The translations under genes were made by a program, and so were the position numbers. 64,000 bases of DNA from an uncultured Prevotellaceae bacterium (GTDB lineage: Bacteria > Bacteroidota > Bacteroidia > Bacteroidales > Bacteroidaceae), in assembly GCA_947167515.1 (NCBI GenBank), contig CAMVIM010000003.1, positions 1 to 64,000 of the forward strand, written 5' to 3'. The notes below the pieces were generated by a model. That model worked only from the letters and a program-made list of their open reading frames with translations, ran no database searches and was not told where the DNA came from. Within the stretch, counting starts at the first letter, position 1. Every line of letters begins with the position of its first letter. This document shows positions 1-64,000 of the stretch, piece after piece.

Positions 1-130
1 TCAATCTATAGTATGTGCTCTATTCGTGTGGAGGTGTTTTTTGTGTGGGGAGGATGGATGGGCTAAATGGGTTTAATGGGGGTGTGGGAAGGATGGGGGA
101 TGAAGAGGAAAAAGTACAATAAGTGGAGAT
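1..130. other. Intergenic edge of window, nothing recognised
   Basis: This stretch is rich in G and T on the + strand and holds no reading frame I can support. It precedes the histidine kinase gene. It could hold that gene's promoter, but I see no TAnnTTTG box in it. Confidence 0.4.
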
Positions 131-1330
131 TTGTTTCGTTATAGAAGTATGCAAGTGTTTGATCGTATTCGTAATATAAGATATGTGTTGGTGTTGGTGG
201 CGGTGGTAATCGCCATCGGATCATTGGTTACGTCCAATTATCTGATTTCAGATTTGGAGGAAGAGGAACGAACGCGGATGGAAGTGTGGGCTGAGGCGAT
301 GCGCTCGTTGAATGCGGCTGATGAGAATACAGACATGAACTTGGTGCTGAAGGTCATCAATGGTAATCATACGATTCCTGTAATTTTGGTGGATAAAGAC
401 GGAACAGTGCTATCATCTCGAAATATTCAGAAATCTTATTCTTCCACTAATGATTCGATTGTTTATCTGACAGCATTGGCCAAAGAATATATTCGAAAAG
501 GGCGTTTCATCCGTATTGATACTCCTCAAGAGTATGCTCATGATGACTACATCAGTATTTGTTATGATGAGTCGCTGATGTTGAAGCGATTGGCTATTTA
601 TCCCTACATTCAGATTGGTGTAGTTGTCTTGTTTGTGCTCATTGCTATCTTTGCCATGTTTTCAGCCATGCGCGCAGAGCAGAACCGTGTATGGGTGGGA
701 CTTTCGAAGGAAACGGCCCATCAGCTGGGAACACCCATTTCCAGTATGACGGCATGGTTGGAGGTGCTGAAAGAGAATTATCCAGATGATGCTCTTTTGC
801 CTGAGATGGAGAAAGATGTGAAACGTTTGGAACGTATTGCCGAACGTTTTTCCAAGATAGGCTCCATTCCTGAACCGAAGCCCGAAGATGTGTTGGAGAT
901 GCTTCAACGTGTGGTGACTTACATGGACAAGCGCACCTCCAACAAGGTGATTATCACGACCCATTTCCCTCATGAACCAGTCATTGCAAGTCTTATTCCC
1001 AGTTTGTTCGAGTGGGTGGCGGAGAACCTTTGCAAGAATGCTGTCGATGCAATGGGCGGTGCAGGTCGTATTGATTTGTATGTGTATGAAGATGAAAAAA
1101 ATGTGTATGTAGAAGTGCAAGATACGGGTAAGGGAATTCCGAAGTCCGATTTCAGTTCAGTGTTTAAGCCTGGATTCACTACGAAGGAACGAGGGTGGGG
1201 GCTTGGCTTATCATTGGCCAAGCGCATCGTGGAGGAGTATCACAAGGGTAAAATCTATGTAAAAGATTCCGAGTTGGGCGTAGGAACAACTTTCCGGATT
1301 GAGATATCAAAAGGCACTTTAGACATCTAA
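131..1330 (+). CDS. Orphan membrane sensor histidine kinase
   Basis: Predicted inner-membrane two-component sensor kinase of 399 residues. A transmembrane segment lies near residues 18-40, then a periplasmic sensor region of about 115 residues, then a second transmembrane segment near 158-180. The phosphoacceptor box SKETAHQLGTP follows, with His about residue 197. The ATPase part shows an N box (NLCKNAVDAM), a G1 box (DTGKGIP) and a G2 box (GWGLGLSLAKRI). No HAMP or PAS domain is evident. The frame opens with TTG at 131; an ATG at 149 gives a protein six residues shorter and is equally possible. No response regulator lies next to it, so its partner and signal are unknown. The HisKA/HATPase assignment is secure; the role is not. 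Confidence 0.9.
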   Translation: MFRYRSMQVFDRIRNIRYVLVLVAVVIAIGSLVTSNYLISDLEEEERTRMEVWAEAMRSLNAADENTDMNLVLKVINGNHTIPVILVDKDGTVLSSRNIQKSYSSTNDSIVYLTALAKEYIRKGRFIRIDTPQEYAHDDYISICYDESLMLKRLAIYPYIQIGVVVLFVLIAIFAMFSAMRAEQNRVWVGLSKETAHQLGTPISSMTAWLEVLKENYPDDALLPEMEKDVKRLERIAERFSKIGSIPEPKPEDVLEMLQRVVTYMDKRTSNKVIITTHFPHEPVIASLIPSLFEWVAENLCKNAVDAMGGAGRIDLYVYEDEKNVYVEVQDTGKGIPKSDFSSVFKPGFTTKERGWGLGLSLAKRIVEEYHKGKIYVKDSELGVGTTFRIEISKGTLDI

Positions 1331-1409
1331 AAAATCCATTGAACGGCTGATTTTCGGCTTAGAACTGAAAAAGTTGATGCTTTTTCATCATTGTTATTAA
1401 ATAAATTTG

Positions 1410-1417
1410 TACCTTTG
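1410..1417 (+). promoter_or_regulatory. Bacteroidota -7 box TACCTTTG
   Basis: TACCTTTG fits the Bacteroidota sigma consensus TAnnTTTG. It lies 19-26 bases before the DUF177 start, which shows that the in-frame codons upstream of 1427 are probably not translated. The -33 element is weak. It should drive DUF177-rpmF-fabH. Confidence 0.6.
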
Positions 1418-1435
1418 CACTCCAAAATGGGTATA

Positions 1436-2008
1436 ATGGATACTTACAAGATTGATTTGTTGAGTTCTGGGCTTGGAGGAAAGACCTTTGAGTATGAGAT
1501 TGGCGATTCTTTTTTCGCTGAAATCGACGGACTCATTCAGCGTGGCAAAGTCCACACCACCGTAGCTTGCTTGAGCGCAGGGTCGGTCTTTAAGTTCCAA
1601 ATCCATAGCGTTGGCACAGTTATTGTTCCCTGCGACCGTTGCCTGTCAGATCTCGAATTGCGGATTGAGACTGATGACATCCTGAACGTGAAGCTAGGCG
1701 ATGAGTATGTCGACGAGGGTGATTGTGTGGTGGTGCCTGAGGCCGAAGGTTATCTTGACCTTGCACAGTTCATCTATGAATTTATAGTGCTCAGCATGCC
1801 GATGACGTGTAGTCACGAACCTGGAAAATGTGACGAAGCGATGATGCTTGAACTCAGCCGGCATCAATCCATCCGAAGTGGAGCAAACGATGATGAGCAG
1901 GAAGATTCACCTTTGGGTGATGCACAAGACGGGTTGGCAGGCTCGGATTCCGACGAGCCCGTTGATAGTCGTTGGGCAGCACTGAAACAACTAAAAAATA
2001 AACTATAA
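1436..2008 (+). CDS. DUF177 (YceD-like) protein
   Basis: Protein of about 190 residues of the YceD/DUF177 family, which is typically encoded directly before rpmF and has been linked to rRNA and ribosome accumulation. The family's cysteine pairs are present: one in the central VPCDRC motif and one in the later CSHEPGKC motif. The last 40 residues are acidic and probably disordered. I prefer the ATG at 1436 (MDTYKID), since the in-frame codons before it run into the promoter; ATG 1427 is the alternative. rpmF follows 15 bases downstream and fabH after that, the classical order in many bacteria. Confidence 0.85.
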   Translation: MDTYKIDLLSSGLGGKTFEYEIGDSFFAEIDGLIQRGKVHTTVACLSAGSVFKFQIHSVGTVIVPCDRCLSDLELRIETDDILNVKLGDEYVDEGDCVVVPEAEGYLDLAQFIYEFIVLSMPMTCSHEPGKCDEAMMLELSRHQSIRSGANDDEQEDSPLGDAQDGLAGSDSDEPVDSRWAALKQLKNKL

Positions 2009-2023
2009 AATTATAACAAGAAA

Positions 2024-2209
2024 ATGGCACATCCTAAAAGAAGACAGTCTAAGACTCGTACAAGAAAAAGAAGAACTCATGACGTTGCAGTAGCTCCAAC
2101 ACTCGCTGTATGTCCAAACTGCGGTGAATTTTATGTATATCACACCGTATGCCCTTCTTGCGGTTATTATCGTGGCAAGGTGGCTATTGAAAAGGAAGCT
2201 GCAATCTAA
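2024..2209 (+). CDS. rpmF: 50S ribosomal protein L32
   Basis: Ribosomal protein L32, 61 residues, the usual family length. It has the basic start MAHPKRRQSKTR and a four-cysteine zinc ribbon (CPNC, then CPSC twelve residues later). It lies between DUF177 and fabH in one transcription unit. The full zinc-binding version is kept, so this is the zinc-dependent form. Confidence 0.97.
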   Translation: MAHPKRRQSKTRTRKRRTHDVAVAPTLAVCPNCGEFYVYHTVCPSCGYYRGKVAIEKEAAI

Positions 2210-2225
2210 TTAACAGTCCTCTCTT

Positions 2226-3308
2226 ATGGGAAAAATCAATGCTGTTATAACAGGTGTAGGTGGATGGGTTCCTACATATATCCTCGACAACGAGGAGATG
2301 TCCACTATCGTTGAGACCAGCGATGAGTGGATTATGGAACGTATTGGTGTGAAAACCCGTCATATCCTGAAGCCTGAAGAAGGTGTTGGCACTTCTTTCA
2401 TGATGATTAAGGCTGTCAAGCAGTTACTTGACAAGACTGGTGCTGATTCCGATTCCATTGAAGCCGTGATTGTCGCCACGACAACTCCCGACTATCATTT
2501 CCCTTCCACCGCTTCGCTCATCATTGGCAATCTCGAGTTAAAGAATGCCTTTGGCTTCGACATGGAGGCTGCCTGCGCAGGATTCCTTTATGCAATGGAG
2601 ACTGGTGCAAACTTCATTCGTAGCGGACGTTACAAGCGCATTATCGTGTGCGGTGGCGACCAGATGTCATCTATGACCAACTATCAGGATCGCAACACTT
2701 GTCCCATCTTTGGTGATGGTGCAGCATGCGTGATGATGGAAGCGACAGAAGAGGATTATGGCTTGATGGATAGCTACTTCCGTGTAGATGGTAAGGGCTA
2801 CGAAAACCTCCACATGGCAGCAGGTGGCTCCGCTAATATGCCCAGCCATGAGACTGTAGACCAGCGTCTGCATTTCGTCTATCAAGAAGGCCGTGCCGTG
2901 TTCAAGCACGCTGTGACAGACATGTCGGATGCTGTTGAACTTGTGGCCAAGCGCAACAATCTCACTAAGGATGACATCGCATGGGTAGTGCCTCATCAGG
3001 CTAACGTGCGCATTGAGAGTGCGGTGGCACGCCGCATTGGTGTGGAAGAAGACCACGTGATGATTAACATTGACCACATGGCCAACACTTCTGGTGGTAC
3101 CCTTCCGCTCTGCCTTTGGGAGTATGAGCCACAGCTCAAGAAAGGCGATAAACTCATCTTCACCGCATTCGGTGCTGGCTTCACATGGGGCGCAAGCTAC
3201 ATGATTTGGGGCTACGACGGCAGCAAGTATGCCGACACGCCAGCCGAGTTCTACAAGGAAGGCATGATTAGCCGTGAAGAATGGTATGCCAAGAGAGGCA
3301 GAAAGTAA
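2226..3308 (+). CDS. fabH: 3-oxoacyl-ACP synthase III (KASIII)
   Basis: Beta-ketoacyl-ACP synthase III condenses acetyl-CoA with malonyl-ACP to start fatty acid synthesis in the cytoplasm. The thiolase-fold catalytic triad is visible: Cys117 in AACAGF, His257 in VPHQAN and Asn287 in ANTSGG. The GDGAA motif is at about 163-167. The protein has 360 residues, longer than the usual 315-335, because of a C-terminal tail after about residue 329 ([13 protein letters not shown]...). It ends the DUF177-rpmF-fabH unit. A long hairpin follows and may stop transcription. Bacteroidota often carry more than one FabH-type gene, so starter specificity is not certain. Confidence 0.93.
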
Positions 3309-3318
3309 TATTCTATTG

Positions 3319-3405
3319 AAAAGTGAAGAGTGAAAAGTGAAAAATCTAAATTACTCCTGCTTGAATGAGGTAAAATAGATTTTTCACTTTTCACTCTTCA
3401 CTTTT
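3319..3405. repeat. Perfect 30-bp inverted repeat between fabH and era
   Basis: The left arm 3319-3348 is the exact reverse complement of the right arm 3376-3405, separated by 27 bases. The arms are AT-rich and built from the words AAAAGTGAAGAG and TGAAAAGTGAAAA. The right arm ends in a T run, so the structure can act as a transcription terminator for fabH. The stem is much longer than usual for that, and the arms could be a dispersed inverted element. Confidence 0.85.
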
Positions 3406-3427
3406 TGTTTTTTCATAAAGAAAGACT

Positions 3428-4309
3428 ATGCACAAATCAGGTTTCGTCAATATCGTAGGCAATCCCAATGTGGGCAAATCCACATTGATGAATTTGCTTG
3501 TAGGTGAGCGCATCTCCATCGCCACCTTCAAAGCACAGACCACACGCCATCGCATCATGGGCATCGTTAATGATGCTGATGCACAAATTGTTTTTTCAGA
3601 CACTCCCGGAGTGCTCAAGCCTAACTACAAACTGCAAGAGTCCATGCTTGCCTTTTCCGAGAGTGCGCTGGTCGATGCCGACGTTCTGCTGTATGTCACC
3701 GACCCGATGGAAACGGTCGATAAGAACGCCGATTTCCTCTCCAAAGTGGCCCAGATGGACGTGCCGGTTCTTGTGCTAATCAACAAGATAGACCTGACCG
3801 ACGAGAAAAATCTCGTCAATCTTGTGGAGCAGTGGCACGAAATCTTACCCAAAGCTGAGATTTTGCCTATATCAGCCCTCCATCGCTTTAATGTGCAGCC
3901 CGTCCTTGCCCGCATCAAGGAACTTCTGCCCGAATGTCCGCCCTATTTCGAGAAAGACCAGTTGACAGACAAGCCAGCCAAGTTCTTTGTCGCCGAAATC
4001 ATCCGTGAGAAGATATTGCTTTACTACGACAAGGAGATTCCCTATTCCGTCGAGGTGGGTGTGGAAAGTTTTAAGGAAGATAAGACCCACATCCACATCA
4101 ATGCAGTCATTTATGTGGAGCGCGACTCACAGAAAGGCATCATTATAGGGCATCAAGGAAAAGCGCTCAAGAAGGTGGCCACCGAAGCCCGTAAGAGCCT
4201 TGAGAAATTCTTCGGCAAGAATATTTATTTGGAGACATTTGTCAAGGTCGATAAGGACTGGCGAAACTCGACTAAGGAACTGAACTTGTTTGGATACAAT
4301 CCTGAATGA
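3428..4309 (+). CDS. era: GTPase Era
   Basis: Essential GTPase that binds 16S rRNA near its 3' end and helps mature the 30S subunit. Of 293 residues, the first 165 or so form the G domain: P-loop GNPNVGKS at 11-18, DTPG, and the base-recognition motif NKID. The C-terminal KH domain holds GIIIGHQGKALKKV and ends with the Era-typical KVDKDWR. Length and motifs are normal. The start ATG 3428 lies just after the inverted repeat. The PagL-like gene follows 11 bases after the stop. Confidence 0.97.
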   Translation: MHKSGFVNIVGNPNVGKSTLMNLLVGERISIATFKAQTTRHRIMGIVNDADAQIVFSDTPGVLKPNYKLQESMLAFSESALVDADVLLYVTDPMETVDKNADFLSKVAQMDVPVLVLINKIDLTDEKNLVNLVEQWHEILPKAEILPISALHRFNVQPVLARIKELLPECPPYFEKDQLTDKPAKFFVAEIIREKILLYYDKEIPYSVEVGVESFKEDKTHIHINAVIYVERDSQKGIIIGHQGKALKKVATEARKSLEKFFGKNIYLETFVKVDKDWRNSTKELNLFGYNPE

Positions 4310-4320
4310 TGATAGGGTAG

Positions 4321-5631
4321 ATGACGCGTTTTTTTGTTGTCACATGCTGCATGCTGTTGAGTCTGTTGTCATCTGCACAGCCATTCTCGTCAGACTCCAT
4401 CAAAGTTGGCCACACAGCTCGTCCAAGGCATTGGGGCTACGAAGTTGAGTTGCAGGCGGGACAGGCACTCAAACTGGACAAATACCAGAAAGCCTACATG
4501 AGGGGAACGTCCGACTATTCTTTGGCGTTCAAGTTCAATCATGTAAGTCTTCCTACAGACAGCGATGCTTACGCATACGACTACCACTATCCCACCTTCT
4601 CCATCGTTGGCAAATTCAGCAAGAATGATGGTGTCACCATGCACCGTGACGAGGATTATCCGCGATGGGACAATCTGTCGCCGGATTATTTTGACATCGC
4701 TCCATACAACACACGCCTGGGCAACTCATTCGCCATCTATGGTTCTTTTTCCTACCCCTTGTATCGTCATGCTCATTGGGAGTTTGATGCCTGTGTCAAC
4801 TTAGGACTTGCCTATTCTGCCCGAAAATACGATAAGCAGACCAGCGCAGACAACGACATGATAGGTTCCCACATTCTTTTCTATGCAGGAGGGAGCCTGA
4901 ACGCGACCTATCGTGTAGCCTCCTCATTGGGTATCAAGGCAGGCATCGACTATTGGCACATCAGCAACGGCAGCACTCGTCAGCCCAACCGTAGCGCGAA
5001 CATTCTCGGCCCCACACTCGGTGTTGTCTATTATCCCTATTACGACATACTGCACAAACAGAGGCATGCCTACATTCCACCAAAGTTTCAGAAATATTGG
5101 TATCTGAACTTCAAAGGAGGTGTCGGGGCACAGACGCGCATAGAGGACTGGGATCGTACACAATACGACCTTACAAAAGACCATCCCGAATGGAGAAAGG
5201 AAGACTTCACACTTTATTCCGTCGCTTCTCTGCAAGCCGACATCATGTATCGCTACGCAAGAATTGGAGCCTTGGGCGCAGGACTCGACCTACAGTACTG
5301 TTCATGCTACTCCCATATTCGTGACATTGACGTGGAGAATGGGGAAAGTTGTGCCCATTCTCCTTGGGCGATAGCTTTCGACTTGAAACATACATTCTTC
5401 TATGGCAACGTGTCGCTTGCCTTGGGTGGAGGTGTCTATCTCTATCGGGAAATGGGGGCATTCTCCAATCGCAACGACTCGTTCTTCTTCAACCGCATCG
5501 GCGTTCATTACACGATTCCCAAGCTGCACAATCTCACGGCAGGCATCGAAGTGAAGGCGCATCTCACCAAGGCCGACTTTGCGGAATTGGTGGTGAGCTA
5601 TCCCCTGAGACTCGGAAAAGGGGAAAAGTAA
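4321..5631 (+). CDS. PagL-like acyloxyacyl hydrolase, outer membrane
   Basis: Secreted beta-rich protein of 436 residues with a signal peptide ending near residue 20 (LLSSAQ). Its central part matches the lipid A 3-O-deacylase/acyloxyacyl hydrolase family: the motif YWHISNGS with His213 and Ser215, followed by PNRSANILGP, is the family's catalytic signature. PagL enzymes are single small barrels of about 150-200 residues. Here about 180 further barrel-like residues (from about 250, with FKGGVGAQ and DLKHTFFYGN) follow, a longer form seen in Bacteroidota. The predicted role is removal of an acyl chain from lipid A in the outer membrane. No RBS-like sequence decides the start. Function is inferred from the motif. 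Confidence 0.72.
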   Translation: MTRFFVVTCCMLLSLLSSAQPFSSDSIKVGHTARPRHWGYEVELQAGQALKLDKYQKAYMRGTSDYSLAFKFNHVSLPTDSDAYAYDYHYPTFSIVGKFSKNDGVTMHRDEDYPRWDNLSPDYFDIAPYNTRLGNSFAIYGSFSYPLYRHAHWEFDACVNLGLAYSARKYDKQTSADNDMIGSHILFYAGGSLNATYRVASSLGIKAGIDYWHISNGSTRQPNRSANILGPTLGVVYYPYYDILHKQRHAYIPPKFQKYWYLNFKGGVGAQTRIEDWDRTQYDLTKDHPEWRKEDFTLYSVASLQADIMYRYARIGALGAGLDLQYCSCYSHIRDIDVENGESCAHSPWAIAFDLKHTFFYGNVSLALGGGVYLYREMGAFSNRNDSFFFNRIGVHYTIPKLHNLTAGIEVKAHLTKADFAELVVSYPLRLGKGEK

Positions 5632-5635
5632 GAGT

Positions 5636-5692
5636 TCGTAACCAAGAAAGGCGGTGCATCCAGTTCGGATGCGCCGCCTTTCTTGGTTACGA
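5636..5692. terminator. Bidirectional terminator hairpin
   Basis: Arms 5636-5661 and 5667-5692 pair over 26 bases with one G-T wobble and a five-base loop (AGTTC). It lies between the convergent PagL-like gene (+) and the 65-residue peptide gene of cassette A (-), so it can end both transcripts. Confidence 0.9.
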
Positions 5693-5723
5693 GCATATAA
5701 AGAACTTTCGAGGACACGCATCC

Positions 5724-5921
5724 TCACCACAAGTCTTCGCTGCCGCCAGCCTCCATATCCTCAATGATACGCTGCTGGGCACCAGGGTCTTTCTCTCCCT
5801 CCTTATCCACACCGCCATAACCCATGCCAGCTCCCGTCACACCTGGACTGACACACACTGGCAATTCACTTTCCATCTCAAAGCGCTCCACCAGGGGAGC
5901 CACATATCTTTTCTTTTTCAT
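5724..5921 (-). CDS. 65-residue conserved peptide, cassette A
   Basis: Small protein of 65 residues starting MKKKRYVAPLVERFEM. The middle is glycine-rich (PGVTGAGMGYGGVD), there is one cysteine (Cys23), and the end is acidic (GGSEDLW). No signal peptide or membrane segment is visible. It is the last gene of cassette A, 38 bases after the cohesin-like gene. A copy at 46917-47114 is 56/65 identical and sits in the same position of a matching cassette; nearly all differences are conservative or at loop-like sites. That conservation argues for a translated gene. An in-frame start 43 codons upstream lies inside the preceding gene and is unlikely. I do not recognise the family. A start KKKRY-P followed by a short body resembles many short Bacteroidota peptides of unknown function. 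Confidence 0.8.
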   Translation of the reverse strand: MKKKRYVAPLVERFEMESELPVCVSPGVTGAGMGYGGVDKEGEKDPGAQQRIIEDMEAGGSEDLW

Positions 5922-5959
5922 TGTCTTGTCTGTTTTTTCTATTTTTCTCAGTTCTCTCC

Positions 5960-7165
5960 TTAGCGTATTGAAACCTTCTTGCTGTTGAAGATGTACACAC
6001 CCTTCTCCGCAGGCTTGCCGCTGAGCCTGCGCCCGTCCAGCGTGTACCAACAGCCATCCTCTTTCGTGAAATTCGTGGCTTTTATCCCCGTGGTTTCACC
6101 CCCGATGCAGAAACGGATGTTGGCGTAGCTCTCGTCCACCTCCGTCAGCACGTCAAAAAAGTCGAAGTAGGCACGGAACGCCTTCATCTTCGTGTTCCCA
6201 GTCGAATACCAGAAATCGCCGCCACTCAGAAACAGCGTCTTCTCCGGCACCTCCGTCTGGGCCACATACGTGCCGATCAGTTCGCTCCACGCCTTTCTCG
6301 TGCGCTTCACCGTCGCCACCACCGGCTCGTCCTCAGGGTCTATATCCACGCCGTCCACCGTGAACTCGCTGACGGGACTGCTCACCTTGATCAGGCAGGG
6401 ATGATTGGCCTCTATCGCACTGAGAGGGGCAAAACTCACCTCAATGCCCACGATGTCATCTCCATCTTCCGTCACGTCATAGCCCGCGAAGTCCAACAAC
6501 TGCACATCCTCGCCAAACGCCGCCTTCACCTGCGCCGCTGTCATGGCGAACGGCAGGCAGAGCGTTCCCCACTCGTTTGCCTTGATGGTGCGCTTCACGC
6601 GCACATCCACACCTGTGGCAGCAGCGGGCGCTGTGGTGGAAGTCTCGTCCAGCACCACGCGTGTGTCGGCAGGTGCGCCGATGGTGACGGTGAAGGGGAT
6701 GTCCGCCGGCGTGTGCTTCGTCTCGTCAGGCTCCGTCAGGTTGATGGCAGAGAGCTTGCAGTCAAGCTCCTCACCTTCCTCCAGCGCGGCATCGGCCTTG
6801 AGGGTGATCTGAATGACCGCCCCGCCCGTTCCGGGTATCGCCTGCGTTTCCGTGTAGTAGCCCAGCACACGGAAGGTGTTCACCTCCGTGTCGGGCTGTG
6901 ACATGCTCAGCGTGAAGTCCTCGTTCAGACGCTCACCCTTCGTGTAGTCCAGCTTGCCCTTCCCGTTGAGGGCGACCGTGATGCCGCTTGCCAGCTCCAC
7001 ATTGAACTGGAATGCGGCGAACTCCGTCGTGGGGTTCTCCAGCGCAATCTCCAGCGTGGCCTCCCCTCCCTTGGGGATGGTGATGCTCTGCACCGAGAGG
7101 CCTTCTGCCGCAGCACGGCCGCACCATGCGGTCAGCACTGCCAATAAAATGATAATCTTCTTCAT
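5960..7165 (-). CDS. Secreted cohesin-like domain protein, cassette A
   Basis: Exported protein of 401 residues with a signal peptide (MKKIIILLAVLTAWCGRAAA). Residues about 24-165 form a cohesin-like beta sandwich, recognisable by IPKGGEATLEI, FAAFQFNVELASGITV and INLTEPDE. The second half carries KRTIKANEWGTLCLPFAM and FTVDGVDIDPEDE and ends in a short tail, WYTLDGRRLSG...KGVYIFNSKKVSIR. That tail resembles C-terminal regions of exported proteins in Prevotella-like bacteria and may be a sorting signal for the type IX system (inference; porQ is in this window). The start at 7165 is chosen over one six codons upstream because it begins the signal peptide. The paralogue at 47145-48356 has a closely similar second half. 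Confidence 0.8.
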   Translation of the reverse strand: MKKIIILLAVLTAWCGRAAAEGLSVQSITIPKGGEATLEIALENPTTEFAAFQFNVELASGITVALNGKGKLDYTKGERLNEDFTLSMSQPDTEVNTFRVLGYYTETQAIPGTGGAVIQITLKADAALEEGEELDCKLSAINLTEPDETKHTPADIPFTVTIGAPADTRVVLDETSTTAPAAATGVDVRVKRTIKANEWGTLCLPFAMTAAQVKAAFGEDVQLLDFAGYDVTEDGDDIVGIEVSFAPLSAIEANHPCLIKVSSPVSEFTVDGVDIDPEDEPVVATVKRTRKAWSELIGTYVAQTEVPEKTLFLSGGDFWYSTGNTKMKAFRAYFDFFDVLTEVDESYANIRFCIGGETTGIKATNFTKEDGCWYTLDGRRLSGKPAEKGVYIFNSKKVSIR

Positions 7166-7198
7166 ATTACTTGGTTTTATCAATGTCTTCTTTTTCCA

Positions 7199-7320
7199 AC
7201 ATGCCCCTTCGGGGCGATTAAACGGATTTTTCAGATTTTTCTGATTGAATCTTGTCTAATCGAGCCGCAGGCTCCAAATCCGTTGAATTCGTTAAATCGT
7301 GCCGCAGGCACATGTTTTTT
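7199..7320. repeat. Cluster of three small hairpins in a dispersed-repeat context
   Basis: Three short perfect stems occur in the gap between the two large cassette A genes: GCCCC-TTC-GGGGC at 7203-7215, GAGCC-GCA-GGCTC at 7262-7274 and GTGCC-GCA-GGCAC at 7299-7311. The last is preceded by ATTCGTTAAAT and followed by ATGTTTT. The same frame, with a different hairpin (GCCC-GAA-GGGC), recurs at 15691-15722, so this looks like a small dispersed repeat family. Confidence 0.6.
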
Positions 7321-7353
7321 TATTTTTCTTGTCTTTTCCGTTCCCAAACGATT

Positions 7354-10300
7354 TCATTGTGGGTCGAGCATCTGCATCACTTCACGCACATTGGCGGCGT
7401 TCGCGCCCCCGTCGTGCAGGATGATGTTCGCCACCACCACGATGTCCGTCACGTCCACGCTGCCGTCACCGTTCACGTCGGCTGCCACCGCGTCGAACGA
7501 CTCGCTCGCATGGCCCAGAATGCCGTTGGCGATGCCCACAATGTCCGTCACGTCGATGACACCGTCACCGTTGGCATCACCCGGGATGCTGTTGCGCACG
7601 GTCAGCACACAGGTCACATCGGCTGGCGAGATTTTCTTCTCCGCCGTGGTCGTCAGGTTGATGCTGGAGAGGCTCACCTCGTACTCACCAGCCTCCATGT
7701 TCTCCGCTGCCTCCAGAGTCACGTTGATGACTGCACCCTCGTTGCCCGTGATGCTCTCCACCTCGGTGGAGTACATGAGCACCTTATATACATTGGCCTC
7801 TCCCGGCTTGCTTGCAGTCAAGGTGTGGTCAGCGCACCGCTCTGTCTTCGTCACGATGTACTTCCCCTTGCTGTTCTTCGCGATGCTCACGCCTGCGGGC
7901 AAGGTGAGGTCGAACTGGATGGCGGTGATGTCCTCCGTGTTGCTCATGTTCACGGGCAGCACGACTTGTCTGCCGCGAAGCACTTGGGTGTCGGTGACGG
8001 CCAGCGTGTTGTTCTTGGACCATTCGTCCACCACCGTCAATGTTCCCTTCACATACGTCATCTCATAGTTGGCAGCCTCTGCACCTGACACATTGATGTC
8101 GTAAGTGCCGACAGGGCTTTCAGTGGTTGCCTCGCATGTGAAGGTGGGCTGTGCGGTCAGCACGGTTGCATCATCGTCACCCCAAAAACCTTCGTAGGAA
8201 GCCGTGAAGGCAGGATTCTCCTCACCCACATTCTTGGTGGCATTGTTAGCCGTGATGGTCAGCGTAGCCTTTGCAACCGTCAGCGTGAACTCCTTGCTGA
8301 AAGGCTTGTATTCGTCGTTGCCAGCTTGAGTGGCGGTGATGGTGGCAGTGCCTGCACCCAGAATGGTGAGGGTGTTGCCGTTGATGGTTGCCACATTCGT
8401 GTTACCACTTGTCCATGTGAGGGCTAAACCTTCTGTGGTTGTTGTTGGCAAGGTGTAAGAAGCATCACCGTAGGTCATGGATGGCAGGGATGCCAGTTCC
8501 AGTGACTGTTCTTCCTGTGGGGCAGCTGCCTCCATAATGCCACCCTTGAAAACATCTTCTGTCCAACCAGCAGCAATATAAGCATCTTTTGTGCCGTATG
8601 GGACAGTTAAGGTACATGTGGAGGAAATGTTTTTGAATGCCGAATTACCAAAGGCAAAAGGTTCTTCTATCTTGGAAACAATGGAGGTAAGGCTGCTACA
8701 GCCTGAGAAAGCATCATTGACAATGTTTCTGACGCTGTTAGGAATAGTTAAGGAAGTCAAACCGCTACAGCCTGAGAAAGCAAAGGAGCCTATGGCTGTT
8801 ACGCTTTCTGGAATAGTCACAGAAGTCAAGTTTACACAATTTTGAAAGGCTTGGCTGCCTATAAATGTCACGTTATTTGGAATCGTTACAGAGGAAAGGC
8901 TTCCGCATCCCATGAAGGCTCCTGTTTCAATTTTTTCCACTTTGTTGGATATGGTTATGGAAGCCAAACCGCTACAATCCTGGAAGGTGTAAGAACTAAT
9001 GGAAGTGACGCCGTTGGGGATAGTTACAGAGGTCAGTCCGCTACAATTACGAAACGCATGAGAACCGATAGATGTTACGCTGTTAGGAATGGTCACGGAG
9101 GTCAGGCCTTTACAGCAATAAAAAGCAAAATTGCCAATAGATGTTAAACTGTTAGGAATGGTCACAGAGGACAAACCGCTGCAATTCACGAAGGCATAGG
9201 AACCTATGGATATGACACTGTTTGGAATGTCCAAACCCTTCACTTCTTCTCCGTTCAGATAAAGATGACCGGCAATGGATAAAGGATTGCATGTGGCATC
9301 TGAAAAAGAAATATTGGACCAAGCAGCAATATCTGTTATATGTACAGAGGTCAACTTGTTACATCTGTTGAAAGCATATTTGTCAATCGATTTAACTCCG
9401 TTGCCAATGGAAACGGAGGTTAGGGCAGTGCAATTTGAGAAAGCATATCCATTGATGGATATGACGCTGTTCGGTATAGTCACGGAGGTTAGGTCGCTAC
9501 AATAACTGAAAGCCTCTTTGCCGATGGTTGTGACGCTGTTTGGGATGGAGGTGTTTTTACAGCCTATCACTAAAGTATTAGTGGCTGTTTCGATAATAGC
9601 GTTGCAATTATTACGAGAATCATATATTGGATTCCCTTCTTCTACGTGGATGGATGATAACCAACTTCTGAAAGCATACCTACCAATGGATGTGACTTTG
9701 CTTGGTATAATTATAGAGGTTAGCTTACTACAAGCATCGAAGGCATTTTCACCGATTGAAGTAATGTTTCGAGGAAGATTGATACTTGTTAAACTTGCAC
9801 AATTGTAAAATGCTCCTTCTCCTAACGATATAAGTCCATCTGGTAGGTTGGCAATTTCCAGACTCTCGCAGTCTTCGAAGGCCCAATCCCCAATTGATTC
9901 TACGTTTCTAGGTATAGTAATAGATTTCAGTAATGAACAACCTATAAAAGCCTCATCTCCAATAGTACGTAGTCCCAAAAAGTATTGTAATTCGTTGAAG
10001 ACTTGAATTTTTTTATTACCAGAAAACGCATCACCTATACTCTTAACAGATGCAGCCTCCTCCATGCTCAATTGGCCGTCCTTATTCGTGTCCCATTTGA
10101 AAACACAAATCGACTTCACATTAGTATCAGCGAAAGTAATGTTTGGAACAACTTCCACAATTCCCCCCTTGAACACATCTTCCGTCCAACCTGCAGCAAT
10201 GTAGGCATCTTTCGTGCCGTATGGAACTGTCAAAGTACATGTGGATGATATATTATCGAATGCAGTATATTCAAAAGTGAAAGGAGTCTCTATCTCTGAG

Positions 10301-11628
10301 ATTACGGATGTCAAGCCGCTGCAACCAGAGAAAGCATAAGAGCCGATGCTGGTCACGCTGCTGGGGATGGTCACGGAAGTCAATCCTGTGCAATAATAGA
10401 ATGCATTAAGTCCTATTGTGGTTACACCACCAGGGATGGTGATGGAGGTTAATTCGGTACAGCCGACGAAAGCATCAGACCCCACTTTCACCACTCCGCC
10501 GGGAATCTTTGTCTTTTTGCATCCAACAATTAATGTATTTGAAGACTTCTCAATAATTGCATTGCAGCCATTTCGTGAATCATAAGTGAGATTCCCCTCT
10601 TGAACATCGATTGTTGTTAAACCGCTACAAAAATTGAAAGCACCGCCACCGATGCTCGTCACACTGCTTGGTATGGTTATAGATGAAAGACTTATGCAAT
10701 TCCAAAAAGCAGATGAAGAAATCGTTGTTACACCATTGGGAATAATTAAAGTGGTCAAACCAGTGCAAGTATCAAAGGCACTAACGCCAATTGTCTTTAC
10801 ACTATTGGGAATAGTGACAGATGTCAAGTTTGTACAGCCAGTGAATGCCGTTTCTCCGATAGATGTCAATTTCGTGAAGTATCGTAATTCATTAAACGAA
10901 GTGATCCTAGTATTACGTTTGAACACAGTGCCGATACTTGTCACTGAAGCAGCCTCAGCCTCACTTAGTTCTCCGTCTCTGTCTGTATCCCAATTGGTGA
11001 CACAAATAGCCTTGACATTGGCATCAGCAAAATTGATGTTAGATTTAGGTACTTCTACTATACCGCCTTTGAATACACTTTCCGTCCATCCAGCAGCGAT
11101 GTATGCACTCTTTTTCCCATATGGTATTGTTAATTTGCAGGAAGAAGAAATACCGGAAAATGCACCAGTATTAAAGGCGAAAGGAGTCTCTATCTCTGAA
11201 GTGACAGAAGATAAATCACTGCATTGCGAGAAAGCATTTTGACCTATTGATGTGACACTATTGGGAATAGTTATGGCAGTAAGGAATACACAATTATTGA
11301 AGGCCATAGTGCCAATAGAGGTGATACTGTTAGGGATGGTGACCTTTCGCACCCCAGTATAATTGAAGGCCCAATTCCCAATGGATATGACAGAATAATC
11401 AACTCCTGAATAAGTTACCGTTTCTGGTATGGTGACAGAACCTTGAGGATTACCGCATACTCCCGTGCCACTTCCAACCTGAACAGTCTTATCTACCTCA
11501 CTAATGATTTTGAAACTTATGATATCACCTTCAGAGGTATTTGCTGTAAATGTGTCACCATTGGCAGCCTTGACGTGTACACTCAACAGGATACACACCA
11601 ATACAAAAAGAACGTTTTTTTTCTTCAT
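7354..11628 (-). CDS. Giant BspA-like leucine-rich repeat protein with cohesin-like and dockerin-like modules
   Basis: Exported surface protein of about 1424 residues with a signal peptide (MKKKNVLFVLVCILLSVHVKA). Residues about 40-1045 are BspA-type repeats built on the theme TSIG-AF-C-LTSVTIPNSV. Two calcium-binding loops interrupt them, NWDTDRDGELSEAEA and KWDTNKDGQLSMEEA. The phrase YIAAGWTE-VFKGGI closes three repeat blocks, a sign of internal duplication. Next come an Ig-like/MBG stretch (about 1050-1205, TLTITANNATKNVGEENPAF), a cohesin-like domain (about 1215-1345) and two dockerin-type loops (GDANGDGVIDVTDI, ADVNGDGSVDVTDI). BspA relatives bind host matrix proteins or other cells. 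The start at 11628 begins the signal peptide; frame codons upstream lie in the leader. The repeat DNA is AT-richer than the part encoding the C-terminal modules. Confidence 0.88.
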   Translation of the reverse strand: MKKKNVLFVLVCILLSVHVKAANGDTFTANTSEGDIISFKIISEVDKTVQVGSGTGVCGNPQGSVTIPETVTYSGVDYSVISIGNWAFNYTGVRKVTIPNSITSIGTMAFNNCVFLTAITIPNSVTSIGQNAFSQCSDLSSVTSEIETPFAFNTGAFSGISSSCKLTIPYGKKSAYIAAGWTESVFKGGIVEVPKSNINFADANVKAICVTNWDTDRDGELSEAEAASVTSIGTVFKRNTRITSFNELRYFTKLTSIGETAFTGCTNLTSVTIPNSVKTIGVSAFDTCTGLTTLIIPNGVTTISSSAFWNCISLSSITIPSSVTSIGGGAFNFCSGLTTIDVQEGNLTYDSRNGCNAIIEKSSNTLIVGCKKTKIPGGVVKVGSDAFVGCTELTSITIPGGVTTIGLNAFYYCTGLTSVTIPSSVTSIGSYAFSGCSGLTSVISEIETPFTFEYTAFDNISSTCTLTVPYGTKDAYIAAGWTEDVFKGGIVEVVPNITFADTNVKSICVFKWDTNKDGQLSMEEAASVKSIGDAFSGNKKIQVFNELQYFLGLRTIGDEAFIGCSLLKSITIPRNVESIGDWAFEDCESLEIANLPDGLISLGEGAFYNCASLTSINLPRNITSIGENAFDACSKLTSIIIPSKVTSIGRYAFRSWLSSIHVEEGNPIYDSRNNCNAIIETATNTLVIGCKNTSIPNSVTTIGKEAFSYCSDLTSVTIPNSVISINGYAFSNCTALTSVSIGNGVKSIDKYAFNRCNKLTSVHITDIAAWSNISFSDATCNPLSIAGHLYLNGEEVKGLDIPNSVISIGSYAFVNCSGLSSVTIPNSLTSIGNFAFYCCKGLTSVTIPNSVTSIGSHAFRNCSGLTSVTIPNGVTSISSYTFQDCSGLASITISNKVEKIETGAFMGCGSLSSVTIPNNVTFIGSQAFQNCVNLTSVTIPESVTAIGSFAFSGCSGLTSLTIPNSVRNIVNDAFSGCSSLTSIVSKIEEPFAFGNSAFKNISSTCTLTVPYGTKDAYIAAGWTEDVFKGGIMEAAAPQEEQSLELASLPSMTYGDASYTLPTTTTEGLALTWTSGNTNVATINGNTLTILGAGTATITATQAGNDEYKPFSKEFTLTVAKATLTITANNATKNVGEENPAFTASYEGFWGDDDATVLTAQPTFTCEATTESPVGTYDINVSGAEAANYEMTYVKGTLTVVDEWSKNNTLAVTDTQVLRGRQVVLPVNMSNTEDITAIQFDLTLPAGVSIAKNSKGKYIVTKTERCADHTLTASKPGEANVYKVLMYSTEVESITGNEGAVINVTLEAAENMEAGEYEVSLSSINLTTTAEKKISPADVTCVLTVRNSIPGDANGDGVIDVTDIVGIANGILGHASESFDAVAADVNGDGSVDVTDIVVVANIILHDGGANAANVREVMQMLDPQ

Positions 11629-11705
11629 AATATATAAATGTTTTGGTTGACATCTACGTTTGCCTCCACCAGTCCCAAACAAAGGCATTTATATATACAC
11701 ACAAG

Positions 11706-11814
11706 AAGCGTGGAACTGTATGTCCACATCTTCAAGGTGGGGGCCCTGAGAATTGCCCGAAGTAATAAGATGATTGTTTTAGCAGTTCCACGCACAATGC
11801 GTGAAGCCGCTATG
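11706..11814 (-). ncRNA. Structured 5' leader element, copy A
   Basis: Leader of the BspA-like gene on the - strand. Read on the + strand, GCGTGGAACTG (11708-11718) is the exact complement of CAGTTCCACGC (11783-11793). The second of these can instead pair locally with GCGTGAA (11800-11806). The middle strand therefore has two exclusive partners, as in attenuators or riboswitches. A second copy with the same end motifs, order and nearly the same length lies at 49700-49806 before the other cassette. I do not recognise a described RNA family. Confidence 0.55.
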
Positions 11815-11915
11815 TTCACTCTTAATTACTTCGAGAGGGCTTTAAGTAGCACACGAGCCGTCTCAAACATTCTTTGCAATGATTGAAATTTCTCAGGTTT
11901 CCACCTTGCAAGAAA

Positions 11916-11965
11916 GAGCATAACGCTTCTATTTTACCAATAAGGCACGGCACCGAAGTACCGCA
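11916..11965 (-). repeat. Conserved 50-base early-leader segment, copy A
   Basis: This segment matches 49860-49909 at 47 of 50 positions. On the transcribed strand it includes CGGTAC-TTCG-GTGCCG, a stem with a UUCG tetraloop. In the other copy the stem changes only to wobble pairs. It lies directly downstream of the predicted transcription start. Confidence 0.7.
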
Positions 11966-11996
11966 CGGGACGGTGCACAAGGCACCATCTTGGCGG

Positions 11997-12028
11997 CAAA
12001 GTAACGGAAAATGTGGGAAACATCCAAA
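11997..12028 (-). promoter_or_regulatory. Cassette A promoter
   Basis: On the - strand, TTTG (12025-12028) is followed after exactly 20 bases by TTACTTTG (11997-12004), a good Bacteroidota promoter. Predicted start is near 11990, giving a 5' leader of about 360 bases. The cassette B promoter has the same boxes and spacing. Confidence 0.7.
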
Positions 12029-12072
12029 CTTTTCCCAAACTTTTTGAAGACGGAGGCAAAAAAGGCACAAAA

Positions 12073-12103
12073 AAGGCACAAAGCCGTGGGGACTTTGTGC
12101 CTT
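12073..12103 (-). terminator. Hairpin upstream of cassette A promoter
   Basis: AAGGCACAAAG and CTTTGTGCCTT form an 11-bp stem with a nine-base loop CCGTGGGGA, and the - strand reads into a T run. It would end the DUF2442 transcript. The same stem and near-identical loop recur at 50007-50033 before cassette B, so it appears to be part of the conserved unit. Confidence 0.75.
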
Positions 12104-12194
12104 ATATTTATAATATATATGCATATGCCTCTGTGTTGTGATGCTACATAGGCATTTTTTTAATGAGTTACGTGTCTATTATAAAAAACTCAAG

Positions 12195-12431
12195 TTATGC
12201 AGCAGTTCCGATGTCCCATAAATACTCTGGAGCAAAGTCTGCTCCATTCTCCCATTCGATAGTGTTGAATTTGATGGAGAATTTTTTGAAATAATCAATA
12301 TCTCTCAAAGGAGCAAAAACGGAGCCATTCAAGGACTGACTCAAATCCGCAATCCTCGTCTCTCCATTGTTGAACAGCAACTTCACTCGATAGCCATCCA
12401 AATAGGTCGCTTCAATCACTTCGATAAACAT
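12195..12431 (-). CDS. DUF2442 protein
   Basis: Small protein of 78 residues beginning MFIEVIEATYLDGYRVKLLF and containing the DUF2442 hallmarks FNNGETRIADLS, F-PLRD, and a tail with WENGADFAPEYLWD. It follows the DUF4160 gene after seven bases, so the two are one transcription unit. Such pairs are common in bacteria and archaea and have been discussed as possible toxin-antitoxin-like modules, but no activity is established. The AT-rich composition and location next to cassette A suggest an accessory origin. Confidence 0.8.
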   Translation of the reverse strand: MFIEVIEATYLDGYRVKLLFNNGETRIADLSQSLNGSVFAPLRDIDYFKKFSIKFNTIEWENGADFAPEYLWDIGTAA

Positions 12432-12438
12432 GGTACAA

Positions 12439-12696
12439 TCATTTAAGAGGTTCTATCTTATCAAGAGGTTCTCCCTTCTGTGCTTTCTCCCAGTTCTTCA
12501 TCAACTCTGCACGATGTTCCTCAAGCCATTCCAATATCATACGCAATGCCCTGCCTGGCATTTCGCCCTTCACAATGCCATCTTTGATGTTGACAATAAT
12601 CTTATAGTCACCATACCATGCATGAAAATGTGGTGGTTGATGATCTGAAAAGTTCATCCAAATGTAAATTCCATAAAAAAAACTAATCTGCGGCAT
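12439..12696 (-). CDS. DUF4160 protein
   Basis: Small protein of 85 residues beginning MPQISFFYGIYIWMNFSDHQ. The family motif PPHFHAWYGDYK is clear, followed by the usual helix-rich C-terminus (ALRMILEWLEEHRAELMKNW). Length is normal. It is the first gene of a two-gene unit with DUF2442. The function is unknown; a toxin or antitoxin role is only a suggestion from the pairing. No promoter of the TAnnTTTG type is obvious upstream. Confidence 0.8.
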   Translation of the reverse strand: MPQISFFYGIYIWMNFSDHQPPHFHAWYGDYKIIVNIKDGIVKGEMPGRALRMILEWLEEHRAELMKNWEKAQKGEPLDKIEPLK

Positions 12697-12853
12697 ACAA
12701 TATAAAGATTACTAATTACACAGAAATGGCATATTCCGAAGAACATTTGCAAATTAACCACTTTTTTTATTATCCACCAAACATTTAGGAAACTTTTTTG
12801 GGCTCACCTGCAAAATCCAGTGTTTAGAATAGGAACAAAAACCAAAAAGAACT

Positions 12854-12988
12854 CTCACGTCAGTATGTACCGGACTTACAGTCCTTACAAGATGTGAGGC
12901 GCCTATTTTTCCTCTTGAGCCAGCTCACGGATAAAAATATCCACCTCGCATCTTTGTCTCTTACAGAGCCTTCACATACTGACGTGAG
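12854..12988. repeat. Structured element bounded by 15-bp inverted repeats
   Basis: CTCACGTCAGTATGT (12854-12868) is the exact reverse complement of 12974-12988. Inside are GGACTTACAGTCC and a pair GATGTGAGG/CCTCGCATC that fits with one mismatch, so the 135 bases can fold into a nested structure. It could be a small non-autonomous mobile element or a structured RNA. No transposase is nearby. Confidence 0.6.
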
Positions 12989-13070
12989 CAAAAACACCGC
13001 TTCGCTAAAAAACTATTTATGCCATAATAAAATCATCCCAATCATCGTTTTAACAATAAAAAATCACTCT

Positions 13071-13316
13071 ATGAATTACAATATTTCAAAACTTGCAGAT
13101 ATCAACCCGGGACTGGCTACAGAACTCAAACAAAAGTGTTACAAAGTCGTAGGCGAGGTTTTTGCCACCATGATGGCTGTGTTTTGGAACAAAACCGTTC
13201 TGTACTTCTGGATTGTGCAAGAGCTCGCTCTTAAGCACAAGACTGGAAGAACAGGACGTTGGGCTGAAGGCCACAGACATCATGAGTGGTGTTTTTTATT
13301 GTTTTTTTCTTTATAA
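13071..13316 (+). pseudogene. Possible degraded small gene (GxxExxY-like start?)
   Basis: An open frame of 82 codons begins MNYNISKLADINPGL and continues ELKQKCYKVVGEVFA, a plausible natural N-terminus resembling starts of GxxExxY-type proteins in Bacteroidota (from memory, not checked). After about residue 35 the sequence becomes odd (FWNKTVLYFWIVQELALKHK, then GRTGRWAEGHRHHEW) and lacks the G..E..Y motif, as if truncated and scrambled. It may be a remnant rather than an active gene. Confidence 0.3.
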
Positions 13317-13479
13317 CAATCTGAAAACAAACACAGGAATCTACGAGTGAGCCTAGAAATTTCTTGCTTTGATGCCTTTCGGCATCCTCCCTTTTCGGGT
13401 CGCCATGTCTTCACGCTTCTCGCAGGCATCATCTCACGGTTCTGTCAGTCGTTACTTCGAGGGAAATGACGAGTGACAG

Positions 13480-13620
13480 CCCGAGGTTGATACGGGTGCG
13501 AGTGAGAGGTTGATGCGGGTGACAGGGTGAGGTTGATACGGGTGTGAGATGGAGGAAGACACGAGTGCAAGAACGTGGTGGATACGGGTGTGCGATGGCG
13601 GTGGATACGGGTGTGCGTTG
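13480..13620. repeat. Degenerate tandem repeats GGTTGATACGGGTG
   Basis: The phrase GG(T)TG(G)ATACGGGTGTG recurs at least five times with variable spacing between about 13480 and 13616. It makes a long but low-complexity frame on the - strand (rich in His, Thr, Ser, Pro) that does not look like a protein. Confidence 0.6.
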
Positions 13621-13717
13621 CGTGTAGAGGGGGAAGGGGTGTGAAAACGGTGGTTTTTGTGGTCTTGAGGGGGCGGTTCAGATTGTTCAAATGGTACTTG
13701 CCCGTAGCTTCAAAATC

Positions 13718-13780
13718 GGTCTGAGTCACACCTGTGGATGGGGTGTGACTCAGACCTATGGTAGGGGTGTGAGTCACACC
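13718..13780. repeat. Strong palindromes upstream of der
   Basis: GGTCTGAGTCACACC (13718-13732) is the exact complement of 13742-13756, with a nine-base loop. A third related unit, GGTGTGAGTCACACC (13766-13780), is itself a palindrome with 7-bp arms. GGTGTGA and TCACACC words are thus repeated on both strands just upstream of the der promoter. They may be a terminator or protein-binding sites. Confidence 0.65.
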
Positions 13781-13849
13781 GATTTTGGGGTGGTTGGGGT
13801 TGGTCATTTTGTACGATTGGGAAGGGGTGGGGGAAAAAACTCAAATATA

Positions 13850-13881
13850 TTTGTTTTTTCGCTTACTTAGTCGTAACTTTG
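13850..13881 (+). promoter_or_regulatory. der promoter
   Basis: TTTG (13850-13853), a 20-base spacer and TAACTTTG (13874-13881) give a near-ideal Bacteroidota promoter, 18 bases before the ATG of der. Confidence 0.8.
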
Positions 13882-13899
13882 CACCCAAATCGGTAGATT

Positions 13900-15213
13900 A
13901 TGGCAAATTTAGTGGCAATAGTGGGTCGTCCCAATGTGGGGAAATCGACCTTGTTTAATAGATTGACCAAGACTCGTCACGCCATCGTGAGCGACGAGGC
14001 AGGTACGACGCGCGACCGTCAGTATGGCAAGTGTGAGTGGGGCAACAAGGAATTTTCGGTGGTCGATACTGGTGGCTGGGTGGTGAATTCGGACGACGTG
14101 TTTGAGGAGGAAATTCGTCGCCAGGTGCTGATTGCCATAGAGGAGTGTGATGTGATTCTCTTCATGGTGGATGTGCGCACGGGTGTGACCGACCTCGACT
14201 TGGAGGTGGCTGACATTCTGCGCCGGAGCAAGTTACCCGTGTTTGTGGTGGCGAATAAGGTGGACAGCAACGAATATCGTTACGATGCCGCCGAGTTCTA
14301 CAGTCTTGGATTGGGCGAGCCTCTGTGTGTCAGTTCGCTGACAGGCAGTGGCACGGGCGACCTGTTGGATGCGGTGGTGAAGAGCTTCAAGAAGGAGATG
14401 AGCGAGGCGATAGAAGAGGACATCCCCCGCATAGCCGTAGTGGGCCGTCCGAATGCAGGAAAGTCTTCGATAATCAATGCCTTTCTGGATGATAACCGCA
14501 ACGTGGTGACGGACATTGCTGGCACCACGCGCGATTCTATCTACACGAAGTACGAGAAGTTTGGCTTTAATTTTTATTTGGTCGATACGGCAGGTATCCG
14601 CAAGAAGAATAAGGTGACAGAAGACCTGGAGTATTACTCGGTGATGCGCAGTATTCGTGCCATCGAGAACTCGGATGTGTGTGTGCTGATGGTGGATGCC
14701 ACTCGTGGTATTGAAGGGCAGGACATCAACATCTTCCAGCTGGTGCAGAAGAACCAGAAAGGACTGGTGGTGGTGGTGAATAAGTGGGACTTGGTCACGG
14801 AAAAGTCGAACGAGGCTATCCGTCATTTTGAACGTGCCATTCGCGACCGCTTTGCGCCGTTCACCGACTTCACCATCATCTTTGCTTCGGCTGTGACCAA
14901 ACAGCGCATTTTCAAGGTGTTGGAAGAGGCGCAGAAGGCTTATCAGGCGCGCACCAACAAGGTTTCGACTGCCAAACTGAACGAGGTGATGCTGCCCATC
15001 ATCGAGGCCACTCCGCCGCCATCGCTCAAGGGCAAGTATATAAAAATAAAATATGTGATGCAGATACCAGACACGCGTGTGCCTTCGTTTGTGTTCTACG
15101 CCAACCTGCCGCAGTATGTGAAGGAGCCTTACAAGCGTTTTCTGGAGAATCAGATACGTGAGCACTGGAACTTCAAAGGCACACCTATCAACGTGTATAT
15201 CAGACAAAAATAG
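13900..15213 (+). CDS. der: Ribosome biogenesis GTPase Der (EngA)
   Basis: Essential GTPase with two tandem G domains that acts in assembly of the 50S ribosomal subunit. The first P-loop is GRPNVGKST at residues 8-16 and the second GRPNAGKSS at about 182-190. DTGG, NKVD, DTAG and NKWD are all present. The C-terminal KH-like domain ends PINVYIRQK. At 437 residues it has the normal length. It has its own strong promoter. The lipoprotein gene follows 37 bases after the stop. It is the second Era-like GTPase in the window besides Era. Confidence 0.97.
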
Positions 15214-15250
15214 CCATCTCATGCGCTGGACGAATCGGAGAGAGAAACAA

Positions 15251-15640
15251 ATGCGATGGTTGAAACTTTTAGCCGTACTCCTTGTGCTGTGCCTTCCTGC
15301 ATGCCAGGAAAAGTCGGGCGGACCGGCGCATACGTTGAAGGAGGCTCTGGAGGCTCTGGAGAAGGAGGACTACGATGCCTACTTGCGGTGTGTGGATTTC
15401 GGAACGGAGATGGATTCGATGCAGGTGGCTTGTATGCGTCAGGTGCTTCGTCAACATGTGGGTTGGCGGCGCTTGAAGTGCCCGTCGGTGGTTTCCATCG
15501 ACATGATAGACAGCCAGATGCAGGGCGATTCTATCTGTACGGTTTATTATCAGTACACCTTTGCTGACAGCACGAAGGACGTGGGAGCGCAGAAGATGGT
15601 GAGACTGGGGGAGACGTGGAAGATAAGGCTACGAAATTAA
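15251..15640 (+). CDS. DUF4878-like lipoprotein
   Basis: Predicted lipoprotein of 129 residues. The N-terminus MRWLKLLAVLLVLCLPAC has a signal sequence and lipobox ending at Cys18, so the protein should be anchored to a membrane by a lipid. The body (HTLKEALEALEKEDYDAYLRC and later VYYQYTFADSTKD...WKIRLRN) resembles DUF4878/nuclear-transport-factor-like folds that often occur in small lipoproteins. ATG 15251 is chosen because it places the lipobox correctly and is preceded by GGAGAGAG; ATG 15221 is possible. It is probably cotranscribed with der. Role unknown. Confidence 0.75.
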   Translation: MRWLKLLAVLLVLCLPACQEKSGGPAHTLKEALEALEKEDYDAYLRCVDFGTEMDSMQVACMRQVLRQHVGWRRLKCPSVVSIDMIDSQMQGDSICTVYYQYTFADSTKDVGAQKMVRLGETWKIRLRN

Positions 15641-15690
15641 ATGATAGAAAACATATTGCTTTGCAATAATTAACGAATGGGAACGAATTA

Positions 15691-15722
15691 ATTCGTTAAA
15701 TTTGCCCGAAGGGCGATGTTTT
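15691..15722. repeat. Small dispersed hairpin repeat
   Basis: ATTCGTTAAAT (15691-15701), hairpin GCCC-GAA-GGGC (15704-15714) and GATGTTTT form the same frame as at 7287-7318, where the hairpin sequence differs. Conserved flanks with a changing but self-complementary core suggest a short repeat family. Confidence 0.5.
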
Positions 15723-15732
15723 ATATATTTTT

Positions 15733-15885
15733 TATGATTATCCGCAATGATACCACCACATTTTATACGAACACGAATCGCCCGAATCTGCACGAATAGA
15801 CATAACGGAAGTTCCTTTATTCGTGTAGATTCGGGCGATTCGTGTTCGTTTTTAAGGGCTGGTGGTACTATTGCGGATAATCATA
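15733..15885. repeat. 153-bp palindromic element
   Basis: The ends TATGATTATCCGCAAT (15733-15748) and 15870-15885 are exact reverse complements. Inside, CGAACACGAATCGCCCGAATCT pairs with AGATTCGGGCGATTCGTGTTCG, and further in CACGAATA pairs with TATTCGTG. Nearly the whole element can fold into one long stem with small bulges. It resembles a miniature inverted-repeat element and lies between the lipoprotein gene and the NSS transporter gene. It may also stop transcription. Confidence 0.8.
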
Positions 15886-15955
15886 TATTTTTTTCTTGTT
15901 TTTCCAAAAGCCGCACTGTGGTAATGGAACATCCGAAAGTTCTGTCAATATAGTT

Positions 15956-17338
15956 ATGAAGGGTAACAACAAGAACATGTTTGCATCGAAGGTGGGGGCA
16001 ATTCTTGCCGCCGCAGGCAGTGCTGTGGGTCTTGGCAATGTGTGGCGTTTCCCGACCGAAGCTGGTGCGCATGGTGGGGCGGCGTTTATCCTTATCTATG
16101 TGATATTCATGATGTTCTTTGCCTTGCCTGTCATGATTACAGAGTTTGCCATCGGCCGTCATGGGGGCAATAATGTGACCCATGCGTTTGAAAAGATGAG
16201 CGGCGGCAAGAGGGGGTGGCGCTGGATGGGCTTGTTGCCCGTGGTCAGTGGCATTTTTGTACTCAGCTACTATGCGGTGGTGGCGGGCTGGACGCTCTTC
16301 TACACCTACGAGGCGCTTGTGGATGGCTTTTCGGGCAAGAGTTCGGAAGACTTCGCCGCTGATTTCGTGGCTTTTTCTTCCGATTCCCTTCAACCTGTGT
16401 TTTGGATGGCGGTCATCGTTGCGATGACGTGCGGAATCGTCGCGCTCGGTGTGCAGCGTGGCATCGAACGTGGAGCGAAAATCATGATGCCGCTCCTCTT
16501 TTTGTTCATCCTTGTGCTGGTGGCGTGTTCGCTCACCTTGCCCAATGCTGGCGACGGCATGCGCTTTCTTTTCCATCCCGACTTTTCCAAGGTGGATGGC
16601 TCACTTGTGTTGAGTGCCATGGGGCAGGCATTCTTCTCGCTCAGTGTGGGCTTGGGATGCCTCTGCACGTATGCCTGCTACTTCCGTAAGGATGTCGATT
16701 TGATGAAGGACGGGCAGAGTGTGGCCTGCATCGACACGCTGGTGGCTCTGCTCAGCGGACTGATCATCTTTCCAGCCGTCTATTCCATTCCTGGTCTTCA
16801 GCCCGATGCCGGTCCTCCATTGGTTTTCATCACCTTGCCCAACGTCTTTCAGCAAGTGTTTGGCGGTGTGCCTTGGCTGGCATACCTGTTTTCGCTGTTG
16901 TTCTACCTGCTCTTGGTCATGGCCGCCTTGACCAGCAGCATCTCGATGCTGGAGATGTCGGCTGCCTACTTCCACAAGAACCTCCGTCTGCCACGTCCGC
17001 TGGCGGCAGTGGTGGTGAGTCTTGTCTGCATGCTTTTCGGCACCTTCTGCTCGTGGTCGTTTGGCGACTGGCGCGACGTCACCCTCTTCGGCATGGGCTT
17101 CTTCGACCTTTTCGACTTCTTCGTGGCGAAGCTCATCATGCCGATTGGCGGCTTGCTCATGTGCATTTTTGTGGGCTGGGTGGTCGATGAACGAGTGCTA
17201 CGTGCCGAAATCACGAACAATGGCACCCTCCGTTCGCCGCTCTATCCGCTCTACCGTTTCATCATCCGCTATCTCGCTCCAGTCGGCATCTTTCTGATTT
17301 TCGCCAACGAACTGGGTCTGTTGGACTTCTTGAAGTGA
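15956..17338 (+). CDS. Sodium-dependent transporter, NSS family
   Basis: Inner-membrane secondary transporter of about 460 residues in the neurotransmitter:sodium symporter (SNF) family, which imports amino acids or related amines with Na+. The family signature in the first helix is clear: SAVGLGNVWRFP, followed by GAHGGAAFILIY. About 11-12 hydrophobic helices follow. The start at 15956 (MKGNNKNMFASKVG) is chosen because the frame before it runs toward the palindromic element; ATG 15983 is also possible. No TAnnTTTG promoter is visible directly upstream. The substrate cannot be told from sequence; bacterial members transport leucine, tryptophan or tyrosine. Confidence 0.9.
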   Translation: MKGNNKNMFASKVGAILAAAGSAVGLGNVWRFPTEAGAHGGAAFILIYVIFMMFFALPVMITEFAIGRHGGNNVTHAFEKMSGGKRGWRWMGLLPVVSGIFVLSYYAVVAGWTLFYTYEALVDGFSGKSSEDFAADFVAFSSDSLQPVFWMAVIVAMTCGIVALGVQRGIERGAKIMMPLLFLFILVLVACSLTLPNAGDGMRFLFHPDFSKVDGSLVLSAMGQAFFSLSVGLGCLCTYACYFRKDVDLMKDGQSVACIDTLVALLSGLIIFPAVYSIPGLQPDAGPPLVFITLPNVFQQVFGGVPWLAYLFSLLFYLLLVMAALTSSISMLEMSAAYFHKNLRLPRPLAAVVVSLVCMLFGTFCSWSFGDWRDVTLFGMGFFDLFDFFVAKLIMPIGGLLMCIFVGWVVDERVLRAEITNNGTLRSPLYPLYRFIIRYLAPVGIFLIFANELGLLDFLK

Positions 17339-17362
17339 TGCGTAGTCTTTTTGACTGAAAGT

Positions 17363-17394
17363 TTTGGTAGTTCGGATAGAAAGTCGTAACTTTG
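17363..17394 (+). promoter_or_regulatory. tig promoter
   Basis: TTTG (17363-17366), 20 bases, then TAACTTTG (17387-17394). The 5' leader to the tig ATG would be about 65 bases. Confidence 0.8.
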
Positions 17395-17465
17395 CAGCCG
17401 ATTTTGCCAGCCCCTGACGCTGGTCATGCGATTAAGTCGTAAACTCATAAACTTAAAAACTCAAT

Positions 17466-18803
17466 ATGAACATTTCAGTAGAGAACATTGACAAGGTGAA
17501 CGCGGTGATGACCGCCGTGGTGGAGCCTGCCGACTATACGGAAAAGTATGAGAAGGCTATCAAGGACGCAAAGAAGAAAATGAATATGCCAGGCTTCCGT
17601 CCGGGCATGGTGCCTGTTGGACTGATTAAGAAGCAGTTTGGCGTGAGCATCTTGGCCGACGAGGTGAACAAAATTCTGCAAGAAGGTCTTTTCGGCTATA
17701 TCCGCGAGAACAAAATCAACATGCTGGGTGAGCCTCTGCCTACGGAGGAAAACAACCAGGTGGAGCTGAAAGAAGGCGAGTCTTTCACTTTCAAGTTTGA
17801 ACTGGCCATTGCTCCCGAATTTGAGGTGTCTCTGACGAAGAAGGACAAGATCGACTACTACAACGTGGACGTGAATGACCAGATGGTGGAGAACCAGGTG
17901 GACATGTACCGTCAGCGTGGTGGCAAGTATGAGCAGGTGGACTCTTATGAGGATAACGACATGGTGAAGGGCATTGTGACGGAGTTGGATGTGGAGAATC
18001 CTGTGAAGGCAGAGGATGTGGTGATGTTGCCCAAGTACTTCAAGAACGATGACCAGAAGAAACTCTTCGACGGTGTGAAGGTGAACGACATCGTGACCTT
18101 TAATCCTTCGGTGGCTTACGACAACAACGAGGCAGAACTGACCTCGCTGCTGAAAGTGGCAAAGGAGGATGCGCTGAATCATAAGGGTGAGTTCAACTTC
18201 CAAATCACAGAAATCACTCGTTTCGTGCCTGGTCCGCTCAATCAGGAACTGTTCGACATGGTGTTCCCTGGCGGTGAAGTGAAGACCGAGGCTGACTTCC
18301 GTGCAAAAGTGAAGGAACTGATTGCTGGCCAGTTCAAGAAGGACAGCGACTACAAGTTCCTGCTCGACACTCGCAAGTACATCACCGAGAAGGTGGGCAA
18401 GCTGGAGTTCCCCGAGGAGAAGTTGAGAAAAATCCTGCTCGCCAACACCAACAACGACGAGGAGAAGGTGAACGCTCAGTTTGACAAGAGCATTGAGGAA
18501 CTGACTTGGCACCTGATTAAGGAGAAGCTGGTGGAGCAGAACGAAATCAAGGTGGAGGACGAGGATGTGAAGAACATGGCCAAGGAGGTGACGCGTATGC
18601 AGTTCGCTCAGTATGGTATGCTGAACATCCCCGACGAGTATCTGGAGAACTCTGTGAAAGAGATGATGAAGAAGCGTGAAACGGTGGATAACCTTATTGA
18701 CCGCTGCATTGAAGTGAAACTCGGTCAGGCACTGAAAGAGAAGGTGACTCTGAAAGAGAGCACCGTGAGTGCAGAGGACTTTAACAAGATGTTTGAGGCA
18801 TAA
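17466..18803 (+). CDS. tig: Trigger factor
   Basis: Ribosome-associated chaperone, 445 residues, that binds nascent chains at the exit tunnel. The ribosome-docking signature is present as GFRPGMVPVGLIKKQFG (residues about 43-59; canonical GFRxGxxP). The central peptidyl-prolyl isomerase domain is divergent, as usual in Bacteroidota, and the C-terminal part is helical and charged. It stands directly before clpP-clpX, the widespread tig-clpP-clpX order that links folding and degradation. A terminator hairpin separates it from clpP, which has its own promoter box. Confidence 0.94.
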   Translation: MNISVENIDKVNAVMTAVVEPADYTEKYEKAIKDAKKKMNMPGFRPGMVPVGLIKKQFGVSILADEVNKILQEGLFGYIRENKINMLGEPLPTEENNQVELKEGESFTFKFELAIAPEFEVSLTKKDKIDYYNVDVNDQMVENQVDMYRQRGGKYEQVDSYEDNDMVKGIVTELDVENPVKAEDVVMLPKYFKNDDQKKLFDGVKVNDIVTFNPSVAYDNNEAELTSLLKVAKEDALNHKGEFNFQITEITRFVPGPLNQELFDMVFPGGEVKTEADFRAKVKELIAGQFKKDSDYKFLLDTRKYITEKVGKLEFPEEKLRKILLANTNNDEEKVNAQFDKSIEELTWHLIKEKLVEQNEIKVEDEDVKNMAKEVTRMQFAQYGMLNIPDEYLENSVKEMMKKRETVDNLIDRCIEVKLGQALKEKVTLKESTVSAEDFNKMFEA

Positions 18804-18821
18804 AAAATATAAAAAAATGAA

Positions 18822-18857
18822 AAAAAGTGGTGAGAATTTTCCTTCTTACCACTTTTT
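18822..18857 (+). terminator. tig terminator
   Basis: AAAAAGTGGTGAGAA (18822-18836) pairs with TTCTTACCACTTTTT (18843-18857) with one G-T pair and a six-base loop, ending in a T run. Confidence 0.85.
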
Positions 18858-18860
18858 TTA

Positions 18861-18868
18861 TATCTTTG
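18861..18868 (+). promoter_or_regulatory. clpP promoter -7 box
   Basis: TATCTTTG overlaps the end of the tig terminator and lies 43 bases before the clpP ATG. The upstream -33 region falls in the terminator arm and is not well conserved. Confidence 0.6.
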
Positions 18869-18911
18869 CACTCTGTTGTGTTTCGACTAACTAATAGATT
18901 GAAGAAAAGGT

Positions 18912-19580
18912 ATGATTGAAGATTTTAGAAAATTTGCAACTAAGCATTTAGGAATGAGCAGTATGGTGCTCGATAACGTGGTGAAATCGCAGGCTGGTTA
19001 TCTGAATCCTTATATTTTGGAAGAACGCCAACTCAACGTGACACAGTTGGACGTATTCTCTCGCCTGATGATGGACAGAATTATCTTCCTCGGAACCGAG
19101 GTGAACGACTATACGGCGAATGTGCTGCAGGCTCAGATGCTCTATCTGGACAGTGTGGACAGCGCCAAGGACATCAGCATTTACATCAATTCGCCGGGCG
19201 GAAGCGTGTATGCTGGGCTGGGCATCTACGACACGATGCAGTTCATCAACAGCGATGTGCAGACCATCTGCACGGGCATGGCGGCTTCGATGGCGGCTGT
19301 GCTGCTTGTGGCAGGCAAGGAGGGCAAGCGTAGTGCGCTGCCTCACAGCCGCATCATGATTCACCAGCCGATGGGTGGTGCTCAGGGACAGGCGAGCGAC
19401 ATCGAGATTACGGCGCGTGAGATTCAGAAACTGAAGAAGGAACTTTACACCATCATCAGCGACCATAGCCACCAGCCTTTCGACAAGGTGTGGGCTGACA
19501 GTGACCGCGACTACTGGATGACAGCGGAAGAGGCTAAGGAGTATGGCATGGTGGATGAAGTGCTGAAGAGAAAAGCTTGA
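18912..19580 (+). CDS. clpP: ATP-dependent Clp protease proteolytic subunit
   Basis: Serine protease subunit of ClpXP, 222 residues. Catalytic Ser126 lies in GMAASMAA, His151 in MIHQPMGG, and the third residue is an Asp in the later SDRDYWM region. The typical YINSPGGSV motif is at about 91-99. ClpP assembles as two heptameric rings in the cytoplasm and works with ClpX, encoded 28 bases downstream. The N-terminal 30 residues are somewhat longer than in E. coli and may include a propeptide. Normal in all key positions. Confidence 0.97.
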
Positions 19581-19608
19581 CTACATTAATATAATAATAG
19601 AGAAATAA

Positions 19609-20841
19609 GTGGCAAAGGTGAATAAATGCTCGTTTTGTGGCCGCACGGAGAAGGACGTTCGAATGCTGATATATGGCCTTGATGGTTATATCTGCGATGA
19701 GTGTGTAGAGCAGGCGATGAACATAGTTAAGGAGACCCGGCATAGCAGCGGTAAGGATGCAAAGTTGACAAACTTGCCGAAACCGATAGAAATCAAGGAG
19801 TATCTGGATCGTTATGTCATTGGTCAGGATGCCGCCAAGATGGCTCTTTCTGTGGCGGTGTATAATCACTATAAGCGTCTGAATCATCGCGATGATGCCG
19901 ATGAGGTGGAACTGGAAAAGTCGAACATCATCATGGTGGGCAGCACAGGTACGGGAAAGACGTTGCTCGCCAAGACCATCGCCAAGATGCTGCTGGTGCC
20001 ATTCGCCATCGTCGATGCTACGGTGCTGACCGAGGCTGGTTATGTGGGCGAAGACGTGGAAAGTTTGCTGGTGCGCCTCTTGCAGGCTGCCGACGGCGAC
20101 GTGAAGTTGGCGGAGAAGGGTATTGTCTTCATAGATGAGATAGACAAGATTGCTCGTAAGGGTGACAATCCGAGCATCACGAGAGACGTGAGTGGCGAGG
20201 GTGTACAGCAGGGATTGCTGAAACTGCTGGAGGGTAGTGTGGTGAATGTTCCGCCTCAGGGTGGACGGAAACACCCGGAGCAGCAGTTCATCCAGGTGGA
20301 TACGAGGAACATTCTCTTCATCTGTGGTGGTGCCTTCGATGGCATAGAAAAACGCATTGCCCAGCGCCTGAACACGCATGTGGTGGGCTTTGATGCGGCA
20401 AGGAACGTGGCGAAGATAGACAAGTCGAACATGATGCAGTACATTGCGCCTATGGACTTGAAGTCTTTCGGTCTGATACCAGAAATCATAGGCCGTCTGC
20501 CTGTCTTGACCCATCTGGAACCCCTTGACCGTGATGCGTTGCGATCCATTCTGACGGAACCGAAAAACTCCATCGTCAAGCAGTATAAGAAGATGTTTGA
20601 AATAGATGGCGTGAAGCTGACTTTCGAGGATGCCGTGCTGGACTATGTGGTGGATAAGGCGGTCGAGTTTAAGTTGGGGGCACGAGGTTTGCGCTCACTC
20701 ATTGAGGTGGTGATGATGAAGCCGATGTTTGAAGTCCCATCGACCTATGTGAAGGAATATGTGGTGACCCTCGATTTTGCACGTCAGCAGGTGGAAAGTG
20801 CCAATATAGCCGTTCTAAAAGAGAGCACGGAGGATAAATAG
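19609..20841 (+). CDS. clpX: ATP-dependent unfoldase ClpX
   Basis: AAA+ unfoldase that feeds ClpP, 410 residues. The N-terminal zinc-binding domain has Cys7, Cys10, Cys29 and Cys32. The Walker A motif GSTGTGKT and Walker B FIDEIDKI are clear, and the ClpP-docking loop appears as IPEIIGRLP-type sequence preceding the sensor region. The start codon is GTG at 19609 ([10 protein letters not shown]), the only start that gives the complete zinc domain without excess. It forms an operon with clpP. Confidence 0.97.
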
Positions 20842-20883
20842 TAGCATTTTTTGATATATTTGTTTGATTTTTTCCTGAATTCT

Positions 20884-20914
20884 TTTGGAAATTAAAAACA
20901 TTTCTATAACTTTG
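20884..20914 (+). promoter_or_regulatory. recQ promoter
   Basis: TTTG (20884-20887), 19 bases, then TAACTTTG (20907-20914), 54 bases before the recQ ATG. Confidence 0.7.
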
Positions 20915-20968
20915 TTGATAGAATGTATCATGTCCCACTGTTAATCATCAACAACACTCTAACATTCA

Positions 20969-23557
20969 ATGGAAAAACCGAAAACATTACAGCAGGCGCT
21001 AAAGTATTACTTTGGCTTTGACACGTTCAAAGGCGATCAGGAGGCCATCATCCAGAACCTCCTCGACCGTAATGACACCTTTGTGCTGATGCCAACGGGT
21101 GGCGGCAAGTCCCTTTGCTACCAGTTGCCTGCGCTGTTGATGGACGGGACTGCCATTGTAATTTCCCCACTGATAGCCTTGATGAAGAATCAGGTGGATG
21201 CCATCAAGCATATCAGCGAGGAGGATGGGGTGGCGCACTTCATCAACTCATCCTTGAGCAAGGCTAACATAGACCAGGTGAAGGCGGATATCATGTCGGG
21301 AAAGACGAAGATGCTCTATGTGGCACCCGAATCGCTGACGAAAGAGGATAACGTGGAATTTCTCAGACAGGTCAACATATCCTTCTTTGCCATTGATGAA
21401 GCGCATTGTATCTCGGAGTGGGGTCATGACTTTCGTCCTGAGTACCGCAAAATCCGTCCGGTCATCAATTGGATTGCGATGGCGCCCATTATCGAACTGT
21501 TCCTTCCCCAAAATAAGCTGCACACCATCAAGGCGCTGACTGATGCTTACCGTGCGCGGAAGCAAAGCCTGGACGAGCTAAACAAGGAGTTCAAGCAGTT
21601 CCCCGACCGTATGGATCAGGATAAACTGGATGCCGCGGGGGAACGTGTGAGGGGATTGGCCGATGTGATTGCCTTCATGTCGGAAATGAAGGAACAAATC
21701 AAGGAGAAGTCGGATAAGTGTCCACGTCTGGATGCTCGATTCGTCGAAGCTTTGCTGAGCATTATGCCGGTTATCCGCAGGGATTATAGCGAGTTACGGA
21801 CACGTATGGCAGACGAACCTGCCGTGATGGACTTGCCGGATTTGCCTACAGACGAGGCGATCAAGGCGGCAGCTCAACTCGTTTATGATGCTCCCGTGAT
21901 TGCGCTGACTGCAACGGCGACGGATAAAGTGCGCAATGACATCAAGAAGAATCTTGGCATTGCGGAGGCGAAAGACTTTAAGTCCTCGTTCAATCGTCAG
22001 AATCTCTATTATGAGGTGCGGCAGAAGACGGGAGAAGTGGAAAAGGACATCATCAAGTTCATCAAGCAGAACCCCAATAAGAGCGGCATCATCTATTGCC
22101 TGAGTCGTAAGAAAGTGGAAGACTTGGCGGAGGTGCTGCGCGCCAACAATATCAAGGCGGCAGCTTATCATGCAGGCATGGACACGAAAGACCGCAACGA
22201 GACGCAGGACAACTTCATCATGGAGCGTGTGGATGTCATCGTTGCCACCATCGCCTTTGGCATGGGCATCGATAAACCCGATGTGCGTTATGTCATTCAT
22301 TATGATATTCCCAAGAGTCTGGAAGGCTACTATCAGGAGACTGGACGTGCGGGCCGTGATGGCGGCGAGGGTAAGTGCATCACCTATTATTGCCATAAGG
22401 ATCTGGAGAAGTTGGAGAAGTTCATGAAGGACAAGACACCTGCAGAGAAAGACATCGGCACCCACCTGCTCGGTGAGACCGCGGCCTACTGCGAGTCGTC
22501 GGTGTGTCGCCGCAAGATGTTGCTTCACTATTTCGGCGAGGAGTATGACAAGGACAACTGCGGAAACTGCGACAACTGTTTGCATCCGAAGGTGAGGACG
22601 GACCAAAAGGATAACCTCCTGTTGCTGTTGCAGACCATTTTGGCGGTGAAGGAAAACTTCCGACAGGAATACATCATCCATATCTTGCGTGGCGAGGAGA
22701 ATGAAACCATCTTGAGCCATAAACATGACAAGTTGGAGCAGTTCGGCGCAGGAGCAGACGTGGAAGTTACTATGTGGGACGCTATCGTGATTCAGGCCAG
22801 TCTTGCTGGCTACATCGACAAGGAGGTGGAGTCGTATGGTGCGTTGAAGCTGACGAAGGCGGGCAAGAAGTTCGTCAAGAAGCCAGTTCCGTTTATGGTG
22901 GTGGAGAATAACGACTTTGATGATGACTTCGATGACAATTCGGATCAGGGCGGTACAGGCGTGGCTGACGAAGTGCTCTATGGCATGCTGCTCGATCTTC
23001 GGAAGAAAATTGCCAAGAAGCATAATGTGCCTCCTTATGTGGTATTCCAGGATGCCTCGTTGGAGTCTATGTCCACACTTTATCCCGTCAATGAAGAGGA
23101 ACTGCAGAACATTCCAGGTGTGGGTGCAGGAAAGGCTAAACGCTATGGCGCTGAGTTCTGCAAACTGATTCAGCGGCATTGCGAAGATAACGACATCGTG
23201 CGTCCGACAGACATGCGTGTCAGGACTGTTGCTAATAAATCGAAAATGAAAGTAAAAATCATTCAAGCCATTGACCGGAAGGTGAGTCTTGAGGATATCG
23301 CCAAGAGCACGGGACTCGACTTTGACGAACTGCTGGACGAGATGGAGGCCATCGTGTATAGCGGCACCAAACTGAACATCGACTATTATTTCGAAGATAT
23401 CGAGATGGACGAAGATGTCATTGATGAAATCTACGACTATTTCCGCACCAGCGATACCGATGACCTTGACACGGCATTGGACAATCTTGACGGTGATATC
23501 TACGAGGAAGATGTGCGGCTTGTGCGTATCAAGTTCATCAGTGAAATGGCGAATTAA
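20969..23557 (+). CDS. recQ: ATP-dependent DNA helicase RecQ with insertion in the helicase core
   Basis: 3'-5' DNA helicase of recombination repair, 862 residues against the usual 600-730. Walker A is MPTGGGKS (41-48) and the DEAH box [17 protein letters not shown] (141-157). Motif [10 protein letters not shown] comes only at about 312-318, because about 135 helical, charged residues (roughly 168-307) are inserted after EYRKIRPVI. Motifs IV-VI ([39 protein letters not shown]) are intact. The RQC zinc cysteines (C-CR, then CGNCDNC) follow, then an HRDC domain ([16 protein letters not shown]) and a C-terminal helical extension with acidic repeats. The core is complete, so activity is likely. 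Confidence 0.93.
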
Positions 23558-23578
23558 ACATAAGAATGCGTGACTTTG

Positions 23579-25188
<1,610 letters not shown>

Positions 25189-25218
25189 GAGTCACGTCGT
25201 GTCTTTATTGAGGTATAA

Positions 25219-25248
25219 AAGGCTCTGTCTTCTATAAGGCAGAGCCTT
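25219..25248 (+). terminator. guaB terminator
   Basis: AAGGCTCTG (25219-25227) pairs exactly with CAGAGCCTT (25240-25248), 30 bases after the guaB stop, followed by a short T-rich stretch. Confidence 0.8.
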
Positions 25249-25317
25249 CTTCGACAATAAAAGTTAAAACTTTTAGTTTTACCATCTGATTGTAGATGCT
25301 GATTGTGCTTTTTTTCG

Positions 25318-25325
25318 TATCTTTG
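25318..25325 (+). promoter_or_regulatory. -7 box of the PpiC-SurA-OstA-MutL operon
   Basis: TATCTTTG, 30 bases before the first ATG of the operon. A convincing -33 element at the usual spacing is not seen. Confidence 0.55.
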
Positions 25326-25355
25326 CAACGAAAAATGTAAAATAGGGAAGTATCA

Positions 25356-26795
25356 ATGAAAAAGATAGCATTATTGGCCACCTCGGTGGTGATGGGTCTT
25401 TCGGCTATGGCTCAGTCGTCAGACCCTGTTATTATGAAGATTAACGGTAAGAGTATTACGAGAAGCGAGTTTGAGTATTCGTTCAATAAGAATAACTCGG
25501 ATGGTGTGTTGGACAAGAAGACCGTGGAGGAGTATGTGCCTCTGTATGTGGATTTTAAATTGAAGGTGGCAGAAGCGGAAAGTCAGCGTCTGGACACGAT
25601 TTCGTCTCTTCGTAAGGAACTGGATGGATATAGGGAGCAGATGGTCATCCCCACATTGGTTGACTCGGCATTCATCGAACGTGAGGCTCGTAAGACCTAC
25701 GACAATACGGCTGCTCGTTTTGAGGGGCAGGATTTGTTGATGGCGAGTCACATCCTCGTGCTGATGCGTCAGGATGCCACAGCAGAACAGCAGGCTGCTG
25801 CCAAGGCTCGTATTGACAGCATTTACGATGCGCTGAAAGTGGTGCCAAAAGAGCATCTGGCTGAGAAATTTGCAGAACTGGCCAAGATGACGAGTGACGA
25901 TAAAGGTTCGGCGCAGCGTGGAGGCGCGTTGGGACAGTTTGGTAAAGGGATGATGATTCCAGACTTTGAACAAGCTGCCTATGCATTGAAGGCTGGCGAG
26001 ATGTCGGCTCCCGTGAAATCGACGGTGGGTTATCATCTTATCTATATGACAGAGCGTCATCCTTTTGAATCTTACGAGTTCCATCACGATAACATCATCA
26101 AGTTCCTGGAACAGCGTGGCATCAGGGAAGCTTCGGCGAATGCTTATCTGGATTCGGTGTCGAGTCAGCGTGGCATCACGCGTACAGAGCTGGTGAACGA
26201 ATTGCTGGAGAAAATCATGGCTACTGATGCCGAGCAGAAGAATTTGGCGCAGGAATATTATGACGGCACGATGATGTATGAGGTGACGAAGAAAGATGTG
26301 TGGGACAAGGCTCAGGAAGATAAGGCGGGAATGGAAGCGTATTTTGCCTCCCACAAGAAGGATTATGCTTGGGAGGCTCCCCGATTCTGTGGTATAATTA
26401 TTTATGCGAAGGATGCAGCTACGGCTGCAAAGGCGAAGAAATTGCTAAAAGGCGTGGACGAAGAGGATTATGCCAAAACGATTGTGGCTGCCTTGAACAA
26501 TGACTCGGTGAAAGTGGTGCGTGTGGAACGTGGCATCTATAAGCGGGGAGACAATGCCAATGTGGATAAGTTGGTGTTCAAGCAGAAGAAGACAGACCTG
26601 AAGCCGAAGAAGGATTTTCCTGTGGTGGATGTGTATGGCGTGAAGGCAAAGGCTCCGCGTACCTATAAAGATGTGCGTGGGCAGGTGGCGACGGACTATC
26701 AGAACATGATGGAGAAATTGTGGGTGGAAGGCTTGCGCAAGAAGTTTGCAGTAGAGGTGTATGATGACGTAGTCAAGACGGTAAATAAGAATTAG
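25356..26795 (+). CDS. Periplasmic parvulin-type peptidyl-prolyl isomerase
   Basis: Exported foldase of 479 residues with signal peptide MKKIALLATSVVMGLSAMAQ. A parvulin (PpiC) domain runs from about 125 to 230: ASHILVLM, GSAQRGGALGQFGKGMMIPDFEQAA and TVGYHLIYMTER are the typical blocks. N-terminal helices resemble SurA. The second half is helical, with a weak second isomerase-like part. It probably helps outer-membrane proteins fold in the periplasm. It is the first gene of a five-gene unit with a SurA-like protein (one base after the stop), OstA, a small membrane protein and mutL. Confidence 0.88.
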   Translation: MKKIALLATSVVMGLSAMAQSSDPVIMKINGKSITRSEFEYSFNKNNSDGVLDKKTVEEYVPLYVDFKLKVAEAESQRLDTISSLRKELDGYREQMVIPTLVDSAFIEREARKTYDNTAARFEGQDLLMASHILVLMRQDATAEQQAAAKARIDSIYDALKVVPKEHLAEKFAELAKMTSDDKGSAQRGGALGQFGKGMMIPDFEQAAYALKAGEMSAPVKSTVGYHLIYMTERHPFESYEFHHDNIIKFLEQRGIREASANAYLDSVSSQRGITRTELVNELLEKIMATDAEQKNLAQEYYDGTMMYEVTKKDVWDKAQEDKAGMEAYFASHKKDYAWEAPRFCGIIIYAKDAATAAKAKKLLKGVDEEDYAKTIVAALNNDSVKVVRVERGIYKRGDNANVDKLVFKQKKTDLKPKKDFPVVDVYGVKAKAPRTYKDVRGQVATDYQNMMEKLWVEGLRKKFAVEVYDDVVKTVNKN

Positions 26796-26796
26796 T

Positions 26797-28149
26797 ATGA
26801 ATATTCGTGGTATCATATTCGGCATGTGTGCTCTCCTTTCGCAGGGTGTGCTTGCTCAGGGACAGAACAATGTGGTGGATGAAGTGATTTGGGTGGTGGG
26901 CGATGAAGCCATCTTGAAGTCGGATGTGGAGAATGCGCGCATGGAGGCTTTGCAGCAGGGACAACGTTGGGAGGGTGATCCGTATTGTGTCATCCCGGAA
27001 CAGTTGGCGGTGCAGAAACTGTTTCTGCATCAGGCTGCGATTGACTCGGTGGAGGTGACGGATGCGGAAGTGTTTCAGGATGTGGATGATGACATCAACA
27101 ATGCCATCATGAACATCGGTTCGCGCGAGAAATTGGAAGAATATATGGGCAAGACCATCTCCCAAATCAGAGAGCAAATGTACAATAGCTATAAGGACCG
27201 TAAGGTGGTGAGCGAGGTGCAGCGCAATCTGGTGAAGAATGTGAAGGTGACACCGGCTCAAGTGCGTCGCTACTTCAAGGATTTGCCCGAAGATAGTGTG
27301 CCGTTCATCCCGACGAAGGTGGAGTGCCAGATTATCACCCGTAATCCGAAGATTCCACAGGAGGAGATTGACCGCGTGAAGGATGAACTGCGCAGTTACA
27401 CGGAACGCGTGAACAATGGTACGGCTCAATTCTCCACATTGGCTTTGCTATATTCGGAGGATAAGGAATCAGCGAAGCAGGGCGGCGAACTGGGATTTGC
27501 CGGACGCGGCTCTTTTGTGCCGGAGTTTGCGAACGTGGCGTTTAATCTGACGGAACCGAACACGGTGTCAAAAATTGTGGAGACAGAATACGGCTTTCAT
27601 ATCATCCAACTGATTGAGAAAAGAGGAGATATGGTGAATTGCCGCCATATTCTCAGAAAGCCTCGTGTGTCGATGGAGGCACTGCAAAATTGCATCAACG
27701 ACTTGGACTCCATTTCGGCGGAGATAGAGAAAGGACTTTACACCTTTGATGAATGTGTGTCTGTGGTTTCTTATGACAAGGATACACGAAACAACTATGG
27801 CTTGTTGTTTGACAAGCAATCAGGGGCTTCGAAGTTTGAAATGAAAGACTTGCCGACAGAGGTGGCACGTGCAGTGGCTGGATTGAAGGTGGGCGAACTT
27901 TCGAAGCCTTTTATCATGGTGAACAGCAGTGGAAAAGAGGTGGTGGCGATGGTGAAGCTGAAGAGCCGCATCAATGGTCACCGCGCTACGATGGCTGATG
28001 ACTATCAGGCCTTGCAGGATGTGGTGGTGGAAAAATTGTGTGAGGAGAAACTGGATAAGTGGATCCGTGACAAGCAGGCTACCACCTATATCCATATCAA
28101 TGATGATTGGAAGAACTGCGAGTTTAAGTACTCGGGTTGGATTAAATGA
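26797..28149 (+). CDS. SurA-like periplasmic chaperone/isomerase
   Basis: Exported protein of 450 residues with signal peptide MNIRGIIFGMCALLSQGVLAQ. The SurA N-terminal helical domain (VVDEVIWVVGDEAILKSDVE) is followed by two parvulin-like domains: one at about 170-265 (QGGELGFAGRGSFVPEFANVAF, TEYGFHIIQLIE) and a more divergent one at about 275-390 (CRHILRKP). Expected role: escort of unfolded outer-membrane proteins to the BAM complex. It starts one base after the previous stop, so translation is probably coupled. OstA-like protein follows 15 bases later. Confidence 0.9.
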   Translation: MNIRGIIFGMCALLSQGVLAQGQNNVVDEVIWVVGDEAILKSDVENARMEALQQGQRWEGDPYCVIPEQLAVQKLFLHQAAIDSVEVTDAEVFQDVDDDINNAIMNIGSREKLEEYMGKTISQIREQMYNSYKDRKVVSEVQRNLVKNVKVTPAQVRRYFKDLPEDSVPFIPTKVECQIITRNPKIPQEEIDRVKDELRSYTERVNNGTAQFSTLALLYSEDKESAKQGGELGFAGRGSFVPEFANVAFNLTEPNTVSKIVETEYGFHIIQLIEKRGDMVNCRHILRKPRVSMEALQNCINDLDSISAEIEKGLYTFDECVSVVSYDKDTRNNYGLLFDKQSGASKFEMKDLPTEVARAVAGLKVGELSKPFIMVNSSGKEVVAMVKLKSRINGHRATMADDYQALQDVVVEKLCEEKLDKWIRDKQATTYIHINDDWKNCEFKYSGWIK

Positions 28150-28164
28150 CAATAAATCAGCAAG

Positions 28165-29796
28165 ATGGTGAGTGAGAGGATGCGAAAAGTGTTTGTGATG
28201 GGTGCGACGTGCCTATCCTTCTTTTGTGTGCTTTTTGCATCAACGCCAGATGATCATCCGAGAAAGAAATCGTCTGAAGAGGTAAAACTGTTGCACAGCG
28301 ATGTTCTGTATAAGAACCATCGGGATATACGTGCCGATGTGTTGGTGGGACATGTGAAACTGTTCCATGACGGGATGTATCTGGATTGTGACAGCGCTCG
28401 ATTCTATAAGGATGACAATACGTTCAACGCTTATGGGCATGTGAGGATGGTGCAGGGTGACACGTTGACACTGACGAGCGATACGTTGCTGTATAATGGC
28501 CCGATGATGCAGGCGCATGCACAGGGTCATGCGGTGTTGACTCACCGAAAGACGAAGCTGGTGACTTCGGTGATTGACTATGATCGTCTGGAGGGGGTGG
28601 GTTTCTATCCCCAGAATGGTACACTCTATGATGAGGATAATGTGCTGAACTCAGATTATGGACAATACACGCCAGCTCTGAATGAGGCCATCTTTAAGGA
28701 TAATGTGGTGCTCAATAATCCGAAGTTTGAACTCAAGACCAATGAGTTGTACTATTATTCAGATACAAAAGTGGCCAAGATTGTGTCGGAAACGAATATC
28801 GTATCATCAGATAGTACGTTTGTTTATGCGTTGCGGGGTGAGTATAATACGAACACAGGGCAGGCAAACCTAATGGAACGGTCGCATGTGTATAAGGATA
28901 TGCGTGATATTGTGGGAGATAGCCTTTACACAGATAATGCAACGGGTGTGAGCGAGGCTTTCGGCAATGTGATTCTGACAGATGTGGAGAACCGCTGTAT
29001 GCTGACGGGTGACTATTGCCGTTATGAGGAAAAGACGGGCATAGCGGTTGCAACGGATAGGGCAGTGTGCTATGAGTTTTCGGGGCCGGATACTTTGTAT
29101 GTGCATGGCGATACGCTGAAAATGATTACCTACAATCAGAATACGGACTCGTTGTATAGGGACTTGTTTGCCTATCATAAGGTAAGAATGTTCAGAAATG
29201 ATTTTCAGGGTGTGTGCGACTCGCTGGTCTCGCATGAGAGGGACTCTTGTACTTACATGTATGGTCAGCCCATCTTGTGGAATGAAGAACAGCAGGTGTT
29301 TGGCGAGGAAATCCGCATCTACAACAATGACAGCACGGTCGATTGGATTCATATCATCAATCAGGCCATGACCATCGAGAAGATTGATTCGGTGTCATAT
29401 AATCAGGTGGCGTCTAAGGAGATGTTCTGCTATTTTGTGAATGGCGTGATAGAGCACAATAATGCTAAGGGAAATGTGTATGTGTGCTACTTTATGGAAG
29501 AGGATGACGGTAGTCGTATTGGCATGAATTATACGGAAACGCCGGACTTGAACCTGTATATGGAGAATAAGAAGGTGAGTAAAATCTGGATGTCAACGCC
29601 AACGGGGGTGATGTATCCTCCTTTTGCCATACCTGAGGAAAAGCGCTATCTGGCTGGTTTTGCCTGGTTTGACTATATCCGCCCCAAGGATAAGGATGAC
29701 ATTTTCGAGTGGAAATCTAAAAAGAAGGAACAGGTGCTGAAGAAGACCGAGAAGAAAGTGGTGCCGAAACAGAAACTGGAGGATTTGTCCCTCTAA
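28165..29796 (+). CDS. OstA/LptA-like protein, LPS transport
   Basis: Exported protein of 543 residues with a hydrophobic start (VFVMGATCLSFFCVLFAS). The OstA-type beta-jellyroll repeats are clear: ADVLVGHVKLFHDGMYLDCDSARFYKD, NAYGHVRMVQGDTLTLTSDTLLYNG and similar units continue to about residue 450. The C-terminal 40 residues are basic. Family members bridge lipopolysaccharide through the periplasm. It is in one unit with PpiC/SurA-like genes and mutL, a neighbourhood frequent in Bacteroidales. Start GTG/ATG ambiguity: ATG 28165 or ATG 28180 (MRKVF). Confidence 0.85.
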   Translation: MVSERMRKVFVMGATCLSFFCVLFASTPDDHPRKKSSEEVKLLHSDVLYKNHRDIRADVLVGHVKLFHDGMYLDCDSARFYKDDNTFNAYGHVRMVQGDTLTLTSDTLLYNGPMMQAHAQGHAVLTHRKTKLVTSVIDYDRLEGVGFYPQNGTLYDEDNVLNSDYGQYTPALNEAIFKDNVVLNNPKFELKTNELYYYSDTKVAKIVSETNIVSSDSTFVYALRGEYNTNTGQANLMERSHVYKDMRDIVGDSLYTDNATGVSEAFGNVILTDVENRCMLTGDYCRYEEKTGIAVATDRAVCYEFSGPDTLYVHGDTLKMITYNQNTDSLYRDLFAYHKVRMFRNDFQGVCDSLVSHERDSCTYMYGQPILWNEEQQVFGEEIRIYNNDSTVDWIHIINQAMTIEKIDSVSYNQVASKEMFCYFVNGVIEHNNAKGNVYVCYFMEEDDGSRIGMNYTETPDLNLYMENKKVSKIWMSTPTGVMYPPFAIPEEKRYLAGFAWFDYIRPKDKDDIFEWKSKKKEQVLKKTEKKVVPKQKLEDLSL

Positions 29797-29857
29797 CTCC
29801 CGAAGTGGAGCTTGTGGAACTTGAAGAAAGACGTATATATATAAATAATGTGTAATT

Positions 29858-30154
29858 ATGGGAATGTTTTCAGTCCGGAAACCTCGCGGCTTCCATCATA
29901 ACTACATCTATTACGACCCCCGAAAGGAAAAACTGAAGGAAATCGACGAACGGGCAAAGCGCGAGTTGGGGTTGCTCCCTCCTAAGGAATTTTCTCCAGA
30001 GGATATTCGGGGAAAGTTCGTGCAAGCCACGAAGCACTTGAAGCGTCGCAAAGAGAGTGGAAGGAAACCGCTGTCGTATGGAGTGTTAATCACGGCGATT
30101 GTCTTACTGTTGCTTTTGATGCGTTATTTATATACGGGACAGTTGTTTTTCTAA
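29858..30154 (+). CDS. Small conserved membrane protein
   Basis: Protein of 98 residues. The first 70 are basic and hydrophilic (RKPRGFHHNYIYYDPRKEKL, IDERAKRELGL, FVQATKHLKRRKES) and one transmembrane helix follows at about 73-92 (LITAIVLLLLLMRYLY). It is probably a single-span inner-membrane protein with its N-terminus in the cytoplasm. It sits between the OstA-like gene and mutL, 21 bases before the latter. I know no function; similar small proteins are found at this place in other Bacteroidales. Confidence 0.8.
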   Translation: MGMFSVRKPRGFHHNYIYYDPRKEKLKEIDERAKRELGLLPPKEFSPEDIRGKFVQATKHLKRRKESGRKPLSYGVLITAIVLLLLLMRYLYTGQLFF

Positions 30155-30175
30155 CATAAAGGAAAGGATTTCGTT

Positions 30176-32065
30176 TTGGAAGATATTATTCACGTTTTGC
30201 CCGATTCTGTGGCCAATCAAATTGCGGCGGGAGAAGTGGTTCAACGACCATCCTCCATCATCAAAGAGATGGTGGAGAACTCCATTGATGCTGGTGCCAA
30301 GAATATCAGAGTGCTGGTAGTGGATGGGGGTAAGACCCATGTGCAGGTGATTGATGATGGGAAGGGTATGTCGGAAACTGATGCCCGACTTTCTTTCGAG
30401 CGACATGCCACCTCTAAGATTAAGAAGGCGGAAGACTTGTTTAACTTGTCAACGATGGGTTTCCGTGGTGAGGCTCTGGCCAGCATCGCAGCGGTGGCAC
30501 AGGTGGAACTGAAGACCAGGCGGCAAGATGATGAACTGGGCACGATGCTCCAAATCAATGGGTCTAAGATAGAACGTCAGGAACCTGTGATGTGTCCCGT
30601 CGGAAGTAACTTCTTAGTGCAGAATCTTTTTTATAATGTTCCGGCACGACGGAAATTTTTGAAGTCTAATCAGACGGAATTGACCAATGTCGTGGCTGAT
30701 TTCCAGCGCATGGTGCTGGTGCATCCAGAAATATCGTTCTCATTATATAATAATGGTGTGGAGATGTACAACCTGCCTCAGACGACGGTTCGGCAGAGGA
30801 TTATGGATGTCTTTGGCAAGAAAATCAACGCGGAGCTGTTGCCCGTGGAGGTGGAAACGTCTCTGGTTAGCATTTCCGGATACATCGGAAAACCGGAGTC
30901 AGCCAAGAAGAAAAATGCACATCAGTATTTCTTTGTGAATGGACGCTATATGCGTCATCCGTACTTTCACAGTGCAATCATGAAGGCGTATGAAAACCTG
31001 CTACCGGCAGGCGAGCACGTATCTTACTTTATTTATTTTGCAGTGGATGCATCCTCTATTGACGTGAATGTGCATCCGACAAAAACGGAGATAAAGTTTG
31101 ACAATGAGCAGCCCATCTGGCAGGTGCTTTCGGCTGCCGTGAAAGAGACGATTGGACAGTTCTGCAATGTGCCGATGATAGATTTCGATGTGGAAGGCCG
31201 GCCAGATATTCCAGTGATGGGAACAGCCAAAACTATCCCTCACCAACCCAAGTTGTCGGCACCTACCTATAATCCCTTTGAAAGTGAAAAGGGAGGGACA
31301 TACTCGCGCTCGAATGGATGGGAAAAACTCTATGACAAATATACTGGTTCCGTTTTCAGTGATGCGTCATCAGGCAAAGACGAAAACACAGAAGCACTGG
31401 AAAGTGAGGGGGAAGAGCTGGAACTGCTGCCAGAAGAGGAACATTTGCAAGGCTCCATCTGGAATGCGATGACAGACTCAACAGCGGGAGGACTTATCTT
31501 CGATGCTTCACTTCCGAAATTTCAGTATAAAGGAAAGTTCATCGTGATGCCCAGCAGTAACGGTATCATGGTTGTGAATCAGCATCGGGCACATGTGCGG
31601 GTGTTGTTCGACCAGAATATGCAGTCAATGAAGTCTCACAATCGTCCGACTCAGAAAGAACTTTTCCCCAGAGTGATACAGTTCGAGAAAGTGGATGCCA
31701 TTGTGGTGGAAAATATGATGGATGATTTTGTCAGTTTGGGTTTTGAACTCTCCAATTTGGGTGGGGGGGCGTATTCCATTAATGGTATCCCGTCGGACAT
31801 CGAAGGTGTGGATGTGGAGAAACTGCTTCATGATATGGTGGCATCAGTCAGAGAAAAAACAGGCAATATCAAGAAGGATGCACAAGAGGTCATGGCACTT
31901 ACGATGGCGGAAAATGCCGCCATTGTGTATGGGCAAGTTCTTACTTCTGTGGAGATGGAACACCTGCTACAGGATTTGTTTTCCTCCAAGACTCCACTAC
32001 GTACTCCAGATGGGAAGATTATTTATTCTATCCTTGAAGACAAACTTTTGAACGATTTTTTTTAG
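30176..32065 (+). CDS. mutL: DNA mismatch repair protein MutL
   Basis: Mismatch repair mediator, 629 residues. The N-terminal GHKL ATPase is complete: MVENSIDAGA, VIDDGKGM and GFRGEALASI, then the transducer domain with VNGRYMRHP and DVNVHPTKTEIKF. A variable acidic linker lies at about 360-420. In the C-terminal dimerisation domain, the endonuclease motif DQHA-x2-E is replaced by VNQHRAHVRVLF. The Cys/His residues that bind metal in the terminal C-P-H-G-R-P motif are absent (RTPDGKIIYSIL). It therefore probably lacks nicking activity. The start is TTG at 30176 (MEDIIHVLPD), preceded by AAAGGAAAGGA. Confidence 0.95.
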   Translation: MEDIIHVLPDSVANQIAAGEVVQRPSSIIKEMVENSIDAGAKNIRVLVVDGGKTHVQVIDDGKGMSETDARLSFERHATSKIKKAEDLFNLSTMGFRGEALASIAAVAQVELKTRRQDDELGTMLQINGSKIERQEPVMCPVGSNFLVQNLFYNVPARRKFLKSNQTELTNVVADFQRMVLVHPEISFSLYNNGVEMYNLPQTTVRQRIMDVFGKKINAELLPVEVETSLVSISGYIGKPESAKKKNAHQYFFVNGRYMRHPYFHSAIMKAYENLLPAGEHVSYFIYFAVDASSIDVNVHPTKTEIKFDNEQPIWQVLSAAVKETIGQFCNVPMIDFDVEGRPDIPVMGTAKTIPHQPKLSAPTYNPFESEKGGTYSRSNGWEKLYDKYTGSVFSDASSGKDENTEALESEGEELELLPEEEHLQGSIWNAMTDSTAGGLIFDASLPKFQYKGKFIVMPSSNGIMVVNQHRAHVRVLFDQNMQSMKSHNRPTQKELFPRVIQFEKVDAIVVENMMDDFVSLGFELSNLGGGAYSINGIPSDIEGVDVEKLLHDMVASVREKTGNIKKDAQEVMALTMAENAAIVYGQVLTSVEMEHLLQDLFSSKTPLRTPDGKIIYSILEDKLLNDFF

Positions 32066-32178
32066 TTTTTTTATAGAAAAAGGCGGAAAAACGCTATAAA
32101 AAAGAGAAAAATGTGTGGAAAAGCGTTTTTTTTTACATTTTTTTTGATTTTTGTATGGTTGATATGAAGTAAAATGTT

Positions 32179-32186
32179 TAACTTTG
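32179..32186 (+). promoter_or_regulatory. Promoter -7 box of the OmpA-family gene
   Basis: TAACTTTG, about 114 bases before the ATG. The region before it is very AT-rich. The leader carries a small hairpin, AAGTGGA-GTAG-TCCACTT (32232-32249), which may stabilise the mRNA. Confidence 0.65.
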
Positions 32187-32299
32187 CATCAAAATAGTTG
32201 GAATGTGTTTTAGGAACATACGCCTTCTATTAAGTGGAGTAGTCCACTTTTGAGTAAGAGAAAAAATATTATTAATTGTTTTTATTAAAAAAAGTATTT

Positions 32300-33469
32300 A
32301 TGAAAAAGTTAATGATGGCGCTGGCCTTTGTAGGCCTCGGTACTGTTGCGGCAAATGCACAGTGCGATGAATTCGCAACACCAGCAACTAACAAGTACAG
32401 TGTAGCAACTAACTCATTCTGGGCTAACTGGTATGTTCAGGCTGGTATTGACATGAATGTTGTTAGCTCTTGGAAGCATGGTAGCTTCTTCAAGAAGGAC
32501 TGGCACGATGGTCGTACTTATGGTTTCGACATCGCTGTTGGTAAGTGGTTCACTCCTGGCATCGGTACTCGTCTGAAACTCAATTGGGAGAATGGTGCAT
32601 TCTATCACGCTTTCCGTAACACTGATCACGTGATTGAAACTGCAGATCCACACAAGGGTGGTTATGCTCTTCTCGCATTCGATACTCAGTTCAACTTGAG
32701 CAACCTCTTCTGTGGTTACAATGAAACTCGCGTATGGAACTTGAGCGCATTCCCAAGACTGGGTCTCGTTCGTAACTTCGGTCGAAACACTTATGCTCCA
32801 GTTCTCGGTGTTGGTATCGAGTCTTCTTGGAAGATTTCTCAGCGTGTGAGCATCTATGGCGACCTCGCTTATATGTGGACAACTCAGGATTTCATTCCTT
32901 ATTCTCAAGACACAAAGAAGGCATGGCGTGCTAACAATATTACTACTTTCGACCTTGGTGTAACTTACAACCTTGGTAAGACTGGCTGGTCTAAGGCTGT
33001 TTCTCTCGAGGACTACGAGGCTCTCTCTGCTGAGGCATGCGCTAAGCTCGCTGCTCTCCGTGCACAGCTCAAGGCTGAGCAGGATGAGAATGCACGTCTT
33101 CGTGCTGAACTCGCTAAGTGGGCTAACCACAAGTGCCCACAGGCAAGCGTAACTGCTGGTTCTGCTTCTGTATTCTTCGATCTCAACTCTGCTAAGCTGA
33201 ACTCTAAGAAGGATCTCATCAACATCGAGGCTCTTGCATCTGCTGCAAAGAACTCTGGTGCTAAGGTTGTCGTTCGCGGTTCTGCCGATAGCAAGACTGG
33301 TTCTTCTGCTTACAACCAGAAGCTTTCTGAGGCTCGTGCTCAGGCTGTTGCTGACGAGCTCGTTAACCTTGGCGTAGATCGTTCTAAGATTGAAGTTTCG
33401 GGTGTAGGTGGTGTTGACGAAGTTGCTCCATTCAACCTCAACCGTCGTGCAATCATCACTCTTAAGTAA
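32300..33469 (+). CDS. OmpA-family outer-membrane protein
   Basis: Abundant outer-membrane porin-like protein of 389 residues with signal peptide MKKLMMALAFVGLGTVAANA. An eight-strand-type barrel occupies about 25-225 (aromatic strand ends such as FWANWYVQAGIDMNVV). A short coiled segment (ALRAQLKAEQDENARLRAEL) leads to the C-terminal OmpA peptidoglycan-binding domain (SVFFDLNSAKLNSKKDL, then NQKLSEARAQAVADEL). Codon use is strongly biased toward a few codons (CTC, GGT, AAG, GCT), the mark of a highly expressed gene. ATG 32300 starts the signal peptide; the frame's earlier ATG at 32276 adds eight residues. Own promoter and terminator. Confidence 0.93.
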   Translation: MKKLMMALAFVGLGTVAANAQCDEFATPATNKYSVATNSFWANWYVQAGIDMNVVSSWKHGSFFKKDWHDGRTYGFDIAVGKWFTPGIGTRLKLNWENGAFYHAFRNTDHVIETADPHKGGYALLAFDTQFNLSNLFCGYNETRVWNLSAFPRLGLVRNFGRNTYAPVLGVGIESSWKISQRVSIYGDLAYMWTTQDFIPYSQDTKKAWRANNITTFDLGVTYNLGKTGWSKAVSLEDYEALSAEACAKLAALRAQLKAEQDENARLRAELAKWANHKCPQASVTAGSASVFFDLNSAKLNSKKDLINIEALASAAKNSGAKVVVRGSADSKTGSSAYNQKLSEARAQAVADELVNLGVDRSKIEVSGVGGVDEVAPFNLNRRAIITLK

Positions 33470-33493
33470 GCAATTCACCTTATTGATAATTCT

Positions 33494-33532
33494 AAAGGAG
33501 GCTGTGTCCCGCGGGGTACAGCCTCCTTTTTT
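33494..33532 (+). terminator. Terminator of the OmpA-family gene
   Basis: AAAGGAGGCTGTGTCCC and GGTACAGCCTCCTTTTTT form a strong stem with a short GCGG loop and a T run, 25 bases after the stop. Confidence 0.92.
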
Positions 33533-33561
33533 GTGGAATGAGGCAAAAAAAAAGCGTTTTG

Positions 33562-33593
33562 TTTGGTCAGTTCAAAAAAATGTCGTACCTTTG
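33562..33593 (+). promoter_or_regulatory. Promoter of the tRNA-Pro/tRNA-Val unit
   Basis: TTTG (33562-33565), 20 bases, TACCTTTG (33586-33593), 41 bases before the first tRNA. Confidence 0.8.
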
Positions 33594-33634
33594 CAGTGCT
33601 TTTGAGAAAAGGACATCCGAAAGTTGTTGAAAAT

Positions 33635-33710
33635 CGGGATGTAGTACAGTTGGTAGTATACTTGGTTTGGGACCAAGTGGTCGCACGTTCGAGTCGTGTC
33701 ATCCCGACCA
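33635..33710 (+). tRNA. tRNA-Pro (anticodon TGG)
   Basis: Acceptor stem CGGGATG/CATCCCG, anticodon stem-loop ACTTGG-TTTGGGA-CCAAGT with TGG anticodon, T arm with GTTCGAGTC, discriminator A at 33707 and encoded CCA at 33708-33710. Confidence 0.95.
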
Positions 33711-33714
33711 ACAA

Positions 33715-33789
33715 GGGCGCTTAGCTCAGCTGGTTCAGAGCGTCTGCCTTACAAGCAGAGGGTCGGCGGTTCGAATCCGTCAGCGCCCA
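33715..33789 (+). tRNA. tRNA-Val (anticodon TAC)
   Basis: Acceptor stem GGGCGCT/AGCGCCC, D arm TAGCTCAGC-TGGTTCAGAGC, anticodon stem-loop TCTGC-CTTACAA-GCAGA with TAC, T arm GGTTCGAATCC, discriminator A. CCA is not encoded, unlike its neighbour tRNA-Pro four bases upstream. Confidence 0.95.
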
Positions 33790-33801
33790 CACAGGAAAGA
33801 A

Positions 33802-33852
33802 ATATATGAAAAGGGTGATGTGTCAAGTTGGCACATCACCCTTTTCATATAT
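33802..33852 (+). terminator. tRNA unit terminator, 21-bp perfect stem
   Basis: Arms 33802-33822 and 33832-33852 are exact complements (core GAAAAGGGTGATGTG) with a nine-base loop. Downstream of tRNA-Val, it separates the tRNAs from parA. Confidence 0.88.
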
Positions 33853-33925
33853 ATGTAGGTCGCCATTTTGTCTTGCTGATATTAAATTGGGCGTACAAAA
33901 ATCTAAAGTATGCAAAAACATTTGA

Positions 33926-33958
33926 TGTTCCACGTTTCTTGTGTTGGATGTTCCACAT
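33926..33958 (+). promoter_or_regulatory. Two parS-like half-sites upstream of parA
   Basis: TGTTCCACGT (33926-33935) and TGTTCCACAT (33949-33958) are direct repeats 23 bases apart. TGTTCCACGT equals the left part of the chromosomal parS consensus TGTTCCACGTGAAACA; the right part is not conserved. They overlap the parA promoter region and could be weak ParB sites or operators. Confidence 0.4.
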
Positions 33959-33974
33959 AAAATGCTTACCTTTG
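33944..33974 (+). promoter_or_regulatory. parA promoter
   Basis: TTG (33944-33946), 20 bases, TACCTTTG (33967-33974), 30 bases before the chosen parA ATG. It overlaps the second TGTTCCACAT repeat. Confidence 0.75.
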
Positions 33975-34004
33975 CAAAAGAATTGAATGATAAAGGATAA
34001 AGAT

Positions 34005-34772
34005 ATGGGAAAAATCATTGCATTGGCGAATCAGAAGGGTGGTGTAGGCAAGACTACTACAGCAATTAATCTTGCTGCAAGTTTGGCAGCGCTCGATAAG
34101 AAAGTCCTTGTTGTTGATGCTGATCCTCAAGCAAATGCGTCCTCTGGCTTGGGTGTTGACATTCAGCAAGTGGACACCTCTATATATGATTGTATCATTA
34201 GTTCGGCTGACCCTCATTCGGCTATTTATACGACTGATTTAGAAGGCTTGGATATTATTCCGAGTCATATCGATTTGGTGGGTGCTGAAATTGAGATGCT
34301 GAATGTAAAGAAGAGGGAATTGGTACTGAAACAGACTCTTGATCCTCTACGCTCTGAATACGACTATATTTTGATTGACTGTTCACCCTCATTGGGTATC
34401 ATTACTGTTAATTCTTTGACTGCAGCAGATTCGGTTATCATCCCTGTTCAGTGCGAGTATTTTGCACTTGAGGGTATCAGCAAGCTGTTGAATACCATCA
34501 AAATCATCAAGTCGAAACTGAATCCGCAATTAGAGATAGAGGGATTTTTGTTGACCATGTTTGACTCTCGTCTTCGTCTGGCGAATCAGATATACGAAGA
34601 AGTGAAGCGCCATTTCCAAGAACTGGTGTTTAATACGGTGATACAGCGTAATGTGAAGCTGTCAGAGGCACCCAGTCACGGAATACCTTGTATATTGTAT
34701 GATGCAACATCCAATGGTGCCAAGAACTACATTTCTTTGGCAAAGGAAATCGTTGCTCATGATAAGAAGTGA
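34005..34772 (+). CDS. parA: Chromosome partitioning ATPase ParA (Soj)
   Basis: Deviant-Walker ATPase of about 255 residues that positions the ParB-parS complex for chromosome segregation. [20 protein letters not shown] carries the Walker A with both lysines, and [11 protein letters not shown] and the [12 protein letters not shown] motif follow. ATG 34005 is preferred because the AAAGGA before it sits at RBS distance and MGKIIA is the family start; ATG 33987 adds six residues. parB follows 26 bases later. No N-terminal DNA-binding extension, so it is the chromosomal (type Ib-like) form. Confidence 0.95.
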
Positions 34773-34798
34773 TTACTCTGATTTTTAGATAGAATCTT

Positions 34799-35689
34799 AT
34801 GGCAGTAAGAAAAAAATACGGGTCGGCATTAGGTCGTGGGCTTGATGCTCTCATTTCTACCGAAGACGTTCGTACCGAGGGGTCTTCTACCATCAATGAG
34901 ATTGCGCTCGACCTGATTGAACGTAATCCCAATCAGCCTCGTCGTGAGTTTGACGAAGAGGCTTTGCAGGAATTGGCTGATTCCATTTCTGAAATAGGAA
35001 TCATTCAGCCCATCACTTTGCGTGAGTTGGAAAACGGACGGTATCAAATCATTGCGGGCGAGCGTCGTTGGCGCGCTTCCCAAAAGGCTGGTCTCACGAC
35101 CATTCCCGCCTATATTCGGACTGCTGATGACGAGAATGTGATGGAAATGGCGTTGGTGGAAAATATTCAGCGTCAAGACTTGAATTCCATAGAGATAGCT
35201 TTGGCTTATCAGCATTTGATGGATGCGTATGATTTGACGCAAGAAAAGTTGAGTGAGCGTGTCGGCAAGAAACGTGCTACTGTGGCCAATTATCTTCGTC
35301 TATTGAAGTTGCCAGCTCCCGTGCAGGTAGCTATCCAAAATCGCAACATCGATACAGGGCATGCCCGTGCTTTGTTGGCTCTGGAGGATCCGAAGGCACA
35401 GGTGAAGCTTTTCAATGAAATACAGAATAAAGGGTACTCTGTCCGTCAGGTGGAGAATATCATTAAAGATCTCAATGAAGGGGCAGGCAAGAAAGGATCA
35501 TCCACCTCTGGGGGGCATGCTGTGGAGAAACCGATGACAGAAGAAATGGAGAGGTTGCGCGACCAACTCTCCCATGAGTTAGGTGTTGAAGTGAAAATTT
35601 CCTGTACCTCGAAGGGCAGTGGTAAAGTGTCTTTCTCTTTCGCCAGTGCTGATGACTTGTGTCGTATTATTGCTCTTCTGAAGAAATAA
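34799..35689 (+). CDS. parB: Chromosome partitioning protein ParB
   Basis: CTP-dependent parS-binding clamp of 296 residues. The N-terminal start KKYGSALGRGLDALIS is the ParA-contact segment. The ParB/Srx nuclease-like domain shows LIERNPNQPRREFDEEALQEL and IIAGERRWRASQKAGL (the GERRWRA CTP-binding box). A helix-turn-helix domain follows (LTQEKLSERVGKKRATVANYLRLLKLP). The C-terminal dimer domain ends the protein. Complete and of normal length. Operon with parA; DUF5683 follows seven bases later. Confidence 0.96.
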   Translation: MAVRKKYGSALGRGLDALISTEDVRTEGSSTINEIALDLIERNPNQPRREFDEEALQELADSISEIGIIQPITLRELENGRYQIIAGERRWRASQKAGLTTIPAYIRTADDENVMEMALVENIQRQDLNSIEIALAYQHLMDAYDLTQEKLSERVGKKRATVANYLRLLKLPAPVQVAIQNRNIDTGHARALLALEDPKAQVKLFNEIQNKGYSVRQVENIIKDLNEGAGKKGSSTSGGHAVEKPMTEEMERLRDQLSHELGVEVKISCTSKGSGKVSFSFASADDLCRIIALLKK

Positions 35690-35696
35690 TTGAAAC

Positions 35697-36536
35697 TTGG
35701 GAAAACACGAGGTGACATATAAAACGGTAACCATTGCCATTTTGGCCATGTTCTTCTTCCTGCGGGGGTATTCGCAGGAAGGGCAGGAAGATTCTGCCCG
35801 TTTGTTGTCTCCGGAAAAAGAAGTGAAAACCCATTCTGTGGTGGACTCTCTGTTAGCAGAGGGTTTCTCGCTTGATACGCTTCGTTTGAAAGAAATCACG
35901 GATTCAGTGAGTGAGGTGGTGAGTGATGAGATATCCGTTATAGATTATCAGGATAGTTTGACGATTCGTGTTCCTATGGTGAAGGATTCTCTGATGGGGT
36001 ATCTGAGTCCTCAGATGAAAACGCGTTTCATTCCTGATCCGAAAAAGTCGCTCTGGTATGCCATCATTTTTCCTGGTGGAGGGCAGATCTACAATCGGAA
36101 GTACTGGAAATTGCCTTTAATCTATGGCGGTTTTCTTGGTTGTATCTATGCCATGAACTGGAATAATACGATGTATCGTGATTATTCTCAGGCATATATT
36201 GATATTATGGATAGTGATGAAAACACGAAGAGTTACGAGAATTTCATCCCTGCCCACTATGATATAGAGGCCAACAAGACGCGTTTGCAGGACATGTTTC
36301 GGAGGAAAAAGAATTATTACCGTAGGTTTCGCGATTTGAGTATGTTCTGTATGATAGGGGTGTATGCACTTTCCATTCTGGATGCCTATATTGATGCCGA
36401 GTTGTCGAGTTTTGACATATCGCGCGACCTAACGCTGAAGGTTCATCCAGCTGTGATGAATGAGAAGCACTCCACCATGCGAGCACAGGGAATGAGCACC
36501 AGCTCCTACGGTGTACAATGTAGCTTGAATTTTTGA
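35697..36536 (+). CDS. DUF5683 membrane protein
   Basis: Protein of about 279 residues with an N-terminal hydrophobic segment (TVTIAILAMFFFLRGYSQ) that looks like a signal peptide. The conserved DUF5683 part runs from about 105: PDPKKSLWYAIIFPGGGQIYNRKYWKLPLIYGGF, with further hydrophobic helices near 140 and 220. Function unknown; it is regularly encoded after parB in Bacteroidota, suggesting a cell cycle or envelope role. The start is TTG 35697; an ATG at 35748 (MFFFLRG) would cut the signal sequence, so TTG is more likely. Confidence 0.8.
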   Translation: MGKHEVTYKTVTIAILAMFFFLRGYSQEGQEDSARLLSPEKEVKTHSVVDSLLAEGFSLDTLRLKEITDSVSEVVSDEISVIDYQDSLTIRVPMVKDSLMGYLSPQMKTRFIPDPKKSLWYAIIFPGGGQIYNRKYWKLPLIYGGFLGCIYAMNWNNTMYRDYSQAYIDIMDSDENTKSYENFIPAHYDIEANKTRLQDMFRRKKNYYRRFRDLSMFCMIGVYALSILDAYIDAELSSFDISRDLTLKVHPAVMNEKHSTMRAQGMSTSSYGVQCSLNF

Positions 36537-36557
36537 AAACTAAACACATTATTATAT

Positions 36558-37898
36558 ATGAGTAAAAAGAATATCATTACATGTCTGTCTATCTTGGTCG
36601 CATCAATGGCTTATGCACAAGATGTTGTTGTTACGTCTTCCGATTCTGTAGGTGAAGCTGTTGATATGCCAGAAGGAGTGCTTGTCAGCGAAGATGATTT
36701 GATGGGAGATTACAACAACTCGAACAATCTTTCGGAAGGGATGGGGACTAGCCGTGTGCTTTCCTATAGCGATTCAATCCTCGTCAGCCGCCTCTCTCGT
36801 ATTCCAACCACGATAGACATGCCTCTTAATGATGTGACGCGCAAGTATATAGAGACCTACAGTAACCGCATGAAAGGTTCTGTTTCTATTATGTTGGGTT
36901 CTTCCAACTTCTATAATCCCATCTTCGAAGAAGCTTTGGAAAGATATGGATTGCCATTAGAGTTGAAATATCTTCCTGTCATTGAGTCGGGCTTGCGTCC
37001 TTCTGCCACTTCGAGAGCTGGTGCAGCAGGTTTGTGGCAGTTCATGATTGGAACGGGTAAACGCTATGGTCTTGAAGTAAATACGCTGGTTGATGAGCGT
37101 CGTGACCCCATCAAGTCAAGCGATGCGGCAGCTCATTACTTGCGCGACTTGTACGATATGTTTGGCGATTGGGGATTGGCCATCGCTGCTTATAATTGTG
37201 GAGAGGGAAATGTGCAGAAGGCGATTACGCGTTCTGGCAATCAGGATGGTGCTGATTTTTGGTCTGTTTATAACCGTCTTCCCCATGAGACGAGAGGATA
37301 TGTACCCGCTTTCATTGCTGCCACATATATCATGAATTATTATTGTGAGCATGGTATTGTTCCTCGTGAAGCCACTCTGCCGTTGGAGTCCGACACGGTG
37401 GTGGTGCAGCGCAATGTGAAGTTTTCGCAGATTGCCGCTAAGTGCAACTTGACTGTAGATGAACTTCGTGCCCTCAACCCGCAGTATCGCCAAGATATTG
37501 TTCCAGCTGATTATGCCCTGTGTTTGCCTGCAGGCTCAGTTGAGGACTTCATCCTGAATGAGGATAGCATTTATGGTCTTAGCCCAGTTAGTGTGGCACT
37601 GACTACGACAACTCGTCGCATTGGTGCGGACGATGGTGAGAACGCGCAATCAGAACAGACAACCACGTACAGCCGGAATACTCGTTCTGCCAGTCGTTCA
37701 CGCTCAGGACAGACTTCGCGTAATGGTCGTAGTTCTCGTAGTCGTCGTCTGCGAACCACTCAGAGTGTTTCTGTAAAGAGTGGCGACACCCTTTCTTCTA
37801 TTGCCAAGAAAAATGGTACGACAGTTTCGAAGTTGCGCCAGTTGAATGGCATCAAAGGCAATATCATACGTCCAGGACAGAAAGTGCGTGTGAAGTGA
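36558..37898 (+). CDS. Membrane-bound lytic murein transglycosylase D-like, LysM
   Basis: Periplasmic peptidoglycan lytic transglycosylase of 446 residues, signal peptide MSKKNIITCLSILVASMAYA. The SLT catalytic domain is at about 105-265: YLPVIESGLRPSATSRAGAAGLWQFM holds the catalytic Glu, and AIAAYNCGEGNV is the usual third motif. Two LysM domains bind glycan, a divergent one (FSQIAAKCNLTVDELRALNP) and a clear C-terminal one (KSGDTLSSIAKKNGTTVSKL). A Ser/Arg-rich, probably disordered linker (RNTRSASRSRSGQTSRNGRSS) separates them. Located in the parA-parB-DUF5683 unit. Confidence 0.92.
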   Translation: MSKKNIITCLSILVASMAYAQDVVVTSSDSVGEAVDMPEGVLVSEDDLMGDYNNSNNLSEGMGTSRVLSYSDSILVSRLSRIPTTIDMPLNDVTRKYIETYSNRMKGSVSIMLGSSNFYNPIFEEALERYGLPLELKYLPVIESGLRPSATSRAGAAGLWQFMIGTGKRYGLEVNTLVDERRDPIKSSDAAAHYLRDLYDMFGDWGLAIAAYNCGEGNVQKAITRSGNQDGADFWSVYNRLPHETRGYVPAFIAATYIMNYYCEHGIVPREATLPLESDTVVVQRNVKFSQIAAKCNLTVDELRALNPQYRQDIVPADYALCLPAGSVEDFILNEDSIYGLSPVSVALTTTTRRIGADDGENAQSEQTTTYSRNTRSASRSRSGQTSRNGRSSRSRRLRTTQSVSVKSGDTLSSIAKKNGTTVSKLRQLNGIKGNIIRPGQKVRVK

Positions 37899-38003
37899 TT
37901 CTGCGAAAAGCAATGGAGATGAGAGTGTTGCAAGATGATGGATTGGCCTCTCATCTTGTTGCTCATCATTGATAAAGAATTAACCGACAAAACAAAAAAG
38001 CCT

Positions 38004-40247
38004 ATGGAAACTAAGATGACAGATGTGGAGAAGGAAGAGAAGATGGTCAATGACGAGTTTAATAGTTTGATTGACGCTTATCTGGCCAGCAAGCATAGAA
38101 AGAAAATTGAAATCATCACGAAGGCTTTCAATTTTGCGAAGCATGCCCATAAGGGTGTGCGGCGTTTGTCGGGTGAGCCTTATATCATGCACCCCCTTGC
38201 GGTTGCCAAGATAGTTTGCTGTGAAATCGGTCTCGGCTCCACCTCTATATGTTCTGCCCTCCTTCATGATGTTGTGGAAGATACCGACTACACCGTTGAG
38301 GACATCGAGAACATGTTTGGTCCCAAGATTGCTCAGATTGTGGATGGCCTGACCAAGATTTCTGGTGGTATCTTCGGTGAACATGCATCGGCTCAGGCAG
38401 AGAATTTTAAGAAGCTCTTGCTCACCATGAGCGATGATATCCGTGTCATTCTCATTAAGATAGCTGACCGCTTGCACAATATGCGCACCTTGGGGAGTCA
38501 AGCTGTCAATAAGCAGTATAAGATTGCAGGCGAAACGCTCTACATTTATGCTCCGTTGGCCAACCGTTTGGGACTCAACTCCATTAAGACAGAATTGGAA
38601 GACTTGAGTTTCAAGTTTGAACATCCCAATGAGTATGACGAGATAGAGCGAAAACTGGAAGCGACGAAGGCTGAGCGTGATACCGTCTTCGACGAGTTTG
38701 TTGCCCCCATTCATGCTGAACTGAAAAAGTTAGGCTTGACTTATGAAATCAAACAGCGTGTCAAGTCACCTTATTCCATCTGGCATAAGATGCAGACAAA
38801 GCACATTCCCTTCGAGGAGATTTACGACATTCTTGCTGTTCGCATCATTTTCGAGCCAGAGGAGATAGATACAGAGCTAAACGACTGCTTCGACATTTAT
38901 GTCAAGTTGTGCAAGATTTACACCTCTCATCCCGACCGCACGCGCGATTGGGTCAGTCATCCAAAAGCCAATGGTTATCAGGCTCTTCATGTCACGCTCA
39001 TGTCCAAGATGGGTGAGTGGATAGAAGTGCAGATACGTTCACGTCGCATGGATGACATTGCAGAGAAAGGGTTTGCTGCACACTGGAAATACAAGGATGG
39101 TGACAAGACAGAAACCGCTTCTGAACTGGAACTGGACAAGTGGCTGGCTACCATCAAGGAAATTCTCGATGACCCTCAGCCCGATGCAATGGACTTTCTT
39201 GATACCATCAAGCTGAACCTCTTCGCCTCAGAAATTTTTGTCTTTACTCCCAAGGGTGAGATACGCACGATGCCAGCTGGTAGTACGACGCTCGACTTTG
39301 CTTTCAGCATTCACACCTTTGTGGGTAGTCACTGCATTGGTGCCAAAGTCAACCATAAGTTGGAACCGATCAGTTATGTGCTGCAAAGTGGTGATCAGGT
39401 GGAGATTCTGACTTCAAAATCGGTGCATCCCACTCGTGAGTGGCTCAACATAGCCACCACAGCAAAAGCCACGACCAAGATTCAGTCCATTCTGCGTAAG
39501 GAGGAACGTGAAATGCGCAAGAAAGGCGAACTGATGCTGGACGAGTTTTTAGCCAACAATGACATTCCCAAAGACACGCTTGTCATTGATAAATTGTCTA
39601 ATATTCATGGCTTTACAAAGTCAGAGGCGTTATATGTAGCTATAGCCGAAGGAAAAGTGCAGTTGGGACGTTCCGACTTTGATGAGTTGAAGGAAAAGAA
39701 CGAAACAGCGGGATGGAAGCGCCTCTTTTCGTTTGGCAAAAAGTCGGTCAAGAAGGACAAAGCGAAAAAGGAGGCTATCGGTCCCGACTTCGACAAGAAG
39801 AAGATTCTTTCTCTGACTGAAGAATCCTTGCAGAAGAAATATACGTTATGCGATTGCTGCAAACCCATTCCCGGTGACACCGTGATGGGTTACATTGACG
39901 ATGAGAAGCACATCGTGATTCATAAGTTGCAGTGTCCGATGGCTGAGAAACTGAAAGCCAATCATGGCAATCGTGTCTTGGGTGCAACTTGGAACATGGC
40001 TGGAAATCAGACACTTTTCCCAGCCTCCATTCATGTGAGAGGTTTCGACAAGTTGGGACTCTTGCATAAGATGACGCAGGTGATTTCCCAGTTGCACAAC
40101 ATCAACATTCGCAAATTGGAAGTGGAGTGTGACGATGGTATCTTCGAGTGTACCATCCAAATGTTTGTACACGATACCAAAGAGGTGGAAGAGACCATTG
40201 CAAGTCTCCGTGAGATTCAGGATGTGAAGGAAGTTTCCCGCATCTAA
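38004..40247 (+). CDS. Bifunctional (p)ppGpp synthetase/hydrolase Rel
   Basis: Stringent response enzyme of about 747 residues; the only such gene in view. The HD hydrolase domain is intact (YIMHPLAVAKI, LLHDVVEDTDYT). The synthetase domain follows (VKSPYSIWHKMQTK, YDILAVRIIF, GYQALHVTL), then TGS (IFVFTPKGEIRTMPAGSTTLDFAFSIH), a zinc-finger-like segment with DCCKPIPGD, and a C-terminal ACT domain. It can therefore both make and break the alarmone. Start uncertain: ATG 38004 (METKMTD) fits better than ATG 37935, whose first codons are atypical. Ends in a strong terminator. Confidence 0.95.
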   Translation: METKMTDVEKEEKMVNDEFNSLIDAYLASKHRKKIEIITKAFNFAKHAHKGVRRLSGEPYIMHPLAVAKIVCCEIGLGSTSICSALLHDVVEDTDYTVEDIENMFGPKIAQIVDGLTKISGGIFGEHASAQAENFKKLLLTMSDDIRVILIKIADRLHNMRTLGSQAVNKQYKIAGETLYIYAPLANRLGLNSIKTELEDLSFKFEHPNEYDEIERKLEATKAERDTVFDEFVAPIHAELKKLGLTYEIKQRVKSPYSIWHKMQTKHIPFEEIYDILAVRIIFEPEEIDTELNDCFDIYVKLCKIYTSHPDRTRDWVSHPKANGYQALHVTLMSKMGEWIEVQIRSRRMDDIAEKGFAAHWKYKDGDKTETASELELDKWLATIKEILDDPQPDAMDFLDTIKLNLFASEIFVFTPKGEIRTMPAGSTTLDFAFSIHTFVGSHCIGAKVNHKLEPISYVLQSGDQVEILTSKSVHPTREWLNIATTAKATTKIQSILRKEEREMRKKGELMLDEFLANNDIPKDTLVIDKLSNIHGFTKSEALYVAIAEGKVQLGRSDFDELKEKNETAGWKRLFSFGKKSVKKDKAKKEAIGPDFDKKKILSLTEESLQKKYTLCDCCKPIPGDTVMGYIDDEKHIVIHKLQCPMAEKLKANHGNRVLGATWNMAGNQTLFPASIHVRGFDKLGLLHKMTQVISQLHNINIRKLEVECDDGIFECTIQMFVHDTKEVEETIASLREIQDVKEVSRI

Positions 40248-40286
40248 TCTGGTTTTACATGATTCATATTGATTCATACTCAAAAG

Positions 40287-40321
40287 AGTGGGTCGCACCG
40301 CAGAAGGCTGTGCGACCCACT
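40287..40321 (+). terminator. rel terminator
   Basis: AGTGGGTCGCAC (40287-40298) and GTGCGACCCACT (40310-40321) are exact complements with an 11-base loop and T run. It may also end the convergent MerR transcript, which stops at 40363. Confidence 0.93.
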
Positions 40322-40362
40322 TTTTTTGTGCAGTTTGGCAAGTATGACCGTTGTGTCAAGAA

Positions 40363-40713
40363 TCAAACCAACCCGTTCAAGTCTTTGCTAATCGCCTGCA
40401 ATTCTGAACGTATGGCTTTCAAGCGGTTAATCACCTCCACATTGCGGTTGATGCCACCGCCTTTGTCGCGTTTAATCATGTCGCGCGCACCTTGTAGGGT
40501 CATGCCACGTTCTTTCACCAGATGATGGACGAGTCTGACTTGTTCAATGTCAGCCTTAGTGTACTGGCGAATGCCGCGACCCGCCTTTTGTGGCTTGATG
40601 TTGGGAAATTCCTTTTCCCAGAAGCGCAGCAAAGTCTCGGTCACATTGAAGAGTTGTGCCACTTCGCTGATGCTGTAGAACATTTTGAGGTCTTTGTTTT
40701 TGTTCAGTGCCAT
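40363..40713 (-). CDS. MerR-family transcription regulator
   Basis: Small regulator of 116 residues. The MerR winged helix-turn-helix is at about 11-80: MFYSISEVAQLFNVTETLLRFWEKEFPNIKP, RGIRQYTKADIEQV. It is followed by a short helix rather than a ligand domain, so it probably lacks an effector pocket. This one-domain type (similar to small MerR proteins common in Bacteroidota) is a conserved regulator of unknown target. It is read toward rel and lies just after pepD in the - direction, 23 bases downstream, possibly cotranscribed. Confidence 0.88.
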   Translation of the reverse strand: MALNKNKDLKMFYSISEVAQLFNVTETLLRFWEKEFPNIKPQKAGRGIRQYTKADIEQVRLVHHLVKERGMTLQGARDMIKRDKGGGINRNVEVINRLKAIRSELQAISKDLNGLV

Positions 40714-40736
40714 AGTCGTTATTGCTTTGTGGAATG

Positions 40737-42206
40737 TTATTGCTTTTTCGGGATGTTCTTTAGAATTTCGAGCGTGAAGTTATAGAATTTCTCCACCGAA
40801 GGGATGTAGCAAGCCTCGACGGGGGTGTGAGGGCTGACGAGGGTGGGGCCATAGCTTGCCATGTCCATGTCGGGATAGTTTACGCCGATGATGCCACATT
40901 CCAGTCCTGCATGACAAGCCGCCACCATCGGACTTTGTCCGAACATACGCTCATAGATGTTGCTCATCATCGCCACGAGCGGACTCGACGGATTTGGCTT
41001 CCAACCGCTGTAACCACCTTCCAACTTCACACTCATGCCAGCCATCGAGAAGCTGGCAATGTACTGATTGCTGAGATATTGCTTCATGCTGTCTTGCGAA
41101 GAACGTGCCAGCGTGATGACTTCCGCCTTTCCGTCTGCAATGTTGATGATGGCGAGATTGCACGATGTCTCTACCAATTCAGGCAGAGAAGGCGTGTAGC
41201 GCAACACGCCATCGTGAGCAGTCAGAATGGCGTTAATCAGATTTTCCTGCACATCCTCAGGTACAGCCTTTGTTGGTATGCTTTCGGCTGGTGTAGCAGC
41301 CAGTTGGATGGGCTTTCCTTCTATTTCCTCATATTCTTCGTCGAATATTTTACGGCTCTTTTCAACCAGTGCCAAGAACTCTTGTTCCTGAGCCTTAGGC
41401 ACCAGCACCTTTGTCTCACATCCGCGTGGAATGGCATTGCGCATGTTGCCTCCGTGCCAGCTCACCAGCCAAGCCATCTGAGTGTTCACGGCAGCAAACA
41501 GCAGACGCGCCATCAGTTTGTTGGCATTGGCATAGCCCTTGTTGATTTCGATGCCTGAATGTCCGCCATGCAAGCCCTTGATGACGATGTCATAGCAGAG
41601 CATGTTGTCAGGTTCCACGTTGATTTCCTGATACTCCATCTTGCAGACGATGTCTTGACCGCCAGCACATCCGATGGTAATTTCTCCCTCCGTTTCCGAG
41701 TCCATGTTCAGGAGATATTTGCCGCTCAGTTCCCCGGCTTTCAGTCCGAATGCACCATATAAGCCAGTCTCTTCGTCGCGTGTGATGAGCACTTCAAGGG
41801 GACCATGCTCCACCGTGTCATCCTCGATGATGGCCATTGCAGCAGCCACGCCCATGCCGTCATCAGCACCCAATGTCGTGTTGCGGGCCTTCACCCATTC
41901 GCCATCTATATATACGTCCAGTGGATCTGTCTCAAAGTTGTGGGTGCTTTTCTTCGTCTTCTGTGGCACCATGTCCATGTGGGCTTGCAGCACCGTCGTT
42001 TCCCTGTCTTCATATCCAGGAGTGGCCCCTTTCTTCATGACGACATTGCCAGCCTCGTCCAGATACGTCTCCGCACCATTCTTCTTGGCAAAGTCAATGA
42101 GGTACTGCGCCACCTTCTCCGTGTGTCCCGATGGACGCGGTATCTGAGTGAGTGCGTAAAAGTTTCTCCAAACCCCTTGGGGTGTAAGCTCTTCAATTGG
42201 ATTCAT
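40737..42206 (-). CDS. pepD: Aminoacyl-histidine dipeptidase (PepD)
   Basis: Cytosolic nonspecific dipeptidase of the M20 metallopeptidase family, 489 residues, the normal length. Metal ligands are in LQAHMDMVPQ, LGADDGMGVA and TRDEETGLYGAFGL, with GGHSGIEI in the lid domain and CHAGLECGI near the C-terminus. It hydrolyses a wide range of dipeptides including Xaa-His. A short 71-base gap separates it from the membrane protein gene upstream, so they may share a transcript. Confidence 0.95.
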   Translation of the reverse strand: MNPIEELTPQGVWRNFYALTQIPRPSGHTEKVAQYLIDFAKKNGAETYLDEAGNVVMKKGATPGYEDRETTVLQAHMDMVPQKTKKSTHNFETDPLDVYIDGEWVKARNTTLGADDGMGVAAAMAIIEDDTVEHGPLEVLITRDEETGLYGAFGLKAGELSGKYLLNMDSETEGEITIGCAGGQDIVCKMEYQEINVEPDNMLCYDIVIKGLHGGHSGIEINKGYANANKLMARLLFAAVNTQMAWLVSWHGGNMRNAIPRGCETKVLVPKAQEQEFLALVEKSRKIFDEEYEEIEGKPIQLAATPAESIPTKAVPEDVQENLINAILTAHDGVLRYTPSLPELVETSCNLAIINIADGKAEVITLARSSQDSMKQYLSNQYIASFSMAGMSVKLEGGYSGWKPNPSSPLVAMMSNIYERMFGQSPMVAACHAGLECGIIGVNYPDMDMASYGPTLVSPHTPVEACYIPSVEKFYNFTLEILKNIPKKQ

Positions 42207-42277
42207 GATATAGAGTTGTTATTTAGTGAGTTAATTACAATTTTTAATGAGTTGTTCCCAATTTTTTGTAAGTTGTT

Positions 42278-43276
42278 TCAAACTTTTTTCATCGGAGCAG
42301 TCCTTGCATTCAGAGCCACCCATGAGTAGATGCCCAGCAGAGGCACCAGCATCGTGTGGACGGTATGCACAATCAGCGCAAACGTGATGGCATCGGTGTC
42401 CGTCAATCCGTACAGAATCAGGATGGTCTTCACGGCAAAGTGCCAAGGGCCTGCACCGTTGGGAGTAGGCACCACCACCGAAATGCTCCCCACGATAAAG
42501 CTGACGATGCCTACCGTGAAACTCAAATTCTCCGTGAACTCGAAACACTGAAATGTTGTCCAGTAGTGCAGGAAGTAACTGCCCCAGATGCCCAACGTGT
42601 AGAGCACGAAGAGCCACTTGTTTCTCACCCCCCTCAGCGAGAGGATGCCTTCCTTGATGTTGTTCATCATCTCGCGGATTTTGGTCATGAACGTGAAGCG
42701 TTTCATGACCAGCCACATGAAGATGACGGTGATGACCAGGCAGATAGCAGTCACGATGTAGCCCGTTGTGGTGAATCCTTGCAAGATGTCGCCAAGATTG
42801 GTGCCCGTGCGACCGAAGAACGAGTCGAACACCGTCACTTGCGACAGGATGACCGCCGCCGTAATCAGCAGAATCAGCAGCGTGTCAATCACTCGCTCCG
42901 TCACCACCGTGCCCAACGCCTTCAGGAAAGGCGTACCGTCATATTTGGACAAGATGCCGCATCGGCTCAATTCCCCGCTGCGCGGAATGATGAGGCTCGA
43001 AGCGTAAGAGATGAACACCGCATGGATGCAATCCATCGTGCGTGGGTGTTCGCCCAACGGCTCCAAGGTTTGCTTCCATCTGATGCCCCGAAACATCTGG
43101 GCTGTCACTCCAAACACCAGCGAAAAGAGCATCCATCCCCAATCCATCCCATGGAGCAGGGTCTCTTCCATCTCTTTGAAGTCCGTTTCGCGGTACATCC
43201 ACCACAAAATACCACCTCCAAGCACGAATGGGCAGACGATGTTGAGAGTCTTTTTCAGAGTTTTGTTGCTGTTCAT
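42278..43276 (-). CDS. Lysylphosphatidylglycerol synthase-like membrane protein (YbhN/UPF0104)
   Basis: Integral membrane protein of about 332 residues with 7-8 hydrophobic helices (LNIVCPFVLGGGILWWMY, LLILLITAAVILSQV, YIVTAICLVITVIF). The family signature FISYASSLIIPRSGELSRC and the later VPTPNGAGPWHF mark the YbhN/AglD-type flippase-domain family, which resembles the MprF flippase part. It lacks the soluble lysyltransferase domain. Start ATG 43276 is chosen because the -7 box lies just upstream; the frame continues 22 codons before it. Substrate unknown. Confidence 0.85.
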   Translation of the reverse strand: MNSNKTLKKTLNIVCPFVLGGGILWWMYRETDFKEMEETLLHGMDWGWMLFSLVFGVTAQMFRGIRWKQTLEPLGEHPRTMDCIHAVFISYASSLIIPRSGELSRCGILSKYDGTPFLKALGTVVTERVIDTLLILLITAAVILSQVTVFDSFFGRTGTNLGDILQGFTTTGYIVTAICLVITVIFMWLVMKRFTFMTKIREMMNNIKEGILSLRGVRNKWLFVLYTLGIWGSYFLHYWTTFQCFEFTENLSFTVGIVSFIVGSISVVVPTPNGAGPWHFAVKTILILYGLTDTDAITFALIVHTVHTMLVPLLGIYSWVALNARTAPMKKV

Positions 43277-43287
43277 CAAAAAAGTTG

Positions 43288-43320
43288 TATCTTTGCAACG
43301 GAAAATTTGATGCAAAGGTA
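43288..43320. promoter_or_regulatory. Overlapping divergent promoters
   Basis: On the + strand TATCTTTG (43288-43295) with TTG (43266-43268) 19 bases upstream faces rsmA. On the - strand TACCTTTG (43313-43320) faces the membrane protein. The boxes are only 17 bases apart, so the two polymerases would compete. Confidence 0.65.
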
Positions 43321-43393
43321 ATGAAAACCGCCAACAAAACAAAAAGAAACCTCATTTTTATGAAGGAGAGGTGATTTATCTTCCGCACAGCAA

Positions 43394-44191
43394 ATGAATA
43401 TGAACAGTGTAAAGCCAAAGAAATTCCTGGGACAGCATTTTCTCACCGACCTCGGTGTGGCTCGACGCATCGCCGACACCGTCGATGCCTGTCCCGACGT
43501 GCCCGTGCTCGAAGTAGGCCCCGGCATGGGGGTGTTGACGCAGTTTCTTCTCCAGAAGGGTAGGGAGTTCAAAGTGGTCGAAATCGACTTCGACTCGGTG
43601 CCTTACCTCCATGAGCATTTCCCCCAGTTGGGCGACAACATCATCGAAGGCGACTTCCTGCAGATGAATCTCCAGACGGTCTTTCAGGGTCGCCCCTTTG
43701 TCCTCACAGGCAACTATCCCTACAACATCTCCAGCCAAATCTTCTTCAAGATGCTGGAAAACAAAGAACTCATTCCCTGCTGCACAGGCATGATTCAGAA
43801 AGAAGTAGCTGAACGCATGGCGGCAACACCTGGCAGCAAGGCATACGGAGTGCTCAGTGTGCTGGTGCAGGCATGGTACGATGTGGAATATCTGTTCACG
43901 GTCGATGAACACGTGTTCAATCCGCCCCCAAAAGTGAAGAGTGCCGTCATTCGTCTCATGCGCAACGGCAAGAGCGCATTGGGTTGCGACGAAGCCCTTT
44001 TCCGCCGCATCGTCAAGACCGTCTTCACCATGCGGCGCAAGATGATGCGCAACGGCATGAAGCAGATTCTTGGCAAAGATTCCCCCATGCTGGCCGACCC
44101 CATCTTCACTCAACGGCCCGAACAACTCTCCGTGCAGGACTATGTGGAACTAACCAATCGGGTGGCGGCCGAACCTACTTTTCACCCTTGA
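43394..44191 (+). CDS. rsmA: 16S rRNA dimethyladenosine transferase
   Basis: KsgA/RsmA methylates two adjacent adenines near the 3' end of 16S rRNA, a checkpoint in 30S assembly. 265 residues. SAM-binding motif VLEVGPGMGVLTQFLL is at about 35-50, the acidic motif in VVEIDFDSVPYL, and the catalytic NxPY as TGNYPYNISSQI. The C-terminal RNA-contact domain contains VHFNPPPKVKSAVIR-like sequence (VFNPPPKVKSAV). ATG 43394 (MNMNSVKPKKFLGQHF) fits the family start. Its last 17 bases overlap the convergent small gene. Confidence 0.96.
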   Translation: MNMNSVKPKKFLGQHFLTDLGVARRIADTVDACPDVPVLEVGPGMGVLTQFLLQKGREFKVVEIDFDSVPYLHEHFPQLGDNIIEGDFLQMNLQTVFQGRPFVLTGNYPYNISSQIFFKMLENKELIPCCTGMIQKEVAERMAATPGSKAYGVLSVLVQAWYDVEYLFTVDEHVFNPPPKVKSAVIRLMRNGKSALGCDEALFRRIVKTVFTMRRKMMRNGMKQILGKDSPMLADPIFTQRPEQLSVQDYVELTNRVAAEPTFHP

Positions 44192-44426
44192 CTTTATTCT
44201 GCTTAATCAGTTCCTCCTTGATTTTGAACAGGATGTGAATCTGTCCTGAGAAAGCACGATTGTCATGCTTCGCGTGGGCTATGTGCAGCATAGGTTTCAG
44301 TGTCTCGTCCACATGGCTGATGTGGATGCCACTGCCCAAATCAATCTCCTGCTCAAACTCATGCGTGGCAAACCATTGCTCCAATTCATCAATTTCTTCC
44401 TTGGTGAAACTCGATTTGTATTCCAT
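44175..44426 (-). CDS. Small conserved protein (DUF6965-like)
   Basis: Protein of 83 residues, acidic and helical, starting MEYKSSFTKEEIDELEQWF and containing LGSGIHISHVDETLKPMLHIAHA. The pattern (short helix, loop with ISHVDE-T, a final Lys-rich helix) resembles DUF6965, a family of small Bacteroidota proteins; I am only moderately sure. It overlaps the 3' end of rsmA by 17 bases and follows lpxB in the - direction by 36 bases. No function known. Confidence 0.6.
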   Translation of the reverse strand: MEYKSSFTKEEIDELEQWFATHEFEQEIDLGSGIHISHVDETLKPMLHIAHAKHDNRAFSGQIHILFKIKEELIKQNKVKGEK

Positions 44427-44462
44427 GATAGTATATTTGCTTTAACTCTTAACTCTTAATTC

Positions 44463-45584
44463 TCAACACTTGAGAAGGTTGAACATCTCCCTTGCCGCCC
44501 TCTCGCTGGCACCAGCACCTCCCAACACACGATTCATCTCCTCATAATCATCCAGCATCTGCTGCCGCGACTGCCCCTCAGGCAAGATGTCGGTAAGACA
44601 CTGCGTGATGTTCTCCCTCGTCATGCGGTCAGCCACCAGTTCCTGTACAATCTCTCTGTCCACAATCAGGTTCACCAGCGAGATATACTTCACTTTCAGC
44701 ACCTTGCTCCGCAGCCACGATATGAACTTGCCCACAGGCGTGGCGTAGCACACCACTTGAGGAACCCGCAGGATGGCTGTCTCCAGCGTGGCGGTGCCCG
44801 ATGTCACCAATGCCGCCACCGACTCGCTCAGCACTTGGTAAGTCTCTCCGAACCTGATTTCCGCGTCCACCCCCTTCGGAATGAACTTTCTGTAATATGC
44901 CTCCTCCACATTCGGCGCGCCAGCAATCACCAGCCGATACCCCTCAAACCGCGCTGCACACTCCAGCATCATCCGCAGGTTATCCTTGATTTCCTGTCGC
45001 CGGCTTCCCGCCAATATGGCAATCTGCCTGTTCGCTGCCCCCCCCGAACCTTCAGACGCTCCACTCGTCTTCCTCCACTCTTCCACAGCATCCACGCACG
45101 GGTTTCCCACATAATGTACCCGATAATCCCTCTCCTCAAACCACTTCACTTCAAAAGGCAGAATGGAGAACAACTCATCCACATCACGTTTGATATTCTT
45201 GATACGATACTCCTTCCATGCCCATATCTTCGGGCTGATATAATAATACACCTTGCAGATACCTTTCTCATGCACAAACTTGGCGATGTCGAGGTTGAAC
45301 CCAGGATAGTCCACCAGAATCACCACATCCGGCTTCCACGCCTCGATGTCTGCCTTGCACAACCTCATGTTCCGCAGAATCTGAGGCAGATGCATCAGCA
45401 CGGGAATGAAACCCATATAAGCCAACTCCCGATAATGCTTCACAAGCGTACCCCCCACGGCAGCCATCTTGTCGCCACCGTAGAAACGAAACTCCGCCTC
45501 GCCATCCTGCCGCTTCAGTTCCGCCATCAGGTTCGAGGCATGCAAGTCGCCCGAAGCCTCTCCTGCTATCAGATAATACCTCAT
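44463..45584 (-). CDS. lpxB: Lipid-A-disaccharide synthase
   Basis: Peripheral inner-membrane glycosyltransferase of 373 residues that joins UDP-2,3-diacylglucosamine and lipid X to make the lipid A disaccharide. The N-terminus MRYYLIAGEASGDLHASNLM is the family signature. KVYYYISPKIWAWKEYRIK and VALVTSGTATLETAI are also typical. Its first codons overlap the end of surE by four bases, so the two are translationally coupled, the common surE-lpxB order in Bacteroidales. Confidence 0.96.
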   Translation of the reverse strand: MRYYLIAGEASGDLHASNLMAELKRQDGEAEFRFYGGDKMAAVGGTLVKHYRELAYMGFIPVLMHLPQILRNMRLCKADIEAWKPDVVILVDYPGFNLDIAKFVHEKGICKVYYYISPKIWAWKEYRIKNIKRDVDELFSILPFEVKWFEERDYRVHYVGNPCVDAVEEWRKTSGASEGSGGAANRQIAILAGSRRQEIKDNLRMMLECAARFEGYRLVIAGAPNVEEAYYRKFIPKGVDAEIRFGETYQVLSESVAALVTSGTATLETAILRVPQVVCYATPVGKFISWLRSKVLKVKYISLVNLIVDREIVQELVADRMTRENITQCLTDILPEGQSRQQMLDDYEEMNRVLGGAGASERAAREMFNLLKC

Positions 45585-46357
45585 CGCAAAGCCTCCCTCA
45601 GATGTGCCATCGTGCCATACGCCGTCATGTCCAGTTGTAGCGGAGTCACCGCCACATACCCCTGCTCAAACGCCCACGTGTCCGTTGCCTCGTCGTGTTT
45701 GTCATAAGGCGCATAATAACCCGCAATCCAATAATACTTTCCACCCCTCGGATGTTCTCTCTCCTGCCACTCCTCGTGCCAGTCGCCCATGCCCATCTTG
45801 CAGATTCTCACCCCCCTCAGAGGTTCCACGTCGGGCACGTTCACATTCAGACACACCTCCTTGGGCAGCCCCTCCTCCAGCACCATCCGCACCACCTTCA
45901 TCACCCACTCCTTCATGTAGCCGAAGTCAGCAAAAGTGTCCGTGCGCCCACTCGAAAAGGCAATCGACGGCACATGCTTGATGCAGCCCTCCAGCGCAAT
46001 GGACATCGTGCCCGAATAGTGCGCATTCACCGCACAGTTGTCGCCGTGATTGATGCCACCCAGCACCAGGTCGGGACGGCGAGGCAGCAACTTCTCAAAA
46101 GCCATCTTCGTGCAGTCGTTCGGAGTGCCCGTGCATGCCCACACCGTCAGGCTACCACGTTCTGCCGTACCTGCCTCATGAAAGATAAACGTGTTCTTCA
46201 CCGGTGTGTGGCTGCTGATACTCATGCTCGCACCGCTCCGTCCACCATCGGGAGCCACCACAAACACATCGCCCACCTCACGCACCATCTCCACCAACTG
46301 TTTCAGTCCCTCGGCTTCATAACCATCATCATTGCTGATAAATATAAGTTTGTCCAT
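45581..46357 (-). CDS. surE: 5'-nucleotidase SurE
   Basis: Metal-dependent nucleotidase/polyphosphatase of 258 residues, a stationary-phase survival protein. ISNDDGYEAEGLKQL near the N-terminus holds the paired aspartates that bind the metal. APDGGRSGASMSIS, GTPNDCTKMA and GGINHGDNCA complete the active site. A -7 box TATCTTTG lies on the - strand at 46379-46386, just upstream of the ATG. Operon with lpxB. Confidence 0.96.
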   Translation of the reverse strand: MDKLIFISNDDGYEAEGLKQLVEMVREVGDVFVVAPDGGRSGASMSISSHTPVKNTFIFHEAGTAERGSLTVWACTGTPNDCTKMAFEKLLPRRPDLVLGGINHGDNCAVNAHYSGTMSIALEGCIKHVPSIAFSSGRTDTFADFGYMKEWVMKVVRMVLEEGLPKEVCLNVNVPDVEPLRGVRICKMGMGDWHEEWQEREHPRGGKYYWIAGYYAPYDKHDEATDTWAFEQGYVAVTPLQLDMTAYGTMAHLREALR

Positions 46358-46378
46358 ATCTTCTTACGTATTTTGATG

Positions 46379-46386
46379 CAAAGATA
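46379..46386 (-). promoter_or_regulatory. surE-lpxB promoter -7 box
   Basis: TATCTTTG on the - strand, 21 bases before the surE ATG. No clear -33 element. Confidence 0.5.
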
Positions 46387-46459
46387 CGGCATTTTCACCG
46401 TCTTTCTCCACTGGAAATGCGGAAAAAACACCTTTCGTCGAAAAAAAACGCCCAAACCC

Positions 46460-46490
46460 TTTGCCAGTTTCCGAAAAAGCACTACCTTTG
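46460..46490 (+). promoter_or_regulatory. tRNA-Gln promoter
   Basis: TTTG (46460-46463), 19 bases, TACCTTTG (46483-46490), 50 bases before the tRNA. Confidence 0.75.
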
Positions 46491-46540
46491 CATCGCATTT
46501 CGGAAGAGGGGCACTCATCCGAACATCGCTGAAACAAAAT

Positions 46541-46615
46541 TGGGATATGGTGTAATTGGCAACACAACAGATTCTGGTCCTGTTATTCCTGGTTCGAGCC
46601 CGGGTATCCCAACCA
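46541..46615 (+). tRNA. tRNA-Gln (anticodon CTG)
   Basis: Acceptor stem TGGGATA/TATCCCA, anticodon loop TTCTGGT with CTG, T arm CCTGGTTCGAGCCCGGG, discriminator A and encoded CCA (46613-46615). The lowest anticodon stem pair near the loop is an A-C mismatch. Confidence 0.9.
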
Positions 46616-46620
46616 AACGA

Positions 46621-46652
46621 AACGGCTTTAGCATCCTTCCGCTAAAGCCGTT
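46621..46652 (+). terminator. tRNA-Gln terminator
   Basis: AACGGCTTTAGC (46621-46632) and GCTAAAGCCGTT (46641-46652) are exact complements with an eight-base loop, then TTGTTG. Confidence 0.9.
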
Positions 46653-46916
46653 TTGTTGTTTCTGCCAAAAGCTCTATTTCCCCACCGCTACTTCTTCCAT
46701 TGTCTCACCGCCACATCCTCCTCCCCTTCACCGTCATTCCCACCTTAGATTCATTCTATGAATTATAAAAATCATACTATGAATTATACAATCCAAAGAA
46801 TGAATCATATAATTCATAGTATGATTCTAAAGTCCCTACGTCGTTGCCTCACTGGAGGCTACGGCACAGAGGGAGAAGAGGGAACGGTACAGAGGTACAA
46901 TCGGCTGTGGTACTTC
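46653..46916. other. Intergenic region downstream of cassette B
   Basis: No gene is seen between the tRNA-Gln terminator and the peptide gene. The stretch contains an AT-rich 19-bp inverted repeat (46770-46826) that may end the cassette B transcript. Confidence 0.6.
46770..46826. repeat. 19-bp perfect inverted repeat
   Basis: AATCATACTATGAATTATA (46770-46788) and its exact reverse complement 46808-46826 are separated by 19 bases. Partial extra copies of CTATGAATTATA occur just upstream (46757-46768). It lies downstream of the 65-residue peptide gene and may be a terminator or a small mobile remnant. Confidence 0.75.
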
Positions 46917-47114
46917 TCACCACAACTCCTCGCTGTTGCCAGCCTCCATGTCCTCGATGATGCGCTGCTGGGCACCCGGATCCTTCCCTCCTTCCTTATC
47001 CACACCGCCATAACCCATGCCACCGCCCGTCACACCAGGACTGACACACACCGGCAGCACATTGTCCATCTCAAAGTGCTCCACCAAGGGAGCCACATAT
47101 CTTTTCTTTTCCAT
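46917..47114 (-). CDS. 65-residue conserved peptide, cassette B
   Basis: Paralogue of the peptide at 5724-5921, identical in length and 56/65 identical in sequence. It starts MEKKRYVAPLVEHFEM, has a central block PVCVSPGVTGGGMGYGGVD and an acidic end NSEELW. The single cysteine and all but one glycine-rich positions are kept. No export signal is visible. It is the last gene of cassette B, 30 bases after the cohesin-like gene. Function unknown; possible roles are an intracellular partner of the secreted proteins, a processed peptide, or a regulator. Confidence 0.82.
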   Translation of the reverse strand: MEKKRYVAPLVEHFEMDNVLPVCVSPGVTGGGMGYGGVDKEGGKDPGAQQRIIEDMEAGNSEELW

Positions 47115-47144
47115 TGTCTTACTCTTTTTTCAAATTACCAATTA

Positions 47145-48356
47145 TCAATTGTCAATTCTCACCTTCTTTCCGTTCACGATATACACGCCCTTCGGCAAAG
47201 CCTTCGTGCCTTCCACTTTCACGCCTTGCAAGGTGTACACGCCCTCCGGCATCGTGCGGTCGGCAATTCCTTCGCGGACACCCTTCACGCCTGTTGCCTC
47301 TCCGCCAAACACAAATCGCACGTTGGCATACTCCCCATCTTCCACATTCGTCAGCACATCGGCAAACTCGAAGTAAGCCCTGAACGCCTTCATCTTCGTC
47401 TTCCCTGCCGAATACCAGAACAGGTTCTCGCTGATGAACAGGTCATTCTCCGGCACCTCCGTCTGCGCTACATACGTGCCAATCAGATAGCCCCTCTCGG
47501 CCTTCTTCTTGCCCACCTGCACCGTCGGTTCCTCCTCAGGCTCTATATCAACGCCATCTACCGTGAACTCGTTTACGGCTTCGCTCACCCGAATCAGGCA
47601 GGGATGGTTCGCCTCAATCTCACTGATGTCGTCGAAACCCACCTCGATGCTTACGATGTCGCCCTCACCATCCTCCTCCGAACTCCACGACACGAAGTCC
47701 TTCAGCTCCACATCCTCGCCAAACGCCTCCTTCACCTGTGCCTCGCTCATGGCGAAAGGCAGGCAGAGTGTGCTCCATTCATTCGCCTTGATGGTGCGCT
47801 TCACACGCACGTTGGCGTTCTCCTCTGGCACTGGCATCGTGGTGGAAGTCTCATCGAGGATGGTGCGTGACTCGCCGATGGTGACGTTGAAGGTCACATC
47901 GGGGAAAGGCACTCTCACCTTGTCGGTGGTGCTGAAAGTGATGCCAGTGATGGTTGCCGTAAAGATGTCGCCCACGGTCAGCGTCCTGTCTGCACAGAGC
48001 GTCACTGTGAGCATGGTGCCGCTGCTGGCAGTGAATGGAGTCTTGGAAAACGAGGCCACCACAAAGCGGTCATCGCCCGAAGCCAATGCCTTGGGCGTGA
48101 TGTCGTGGTCGGCCAAAGCATCGCCCATGGCCACGACAGGTGCGCCTTCCTCATCCTTCAGCGTGGTCACGCCGTCGGGCAGCGAGAGGTCGAACTGGCA
48201 AGCCGTGTAGGTATTGTCCGAGTTGAAGAGGAAGCCGATGTTGAGTGTGGCTTGGCCGCCTTGAGGCACTGTCACGTCAGCCACCGTCACTTCGTCTGCC
48301 GAGACCTTGCCCATCATGGCAAGCAAGGTACATGTAATCATCAAAATGCGTTTCAT
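47145..48356 (-). CDS. Secreted cohesin-like domain protein, cassette B
   Basis: Exported protein of 403 residues with signal peptide MKRILMITCTLLAMMGKVSA. A cohesin-like domain covers about 20-165 (VADVTVPQGGQATLNIGF, CQFDLSLPDGVTTL). The second half contains KRTIKANEWSTLCLPFAM, FTVDGVDIEPEEE, LIGTYVAQTEVPEN and KMKAFRAYFEF, each nearly identical to the protein of cassette A, and ends GVYTLQGVKVEG...PKGVYIVNGKKVRIDN. The first half is much less similar between the two copies than the second. The start at 48356 begins the signal peptide; frame codons upstream overlap the previous gene. The terminal motif may be a surface-sorting signal (inference). Confidence 0.8.
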   Translation of the reverse strand: MKRILMITCTLLAMMGKVSADEVTVADVTVPQGGQATLNIGFLFNSDNTYTACQFDLSLPDGVTTLKDEEGAPVVAMGDALADHDITPKALASGDDRFVVASFSKTPFTASSGTMLTVTLCADRTLTVGDIFTATITGITFSTTDKVRVPFPDVTFNVTIGESRTILDETSTTMPVPEENANVRVKRTIKANEWSTLCLPFAMSEAQVKEAFGEDVELKDFVSWSSEEDGEGDIVSIEVGFDDISEIEANHPCLIRVSEAVNEFTVDGVDIEPEEEPTVQVGKKKAERGYLIGTYVAQTEVPENDLFISENLFWYSAGKTKMKAFRAYFEFADVLTNVEDGEYANVRFVFGGEATGVKGVREGIADRTMPEGVYTLQGVKVEGTKALPKGVYIVNGKKVRIDN

Positions 48357-48405
48357 GTCTGTTCTGCTGTTTTTATTGTTTGGATTCAACAATTTCTCTT
48401 TCTCT

Positions 48406-49641
48406 TTATTCCTGCGACAGGACGATGTCAATCACACTCACCACGTCTGCCACGTCGATAAATCCGTCGCCATTCACATCGGCCACCGACTCGGTGAACC
48501 ACGTGGGCCGCTCCTCTACAATGTAGCCGATGATGCTGATGGCATCCGTCACGTTCACAACACCGTCTGCGTTCACGTCGCCCAAGGCAATGGGACCCAC
48601 CGACATCTTCAGCGTGAAGTCGGGTGCATAGACGGTTGTGAGGTCGGAACCATTCTTCTGGGTCAGTTGCACGTTGGTGAACTTCACATCGTAGTCACCA
48701 TAGGCCATCTCCTTGTCCACATCGAAGCGGATGTTCATCACGGCTCCCTCGCTGCCAGTCACCAGCGCGTTCTTGGTGGAGAAGGCCGTGAAGCGCACGG
48801 AACCCGAAGCGGTTGTGGTGCCAGAAAGCGTGTGGGTGGAAGTGCGTTCTGTCACAGTGGCATCGGCCGTGCCATCCCCCTTCATGGTCAGTGTCACACC
48901 CTCAGGCATGGTGAGGTCGAACTGAAAGCCCGCCACGTTGATGTCGTTCTTCATCAGGATGGGCACCGTCACATGGCCTCCAGCACCACCCGAAAAGTCG
49001 GCACTGTAGAGGTAGTTCATCTGTGGCTTCACCGTCACCACACATGAGGCCGAAACACCGTTGTTAGCCATGCAGGTGATGGTGGTGGTGCCTTCGGAGA
49101 GTGCTTCCACCTTACCGTTATTATCGATGGAGGCGACAGAAGGATTTGTGCTCGTCCAAGAAAGTGTAGGTGTGGCTGTTGTCGGTATGATGACAGGGGA
49201 AAAGGTGTAGGTGTCACCTACAGTCAGGGTTTGTTCGTTAGGTATGTTGATACTATTTACATCAACAACGGTGATGTTGTATGTAAAAGTGTTAGATGAG
49301 GTGCGAATTGTGTAATCTTCTCTTGTACAAAGGGTGTAGGTTTCCACAATTGTATAAACACCAACCTTTTGAGGAGTAATTTGAAATGTTAAATATTTTG
49401 GTGAATATGTTCCTGGATATTGATATTCTTGTACTACGAGAGATAAGGCCGTGGCATCAGACAGTGTATATTCTTGACCATATATATATCTACTGTCATA
49501 GTTTATGGTAATTCCCAAATCACTGGCCAGATTAAGTGTTATAGTCTGTCCTCTTGTGATAGTGATGTCTCGCCCTGAGTTAGCCGCTTTCGTTGAATAG
49601 GCTAATAGGAGAATCGATAAAAGTAATAAAGCCTTTTTCAT
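48406..49641 (-). CDS. Secreted Big_2/cohesin-like/dockerin-like protein, cassette B
   Basis: Exported protein of 411 residues, signal peptide MKKALLLLSILLLAYSTKAA. An N-terminal beta-rich region without clear family lies at about 20-130. A bacterial Ig-like (Big_2) domain follows at about 130-200 (NEQTLTVGDTYTFSPVIIP, SWTSTNPSVASIDNNGKVEALSEGTTTITCMA), then a cohesin-like domain at about 210-345 (GGHVTVPILMKNDINVAGFQFDLTMPEGV). Two dockerin-type calcium loops end it (GDVNADGVVNVTDAIS, ADVNGDGFIDVADVV). It occupies the position of the BspA-like giant in cassette A, with Ig repeats in place of leucine-rich repeats. Its own cohesin-like and dockerin-like modules could allow self-association or binding to the next gene's product. 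Confidence 0.82.
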   Translation of the reverse strand: MKKALLLLSILLLAYSTKAANSGRDITITRGQTITLNLASDLGITINYDSRYIYGQEYTLSDATALSLVVQEYQYPGTYSPKYLTFQITPQKVGVYTIVETYTLCTREDYTIRTSSNTFTYNITVVDVNSINIPNEQTLTVGDTYTFSPVIIPTTATPTLSWTSTNPSVASIDNNGKVEALSEGTTTITCMANNGVSASCVVTVKPQMNYLYSADFSGGAGGHVTVPILMKNDINVAGFQFDLTMPEGVTLTMKGDGTADATVTERTSTHTLSGTTTASGSVRFTAFSTKNALVTGSEGAVMNIRFDVDKEMAYGDYDVKFTNVQLTQKNGSDLTTVYAPDFTLKMSVGPIALGDVNADGVVNVTDAISIIGYIVEERPTWFTESVADVNGDGFIDVADVVSVIDIVLSQE

Positions 49642-49699
49642 TGTCTTTCTTTTTTATGTCCTCCCCAGTCCCATGAAAGACATTATTATAAAAAAGAAG

Positions 49700-49806
49700 A
49701 AGCGTGGAACTGCTATACCACGTTTCAAGTAGAGGTCCGACCAAGAACCCGATAAGACAAACTATGGAATATCCATTCCACGCCCTTACAGGCGTGAAAC
49801 ACTATG
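49700..49806 (-). ncRNA. Structured 5' leader element, copy B
   Basis: Second copy of the leader RNA at 11706-11814. On the + strand GCGTGGAA (49702-49709) complements TTCCACGC (49776-49783). The latter can also pair locally with GGCGTGAA (49791-49798) as TTCCACGCC-CTTACA-GGCGTGAA. End motifs AAGCGTGGAACTG and GCGTGAA-C-CTATG and the total length match copy A, although the middle has diverged. Confidence 0.55.
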
Positions 49807-49859
49807 CATATCCTTCGTCTTATCGTTGTTGAAATTTGGTCGTTTTCTACTTATTAGAC

Positions 49860-49909
49860 GAGCATAACGCTTCTATTTTACCAATAAGCCACGGCACCGA
49901 AACACCGCA
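49860..49909 (-). repeat. Conserved 50-base early-leader segment, copy B
   Basis: Matches 11916-11965 at 47 of 50 positions. Includes the UUCG-capped stem on the transcribed strand, here with wobble pairs. Located directly after the predicted transcription start. Confidence 0.7.
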
Positions 49910-49938
49910 GTGAACGACGGCAAGCCACCATTCGGGGG

Positions 49939-49970
49939 CAAAGTAACACAAAAAGATTGAAACCCACAAA
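49939..49970 (-). promoter_or_regulatory. Cassette B promoter
   Basis: On the - strand TTTG (49967-49970), 20 bases, TTACTTTG (49939-49946), the same boxes and spacing as cassette A. Predicted leader of about 290 bases. Confidence 0.7.
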
Positions 49971-50006
49971 CTTTTCCCCAACTTTTTGAAGAAAAGGACG
50001 TAAAAA

Positions 50007-50033
50007 GGCACAAAGCCGTGGGGGCTTTGTGCC
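50007..50033 (-). terminator. pfkA terminator hairpin
   Basis: GGCACAAAG (50007-50015) pairs with CTTTGTGCC (50025-50033) around CCGTGGGGG, 37 bases after the pfkA stop. On the - strand a T-rich tract follows. Stem and loop are almost the same as at 12073-12103. Confidence 0.8.
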
Positions 50034-50069
50034 TGAGGAATGGTGAGAGTGGGAAGGGGGATGAAGGGG

Positions 50070-51050
50070 TCAGATGGAGATGTTGTGGAGGATGTCGAGA
50101 AGGTTGCGGTCGATGGCTCGGTTCTCCTTGATGGCGCGTGAGAAGGGTACATAGACGATGTCGTCGTTGTCGATGCCGACCATCACGTTGCGCAGTCCCT
50201 TGAGGATGGCTTGGATGGAAGCGGCTCCCATGCGGCTGGCAATGATGCGGTCGTGGGCGGTGGGGTGTCCGCCGCGCTGGGCATGGCCGATGATGGAGAT
50301 GCGCACGTCGAGTTCGGGGTATTTGCTCTTGGCCAGTTCGGCGTAGTGCATGGCTCCGCCTGTCTGTTCGTTGGCTGCAACGAGGACGATGGAGGAACCT
50401 TTGGTCTTGCGGAATCCATTCTGGATGAAGTGCTTGAGTTGCTCGTCTTCCACCTCGACGGTTGGCACGATGGCTTCTTCCACTCCTGCTGCAATGCCGC
50501 TGTTGAGGGCTAAGAAGCCTGCTCCGTCGCCCATGACTTCGACGAAGAAGAGGCACTCGTGGCTGGTGGCGGTGTCGCGGATTTTATCGACCGTCTGCAT
50601 GATGGTGTTGAGGGCTGTGTCGTAGCCGATGGTGGTGTCGGTGCCGCAGAGGTTGTTGTCGATGGTGGCTGGAATGGCGATGCAGGGGTAGTCGAATTCC
50701 TGGGCGAAGATGCGCGCTCCGTGGATGGTGCCGTCACCGCCAATGACGATGAGGGCGTCTATCTCCTCCTTGACGAGATTTTCGTAGGCCTTCTTGCGTC
50801 CTTCGGGATTCTTGAAGTCGGCTGATGGGGAGGACTTGAGGATGGTGCCGCCATACTGGATGATGTTGCTGACGCTCTGAGTTTCAAAAGGCACGATGTC
50901 GCCTTCGATGAGGCCCTTGTAGCCGTGGTAGATGGCTTTTACTTTCAGCCCGTTGTAGATGGCTGAGCGGGTGACAGCTCGGATGGCGCTGTTCATGCCG
51001 GGCGCGTCGTTGCCCGATGTGATGATTCCGATGGTTTTAATTTCTGACAT
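50070..51050 (-). CDS. pfkA: 6-phosphofructokinase
   Basis: Glycolytic enzyme of 326 residues that phosphorylates fructose 6-phosphate. The start [29 protein letters not shown] (glycine in the position that favours ATP over pyrophosphate) and the catalytic TIDNN (the usual second Asp replaced by Asn, as far as I recall a normal variant in this phylum) are present. [14 protein letters not shown] and [10 protein letters not shown] near the end agree with the bacterial ATP-type family. Upstream lies a short tandem repeat (51066-51126). Confidence 0.94.
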
Positions 51051-51065
51051 AGGGGTTAGGATTTA

Positions 51066-51126
51066 AGAGTTGATAGTTGACAGTTGACAGTTGACAATAG
51101 ACAGTTGACAGTTGATAGTTGACAGT
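51066..51126. repeat. Tandem TTGACAG repeats between the aminotransferase gene and pfkA
   Basis: Six to seven copies of AGTTGACAGT or close variants (AGTTGATAGT, AATAGACAGT) in about 60 bases, directly before pfkA and reaching the stop codon of the upstream gene. The 7-10-base unit suggests slipped-strand variability; TTGACA-like words could affect expression. Confidence 0.75.
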
Positions 51127-52263
51127 TTAGAGTTGGGAGTTGAGGGTATCCATTATGTATGCCACCTCTTCATCGGTCATGGCGGGGTTGAGCGGCAGGC
51201 TCAGTTCTTGGTGGGCAAGCTGTTCGGTGACGGGGAGGTGGAGGTGGTTCCACTCTTTGTAGCAGGCTTGTTGGTGGGGGGGGATGGGGTAGTGGATGAG
51301 GGTCTGGATGCCATGCCGGAACAGGTGCTGCTGCAGTTCGTCGCGATGTGGGGTGAAGATGGGGAAGATGTGATAGACGTTGCTTCCTTCGTCCATCAGC
51401 TTGGGTAGCCGAATGGCTTCGTGGTTGATATTATTATAATAGGTACGTGCGAGAGCTATCCGTCGGTTGTTTTCGCTGTCGAGATGGCGGAGCTTCACGT
51501 CGAGCACGGCGGCTTGAATTTCGTCCAGTCGGCTGTTGCGACCTCGATGTGGAGCAACGTATTTTTCGGAGAAGCCGTAGTTGGCGAGTGTGCGAACCAT
51601 TTGTGCCAGTTCTGTGTCGTTGGTGGTCACGGCACCGCCATCGCCTAATGCTCCGAGGTTTTTGCCTGGATAGAAGCTGTGGCAGGCTGCATGGCCGAGG
51701 GAACCTGTGCGTTGAGGGTGGGAGGGTTGACCTTCTGATGGTGTCGCTCCGCAGTATTGGCAGCCGTGGGCTTGTGCGTTGTCTTCGATGAGGATGAGGT
51801 GGTGGTTTTGGCAGATGTTGCTGAGGGTGGGGGTGTAGGTGCAACGTCCGTATAGGTGGACGAGCATGAGGGCTTTGGTGTGTGGGGTGATGGCTTGTTC
51901 GAGGGCTTGGGTGTTGAGGTCGAGAGTGGGTTCGAGCACATCGACAAACACGGGTTTCAGTCGGTTCTCGGTGATGGCGAGCACGGTGGCGATGAAGGTG
52001 TTGGCGGGAACCAGCACTTCGTCTCCTTCGGCGAGTTTGCCCATCTCCATGTAGGCACGGAGGGTCAGCGTGAGGGCATCCAGCCCGTTTGCCACTCCGA
52101 TGCAGTGTGTGGTGCCGATGTAGGCGGCGTAGTGCTGTTCAAACAGGCGCACGGCCTCTCCTTGTAGGTACCATCCGCTACCTGCTACGGCGCTGACTGC
52201 CTGCTGGATTTCTTCGCCATGCAGTGCTGTCATCTTTTTCAGATCGAGATAGGGTATGTTCAT
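51127..52263 (-). CDS. DegT/DnrJ/EryC1 sugar aminotransferase (FdtB-like)
   Basis: PLP-dependent aminotransferase of about 378 residues. MNIPYLDLKKMTALHGEEI starts the family fold. GVANGLDALTLTLRA, VFVDVLEPTLDLN and HSFYPGKNLGALGDGGAV (Lys that binds PLP) are the typical blocks. With an FdtA-like ketoisomerase two genes upstream, it likely installs the amino group at C3 of a dTDP-6-deoxyhexose. Start ATG 52263 overlaps the stop of the GNAT gene (ATGA); ATG 52272 gives three more residues. Product specificity is inferred from context. Confidence 0.85.
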   Translation of the reverse strand: MNIPYLDLKKMTALHGEEIQQAVSAVAGSGWYLQGEAVRLFEQHYAAYIGTTHCIGVANGLDALTLTLRAYMEMGKLAEGDEVLVPANTFIATVLAITENRLKPVFVDVLEPTLDLNTQALEQAITPHTKALMLVHLYGRCTYTPTLSNICQNHHLILIEDNAQAHGCQYCGATPSEGQPSHPQRTGSLGHAACHSFYPGKNLGALGDGGAVTTNDTELAQMVRTLANYGFSEKYVAPHRGRNSRLDEIQAAVLDVKLRHLDSENNRRIALARTYYNNINHEAIRLPKLMDEGSNVYHIFPIFTPHRDELQQHLFRHGIQTLIHYPIPPHQQACYKEWNHLHLPVTEQLAHQELSLPLNPAMTDEEVAYIMDTLNSQL

Positions 52264-53198
52264 GTGTCCCATTCGTAAGTGTCGTAACAGATGGTGCGAC
52301 CGCCAAATCCTTCTTTTTGTGCCACCAAGCCTGTGTTGAGCACCGAACCGTCTCCTTCGGTGGAGCGTCCGAAATCCATGTAGGGTATGTCGGGGAAGTC
52401 GTGGTGCATCGCATAGTCGTGGATGGCATCGACGGCTCCAAACTCTTTGCCGAGCGCGTTGGAGGAGCAGTATTGTCCGTGCAGCACTTGCTGGGTCAGG
52501 TAGAACGTCATGCCTGCCACCACTTCACCGTGAAGGAGGGCGTTGTACTGGATGATATTGTGGGGGAAACGCTGGTGCAGCAGTTCCATCTCTTGCAGCG
52601 TGTGGACGGGATGCACTTGGTGCCGTTCCATCAGATTCGTTTCGAGCACCTGCCAGAAGGGGGCGAATTGAGTGGTTCTCACCACGTTGATGCCTGCCTC
52701 CTGTGCGTGTCGCAAACGACGACGGCGGTCTTTGCGCCAGCGCAGATGTTGCTGAACGAAGATGACGGTGCCTACATCGCGTTGGGTCACTCGTGCCTTG
52801 CACACCCAGAAGAGGGGGTAGAGGTCTTCTTCGGAAGCGATGCGGTGATAGACCCACGGAACGGGTTTGTACACGACTTTTCGGATGCCTTCTTGGTGGA
52901 GGTGGCGGTTGAGTTCTTCAAAAAGCACTATGACATCGGCGACGGTCACATCGGCATCCATGAGCAGGCCTCCATAGGTGAGCCCCTGATGGGAATAGAG
53001 GGTGGTGCCCACGATGTTGGCTGGCAGGATGGAGTGCAGATGATTGCCGACGAAGAACAGGAGGGAGTGGTCTTCGAAACGGTCGCTGTGGTAGTCCATG
53101 TAGTCGCGGTAGAAGAGGAACGTGGCGTTGCGCGCCTTGGCTACATACTTGTCCCACAGTGCCTTGTCGGCTGGTGTGTATCGTCTTATCTCAAACAT
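52260..53198 (-). CDS. GNAT/FemAB-like acyltransferase in sugar operon
   Basis: Protein of 312 residues that resembles the GNAT-fold acyltransferases of the FemAB-like group (FEIRRYTPADKALWDKYVAKA; later LRWRKDRRRRLRHAQEAGI; GEVVAGMTFYLTQQVLHGQYCSSN). No hexapeptide repeats are seen. It sits between the FdtA-like and FdtB-like genes, overlapping both by a few bases. In dTDP-Fuc3NAc pathways the third step is acetylation by FdtC, a hexapeptide-repeat enzyme. This protein may replace it (inference), or transfer the sugar or an amino acid elsewhere. Confidence 0.7.
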   Translation of the reverse strand: MFEIRRYTPADKALWDKYVAKARNATFLFYRDYMDYHSDRFEDHSLLFFVGNHLHSILPANIVGTTLYSHQGLTYGGLLMDADVTVADVIVLFEELNRHLHQEGIRKVVYKPVPWVYHRIASEEDLYPLFWVCKARVTQRDVGTVIFVQQHLRWRKDRRRRLRHAQEAGINVVRTTQFAPFWQVLETNLMERHQVHPVHTLQEMELLHQRFPHNIIQYNALLHGEVVAGMTFYLTQQVLHGQYCSSNALGKEFGAVDAIHDYAMHHDFPDIPYMDFGRSTEGDGSVLNTGLVAQKEGFGGRTICYDTYEWDT

Positions 53199-53599
53199 TT
53201 CGTGTAGTGGATGAATTCGTCGTAGTCGTAGATGTAATCATCTTCCTCGAAGAGTTCCGATGCCAGCACCATGCACACGGCTCCACTGGAGAAATCGTCG
53301 AGTGTTCGCCAGATGTTGGGCTTGATGAGCAAGCCTTGCCAAGGATGGTTGAGCAGAATGGTTTCGTGCTCTGTGCCATTGTCGAGGGTGACGGTGAAAC
53401 TGCCGCTCATGGCCACCACCAGCTGATAGAGTGCCTTGTGTGCATGGCCGCCACGGCTTTCGCCTCCAGGCACGTCGTAGGTCCAATAGACCCGCTTGAT
53501 GTCGAAAGGAACATTCTTCATCTGTTCTGCCACGGTGAGGTTGCCACGGGGATCTGTTATCTTGGGCAAATCAATGAGTTCGTAGTCAAGTTTCTTCAT
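53186..53599 (-). CDS. FdtA-like sugar 3,4-ketoisomerase (cupin)
   Basis: Small cupin of 137 residues. KLDYELIDLPKITDPRGNLTV, YDVPGGESRGGHAHKALYQL and IWRTLDDFSSGAVCMVLASE match the WxcM/FdtA family, which converts dTDP-6-deoxy-xylo-4-hexulose to the 3-keto sugar. The start ATG 53599 (MKKLDYELI) is chosen; the frame extends 28 codons upstream into the ispH end without homologous sequence. First gene of a three-gene sugar unit. The dTDP-glucose synthase and dehydratase that supply substrate are not in the window. Confidence 0.85.
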   Translation of the reverse strand: MKKLDYELIDLPKITDPRGNLTVAEQMKNVPFDIKRVYWTYDVPGGESRGGHAHKALYQLVVAMSGSFTVTLDNGTEHETILLNHPWQGLLIKPNIWRTLDDFSSGAVCMVLASELFEEDDYIYDYDEFIHYTKCLR

Positions 53600-53615
53600 C
53601 GTTTCATGTGTTGCT

Positions 53616-54467
53616 TCAGATGCGCCTCTCCTCAATCTTCTTTTTGCAGTCTTCCATGAGCCATTTGGGTGTGCTGGTGGCACCGCAGATGCCTACGGAT
53701 TTCTTGCCTTCAAACCATTGGAAGTCAATCTCGGACGGGTCGTCTATCATGTAGGTGTTTGGGTTGACGGAAAGGCACTCGTTGTAGAGCACTTTGCCAT
53801 TGGAACTTTTCTTGCCGCATACGAACAGGATGACATCGTGCTGCGCGGAGAAGTTCCGGATGTTGGGGATGCGGTTTGCCACTCGTCGGCAGATGGTGTC
53901 GAAATAGCAGAACTTGGCGCCTTCCTGCATGTTCTCCTGAATGTATTGGACAATCTCGCGAAAGCCTTCCAGCGACTTTGTGGTTTGCGAAAAGAGCTGT
54001 ATGTCGTGACTGAAATCCAGTCGTTTGGCATCTTCCAGATTCTCTATGACGATGGCGGTGCCTTCTGTCTGTCCAACCAGCCCCACCACTTCGGCGTGTC
54101 CGTTTTTTCCGTAGATGATGATCTGGCCTCCCTCTTCGTAGGCTTTGCGGATGCGTTTCTGCAGGTTGAGCACCACGGGACAGGTGGCATCGATGAGGCT
54201 GATATTTTGTTCTTTTGCCTTCGTGTAGGTCTGTGGAGGTTCGCCGTGGGCACGGAGCAGCATCTTGGTGTCGTGCAGCGTGTCGAGGTCTTTGTGTTCA
54301 ACGGTCATCAGCCCTTGCTTTTTCAGCCTCTCCACTTCTCGCCCGTTGTGCACGATGTCGCCCAGGCAATAGAGTGATTCGCTCTTTGCCAATTCCTCTT
54401 CTGCCTTCTTGATGGCGGTCGTTACCCCAAAGCAGAAACCTGAACCTTCATCGATTTCAATCAGCAT
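53616..54467 (-). CDS. ispH: HMBDP reductase (IspH/LytB)
   Basis: Last enzyme of the MEP isoprenoid pathway, an iron-sulfur protein that makes IPP and DMAPP. About 283 residues, MLIEIDEGSGFCFGV as its start. Cluster ligands: Cys12 (GFCFGV), the Cys in DATCPVV and the Cys in GICGATSTP. The RAHGEPP motif is also present. ATG 54467 is chosen because upstream codons are non-homologous. It is 55 bases after cmk in the same direction, and fdtA follows after 16 bases. Confidence 0.95.
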   Translation of the reverse strand: MLIEIDEGSGFCFGVTTAIKKAEEELAKSESLYCLGDIVHNGREVERLKKQGLMTVEHKDLDTLHDTKMLLRAHGEPPQTYTKAKEQNISLIDATCPVVLNLQKRIRKAYEEGGQIIIYGKNGHAEVVGLVGQTEGTAIVIENLEDAKRLDFSHDIQLFSQTTKSLEGFREIVQYIQENMQEGAKFCYFDTICRRVANRIPNIRNFSAQHDVILFVCGKKSSNGKVLYNECLSVNPNTYMIDDPSEIDFQWFEGKKSVGICGATSTPKWLMEDCKKKIEERRI

Positions 54468-54522
54468 ATTTCTTTTCTTAATCTTGTGTACGATTCGTAG
54501 GGAATTTCTTGTCTTGCAATCT

Positions 54523-55239
54523 CTAAATCTTCTCCACGATCTCTTGGTATTTGGCCAACAGCCAGGCACTTTGTTCCTCTCTTGTCAGGTGGGAATTGTC
54601 GAGCACCAAGGCGTCTTCTGCCTGTCGCAACGGGGCTGTTTCGCGGTGAGAATCGATGTAGTCCCTTTCTTGCACATTTTTCAGTATCTCCTGAAAATTC
54701 AGCGCGGCCTTTTCTTCTTCGGTTGTGGCCTTTCCCATCAGTTCCTTGTATCGGCGTTCAGCCCTGACTTCTGCGCTTGCCGTGACAAACACTTTCATTT
54801 CTGCTTGTGGAAAGACTGCCGTGCCGATGTCTCTGCCGTCCATCACGATGCCTTTCGCCTTGCCCATCGCTTGCTGCTGTTGTGTGAGCAGAGCGCGCAC
54901 AAAGGGTAGGGCGGCAATGGGGCTAACGTGGTTGCTGACAGCCATCTGGCGTATCTCATCCTCTACCTTTTCTCCGTTCAGATAGGTGTCTGGTCGTCCT
55001 GTCTCGGGGTTGAACTGAAAGCTAATCTGAATTTTCCCAGCCTCTACCGCCGCTTTCAGCTCTGCTTCCTTGATGCCTTCTTCGGGAAAAAGCCCATTTC
55101 TGAGGGCATAGAGGGTGACGGCACGATACATGGCTCCTGTATCCACATACACATATCCAATCTCTTTGGCCAGTTGTTTTGCCATCGTGCTCTTGCCGCA
55201 GCTGGAGTGGCCGTCGATGGCAATGATAATCTTCTTCAT
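54523..55239 (-). CDS. cmk: Cytidylate kinase
   Basis: Phosphorylates CMP and dCMP, 238 residues. The P-loop is [15 protein letters not shown] (about 6-20), followed by [14 protein letters not shown] and the CMP-specific insertion with [28 protein letters not shown] and [17 protein letters not shown] are typical. Its start overlaps the porQ stop by four bases. The porQ-cmk-ispH order is conserved in several Bacteroidales. Confidence 0.96.
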
Positions 55240-56186
55240 AATGAATAACTTGCGTTGATGATGATGGAGGAGGCGGCTACGTGGTATTTGCCATAAGCCA
55301 CGCCCACCTTAAATTTCTTCACGTTGAGTCCTGCACCGATGCTGAAACCAGCCCAATGCGCTTTGTCATTCACCTTCATTTCGTGTGCTCTGCGGAAGTT
55401 GTATCCCAAAGCCACCCATGTGTTGTTCGATGGCAGAATGTCCATGCCTAACACAAAGTGCTGGATGAACTTGACATCGTCCCAGTTGGTGATGTCATCC
55501 GCTGTCAGCGACACTCTCAACGGGGCGTTGGCGAAGTCTTTGCTGATGCCTAAGGCGAGGTCGAAGGGGAGCGACTGCTTGTTGCCGTCGTCGTAGAGCG
55601 ACTTGATTTGTCCGCCGAGGTTTCGTCCCACTGTCGAGAAGGAGAAGCCGCGGTCTTCGTCAAAGTAGTTCAAGGAGAGGTCAGCTCCCAGGGCGGTGCT
55701 GGAATAGTTGGCGTAGTTGCTCAGCAGCACCTTCGCCGTGATGGCACCGCTCCATCGGTCGCTCAACAAATAGGAGTAGGAAGTCTGGATGTCGATGTCC
55801 TTGGCTGAAAAACTGCCAATCACCGCTCCTGTCTCGTCCGTTTCATCCATCTTGCCATAGTTCAGCATCAGCGCGCCGATGCTCCATGTGCCGCGCTCTC
55901 CGATGGCTTTGGCATAGCCTGCCGAGAAGAGGTTGCTCGAACGGATGTAGGAATTATACCCCAGCCAGATGCTGTTGTCCGACACGTTCGTCATCAGGGC
56001 TGCATTCGTCCACATCATGCTGGCATCGTCTTCCACAATGCTGATGTTGGCTCCTCCCAATGCAGCTGAGTGCGCACTGACAGGAACATGCAGAAACTGG
56101 TAACCGAATTTACCATCCTGTCCCCATGCTGTTGCGGTGAACAACAGAAGGGTCAAGAGGATGAGGTGTCTATTTAATCGTGTCAT
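55236..56186 (-). CDS. porQ: Type IX secretion system protein PorQ
   Basis: Outer-membrane beta-barrel component of the T9SS surface-anchoring machinery, 316 residues, signal peptide [22 protein letters not shown]. The family start [37 protein letters not shown] is unmistakable, and barrel strands continue to [12 protein letters not shown]. Together with PorU, PorV and PorZ it forms the complex that processes C-terminal signals. Its presence supports sorting of C-terminal-domain proteins in this organism. It overlaps meaB by 17 bases and cmk by four, so all three are coupled. Confidence 0.9.
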
Positions 56187-57273
56187 AATAAGTGTCTAAA
56201 AGTTTCTTTGCAGCCACAAAAGAGGTGATTTGTCCACCCAGCACCTCTTTCTCCATGTCGCTGATGAGGCTCTTGATGGTGGGGTTGTAGTAGAAACTGT
56301 TCTTCAGGTGCTCGTTGATGCTCTCATACATCCAGTACTTCGACTGCTCGTTTCTCCTGAACTGGAAGTATCCGTTTTCCTTCACTTTGTCGATATAGCG
56401 GAAAATCATCTTGAGCACCTCGTCGATGTTCAGTTCGTAGAATCCAGAATAGCACATCACTTCTGGCACAATGCCACTGTCGGGCAGGGGGAAGAGATGG
56501 AGCGCATTGCGGAAATGTGTCGCTGCCAGCTGTGCCTTGTCCACGTTGTTGCCGTCGGCCTTGTTGATGACGATGCCATCGGCAATTTCCATGATGCCTC
56601 GCTTGATGCCTTGCAGTTCATCGCCTGTGCCTGCCAGCTGGATGAGCAGGAAGTAATCGACCATCGAATGGCAGGCTGTCTCGCTCTGACCCACACCCAC
56701 TGTTTCCACGAAGATGTTGTCGTAACCAGCTGCCTCGCACAGGATGATGGTTTCGCGTGTCTTCCTTGCCACACCTCCCAGACTGCCCGCTGTAGGGCTG
56801 GGACGAATGAACGACTTGGGGTGTACGGCCAGTTTCTCCATGCGGGTCTTGTCGCCCAAAATGCTGCCTTTGGTCTTTTCCGATGACGGGTCAATGGCCA
56901 GCACTGCCAGTTTTCCGCCGTAGTTTTCCAACAGGTGTACGCCAAATGCGTCGATACTGGTTGATTTTCCAGCGCCAGGCACACCGCTGATGCCGATTCT
57001 GACGGAGTTGCCAGAGTAGGGTAGGCACTTTTCTATTACTTCTTGTGCAATGACCTGATGTTCAGGCAATACACTTTCAATCAGCGTCACCGCCTGACTC
57101 AGCATGCTGACGTTGCCTTTCAGAATGCCTTCCACATATTCAGCGGGGGTGAACAGCTTCTGTCGCTTCTTCCTCATCTGACTCAGGTAAGGATTCACAA
57201 TCGAAGGCTGCGCCACGCCTGCATTCACCTGCAAACCTGCAAATTCTTCACTGTTCTCTGGATGTTCCATCAT
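56170..57273 (-). CDS. meaB: Methylmalonyl-CoA mutase-associated GTPase MeaB
   Basis: G-protein chaperone that protects methylmalonyl-CoA mutase during B12 loading, 367 residues. The P-loop is GISGVPGAGKSTSID (about 95), with VLAIDPSSEKTKGSILGDKTRM, FIRPSPTAGSLGGVARKTRE and VETVGVGQSETA as family blocks. NKAD (IVINKADG) completes the G domain. The mutase is not in the window. It begins a coupled set with porQ and cmk. ATG 57270 is an alternative start, one codon later. Confidence 0.93.
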   Translation of the reverse strand: MMEHPENSEEFAGLQVNAGVAQPSIVNPYLSQMRKKRQKLFTPAEYVEGILKGNVSMLSQAVTLIESVLPEHQVIAQEVIEKCLPYSGNSVRIGISGVPGAGKSTSIDAFGVHLLENYGGKLAVLAIDPSSEKTKGSILGDKTRMEKLAVHPKSFIRPSPTAGSLGGVARKTRETIILCEAAGYDNIFVETVGVGQSETACHSMVDYFLLIQLAGTGDELQGIKRGIMEIADGIVINKADGNNVDKAQLAATHFRNALHLFPLPDSGIVPEVMCYSGFYELNIDEVLKMIFRYIDKVKENGYFQFRRNEQSKYWMYESINEHLKNSFYYNPTIKSLISDMEKEVLGGQITSFVAAKKLLDTYYDTIK

Positions 57274-57317
57274 CGTCTTGTTTTTGTTGACCGCAACGAT
57301 GTTGTGGTCTCATTGGC

Positions 57318-58382
57318 TTATTTCTCAAAGTTCACGTTCACCACTTCCTTGGGTCTCTTGGGGTCGTTGGTGATGATGAGTACACGGGGTTGCGCTTTCG
57401 ACATACCCAGGAAGCGTGCATCGACCGTGACGGTCATCTTCACTTCTTCACCAGCCTGCAAGTCGGTCTTGGGCAGCGCTACGGCAATGGCTTGATTGAA
57501 TGCCTGAATCTTGCTCAACTTCAGCACTCCCGTTCCCTTATTGCTGATTTTTATTTCACCTTTCAGCTTGGTCTTCTTGCCCAACTTGCCGATGTTCAGT
57601 TCGGTGGTGGAGATGTGGAACTGCGGCTTTCGGGTAAACTCTTCCGCAAAGTGGAGGTCTGGCAGTTTTACCGCCGATACTGCGATTTCGTTGCTTGGTC
57701 CCACCTTGTCGCCTGAGAAGCGTGCCAGATAAATGCTCGTCTGATTCAGTCCCAAATCTTTCAGTTCCTCGCTGTGCAAGGTCAGTTCAATCTTGCCCCG
57801 TCTGCCTCGTGCAATCATTTCAGGCTTGTACTCCGCCGTCAGATAGGGAGGCAGGTGCATTAGCGCAGGTGTATAGACCGTCTGGCTGTTGTTCAGTATC
57901 TCAATCTCCACTTTTGCTGAGTCGCCGGCATTCACGTCGGTGAACTCCACGTTGTTGGTGCTCAGCATGATGTCATCTATCTCATAGGGGAAAATCTCCT
58001 CCAGCGTCTTCTTCGTTCCGTTGCTGACCAGTGCTTTCATGCGGATGCGCACAGGTTTGTCACCTGCATTGGTGTAAACGTCGATGTAGCGGTCGAAATG
58101 ACCCAATAGCTGCGCATCATAGGTGATTTTGATTTCTCCTGCATCACCTTTCAGAAGCGCGTCCCTTGTCCATTGTGGTGTCAAACAGCCGCAACCTGCA
58201 TCTACATCGCGGATGATGAGGGGCTCTTTCTCCTTGTTGCTGAACTTGAACACGGCTGTCACGGGTTTCTTCCACAACGTGGTGCCTGCATTGACGGTTG
58301 TCTTTTCAAACGCAATTCTCTGTGCCCACATCCCAACGGACGAAGCGAATCCTAACGCACATATTATAACGTATCTTTTCAT
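57318..58382 (-). CDS. DUF1573 exported protein
   Basis: Secreted protein of 354 residues, signal peptide MKRYVIICALGFASSVGMWA. Two to three Ig-like DUF1573 domains follow: an N-terminal one with FKFSNKEKEPLIIRDVDAGCGCLTPQWT (the CGC motif typical of the family), a middle one from about 130, and a C-terminal one (GEIKISNKGTGVLKLSKI). It may be cell-surface or periplasmic. Function unknown. A -7 box TATCTTTG lies on the - strand 33 bases upstream. 44 bases separate it from meaB. Confidence 0.85.
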   Translation of the reverse strand: MKRYVIICALGFASSVGMWAQRIAFEKTTVNAGTTLWKKPVTAVFKFSNKEKEPLIIRDVDAGCGCLTPQWTRDALLKGDAGEIKITYDAQLLGHFDRYIDVYTNAGDKPVRIRMKALVSNGTKKTLEEIFPYEIDDIMLSTNNVEFTDVNAGDSAKVEIEILNNSQTVYTPALMHLPPYLTAEYKPEMIARGRRGKIELTLHSEELKDLGLNQTSIYLARFSGDKVGPSNEIAVSAVKLPDLHFAEEFTRKPQFHISTTELNIGKLGKKTKLKGEIKISNKGTGVLKLSKIQAFNQAIAVALPKTDLQAGEEVKMTVTVDARFLGMSKAQPRVLIITNDPKRPKEVVNVNFEK

Positions 58383-58415
58383 CTTTATATTGTCTTATAA
58401 AATGGTTATTCCATG

Positions 58416-58423
58416 CAAAGATA
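58416..58423 (-). promoter_or_regulatory. Promoter -7 box of the DUF1573 gene
   Basis: TATCTTTG on the - strand, 33 bases before the start codon. Confidence 0.55.
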
Positions 58424-58463
58424 CGCTTTTTTCCTTGAACTCACACTATAATTGTCTAAAAAA

Positions 58464-58526
58464 CGTACCCCTCGGCTACGGTAAGGCGTAGTCGAGGGGT
58501 ACGGCATGATGTAGTCGAGGGGTACG
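58464..58526. repeat. Inverted repeat with a duplicated arm
   Basis: CGTACCCCTCGGCTACG (58464-58480) pairs with CGTAGTCGAGGGGTACG (58487-58503) with one mismatch. The right arm is repeated directly at 58511-58526 (GTAGTCGAGGGGTACG). On the - strand it follows the DUF349 gene and may be a terminator; the extra arm offers a second, alternative fold. Confidence 0.75.
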
Positions 58527-58566
58527 ATGTTGACGGATGTTATCAACGACCGTTTCTCTCGCCGAC

Positions 58567-60537
58567 TTATTTGCTTTCGTCGAGTGCGGCAATCTTGGCC
58601 TTCACTTCCTGCATGTCGGCCTTGAGTTTGTCCATCTTGCGGTTCAGCTCTTCGATGAGGGAGTTGCCCTGCTTCGACTTGCTGGAGAGGGTCAAGAAAC
58701 CCAGATTGTTTTCGTAGGTCTTGATTTCGTTTCTCAAGATGTCGAGCTGACGGGTGAGACGTGAACGGAGGTCGTTGCCGTTGCTGCCCTTGATGCTTTC
58801 TTTGAAGCGGTCGAGGCGGCGCTGTGCGGCATGCTGGTTGGCATAGCCGTAGAGACGATCCATCTGTTCGCGCAGCAGTTTGTAGAGCTTATCCTTCTCC
58901 TTGAAAGGCACATGGCCAATCTGGTTCCACTCCTCTTGTGCTTCGCGCAGTTTGGTGCGGAGGTCGCCTTCAAACTTCTCTGGTTCGATGGCAGCCAGCA
59001 TGTCGATGATGGCCTTCTTCTTCTCCATGTTCGCCGTCTGTTCAGCATGCACGTCTTTGTTGGCCTCTTTCTTGGCGGCGAAGAATGCGTCGCAGGCTGC
59101 ATTGAAGCGTTCCCAGATTTGGTCGCTGTACTTCTTGGGCACGGTGCCAATCTCTTTCCACTTCTTCTGCAGTTCCACCAGTGCGTCGGTGGTGGCTTTC
59201 CAGTCGGTGCTGTCCTTCAGTGCCTCAGCCTGCTCCACCAAGTCGAGTTTGAGAGCATAGTTCTGGTTGAGGTTGTCGCGCACGGTCTGGAAGTATGCGC
59301 TCTTGCGGGTGAAGAAGTTATCGCAAGCGGCACGGAAACGCTCGAAGATTTTTGTGTTCATCTTCTGGGGTGCATAGCCGATAGTCTTCCACTCGGCTTG
59401 CAGGGCGGTGATTTTATCGCTGAGGGCATTCCAGTCAGCGAAAGTCTTCAGTTCGTCAAGATTGAAGCCTTCGATAGTTTCGCAGATGGCAGTCTTCTTT
59501 TCGAGGTTCTCCTCTTCCTTCTGCTTGCGGGCTTCAAAGAATTCTTGGTGACGCTTGTTGATGACAGTTGAAGCATCCTTGAAGCGTGTCCAAATCTGTT
59601 CGCGCAGGTCGCTGGCTACAGGGCCTGTCTCGCGGAAGTCCTGATGCAGCTGCTGCAATTTGCGGAAAGCCACAACGATGTCGGTTTCTTCGGCCAGTTT
59701 TTCGGCTGCTTCGCAGAGAGCCGTCTTGCGCTCCAGGTTCTTCTTGAAGTCGTAGGCACGAAGTTCGTTGTTCAGTTTGAGGGTATCGTAAAACGCTTCG
59801 ACGGCTTGCTGGTAGTTCTTCCACAGCGTGGTTGCCTTGTCGGCTGGCACCTCCTTGATGTCGTTCCACTGCTGTTGCAACTCCTTGAAGTCGTTGTAGG
59901 CGCGGTTGATTTCGTCTGGATTCTCGGTGAGCGTCTTGATTTTCTCAATGATTTCCACCTTCTTCTGATAGTTCTCCTCGCGTTCCTGTTCGAGGGCAGC
60001 GGCTGCGGCAGCACGTTTTTCACGCACAACGGCCATCAGTTCCTTGAAGGTGTTCTCGTCAGGGTCGGGCGTTGGAGCATACTCCTCGGCTGCGCCTCCT
60101 TCTTCGATAAACTTCTTGTAAGCTGCATCGGCTTCCTGATGGTGGATGCGGTAGAAGTTGCTCTTGAGGCTGTCGAGTTCTTGGCGGGTTACTTCTTCGT
60201 CACTTTGAGCCAATGTCTTGAGGCGGTCAATGACTTCAGCCTTAGTGGTGTAGGTGGCGAAAGAGGTGGTAGCAGTTTCTTCCTGAGGCTCTTCTGTTGT
60301 TTCTTCAGCAGGTTCCGTGGCTTCCTCGGCAGCAGGTTCCGTGGTTTCCACGGCAGCTTTTTCTTTGGTTGCAGGCTCTTCGGCAACAGGCTCTGTGTTC
60401 TCCTCGGCAACAGGGGCAGTTGTTACTTCTTCTGCTGCAACGGTTGATGCTGGCTCTTCTGCTGCAACGGGTGCAGTTGCGGGTTCGGCGGTAGGTTCAA
60501 CTACCGGCTCCTCAGTGGGGTTCTGAATTTCAGTCAT
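58567..60537 (-). CDS. DUF349 coiled-coil protein with acidic N-terminus
   Basis: Cytoplasmic protein of 656 residues. The first 95 or so are a low-complexity Glu/Ala/Pro/Thr/Val region (VAEEPASTVAAEEV, TEPAEETTEEPQEE), probably disordered and built from repeats. The rest consists of about six DUF349 repeats of roughly 70-80 residues, each marked by a pattern like LQ-QWK-IG-VPKK--D-IWERFRAACD-FF. Function is unknown; DUF349 repeats are helical and occur in many Bacteroidota. It begins five bases after cdsA, so it is cotranscribed with it. Confidence 0.88.
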   Translation of the reverse strand: MTEIQNPTEEPVVEPTAEPATAPVAAEEPASTVAAEEVTTAPVAEENTEPVAEEPATKEKAAVETTEPAAEEATEPAEETTEEPQEETATTSFATYTTKAEVIDRLKTLAQSDEEVTRQELDSLKSNFYRIHHQEADAAYKKFIEEGGAAEEYAPTPDPDENTFKELMAVVREKRAAAAAALEQEREENYQKKVEIIEKIKTLTENPDEINRAYNDFKELQQQWNDIKEVPADKATTLWKNYQQAVEAFYDTLKLNNELRAYDFKKNLERKTALCEAAEKLAEETDIVVAFRKLQQLHQDFRETGPVASDLREQIWTRFKDASTVINKRHQEFFEARKQKEEENLEKKTAICETIEGFNLDELKTFADWNALSDKITALQAEWKTIGYAPQKMNTKIFERFRAACDNFFTRKSAYFQTVRDNLNQNYALKLDLVEQAEALKDSTDWKATTDALVELQKKWKEIGTVPKKYSDQIWERFNAACDAFFAAKKEANKDVHAEQTANMEKKKAIIDMLAAIEPEKFEGDLRTKLREAQEEWNQIGHVPFKEKDKLYKLLREQMDRLYGYANQHAAQRRLDRFKESIKGSNGNDLRSRLTRQLDILRNEIKTYENNLGFLTLSSKSKQGNSLIEELNRKMDKLKADMQEVKAKIAALDESK

Positions 60538-60542
60538 AGTTT

Positions 60543-61403
60543 TTAGTGTATTATGTTAAGCATGATTGTATATACATAGATGACTGCGGCTGGAATGGCG
60601 AGCAGTGAACTATCAAAGCGATCGAGCATGCCTCCATGCCCCGGTAGAATGTTGCCTGAGTCTTTGATGCCCAGGCGGCGTTTGAGCAATGACTCCACGA
60701 GGTCGCCCCACGTGCCCACCACAACGGTGAGTGTGGCAAAGCCAGCCCACAAAAGGTGGTTAGTCAGGGGTGACAAAGTCTCTGCAAACGGAACGAAATA
60801 GGCGATGACCTGTGATGCCGCAATGGCCGTGATGCCGCCGCCGATGCTGCCTTCCCACGATTTCTTGGGAGAGATGCGTGGAAAGAGTCGGTGCTTGCCC
60901 AGCCATGAACCAAACAGGTAGGCTCCAGTGTCGCTGGCCCAAAGGAAGATGAACAGTGAGAGTGCATACCAGTAGTAGTAGGTGACTCCTGCTGGTGTGG
61001 CAATGAAACAGAGGGTGTTGAGCGATGCGAAAGGCAGCGCGATGTACAGTTGTGCCATGAAGGTCATGGCCCAGTTCTGGATGTTGTCAGGACGGTCGAA
61101 ATACAGTTCCGACACCAAAAGATAGATGATAGAGATGAGGTAGGGGATGAAGACTTCCGACCCCATGATGTTGGTGTTGAACGTCCACACGGCGACAAAC
61201 AGGTAGGCAGCAGCCACCGTGGTGATGAAACGGTTGACATGCAGGTGCATGTTCCGGTTGACAATCGTAGTGAACTCCCAGACCGTCAAGGCGGTGATGA
61301 CGGTGAAGAGTATCAGGAGAGAGATGGGTTTATATACGATGCCGCCAACAAGGATGATGACGAACAACGCTCCCGTAATTGCACGTATAATCAGGTTCTT
61401 CAC
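60543..61403 (-). CDS. cdsA: Phosphatidate cytidylyltransferase
   Basis: Integral membrane enzyme that makes CDP-diacylglycerol, the precursor of all phospholipids. 286 residues with about 8 helices. The family signature near the C-terminus appears as SPKKSWEGSIGGGITA and GDLVESLLKRRLGIKDSGNILPGHGGMLDRFDS. Its start overlaps the ftsH stop by four bases (ATGA), a conserved ftsH-cdsA link in Bacteroidota. Confidence 0.95.
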   Translation of the reverse strand: MKNLIIRAITGALFVIILVGGIVYKPISLLILFTVITALTVWEFTTIVNRNMHLHVNRFITTVAAAYLFVAVWTFNTNIMGSEVFIPYLISIIYLLVSELYFDRPDNIQNWAMTFMAQLYIALPFASLNTLCFIATPAGVTYYYWYALSLFIFLWASDTGAYLFGSWLGKHRLFPRISPKKSWEGSIGGGITAIAASQVIAYFVPFAETLSPLTNHLLWAGFATLTVVVGTWGDLVESLLKRRLGIKDSGNILPGHGGMLDRFDSSLLAIPAAVIYVYTIMLNIIH

Positions 61404-63523
61404 GTTTCTTTCGGTTTGTCAGTTTCTTTTTTCTCTTGGGATGTTCCAGCCTCTGCCTGTTCAGCCTTGGCTTTTTCAGCCTTCTCTACCACCGCCTGAA
61501 CGATTTTCTGACGGATGATTTCTTCATTTTCCTTCTTGTGATCGGTTGCATTGGAAGGCTTGTCTTTTTCCTCCTCCTCAGCCTCCGCATTGGCAGCCAG
61601 AATCTCGTCGGTGCGCGAGGTCCAAGGTCGTTTGCCAAAGATTTCTTCAAGGTCTTCGGCAAAGATGACTTCGCGGTCGATGAGCAGTTGAGCCAGTTTG
61701 GCATGACCTTCCTTGTGCTCCAGCAGCACCTTTTTGGCACGTTCGTATTCGGTGGCGATGAGTTTGCGCACTTCCTCGTCGATGGTTTCAGCCGTCTTGT
61801 CGCTGTAAGGCTTGTTGAACTGATACTCTTGGTTGTCGTAGTAGCAGAGGTTGGGCAGTTTCTCGCCCATACCGGCGTAGGCAATCATGCCGTAGGCACG
61901 TTTGGTCACCTTTTCCAAGTCGTTCATCGCACCGGTTGAGATGCGTCCCGTGAAGAGTTCTTCGGCGGCACGGCCACCCAGCGTGGCACAGATTTCGTCG
62001 AGAATCTCTTCCTTAGTGGAGATTTGGCGCTCTTCGGGCATGTACCAAGCGGCACCGAGTGCTTGGCCTCGTGGCACGATGGTCACTTTGACGAGCGGAT
62101 TGGCATATTCGAGGAACCATGAGATGGTTGCATGGCCAGCCTCATGCAGGGCAATAGTGCGTTTCTCGTGAGCGGTGAGCAGTTTGGTCTTCTTCTCCAA
62201 GCCGCCGATGATGCGGTCAACGGCATCGAGGAAGCATTGCTTGTCCACCCAATCCTTATTGTTGCGGGCAGCGATGAGGGCAGCCTCGTTGCACACGTTG
62301 GCAATGTCGGCTCCTGAGAATCCGGGCGTTTGACGTGCCAGTTGCGCCACATCGACGGTTTCGTCTATCTTGAGGGGTTGCAAGTGAACCATGAAGATTT
62401 CCTTGCGCTCGTTCAGGTCGGGCAAATCGACGTGTATCTGGCGGTCGAAACGTCCTGCACGGAGCAGGGCACCGTCGAGAATGTCGGCACGGTTGGTGGC
62501 AGCCATGATGATGATGCCGCTGTTGGTTCCGAAGCCGTCCATCTCGGTGAGCAGCTGATTCAGTGTGCTTTCGCGCTCATCGTTGCCACCCATTGCGGCA
62601 GTTTTGCTGCGCGCACGGCCAATCGCATCAATCTCGTCGATGAAGATGATGCAGGGTGCTTTGGCTTTTGCCTGCTGGAAAAGGTCGCGCACACGGCTGG
62701 CTCCCACGCCGACAAACATTTCGACGAACTCGGAGCCGGAGAGCGAGAAGAAGGGTACACCTGCCTCGCCTGCTACAGCCTTGGCCAACAAGGTCTTACC
62801 TGTTCCTGGAGGACCTACAAGCAAGGCTCCCTTGGGTATCTTACCACCAAGGTTGGTGTATTTCTCTGGGGTTTTCAGGAAATCGACAATCTCCTGCACT
62901 TCCTGCTTGGCACTCGCCTGTCCTGCTACATCCTTGAAGGTGATTTTCGGCGTGTTCTTGTCGTCTTTGTCAAACAACTGCGCCTTTGAGCGACCCACGG
63001 AAAAGATGCTGCCGGCACCGCCCATGAAGCCTGAGCCGCTCCCCATGCCTCGCATGATGAACAGCCAGATGAGCACGATGATGATGATGGGGGCAAAGTT
63101 CCAGAGAAGGTTGCCCAGGAAGTCGTTATCCCTCTCGTAAGTGACCTTTCCCTTGAAGTTTCCCTTCTCGTTCTGCGCATCGAGGAAACTCTCCAGATTG
63201 TCGATGGAACCAAACTCCACCTTGATGCGGGCATCTTTTTTGTTGTTATTGCCCACACCAAACACCTGCCTGCTATACTTGGCATCGATGGCGAGTGTGA
63301 GGGTGTTGTTGTCCTTGTTGATGGTCACGTCAGACACATATCCCTTCACTACAAATTCCTTGAAAGTGGTGAAGTCAACGCTGCGTGAAGCAGAGGAGTC
63401 GTGGCGTGTGAAAATCATGAATGCCAACCCTGCAATGAGCAGGATGTAGAGCCACGTGAAGTTAAAGCGTGGCTTTTGCATTCTGTTGTTATTATCGCTG
63501 TTATTCAATTTCTTATCGTTCAT
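61400..63523 (-). CDS. ftsH: ATP-dependent zinc metalloprotease FtsH
   Basis: Membrane-anchored AAA protease of 707 residues that degrades misfolded membrane proteins. One transmembrane helix at about 24-42, a periplasmic domain, a second helix at about 135-155 ([15 protein letters not shown]). Walker A is GPPGTGKT, Walker [12 protein letters not shown], and the second region of homology includes [20 protein letters not shown]. The zinc site is HEAGH. The last 60 residues form a charged tail rich in Glu and Lys. It lies between rsfS (nine bases upstream) and cdsA. Confidence 0.97.
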
Positions 63524-63532
63524 GATTCTGCT

Positions 63533-63892
63533 TTATTCAATATCAGGCACATCGGTGATTTCTGCGTCTTCCCACAGGTTGTCAATGTCGTAGAATTCAC
63601 GTGCATCCGGCACAAAGATGTGGACAACCACATCGATGAAGTCGAGTGCTACCCAGAGGTTGTTTCTTGTGCCATCGACAGCCGACGGACGTGTGTTGGC
63701 TTGCTTGCGGGCGAACTCGCGCACCGATTCGGTCAGCGCTGCCACTTGGCTGGGCGAGTTACCTTCGCCGATGACCAGATATTTCGTGATGGTATCGTCG
63801 ATGCCTTCCAGGTTGACGATGCGTATTTTTTTGCCTTTCTTTTCTTGTATGCCTGCCACACAGGCGTTTACTAACTTTTGCGTTTCTGTCAT
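63533..63892 (-). CDS. rsfS: Ribosomal silencing factor RsfS
   Basis: Binds L14 on the 50S subunit and blocks subunit joining when nutrients are low. 119 residues, the usual length. KGKKIRIVNLEGIDDTITKYLVIGEGNSPSQVAAL and DFIDVVVHIFVPDAREFYDIDNLWEDA are the signature blocks. The C-terminus is acidic (AEITDVPDIE). First gene of the rsfS-ftsH-cdsA-DUF349 unit in view. Confidence 0.96.
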   Translation of the reverse strand: MTETQKLVNACVAGIQEKKGKKIRIVNLEGIDDTITKYLVIGEGNSPSQVAALTESVREFARKQANTRPSAVDGTRNNLWVALDFIDVVVHIFVPDAREFYDIDNLWEDAEITDVPDIE

Positions 63893-63948
63893 GTATATAT
63901 AATATAATGTATATCAGTTTTCACTTGCGGAACCCCATGTGCCGAAGT

Positions 63949-64000
63949 TCACTCGCGGGCTTCTTCCATTTCCCGTTTCTTTTTCTCCTCAATCATTTGG
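63949..64000 (-). CDS. C-terminal fragment of a gene continuing beyond the window
   Basis: An open frame on the - strand enters from the window edge and reads QMIEEKKKREMEEARE before a stop at 63949-63951. It is a charged helical C-terminus that cannot be assigned. Alternatively it is a chance frame; too short to be sure. Confidence 0.35.
   Translation of the reverse strand, partial: QMIEEKKKREMEEARE

Follow-up and report, generated by a model that had tools for sequence, protein, structure and literature searches.

A recurrent cassette of Bacteroidales that probably pairs a dockerin-bearing display protein with a cohesin-fold, type-IX-linked anchor

Cognate dockerin–cohesin pairs encoded in cis by two neighbouring genes are likely to mount exchangeable display proteins on a type-IX-linked anchor. 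The genes belong to a three-gene cassette which occurs twice in the window (the whole stretch of DNA analysed, which covers positions 1 to 64,000 of C3, a contig of a 3.68 Mb genome). The cassette would be a self-contained two-piece surface-display unit. Gene 2 would encode the anchor, or receptor, in which a signal peptide is followed by a single cohesin, a conserved middle module and, at the C-terminus, a tail that would target the protein to the type IX secretion pathway and to the cell surface. The product of gene 1 would be the displayed protein: a swappable front (BspA LRR, Ig-like, CotH/lectin-like, InlB-like or others) followed by another cohesin-fold module and, at the C-terminus, a dockerin, with no tail. 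This dockerin would plug into the cohesin of the adjacent gene's product. The pairs differ among cassettes, so that several of them could be present in one cell and cross-reaction would not be needed. The third gene encodes a 65-residue peptide, which probably acts inside the cell, assisting the tail-bearing partner in export or assembly. We infer the physical binding, the surface location, the secretion and the role of the peptide.

The architecture of the cassette, its recurrence, the folds, the co-variation and the co-occurrence of the tail with SprA were computed here. The sequence-only reading had described two loci, A and B, with the same gene order on the minus strand, and the sequence of both bears this out (Table 1). 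The longer DNA repeats common to A and B (76–88% identity) are located in gene 2 and the peptide gene; the leaders can also be aligned.

Table 1. Features of the two cassette loci in the window.
Feature	Position	Strand	Basis
Gene 1 A: exported display protein, BspA LRR repeats, MBG_2, cohesin-fold module, dockerin	7354..11628	-	
MBG_2 domain of gene 1 A	8035..8262	-	Pfam
Cohesin-fold module C1 of gene 1 A	7591..8016	-	
Dockerin_1 of gene 1 A	7417..7584	-	Pfam
Gene 2 A: signal peptide, cohesin fold, conserved middle module, C-terminal tail	5960..7165	-	
Cohesin-fold module C2 of gene 2 A	6671..7114	-	
C-terminal tail of gene 2 A	5963..6115	-	tail profile
65-aa peptide gene A, YGGVD subtype	5724..5921	-	
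Gene 1 B: exported, Big_2, cohesin-like module, C-terminal dockerin	48406..49641	-	
Cohesin-like module C1 of gene 1 B	48631..49002	-	cohesin profile, 88 bits
Dockerin_1 of gene 1 B	48427..48585	-	Pfam
Gene 2 B: cohesin-like module, middle module, tail	47145..48356	-	
Cohesin-like module C2 of gene 2 B	47871..48299	-	cohesin profile, 131.3 bits
C-terminal tail of gene 2 B	47154..47318	-	tail profile
65-aa peptide gene B	46917..47114	-	
Terminator-like hairpin upstream of A, AGGCACAAAG...CTTTGTGCC + T run	12069..12102	-	sequence
Promoter-like TTACTTTG of A	11997..12004	-	sequence
Structured leader RNA of A	11882..11995	-	model R1, 112.3 bits (A itself in the model's alignment)
Terminator-like hairpin upstream of B	50002..50034	-	sequence
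Promoter-like TTACTTTG of B	49939..49946	-	sequence
Structured leader RNA of B	49828..49938	-	model R1, 96.9 bits (B itself in the model's alignment)

Gene 1 combines a C-terminal type I dockerin with a variable front. Dockerin_1 (PF00404), a calcium-loop/helix repeat in duplicate, is found in copies A and B with 39.7 and 39.9 bits (Pfam cut-off 22.9) and is listed for all 10 gene-1 relatives, in one of them (L128, 20.2 bits) under the cut-off; gene 1 A ends with LDPQ. The BspA-like LRR_5 domain is above the Pfam cut-off in A (590 bits) and absent from B. Over 10 proteins, Pfam gives fronts made of LRR_5, Big_2, CotH with a ricin-type lectin domain, InlB-type repeats or DUF7619; within the genome itself, the fronts of A and B were assigned by Pfam and those of C4, C7 and C19 were read by eye only. 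A crude pattern detects a signal-peptide-like start in 54 of 57 gene-1 proteins and in 77 of the 80 listed gene-2 homologues.

The peptide has seven places in its own genome (11 with a later profile), and a gene 1/gene 2 pair precedes it at six of the seven (twice on C3, and on C12, C19, C4 and C7). The genome thus holds six copies of the cassette, one of which, on C12, lacks its 5′ end: only the 3′ end of its gene 1 is present, and this copy shares 99.94% identity with A over 1603 nt. All six Dockerin_1 genes of the whole genome (Pfam, E 0.001) are cassette gene 1. A seventh Dockerin_1 match lies over the C19 gene, in a reading frame interrupted by a stop. A profile built from 14 cohesin modules (A8, E 0.01) finds 13 places, of which 12 are cassette modules, a C1 and a C2 for each of the six copies (the C12 copy has a partial C1), and one lies on C21. 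Therefore, at the sensitivity used, the dockerins and cohesins of this genome make up a nearly closed set of pairs.

The cassette is also widespread in relatives. The scan was based on an alignment of 16 gene-2 proteins, excluding L082, which has a wrong start, with one genome per species, and 80 of at least 506 relatives were listed. The 80 loci come from MAGs, mostly of the ruminant gut, assigned to Prevotella, Prevotellaceae, Bacteroides, Bacteroidaceae or Bacteroidales; several are the same MAGs as the separately examined genomes, so that the two sets are not independent. A dockerin gene lies immediately upstream of gene 2 in 61 of the 80, with a gap of at most 132 nt in 60 of these and of 750 nt in L171. 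In L181 the dockerin is internal. Five more loci (L152, L154, L157, L160 and L173) carry gene 1 and gene 2 fused in a single ORF, in which the order, read by eye, is display, cohesin, dockerin, cohesin, middle, tail. There are 14 further dockerin ORFs elsewhere in the listed loci, fusions not counted. With the profile used, neither an upstream nor a fused dockerin was found in 14 of the 80; these include genes at contig ends (L146, L165, L169 and L172), two loci with a degenerate dockerin-like upstream C-terminus by eye (L168 and L176), and others with different neighbours, among them, also by eye, ribosomal protein genes (L148 and L166) and Sus-like genes (L180). In 57 of the 80 loci, gene 2 is followed within 450 nt by a short peptide that has the K-Y-P pattern; none was found by this motif in the other 23.

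The idea of one system with exchangeable display modules, put forward in the sequence-only reading, is supported by this recurrent upstream dockerin gene, by the fusions and by the joint change of dockerin and gene-2 cohesin described below. The same reading had named a single recent tandem or segmental duplication as the finding that would speak against it. A recent duplication as the sole cause is rejected, since the same gene order occurs in many MAGs at 35–60% identity; only A and the C12 copy represent a recent copying event.

In the window proteins, neither gene 2 nor the peptide matches any Pfam or NCBIfam family above cut-off, and Pfam Cohesin (PF00963) has no match at E 0.1; in the relatives L144 and L142 it gives 22.5 and 21.6 bits, under its cut-off of 24.1. 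On the structural side, cohesin entries make up 49 of the 50 matches listed for gene 2 and all 50 listed for module C1 of gene 1 A, whose fold is well predicted; several of these entries were solved with dockerins. We therefore use the term "cohesin-fold module": the predicted structure is a cohesin beta-sandwich, and the Pfam sequence model does not reach it. One NCBIfam family of hyaluronate-binding proteins weakly matches the cohesin region of one homologue (E 0.0014, 18 bits, cut-off 220).

The dockerin of gene 1 changes together with the cohesin of gene 2. Distances were compared over 57 cassettes, the two of the window and 55 of the 61 loci with a dockerin neighbour (L141, L149, L163, L179, L181 and L191 were left out of the co-variation alignment); the gene-2 alignment held 65 of 68 proteins plus the two window copies, without L146, L168 and L176. 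Dockerin and C2 distances correlate with a rho of 0.477, which is reached by none of 500 permutations. The value is 0.507 when the modules are realigned separately and 0.466 in 45 non-redundant cassettes, each reached by none of 300 permutations. The controls behave differently, even for modules that are adjacent in one protein: rho is 0.109 for C1–dockerin (reached by 36 of 300 permutations) and −0.143 for C2 against the middle module and tail. The remaining controls give 0.105 (C1–C2), 0.066 (C1–middle and tail) and −0.155 (dockerin–middle and tail). In 47 of the 57 cassettes (5.1 expected), the cassette with the nearest C2 is among the five with the nearest dockerins.

Mutual information, calculated over 49 cassettes, is also highest for dockerin–C2 among the six pairs (z 13.9), followed by C1–dockerin (8.5), C1–C2 (8.2), C1–middle (3.8), C2–middle (1.2) and dockerin–middle (0.2). 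With the first calcium-binding Asp numbered 1, the C2 signal peaks at dockerin columns 10, 11, 17, 18 and 21 of both repeats, which we take to be the classical cohesin-binding positions of dockerins. In a test run after a first look at the column ranking, the 10 binding-face columns have a mean z of 6.17 against C2, compared to 2.68 for the other 38 (p 2.6e-5). Against C1 the same columns reach 2.51 and the others 1.83 (p 0.025), and for the middle module the corresponding means are −0.63 and 0.15. Taken singly, residue pairs do not rise above the permutation maximum: the best observed value is 0.252, and the null extends up to 0.319. The binding-face columns are less variable than the rest, and column 13 and repeat-2 column 20 are also high. 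A review (PMC12484212) places one of the dockerin leucines 22 and 58 at the cohesin interface. Its position 22 is taken as column 21 here.

It had been suggested from the sequence that the products could assemble. The co-change of dockerin and C2, the adjacency of the dockerin gene and the fusions argue for this, and the two exported proteins of a cassette probably do assemble.

A partner other than C2 can also be considered. The dockerin could bind the C1 module of another gene-1 protein, so that fibres would form, with gene 2 as their cap or anchor. This arrangement, which is compatible with the mounting of gene 1 on gene 2, appears unlikely. Gene 1 does hold a well-predicted cohesin fold, the mutual information between C1 and dockerin is substantial, and an extra dockerin ORF is present in 14 loci, in four or five of them of the cassette's own type. 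Against it, the C1–dockerin distance correlation does not rise above permutations and the recognition columns show little excess against C1, two statements which are weakened by the fact that C1 aligns poorly.

Co-inheritance of a linked block may contribute to the co-variation signal, part of which perhaps has this origin because C1–dockerin, C1–C2 and C1–middle are also above zero. That it would be the whole explanation, with recombination in the middle module and peptide moving a display–cohesin–dockerin–cohesin block and no binding at all, is improbable. Such a process would fit the fact that C1, dockerin and C2 are all somewhat correlated whereas neither dockerin nor C2 is coupled to the middle module, and blocks do get copied, as the pair A/C12 illustrates. 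However, dockerin–C2 is the strongest of the six pairs, its signal lies on the binding-face columns of both repeats with little excess against C1, and fusions of both proteins exist. It is very improbable that the cohesin folds are adhesive beta-sandwiches of a generic kind (e.g., glycan-binding) and the dockerin a calcium-stabilised C-terminal cap, the neighbours being co-expressed and unbound: the hyaluronate-binding match and the lack of a Pfam Cohesin match in the window proteins would agree with it, but almost all the listed structural matches of both modules are cohesin entries and the dockerin–C2 co-variation is specific.

The anchoring function of gene 2, in the proposed mounting on a type-IX-linked anchor, is suggested by its tail. 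The tail profile matches all 80 listed gene-2 homologues and 1 of 61 gene-1 proteins; there is thus a division of labour, with the tail on gene 2 and not on gene 1. The tail has 63 places in its own genome (E 0.01), which also encodes SprA (2706 bits). Among 91 genomes of the family that are at least 90% complete, 66 have SprA, the type IX translocon, and 65 have the tail (E 1e-5); the tail is present in 63 of the 66 SprA-positive and 2 of the 25 SprA-negative genomes, a co-occurrence for which shared ancestry is a confounder. The exceptions are, on the SprA-negative side, G010, with 63 tails (other genomes of its genus have SprA), and G074, with one, and, on the SprA-positive side, G007, G039 and G121, which have no tail. 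Genus g9 is mixed: G137 has both tail and SprA, while G008, G036, G058, G077 and G094 have neither. In G113, PorP- and GldK-type genes follow the cassette.

The tail is called type-IX-linked, and not a type A CTD, because the TIGR04183/PF18962 profile is unmatched; its assignment as an ordinary type A CTD is rejected on this ground. Only two short strands are predicted at its end. The division of labour, the link between tail and type IX secretion and the one-to-one pairing are new with respect to the sequence-only reading.

Relatives of the peptide are present in 41 of 45 genomes of the genus (E 0.01), with up to 14 in each. From the list, 50 places were examined, selected mainly for their score; 49 of them have enough upstream sequence. 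In 44 of the 49, a tail-bearing gene lies at most 520 nt upstream. The YGGVD motif and a cohesin gene occur together at 18 places and are both absent from 26; five places have YGGVD only and none has the cohesin only. At these five, the middle module and tail of gene 2 are present, whole or partial, and no cohesin is readable owing to a broken frame, little upstream sequence or a different N-terminus. The motif [YF]GG.[DT], on which the peptides had not been selected, is present in 56 of 59 (the two window peptides and the 57 that follow gene 2 in the listed loci), followed by G in all 59 and by P in 52. In the peptide's own copies, third codon positions are the most changed, which is consistent with a translated gene.

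The cassette peptide is thus the YGGVD subtype of a broader family. As a mark of the cassette, for which the sequence-only reading had taken it, the peptide holds for this subtype, found only behind gene-2-type genes (23 of 23) and not in the unrelated neighbourhoods which would have spoken against that reading; it does not hold for the broader family, which also follows other tail-bearing exported proteins. The converse idea, that every tail gene has a peptide, is rejected: about 15 of the best 50 of the 63 tail genes of the genome have one (14 by script, of which C10:82816 was judged false by eye, and C19:49255 and C40:27081 had been missed).

The peptide shows no clear co-variation with the modules (0.128 for the tail, reached by 7 of 300 permutations, 0.120 for the dockerin, reached by 21 of 300, and at most 0 for the others), and its co-evolution with the cargo is therefore unsupported. 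Because it follows none of the cargo modules clearly, our guess is a constant partner, such as the export or assembly machinery. A more detailed and tentative scheme, possible without being the expected one, is that the tail-less display protein crosses, or is held at, the outer membrane only with its cognate cohesin carrier, that the YGGVD peptide is a dedicated export or assembly factor and that orthogonal pairs avoid mix-ups.

The cassette shares both of its folds with cellulosomes, in which an anchored cohesin, e.g., ScaE from Ruminococcus flavefaciens, takes a dockerin protein as the cohesin of gene 2 would, and its dockerin co-varies at the classical binding-face positions of both repeats. 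Cellulosomes are anchored by sortase or SLH. The cassette, in contrast, has a type-IX-linked tail on its anchor, belongs to Bacteroidota hosts, has one cohesin per anchor and adjacent partner genes, and its clients are BspA-like, Ig-like and other display proteins. No multi-cohesin anchor or scaffoldin was found in the genome with profile A8, each cassette gene holding one cohesin. A cellulosome is rejected, since there is no such scaffoldin and the Pfam-detected dockerins are all cassette genes. The glycosidase cohesins of Clostridium perfringens, among the structural matches (2w1n, 2jh2 and 2vo8), illustrate that the fold also exists outside cellulosomes, in another phylum; we know of no adjacent cognate anchor gene or peptide for them.

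Type A CTDs are defined in PMC10202324 for cargo of type IX secretion. Like such a CTD, the cassette tail is C-terminal on an exported protein and occurs with SprA; it differs in missing TIGR04183, in its two short end strands and in that the displayed protein is tail-less. Dockerins have been reported in rumen Bacteroidetes and Prevotella with a role "not defined yet" (PMC7480376). The organisms described there are of the same kind, and a likely partner can be named here, the cohesin of the next gene.

No description of the cassette was found in the open-access literature searched. If the pairing is true, the partner was easily overlooked, although its gene is adjacent, because these cohesins are below or outside Pfam detection, and single genomes would contain a natural set of mutually specific cohesin–dockerin pairs. 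It would also point to a likely split route which places tail-less proteins on the surface via type IX secretion, and to a small conserved protein open to functional study.

The leader had been counted as part of the cassette; it is real and not specific to it. It is 114 positions long and has a 5′ hairpin with 98.4% of cells paired and 18 doubly changed, compensatory cells (shuffled mean 6.1, 18 reached by none of 500 shuffles); such changes affect four pairs, an ordinary count (165 of 500 shuffles). The second hairpin does not vary and is uninformative either way. No Rfam family reaches its gathering score on the leader, and the weak matches look like chance. With model R1, 20 of the 45 genomes examined in the genus have the leader (E 1e-4), as do 13 of 83 sources (E 0.01). 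It lies about 230–340 nt before BspA-like and other exported proteins and nearer to PIN-like small genes; it also precedes toxin–antitoxin-like pairs (PIN-like by eye), lipoproteins and other exported proteins. Since it occurs in 13 of the 83 sources only and also precedes toxin–antitoxin-like small genes and other exported proteins, the leader does not define the cassette and is rejected as its hallmark; it is a wider regulatory or 5′-UTR element. Sites like TTACTTTG, presumably the Bacteroidota −7 type promoter motif, are also found before other copies of the leader.

The leader RNA has a covarying 5' hairpin and an invariant core, AATAGAAGCGTTATGCTC, and it is carried by 20 of the 45 genomes of the genus. 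Its comparison with Rfam gave nothing that reaches the gathering score. The genes located 3' of the leader are exported-protein and toxin-antitoxin-like genes. Leaders also occur in tandem, with a spacing of about 0.9–1.1 kb, at L009, L010, L034, L072 and L084 (L numbers designate loci with a cassette, peptide or leader in the source genome and its relatives), and the ORFs found between them at three of these loci are listed in the table. In the cassette of contig C4, a gene encoding a Cthe_2159 carbohydrate-binding domain (L010:8270-10255, 132 bits) separates the leader from gene 1.

Leader RNAs and ORFs between tandem leaders
Feature	Position	Remark
Structured leader RNA	window 11882-11995 and 49828-49938; also L010, L009, L034, L072	
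CdiA_C-like ORF (weak)	L010:10844-11389	between tandem leaders
YoeB/ParE toxin	L009:7506-7787	between tandem leaders
PIN-like pair (by eye)	L034	between tandem leaders

Copy A and the cassette copy of contig C12 (L008:4579-6712), whose gene 1 is devoid of its 5' part, are 99.94% identical across 1603 nt; this points to recent copying or conversion. At L152, L154, L157, L160 and L173, gene 1 and gene 2 are fused into a single ORF. Several peptide and cassette loci of other genomes lie about 1–3 kb or less from contig ends, and the copy numbers in these MAGs are therefore probably too low.

Gene 1 often ends with LDPQ or a similar motif directly after the dockerin (e.g., window 7357-7368): the exact LDPQ is present at 10 of 61 C-termini, and a looser pattern at 26 of 61. 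A second type of dockerin, unlike that of the cassette, is found in ORFs adjoining the cassettes of L120, L131, L132, L156, L177, L182 and L188; several of these ORFs terminate in a tail, and the dockerins of L120, L131 and L177 have DVDVADVITTVNYAAG in common.

Beyond its six cassettes, the source genome has a single cohesin-like module (G000:C21:24469-24840, 51 bits). By its coordinates, it adjoins a match to the C-terminal tail (C21:24931-25074), which it just precedes on the same strand. The Pfam Dockerin_1 search of the source genome revealed no dockerin adjoining this module.

In the relative G113 (L034:4105-6560), the cassette is followed by type IX secretion genes of the PorP/SprF and GldK types. 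Directly upstream of copy A is a DUF4160/DUF2442 gene pair (window 12195-12696), whose size and order are toxin-antitoxin-like.
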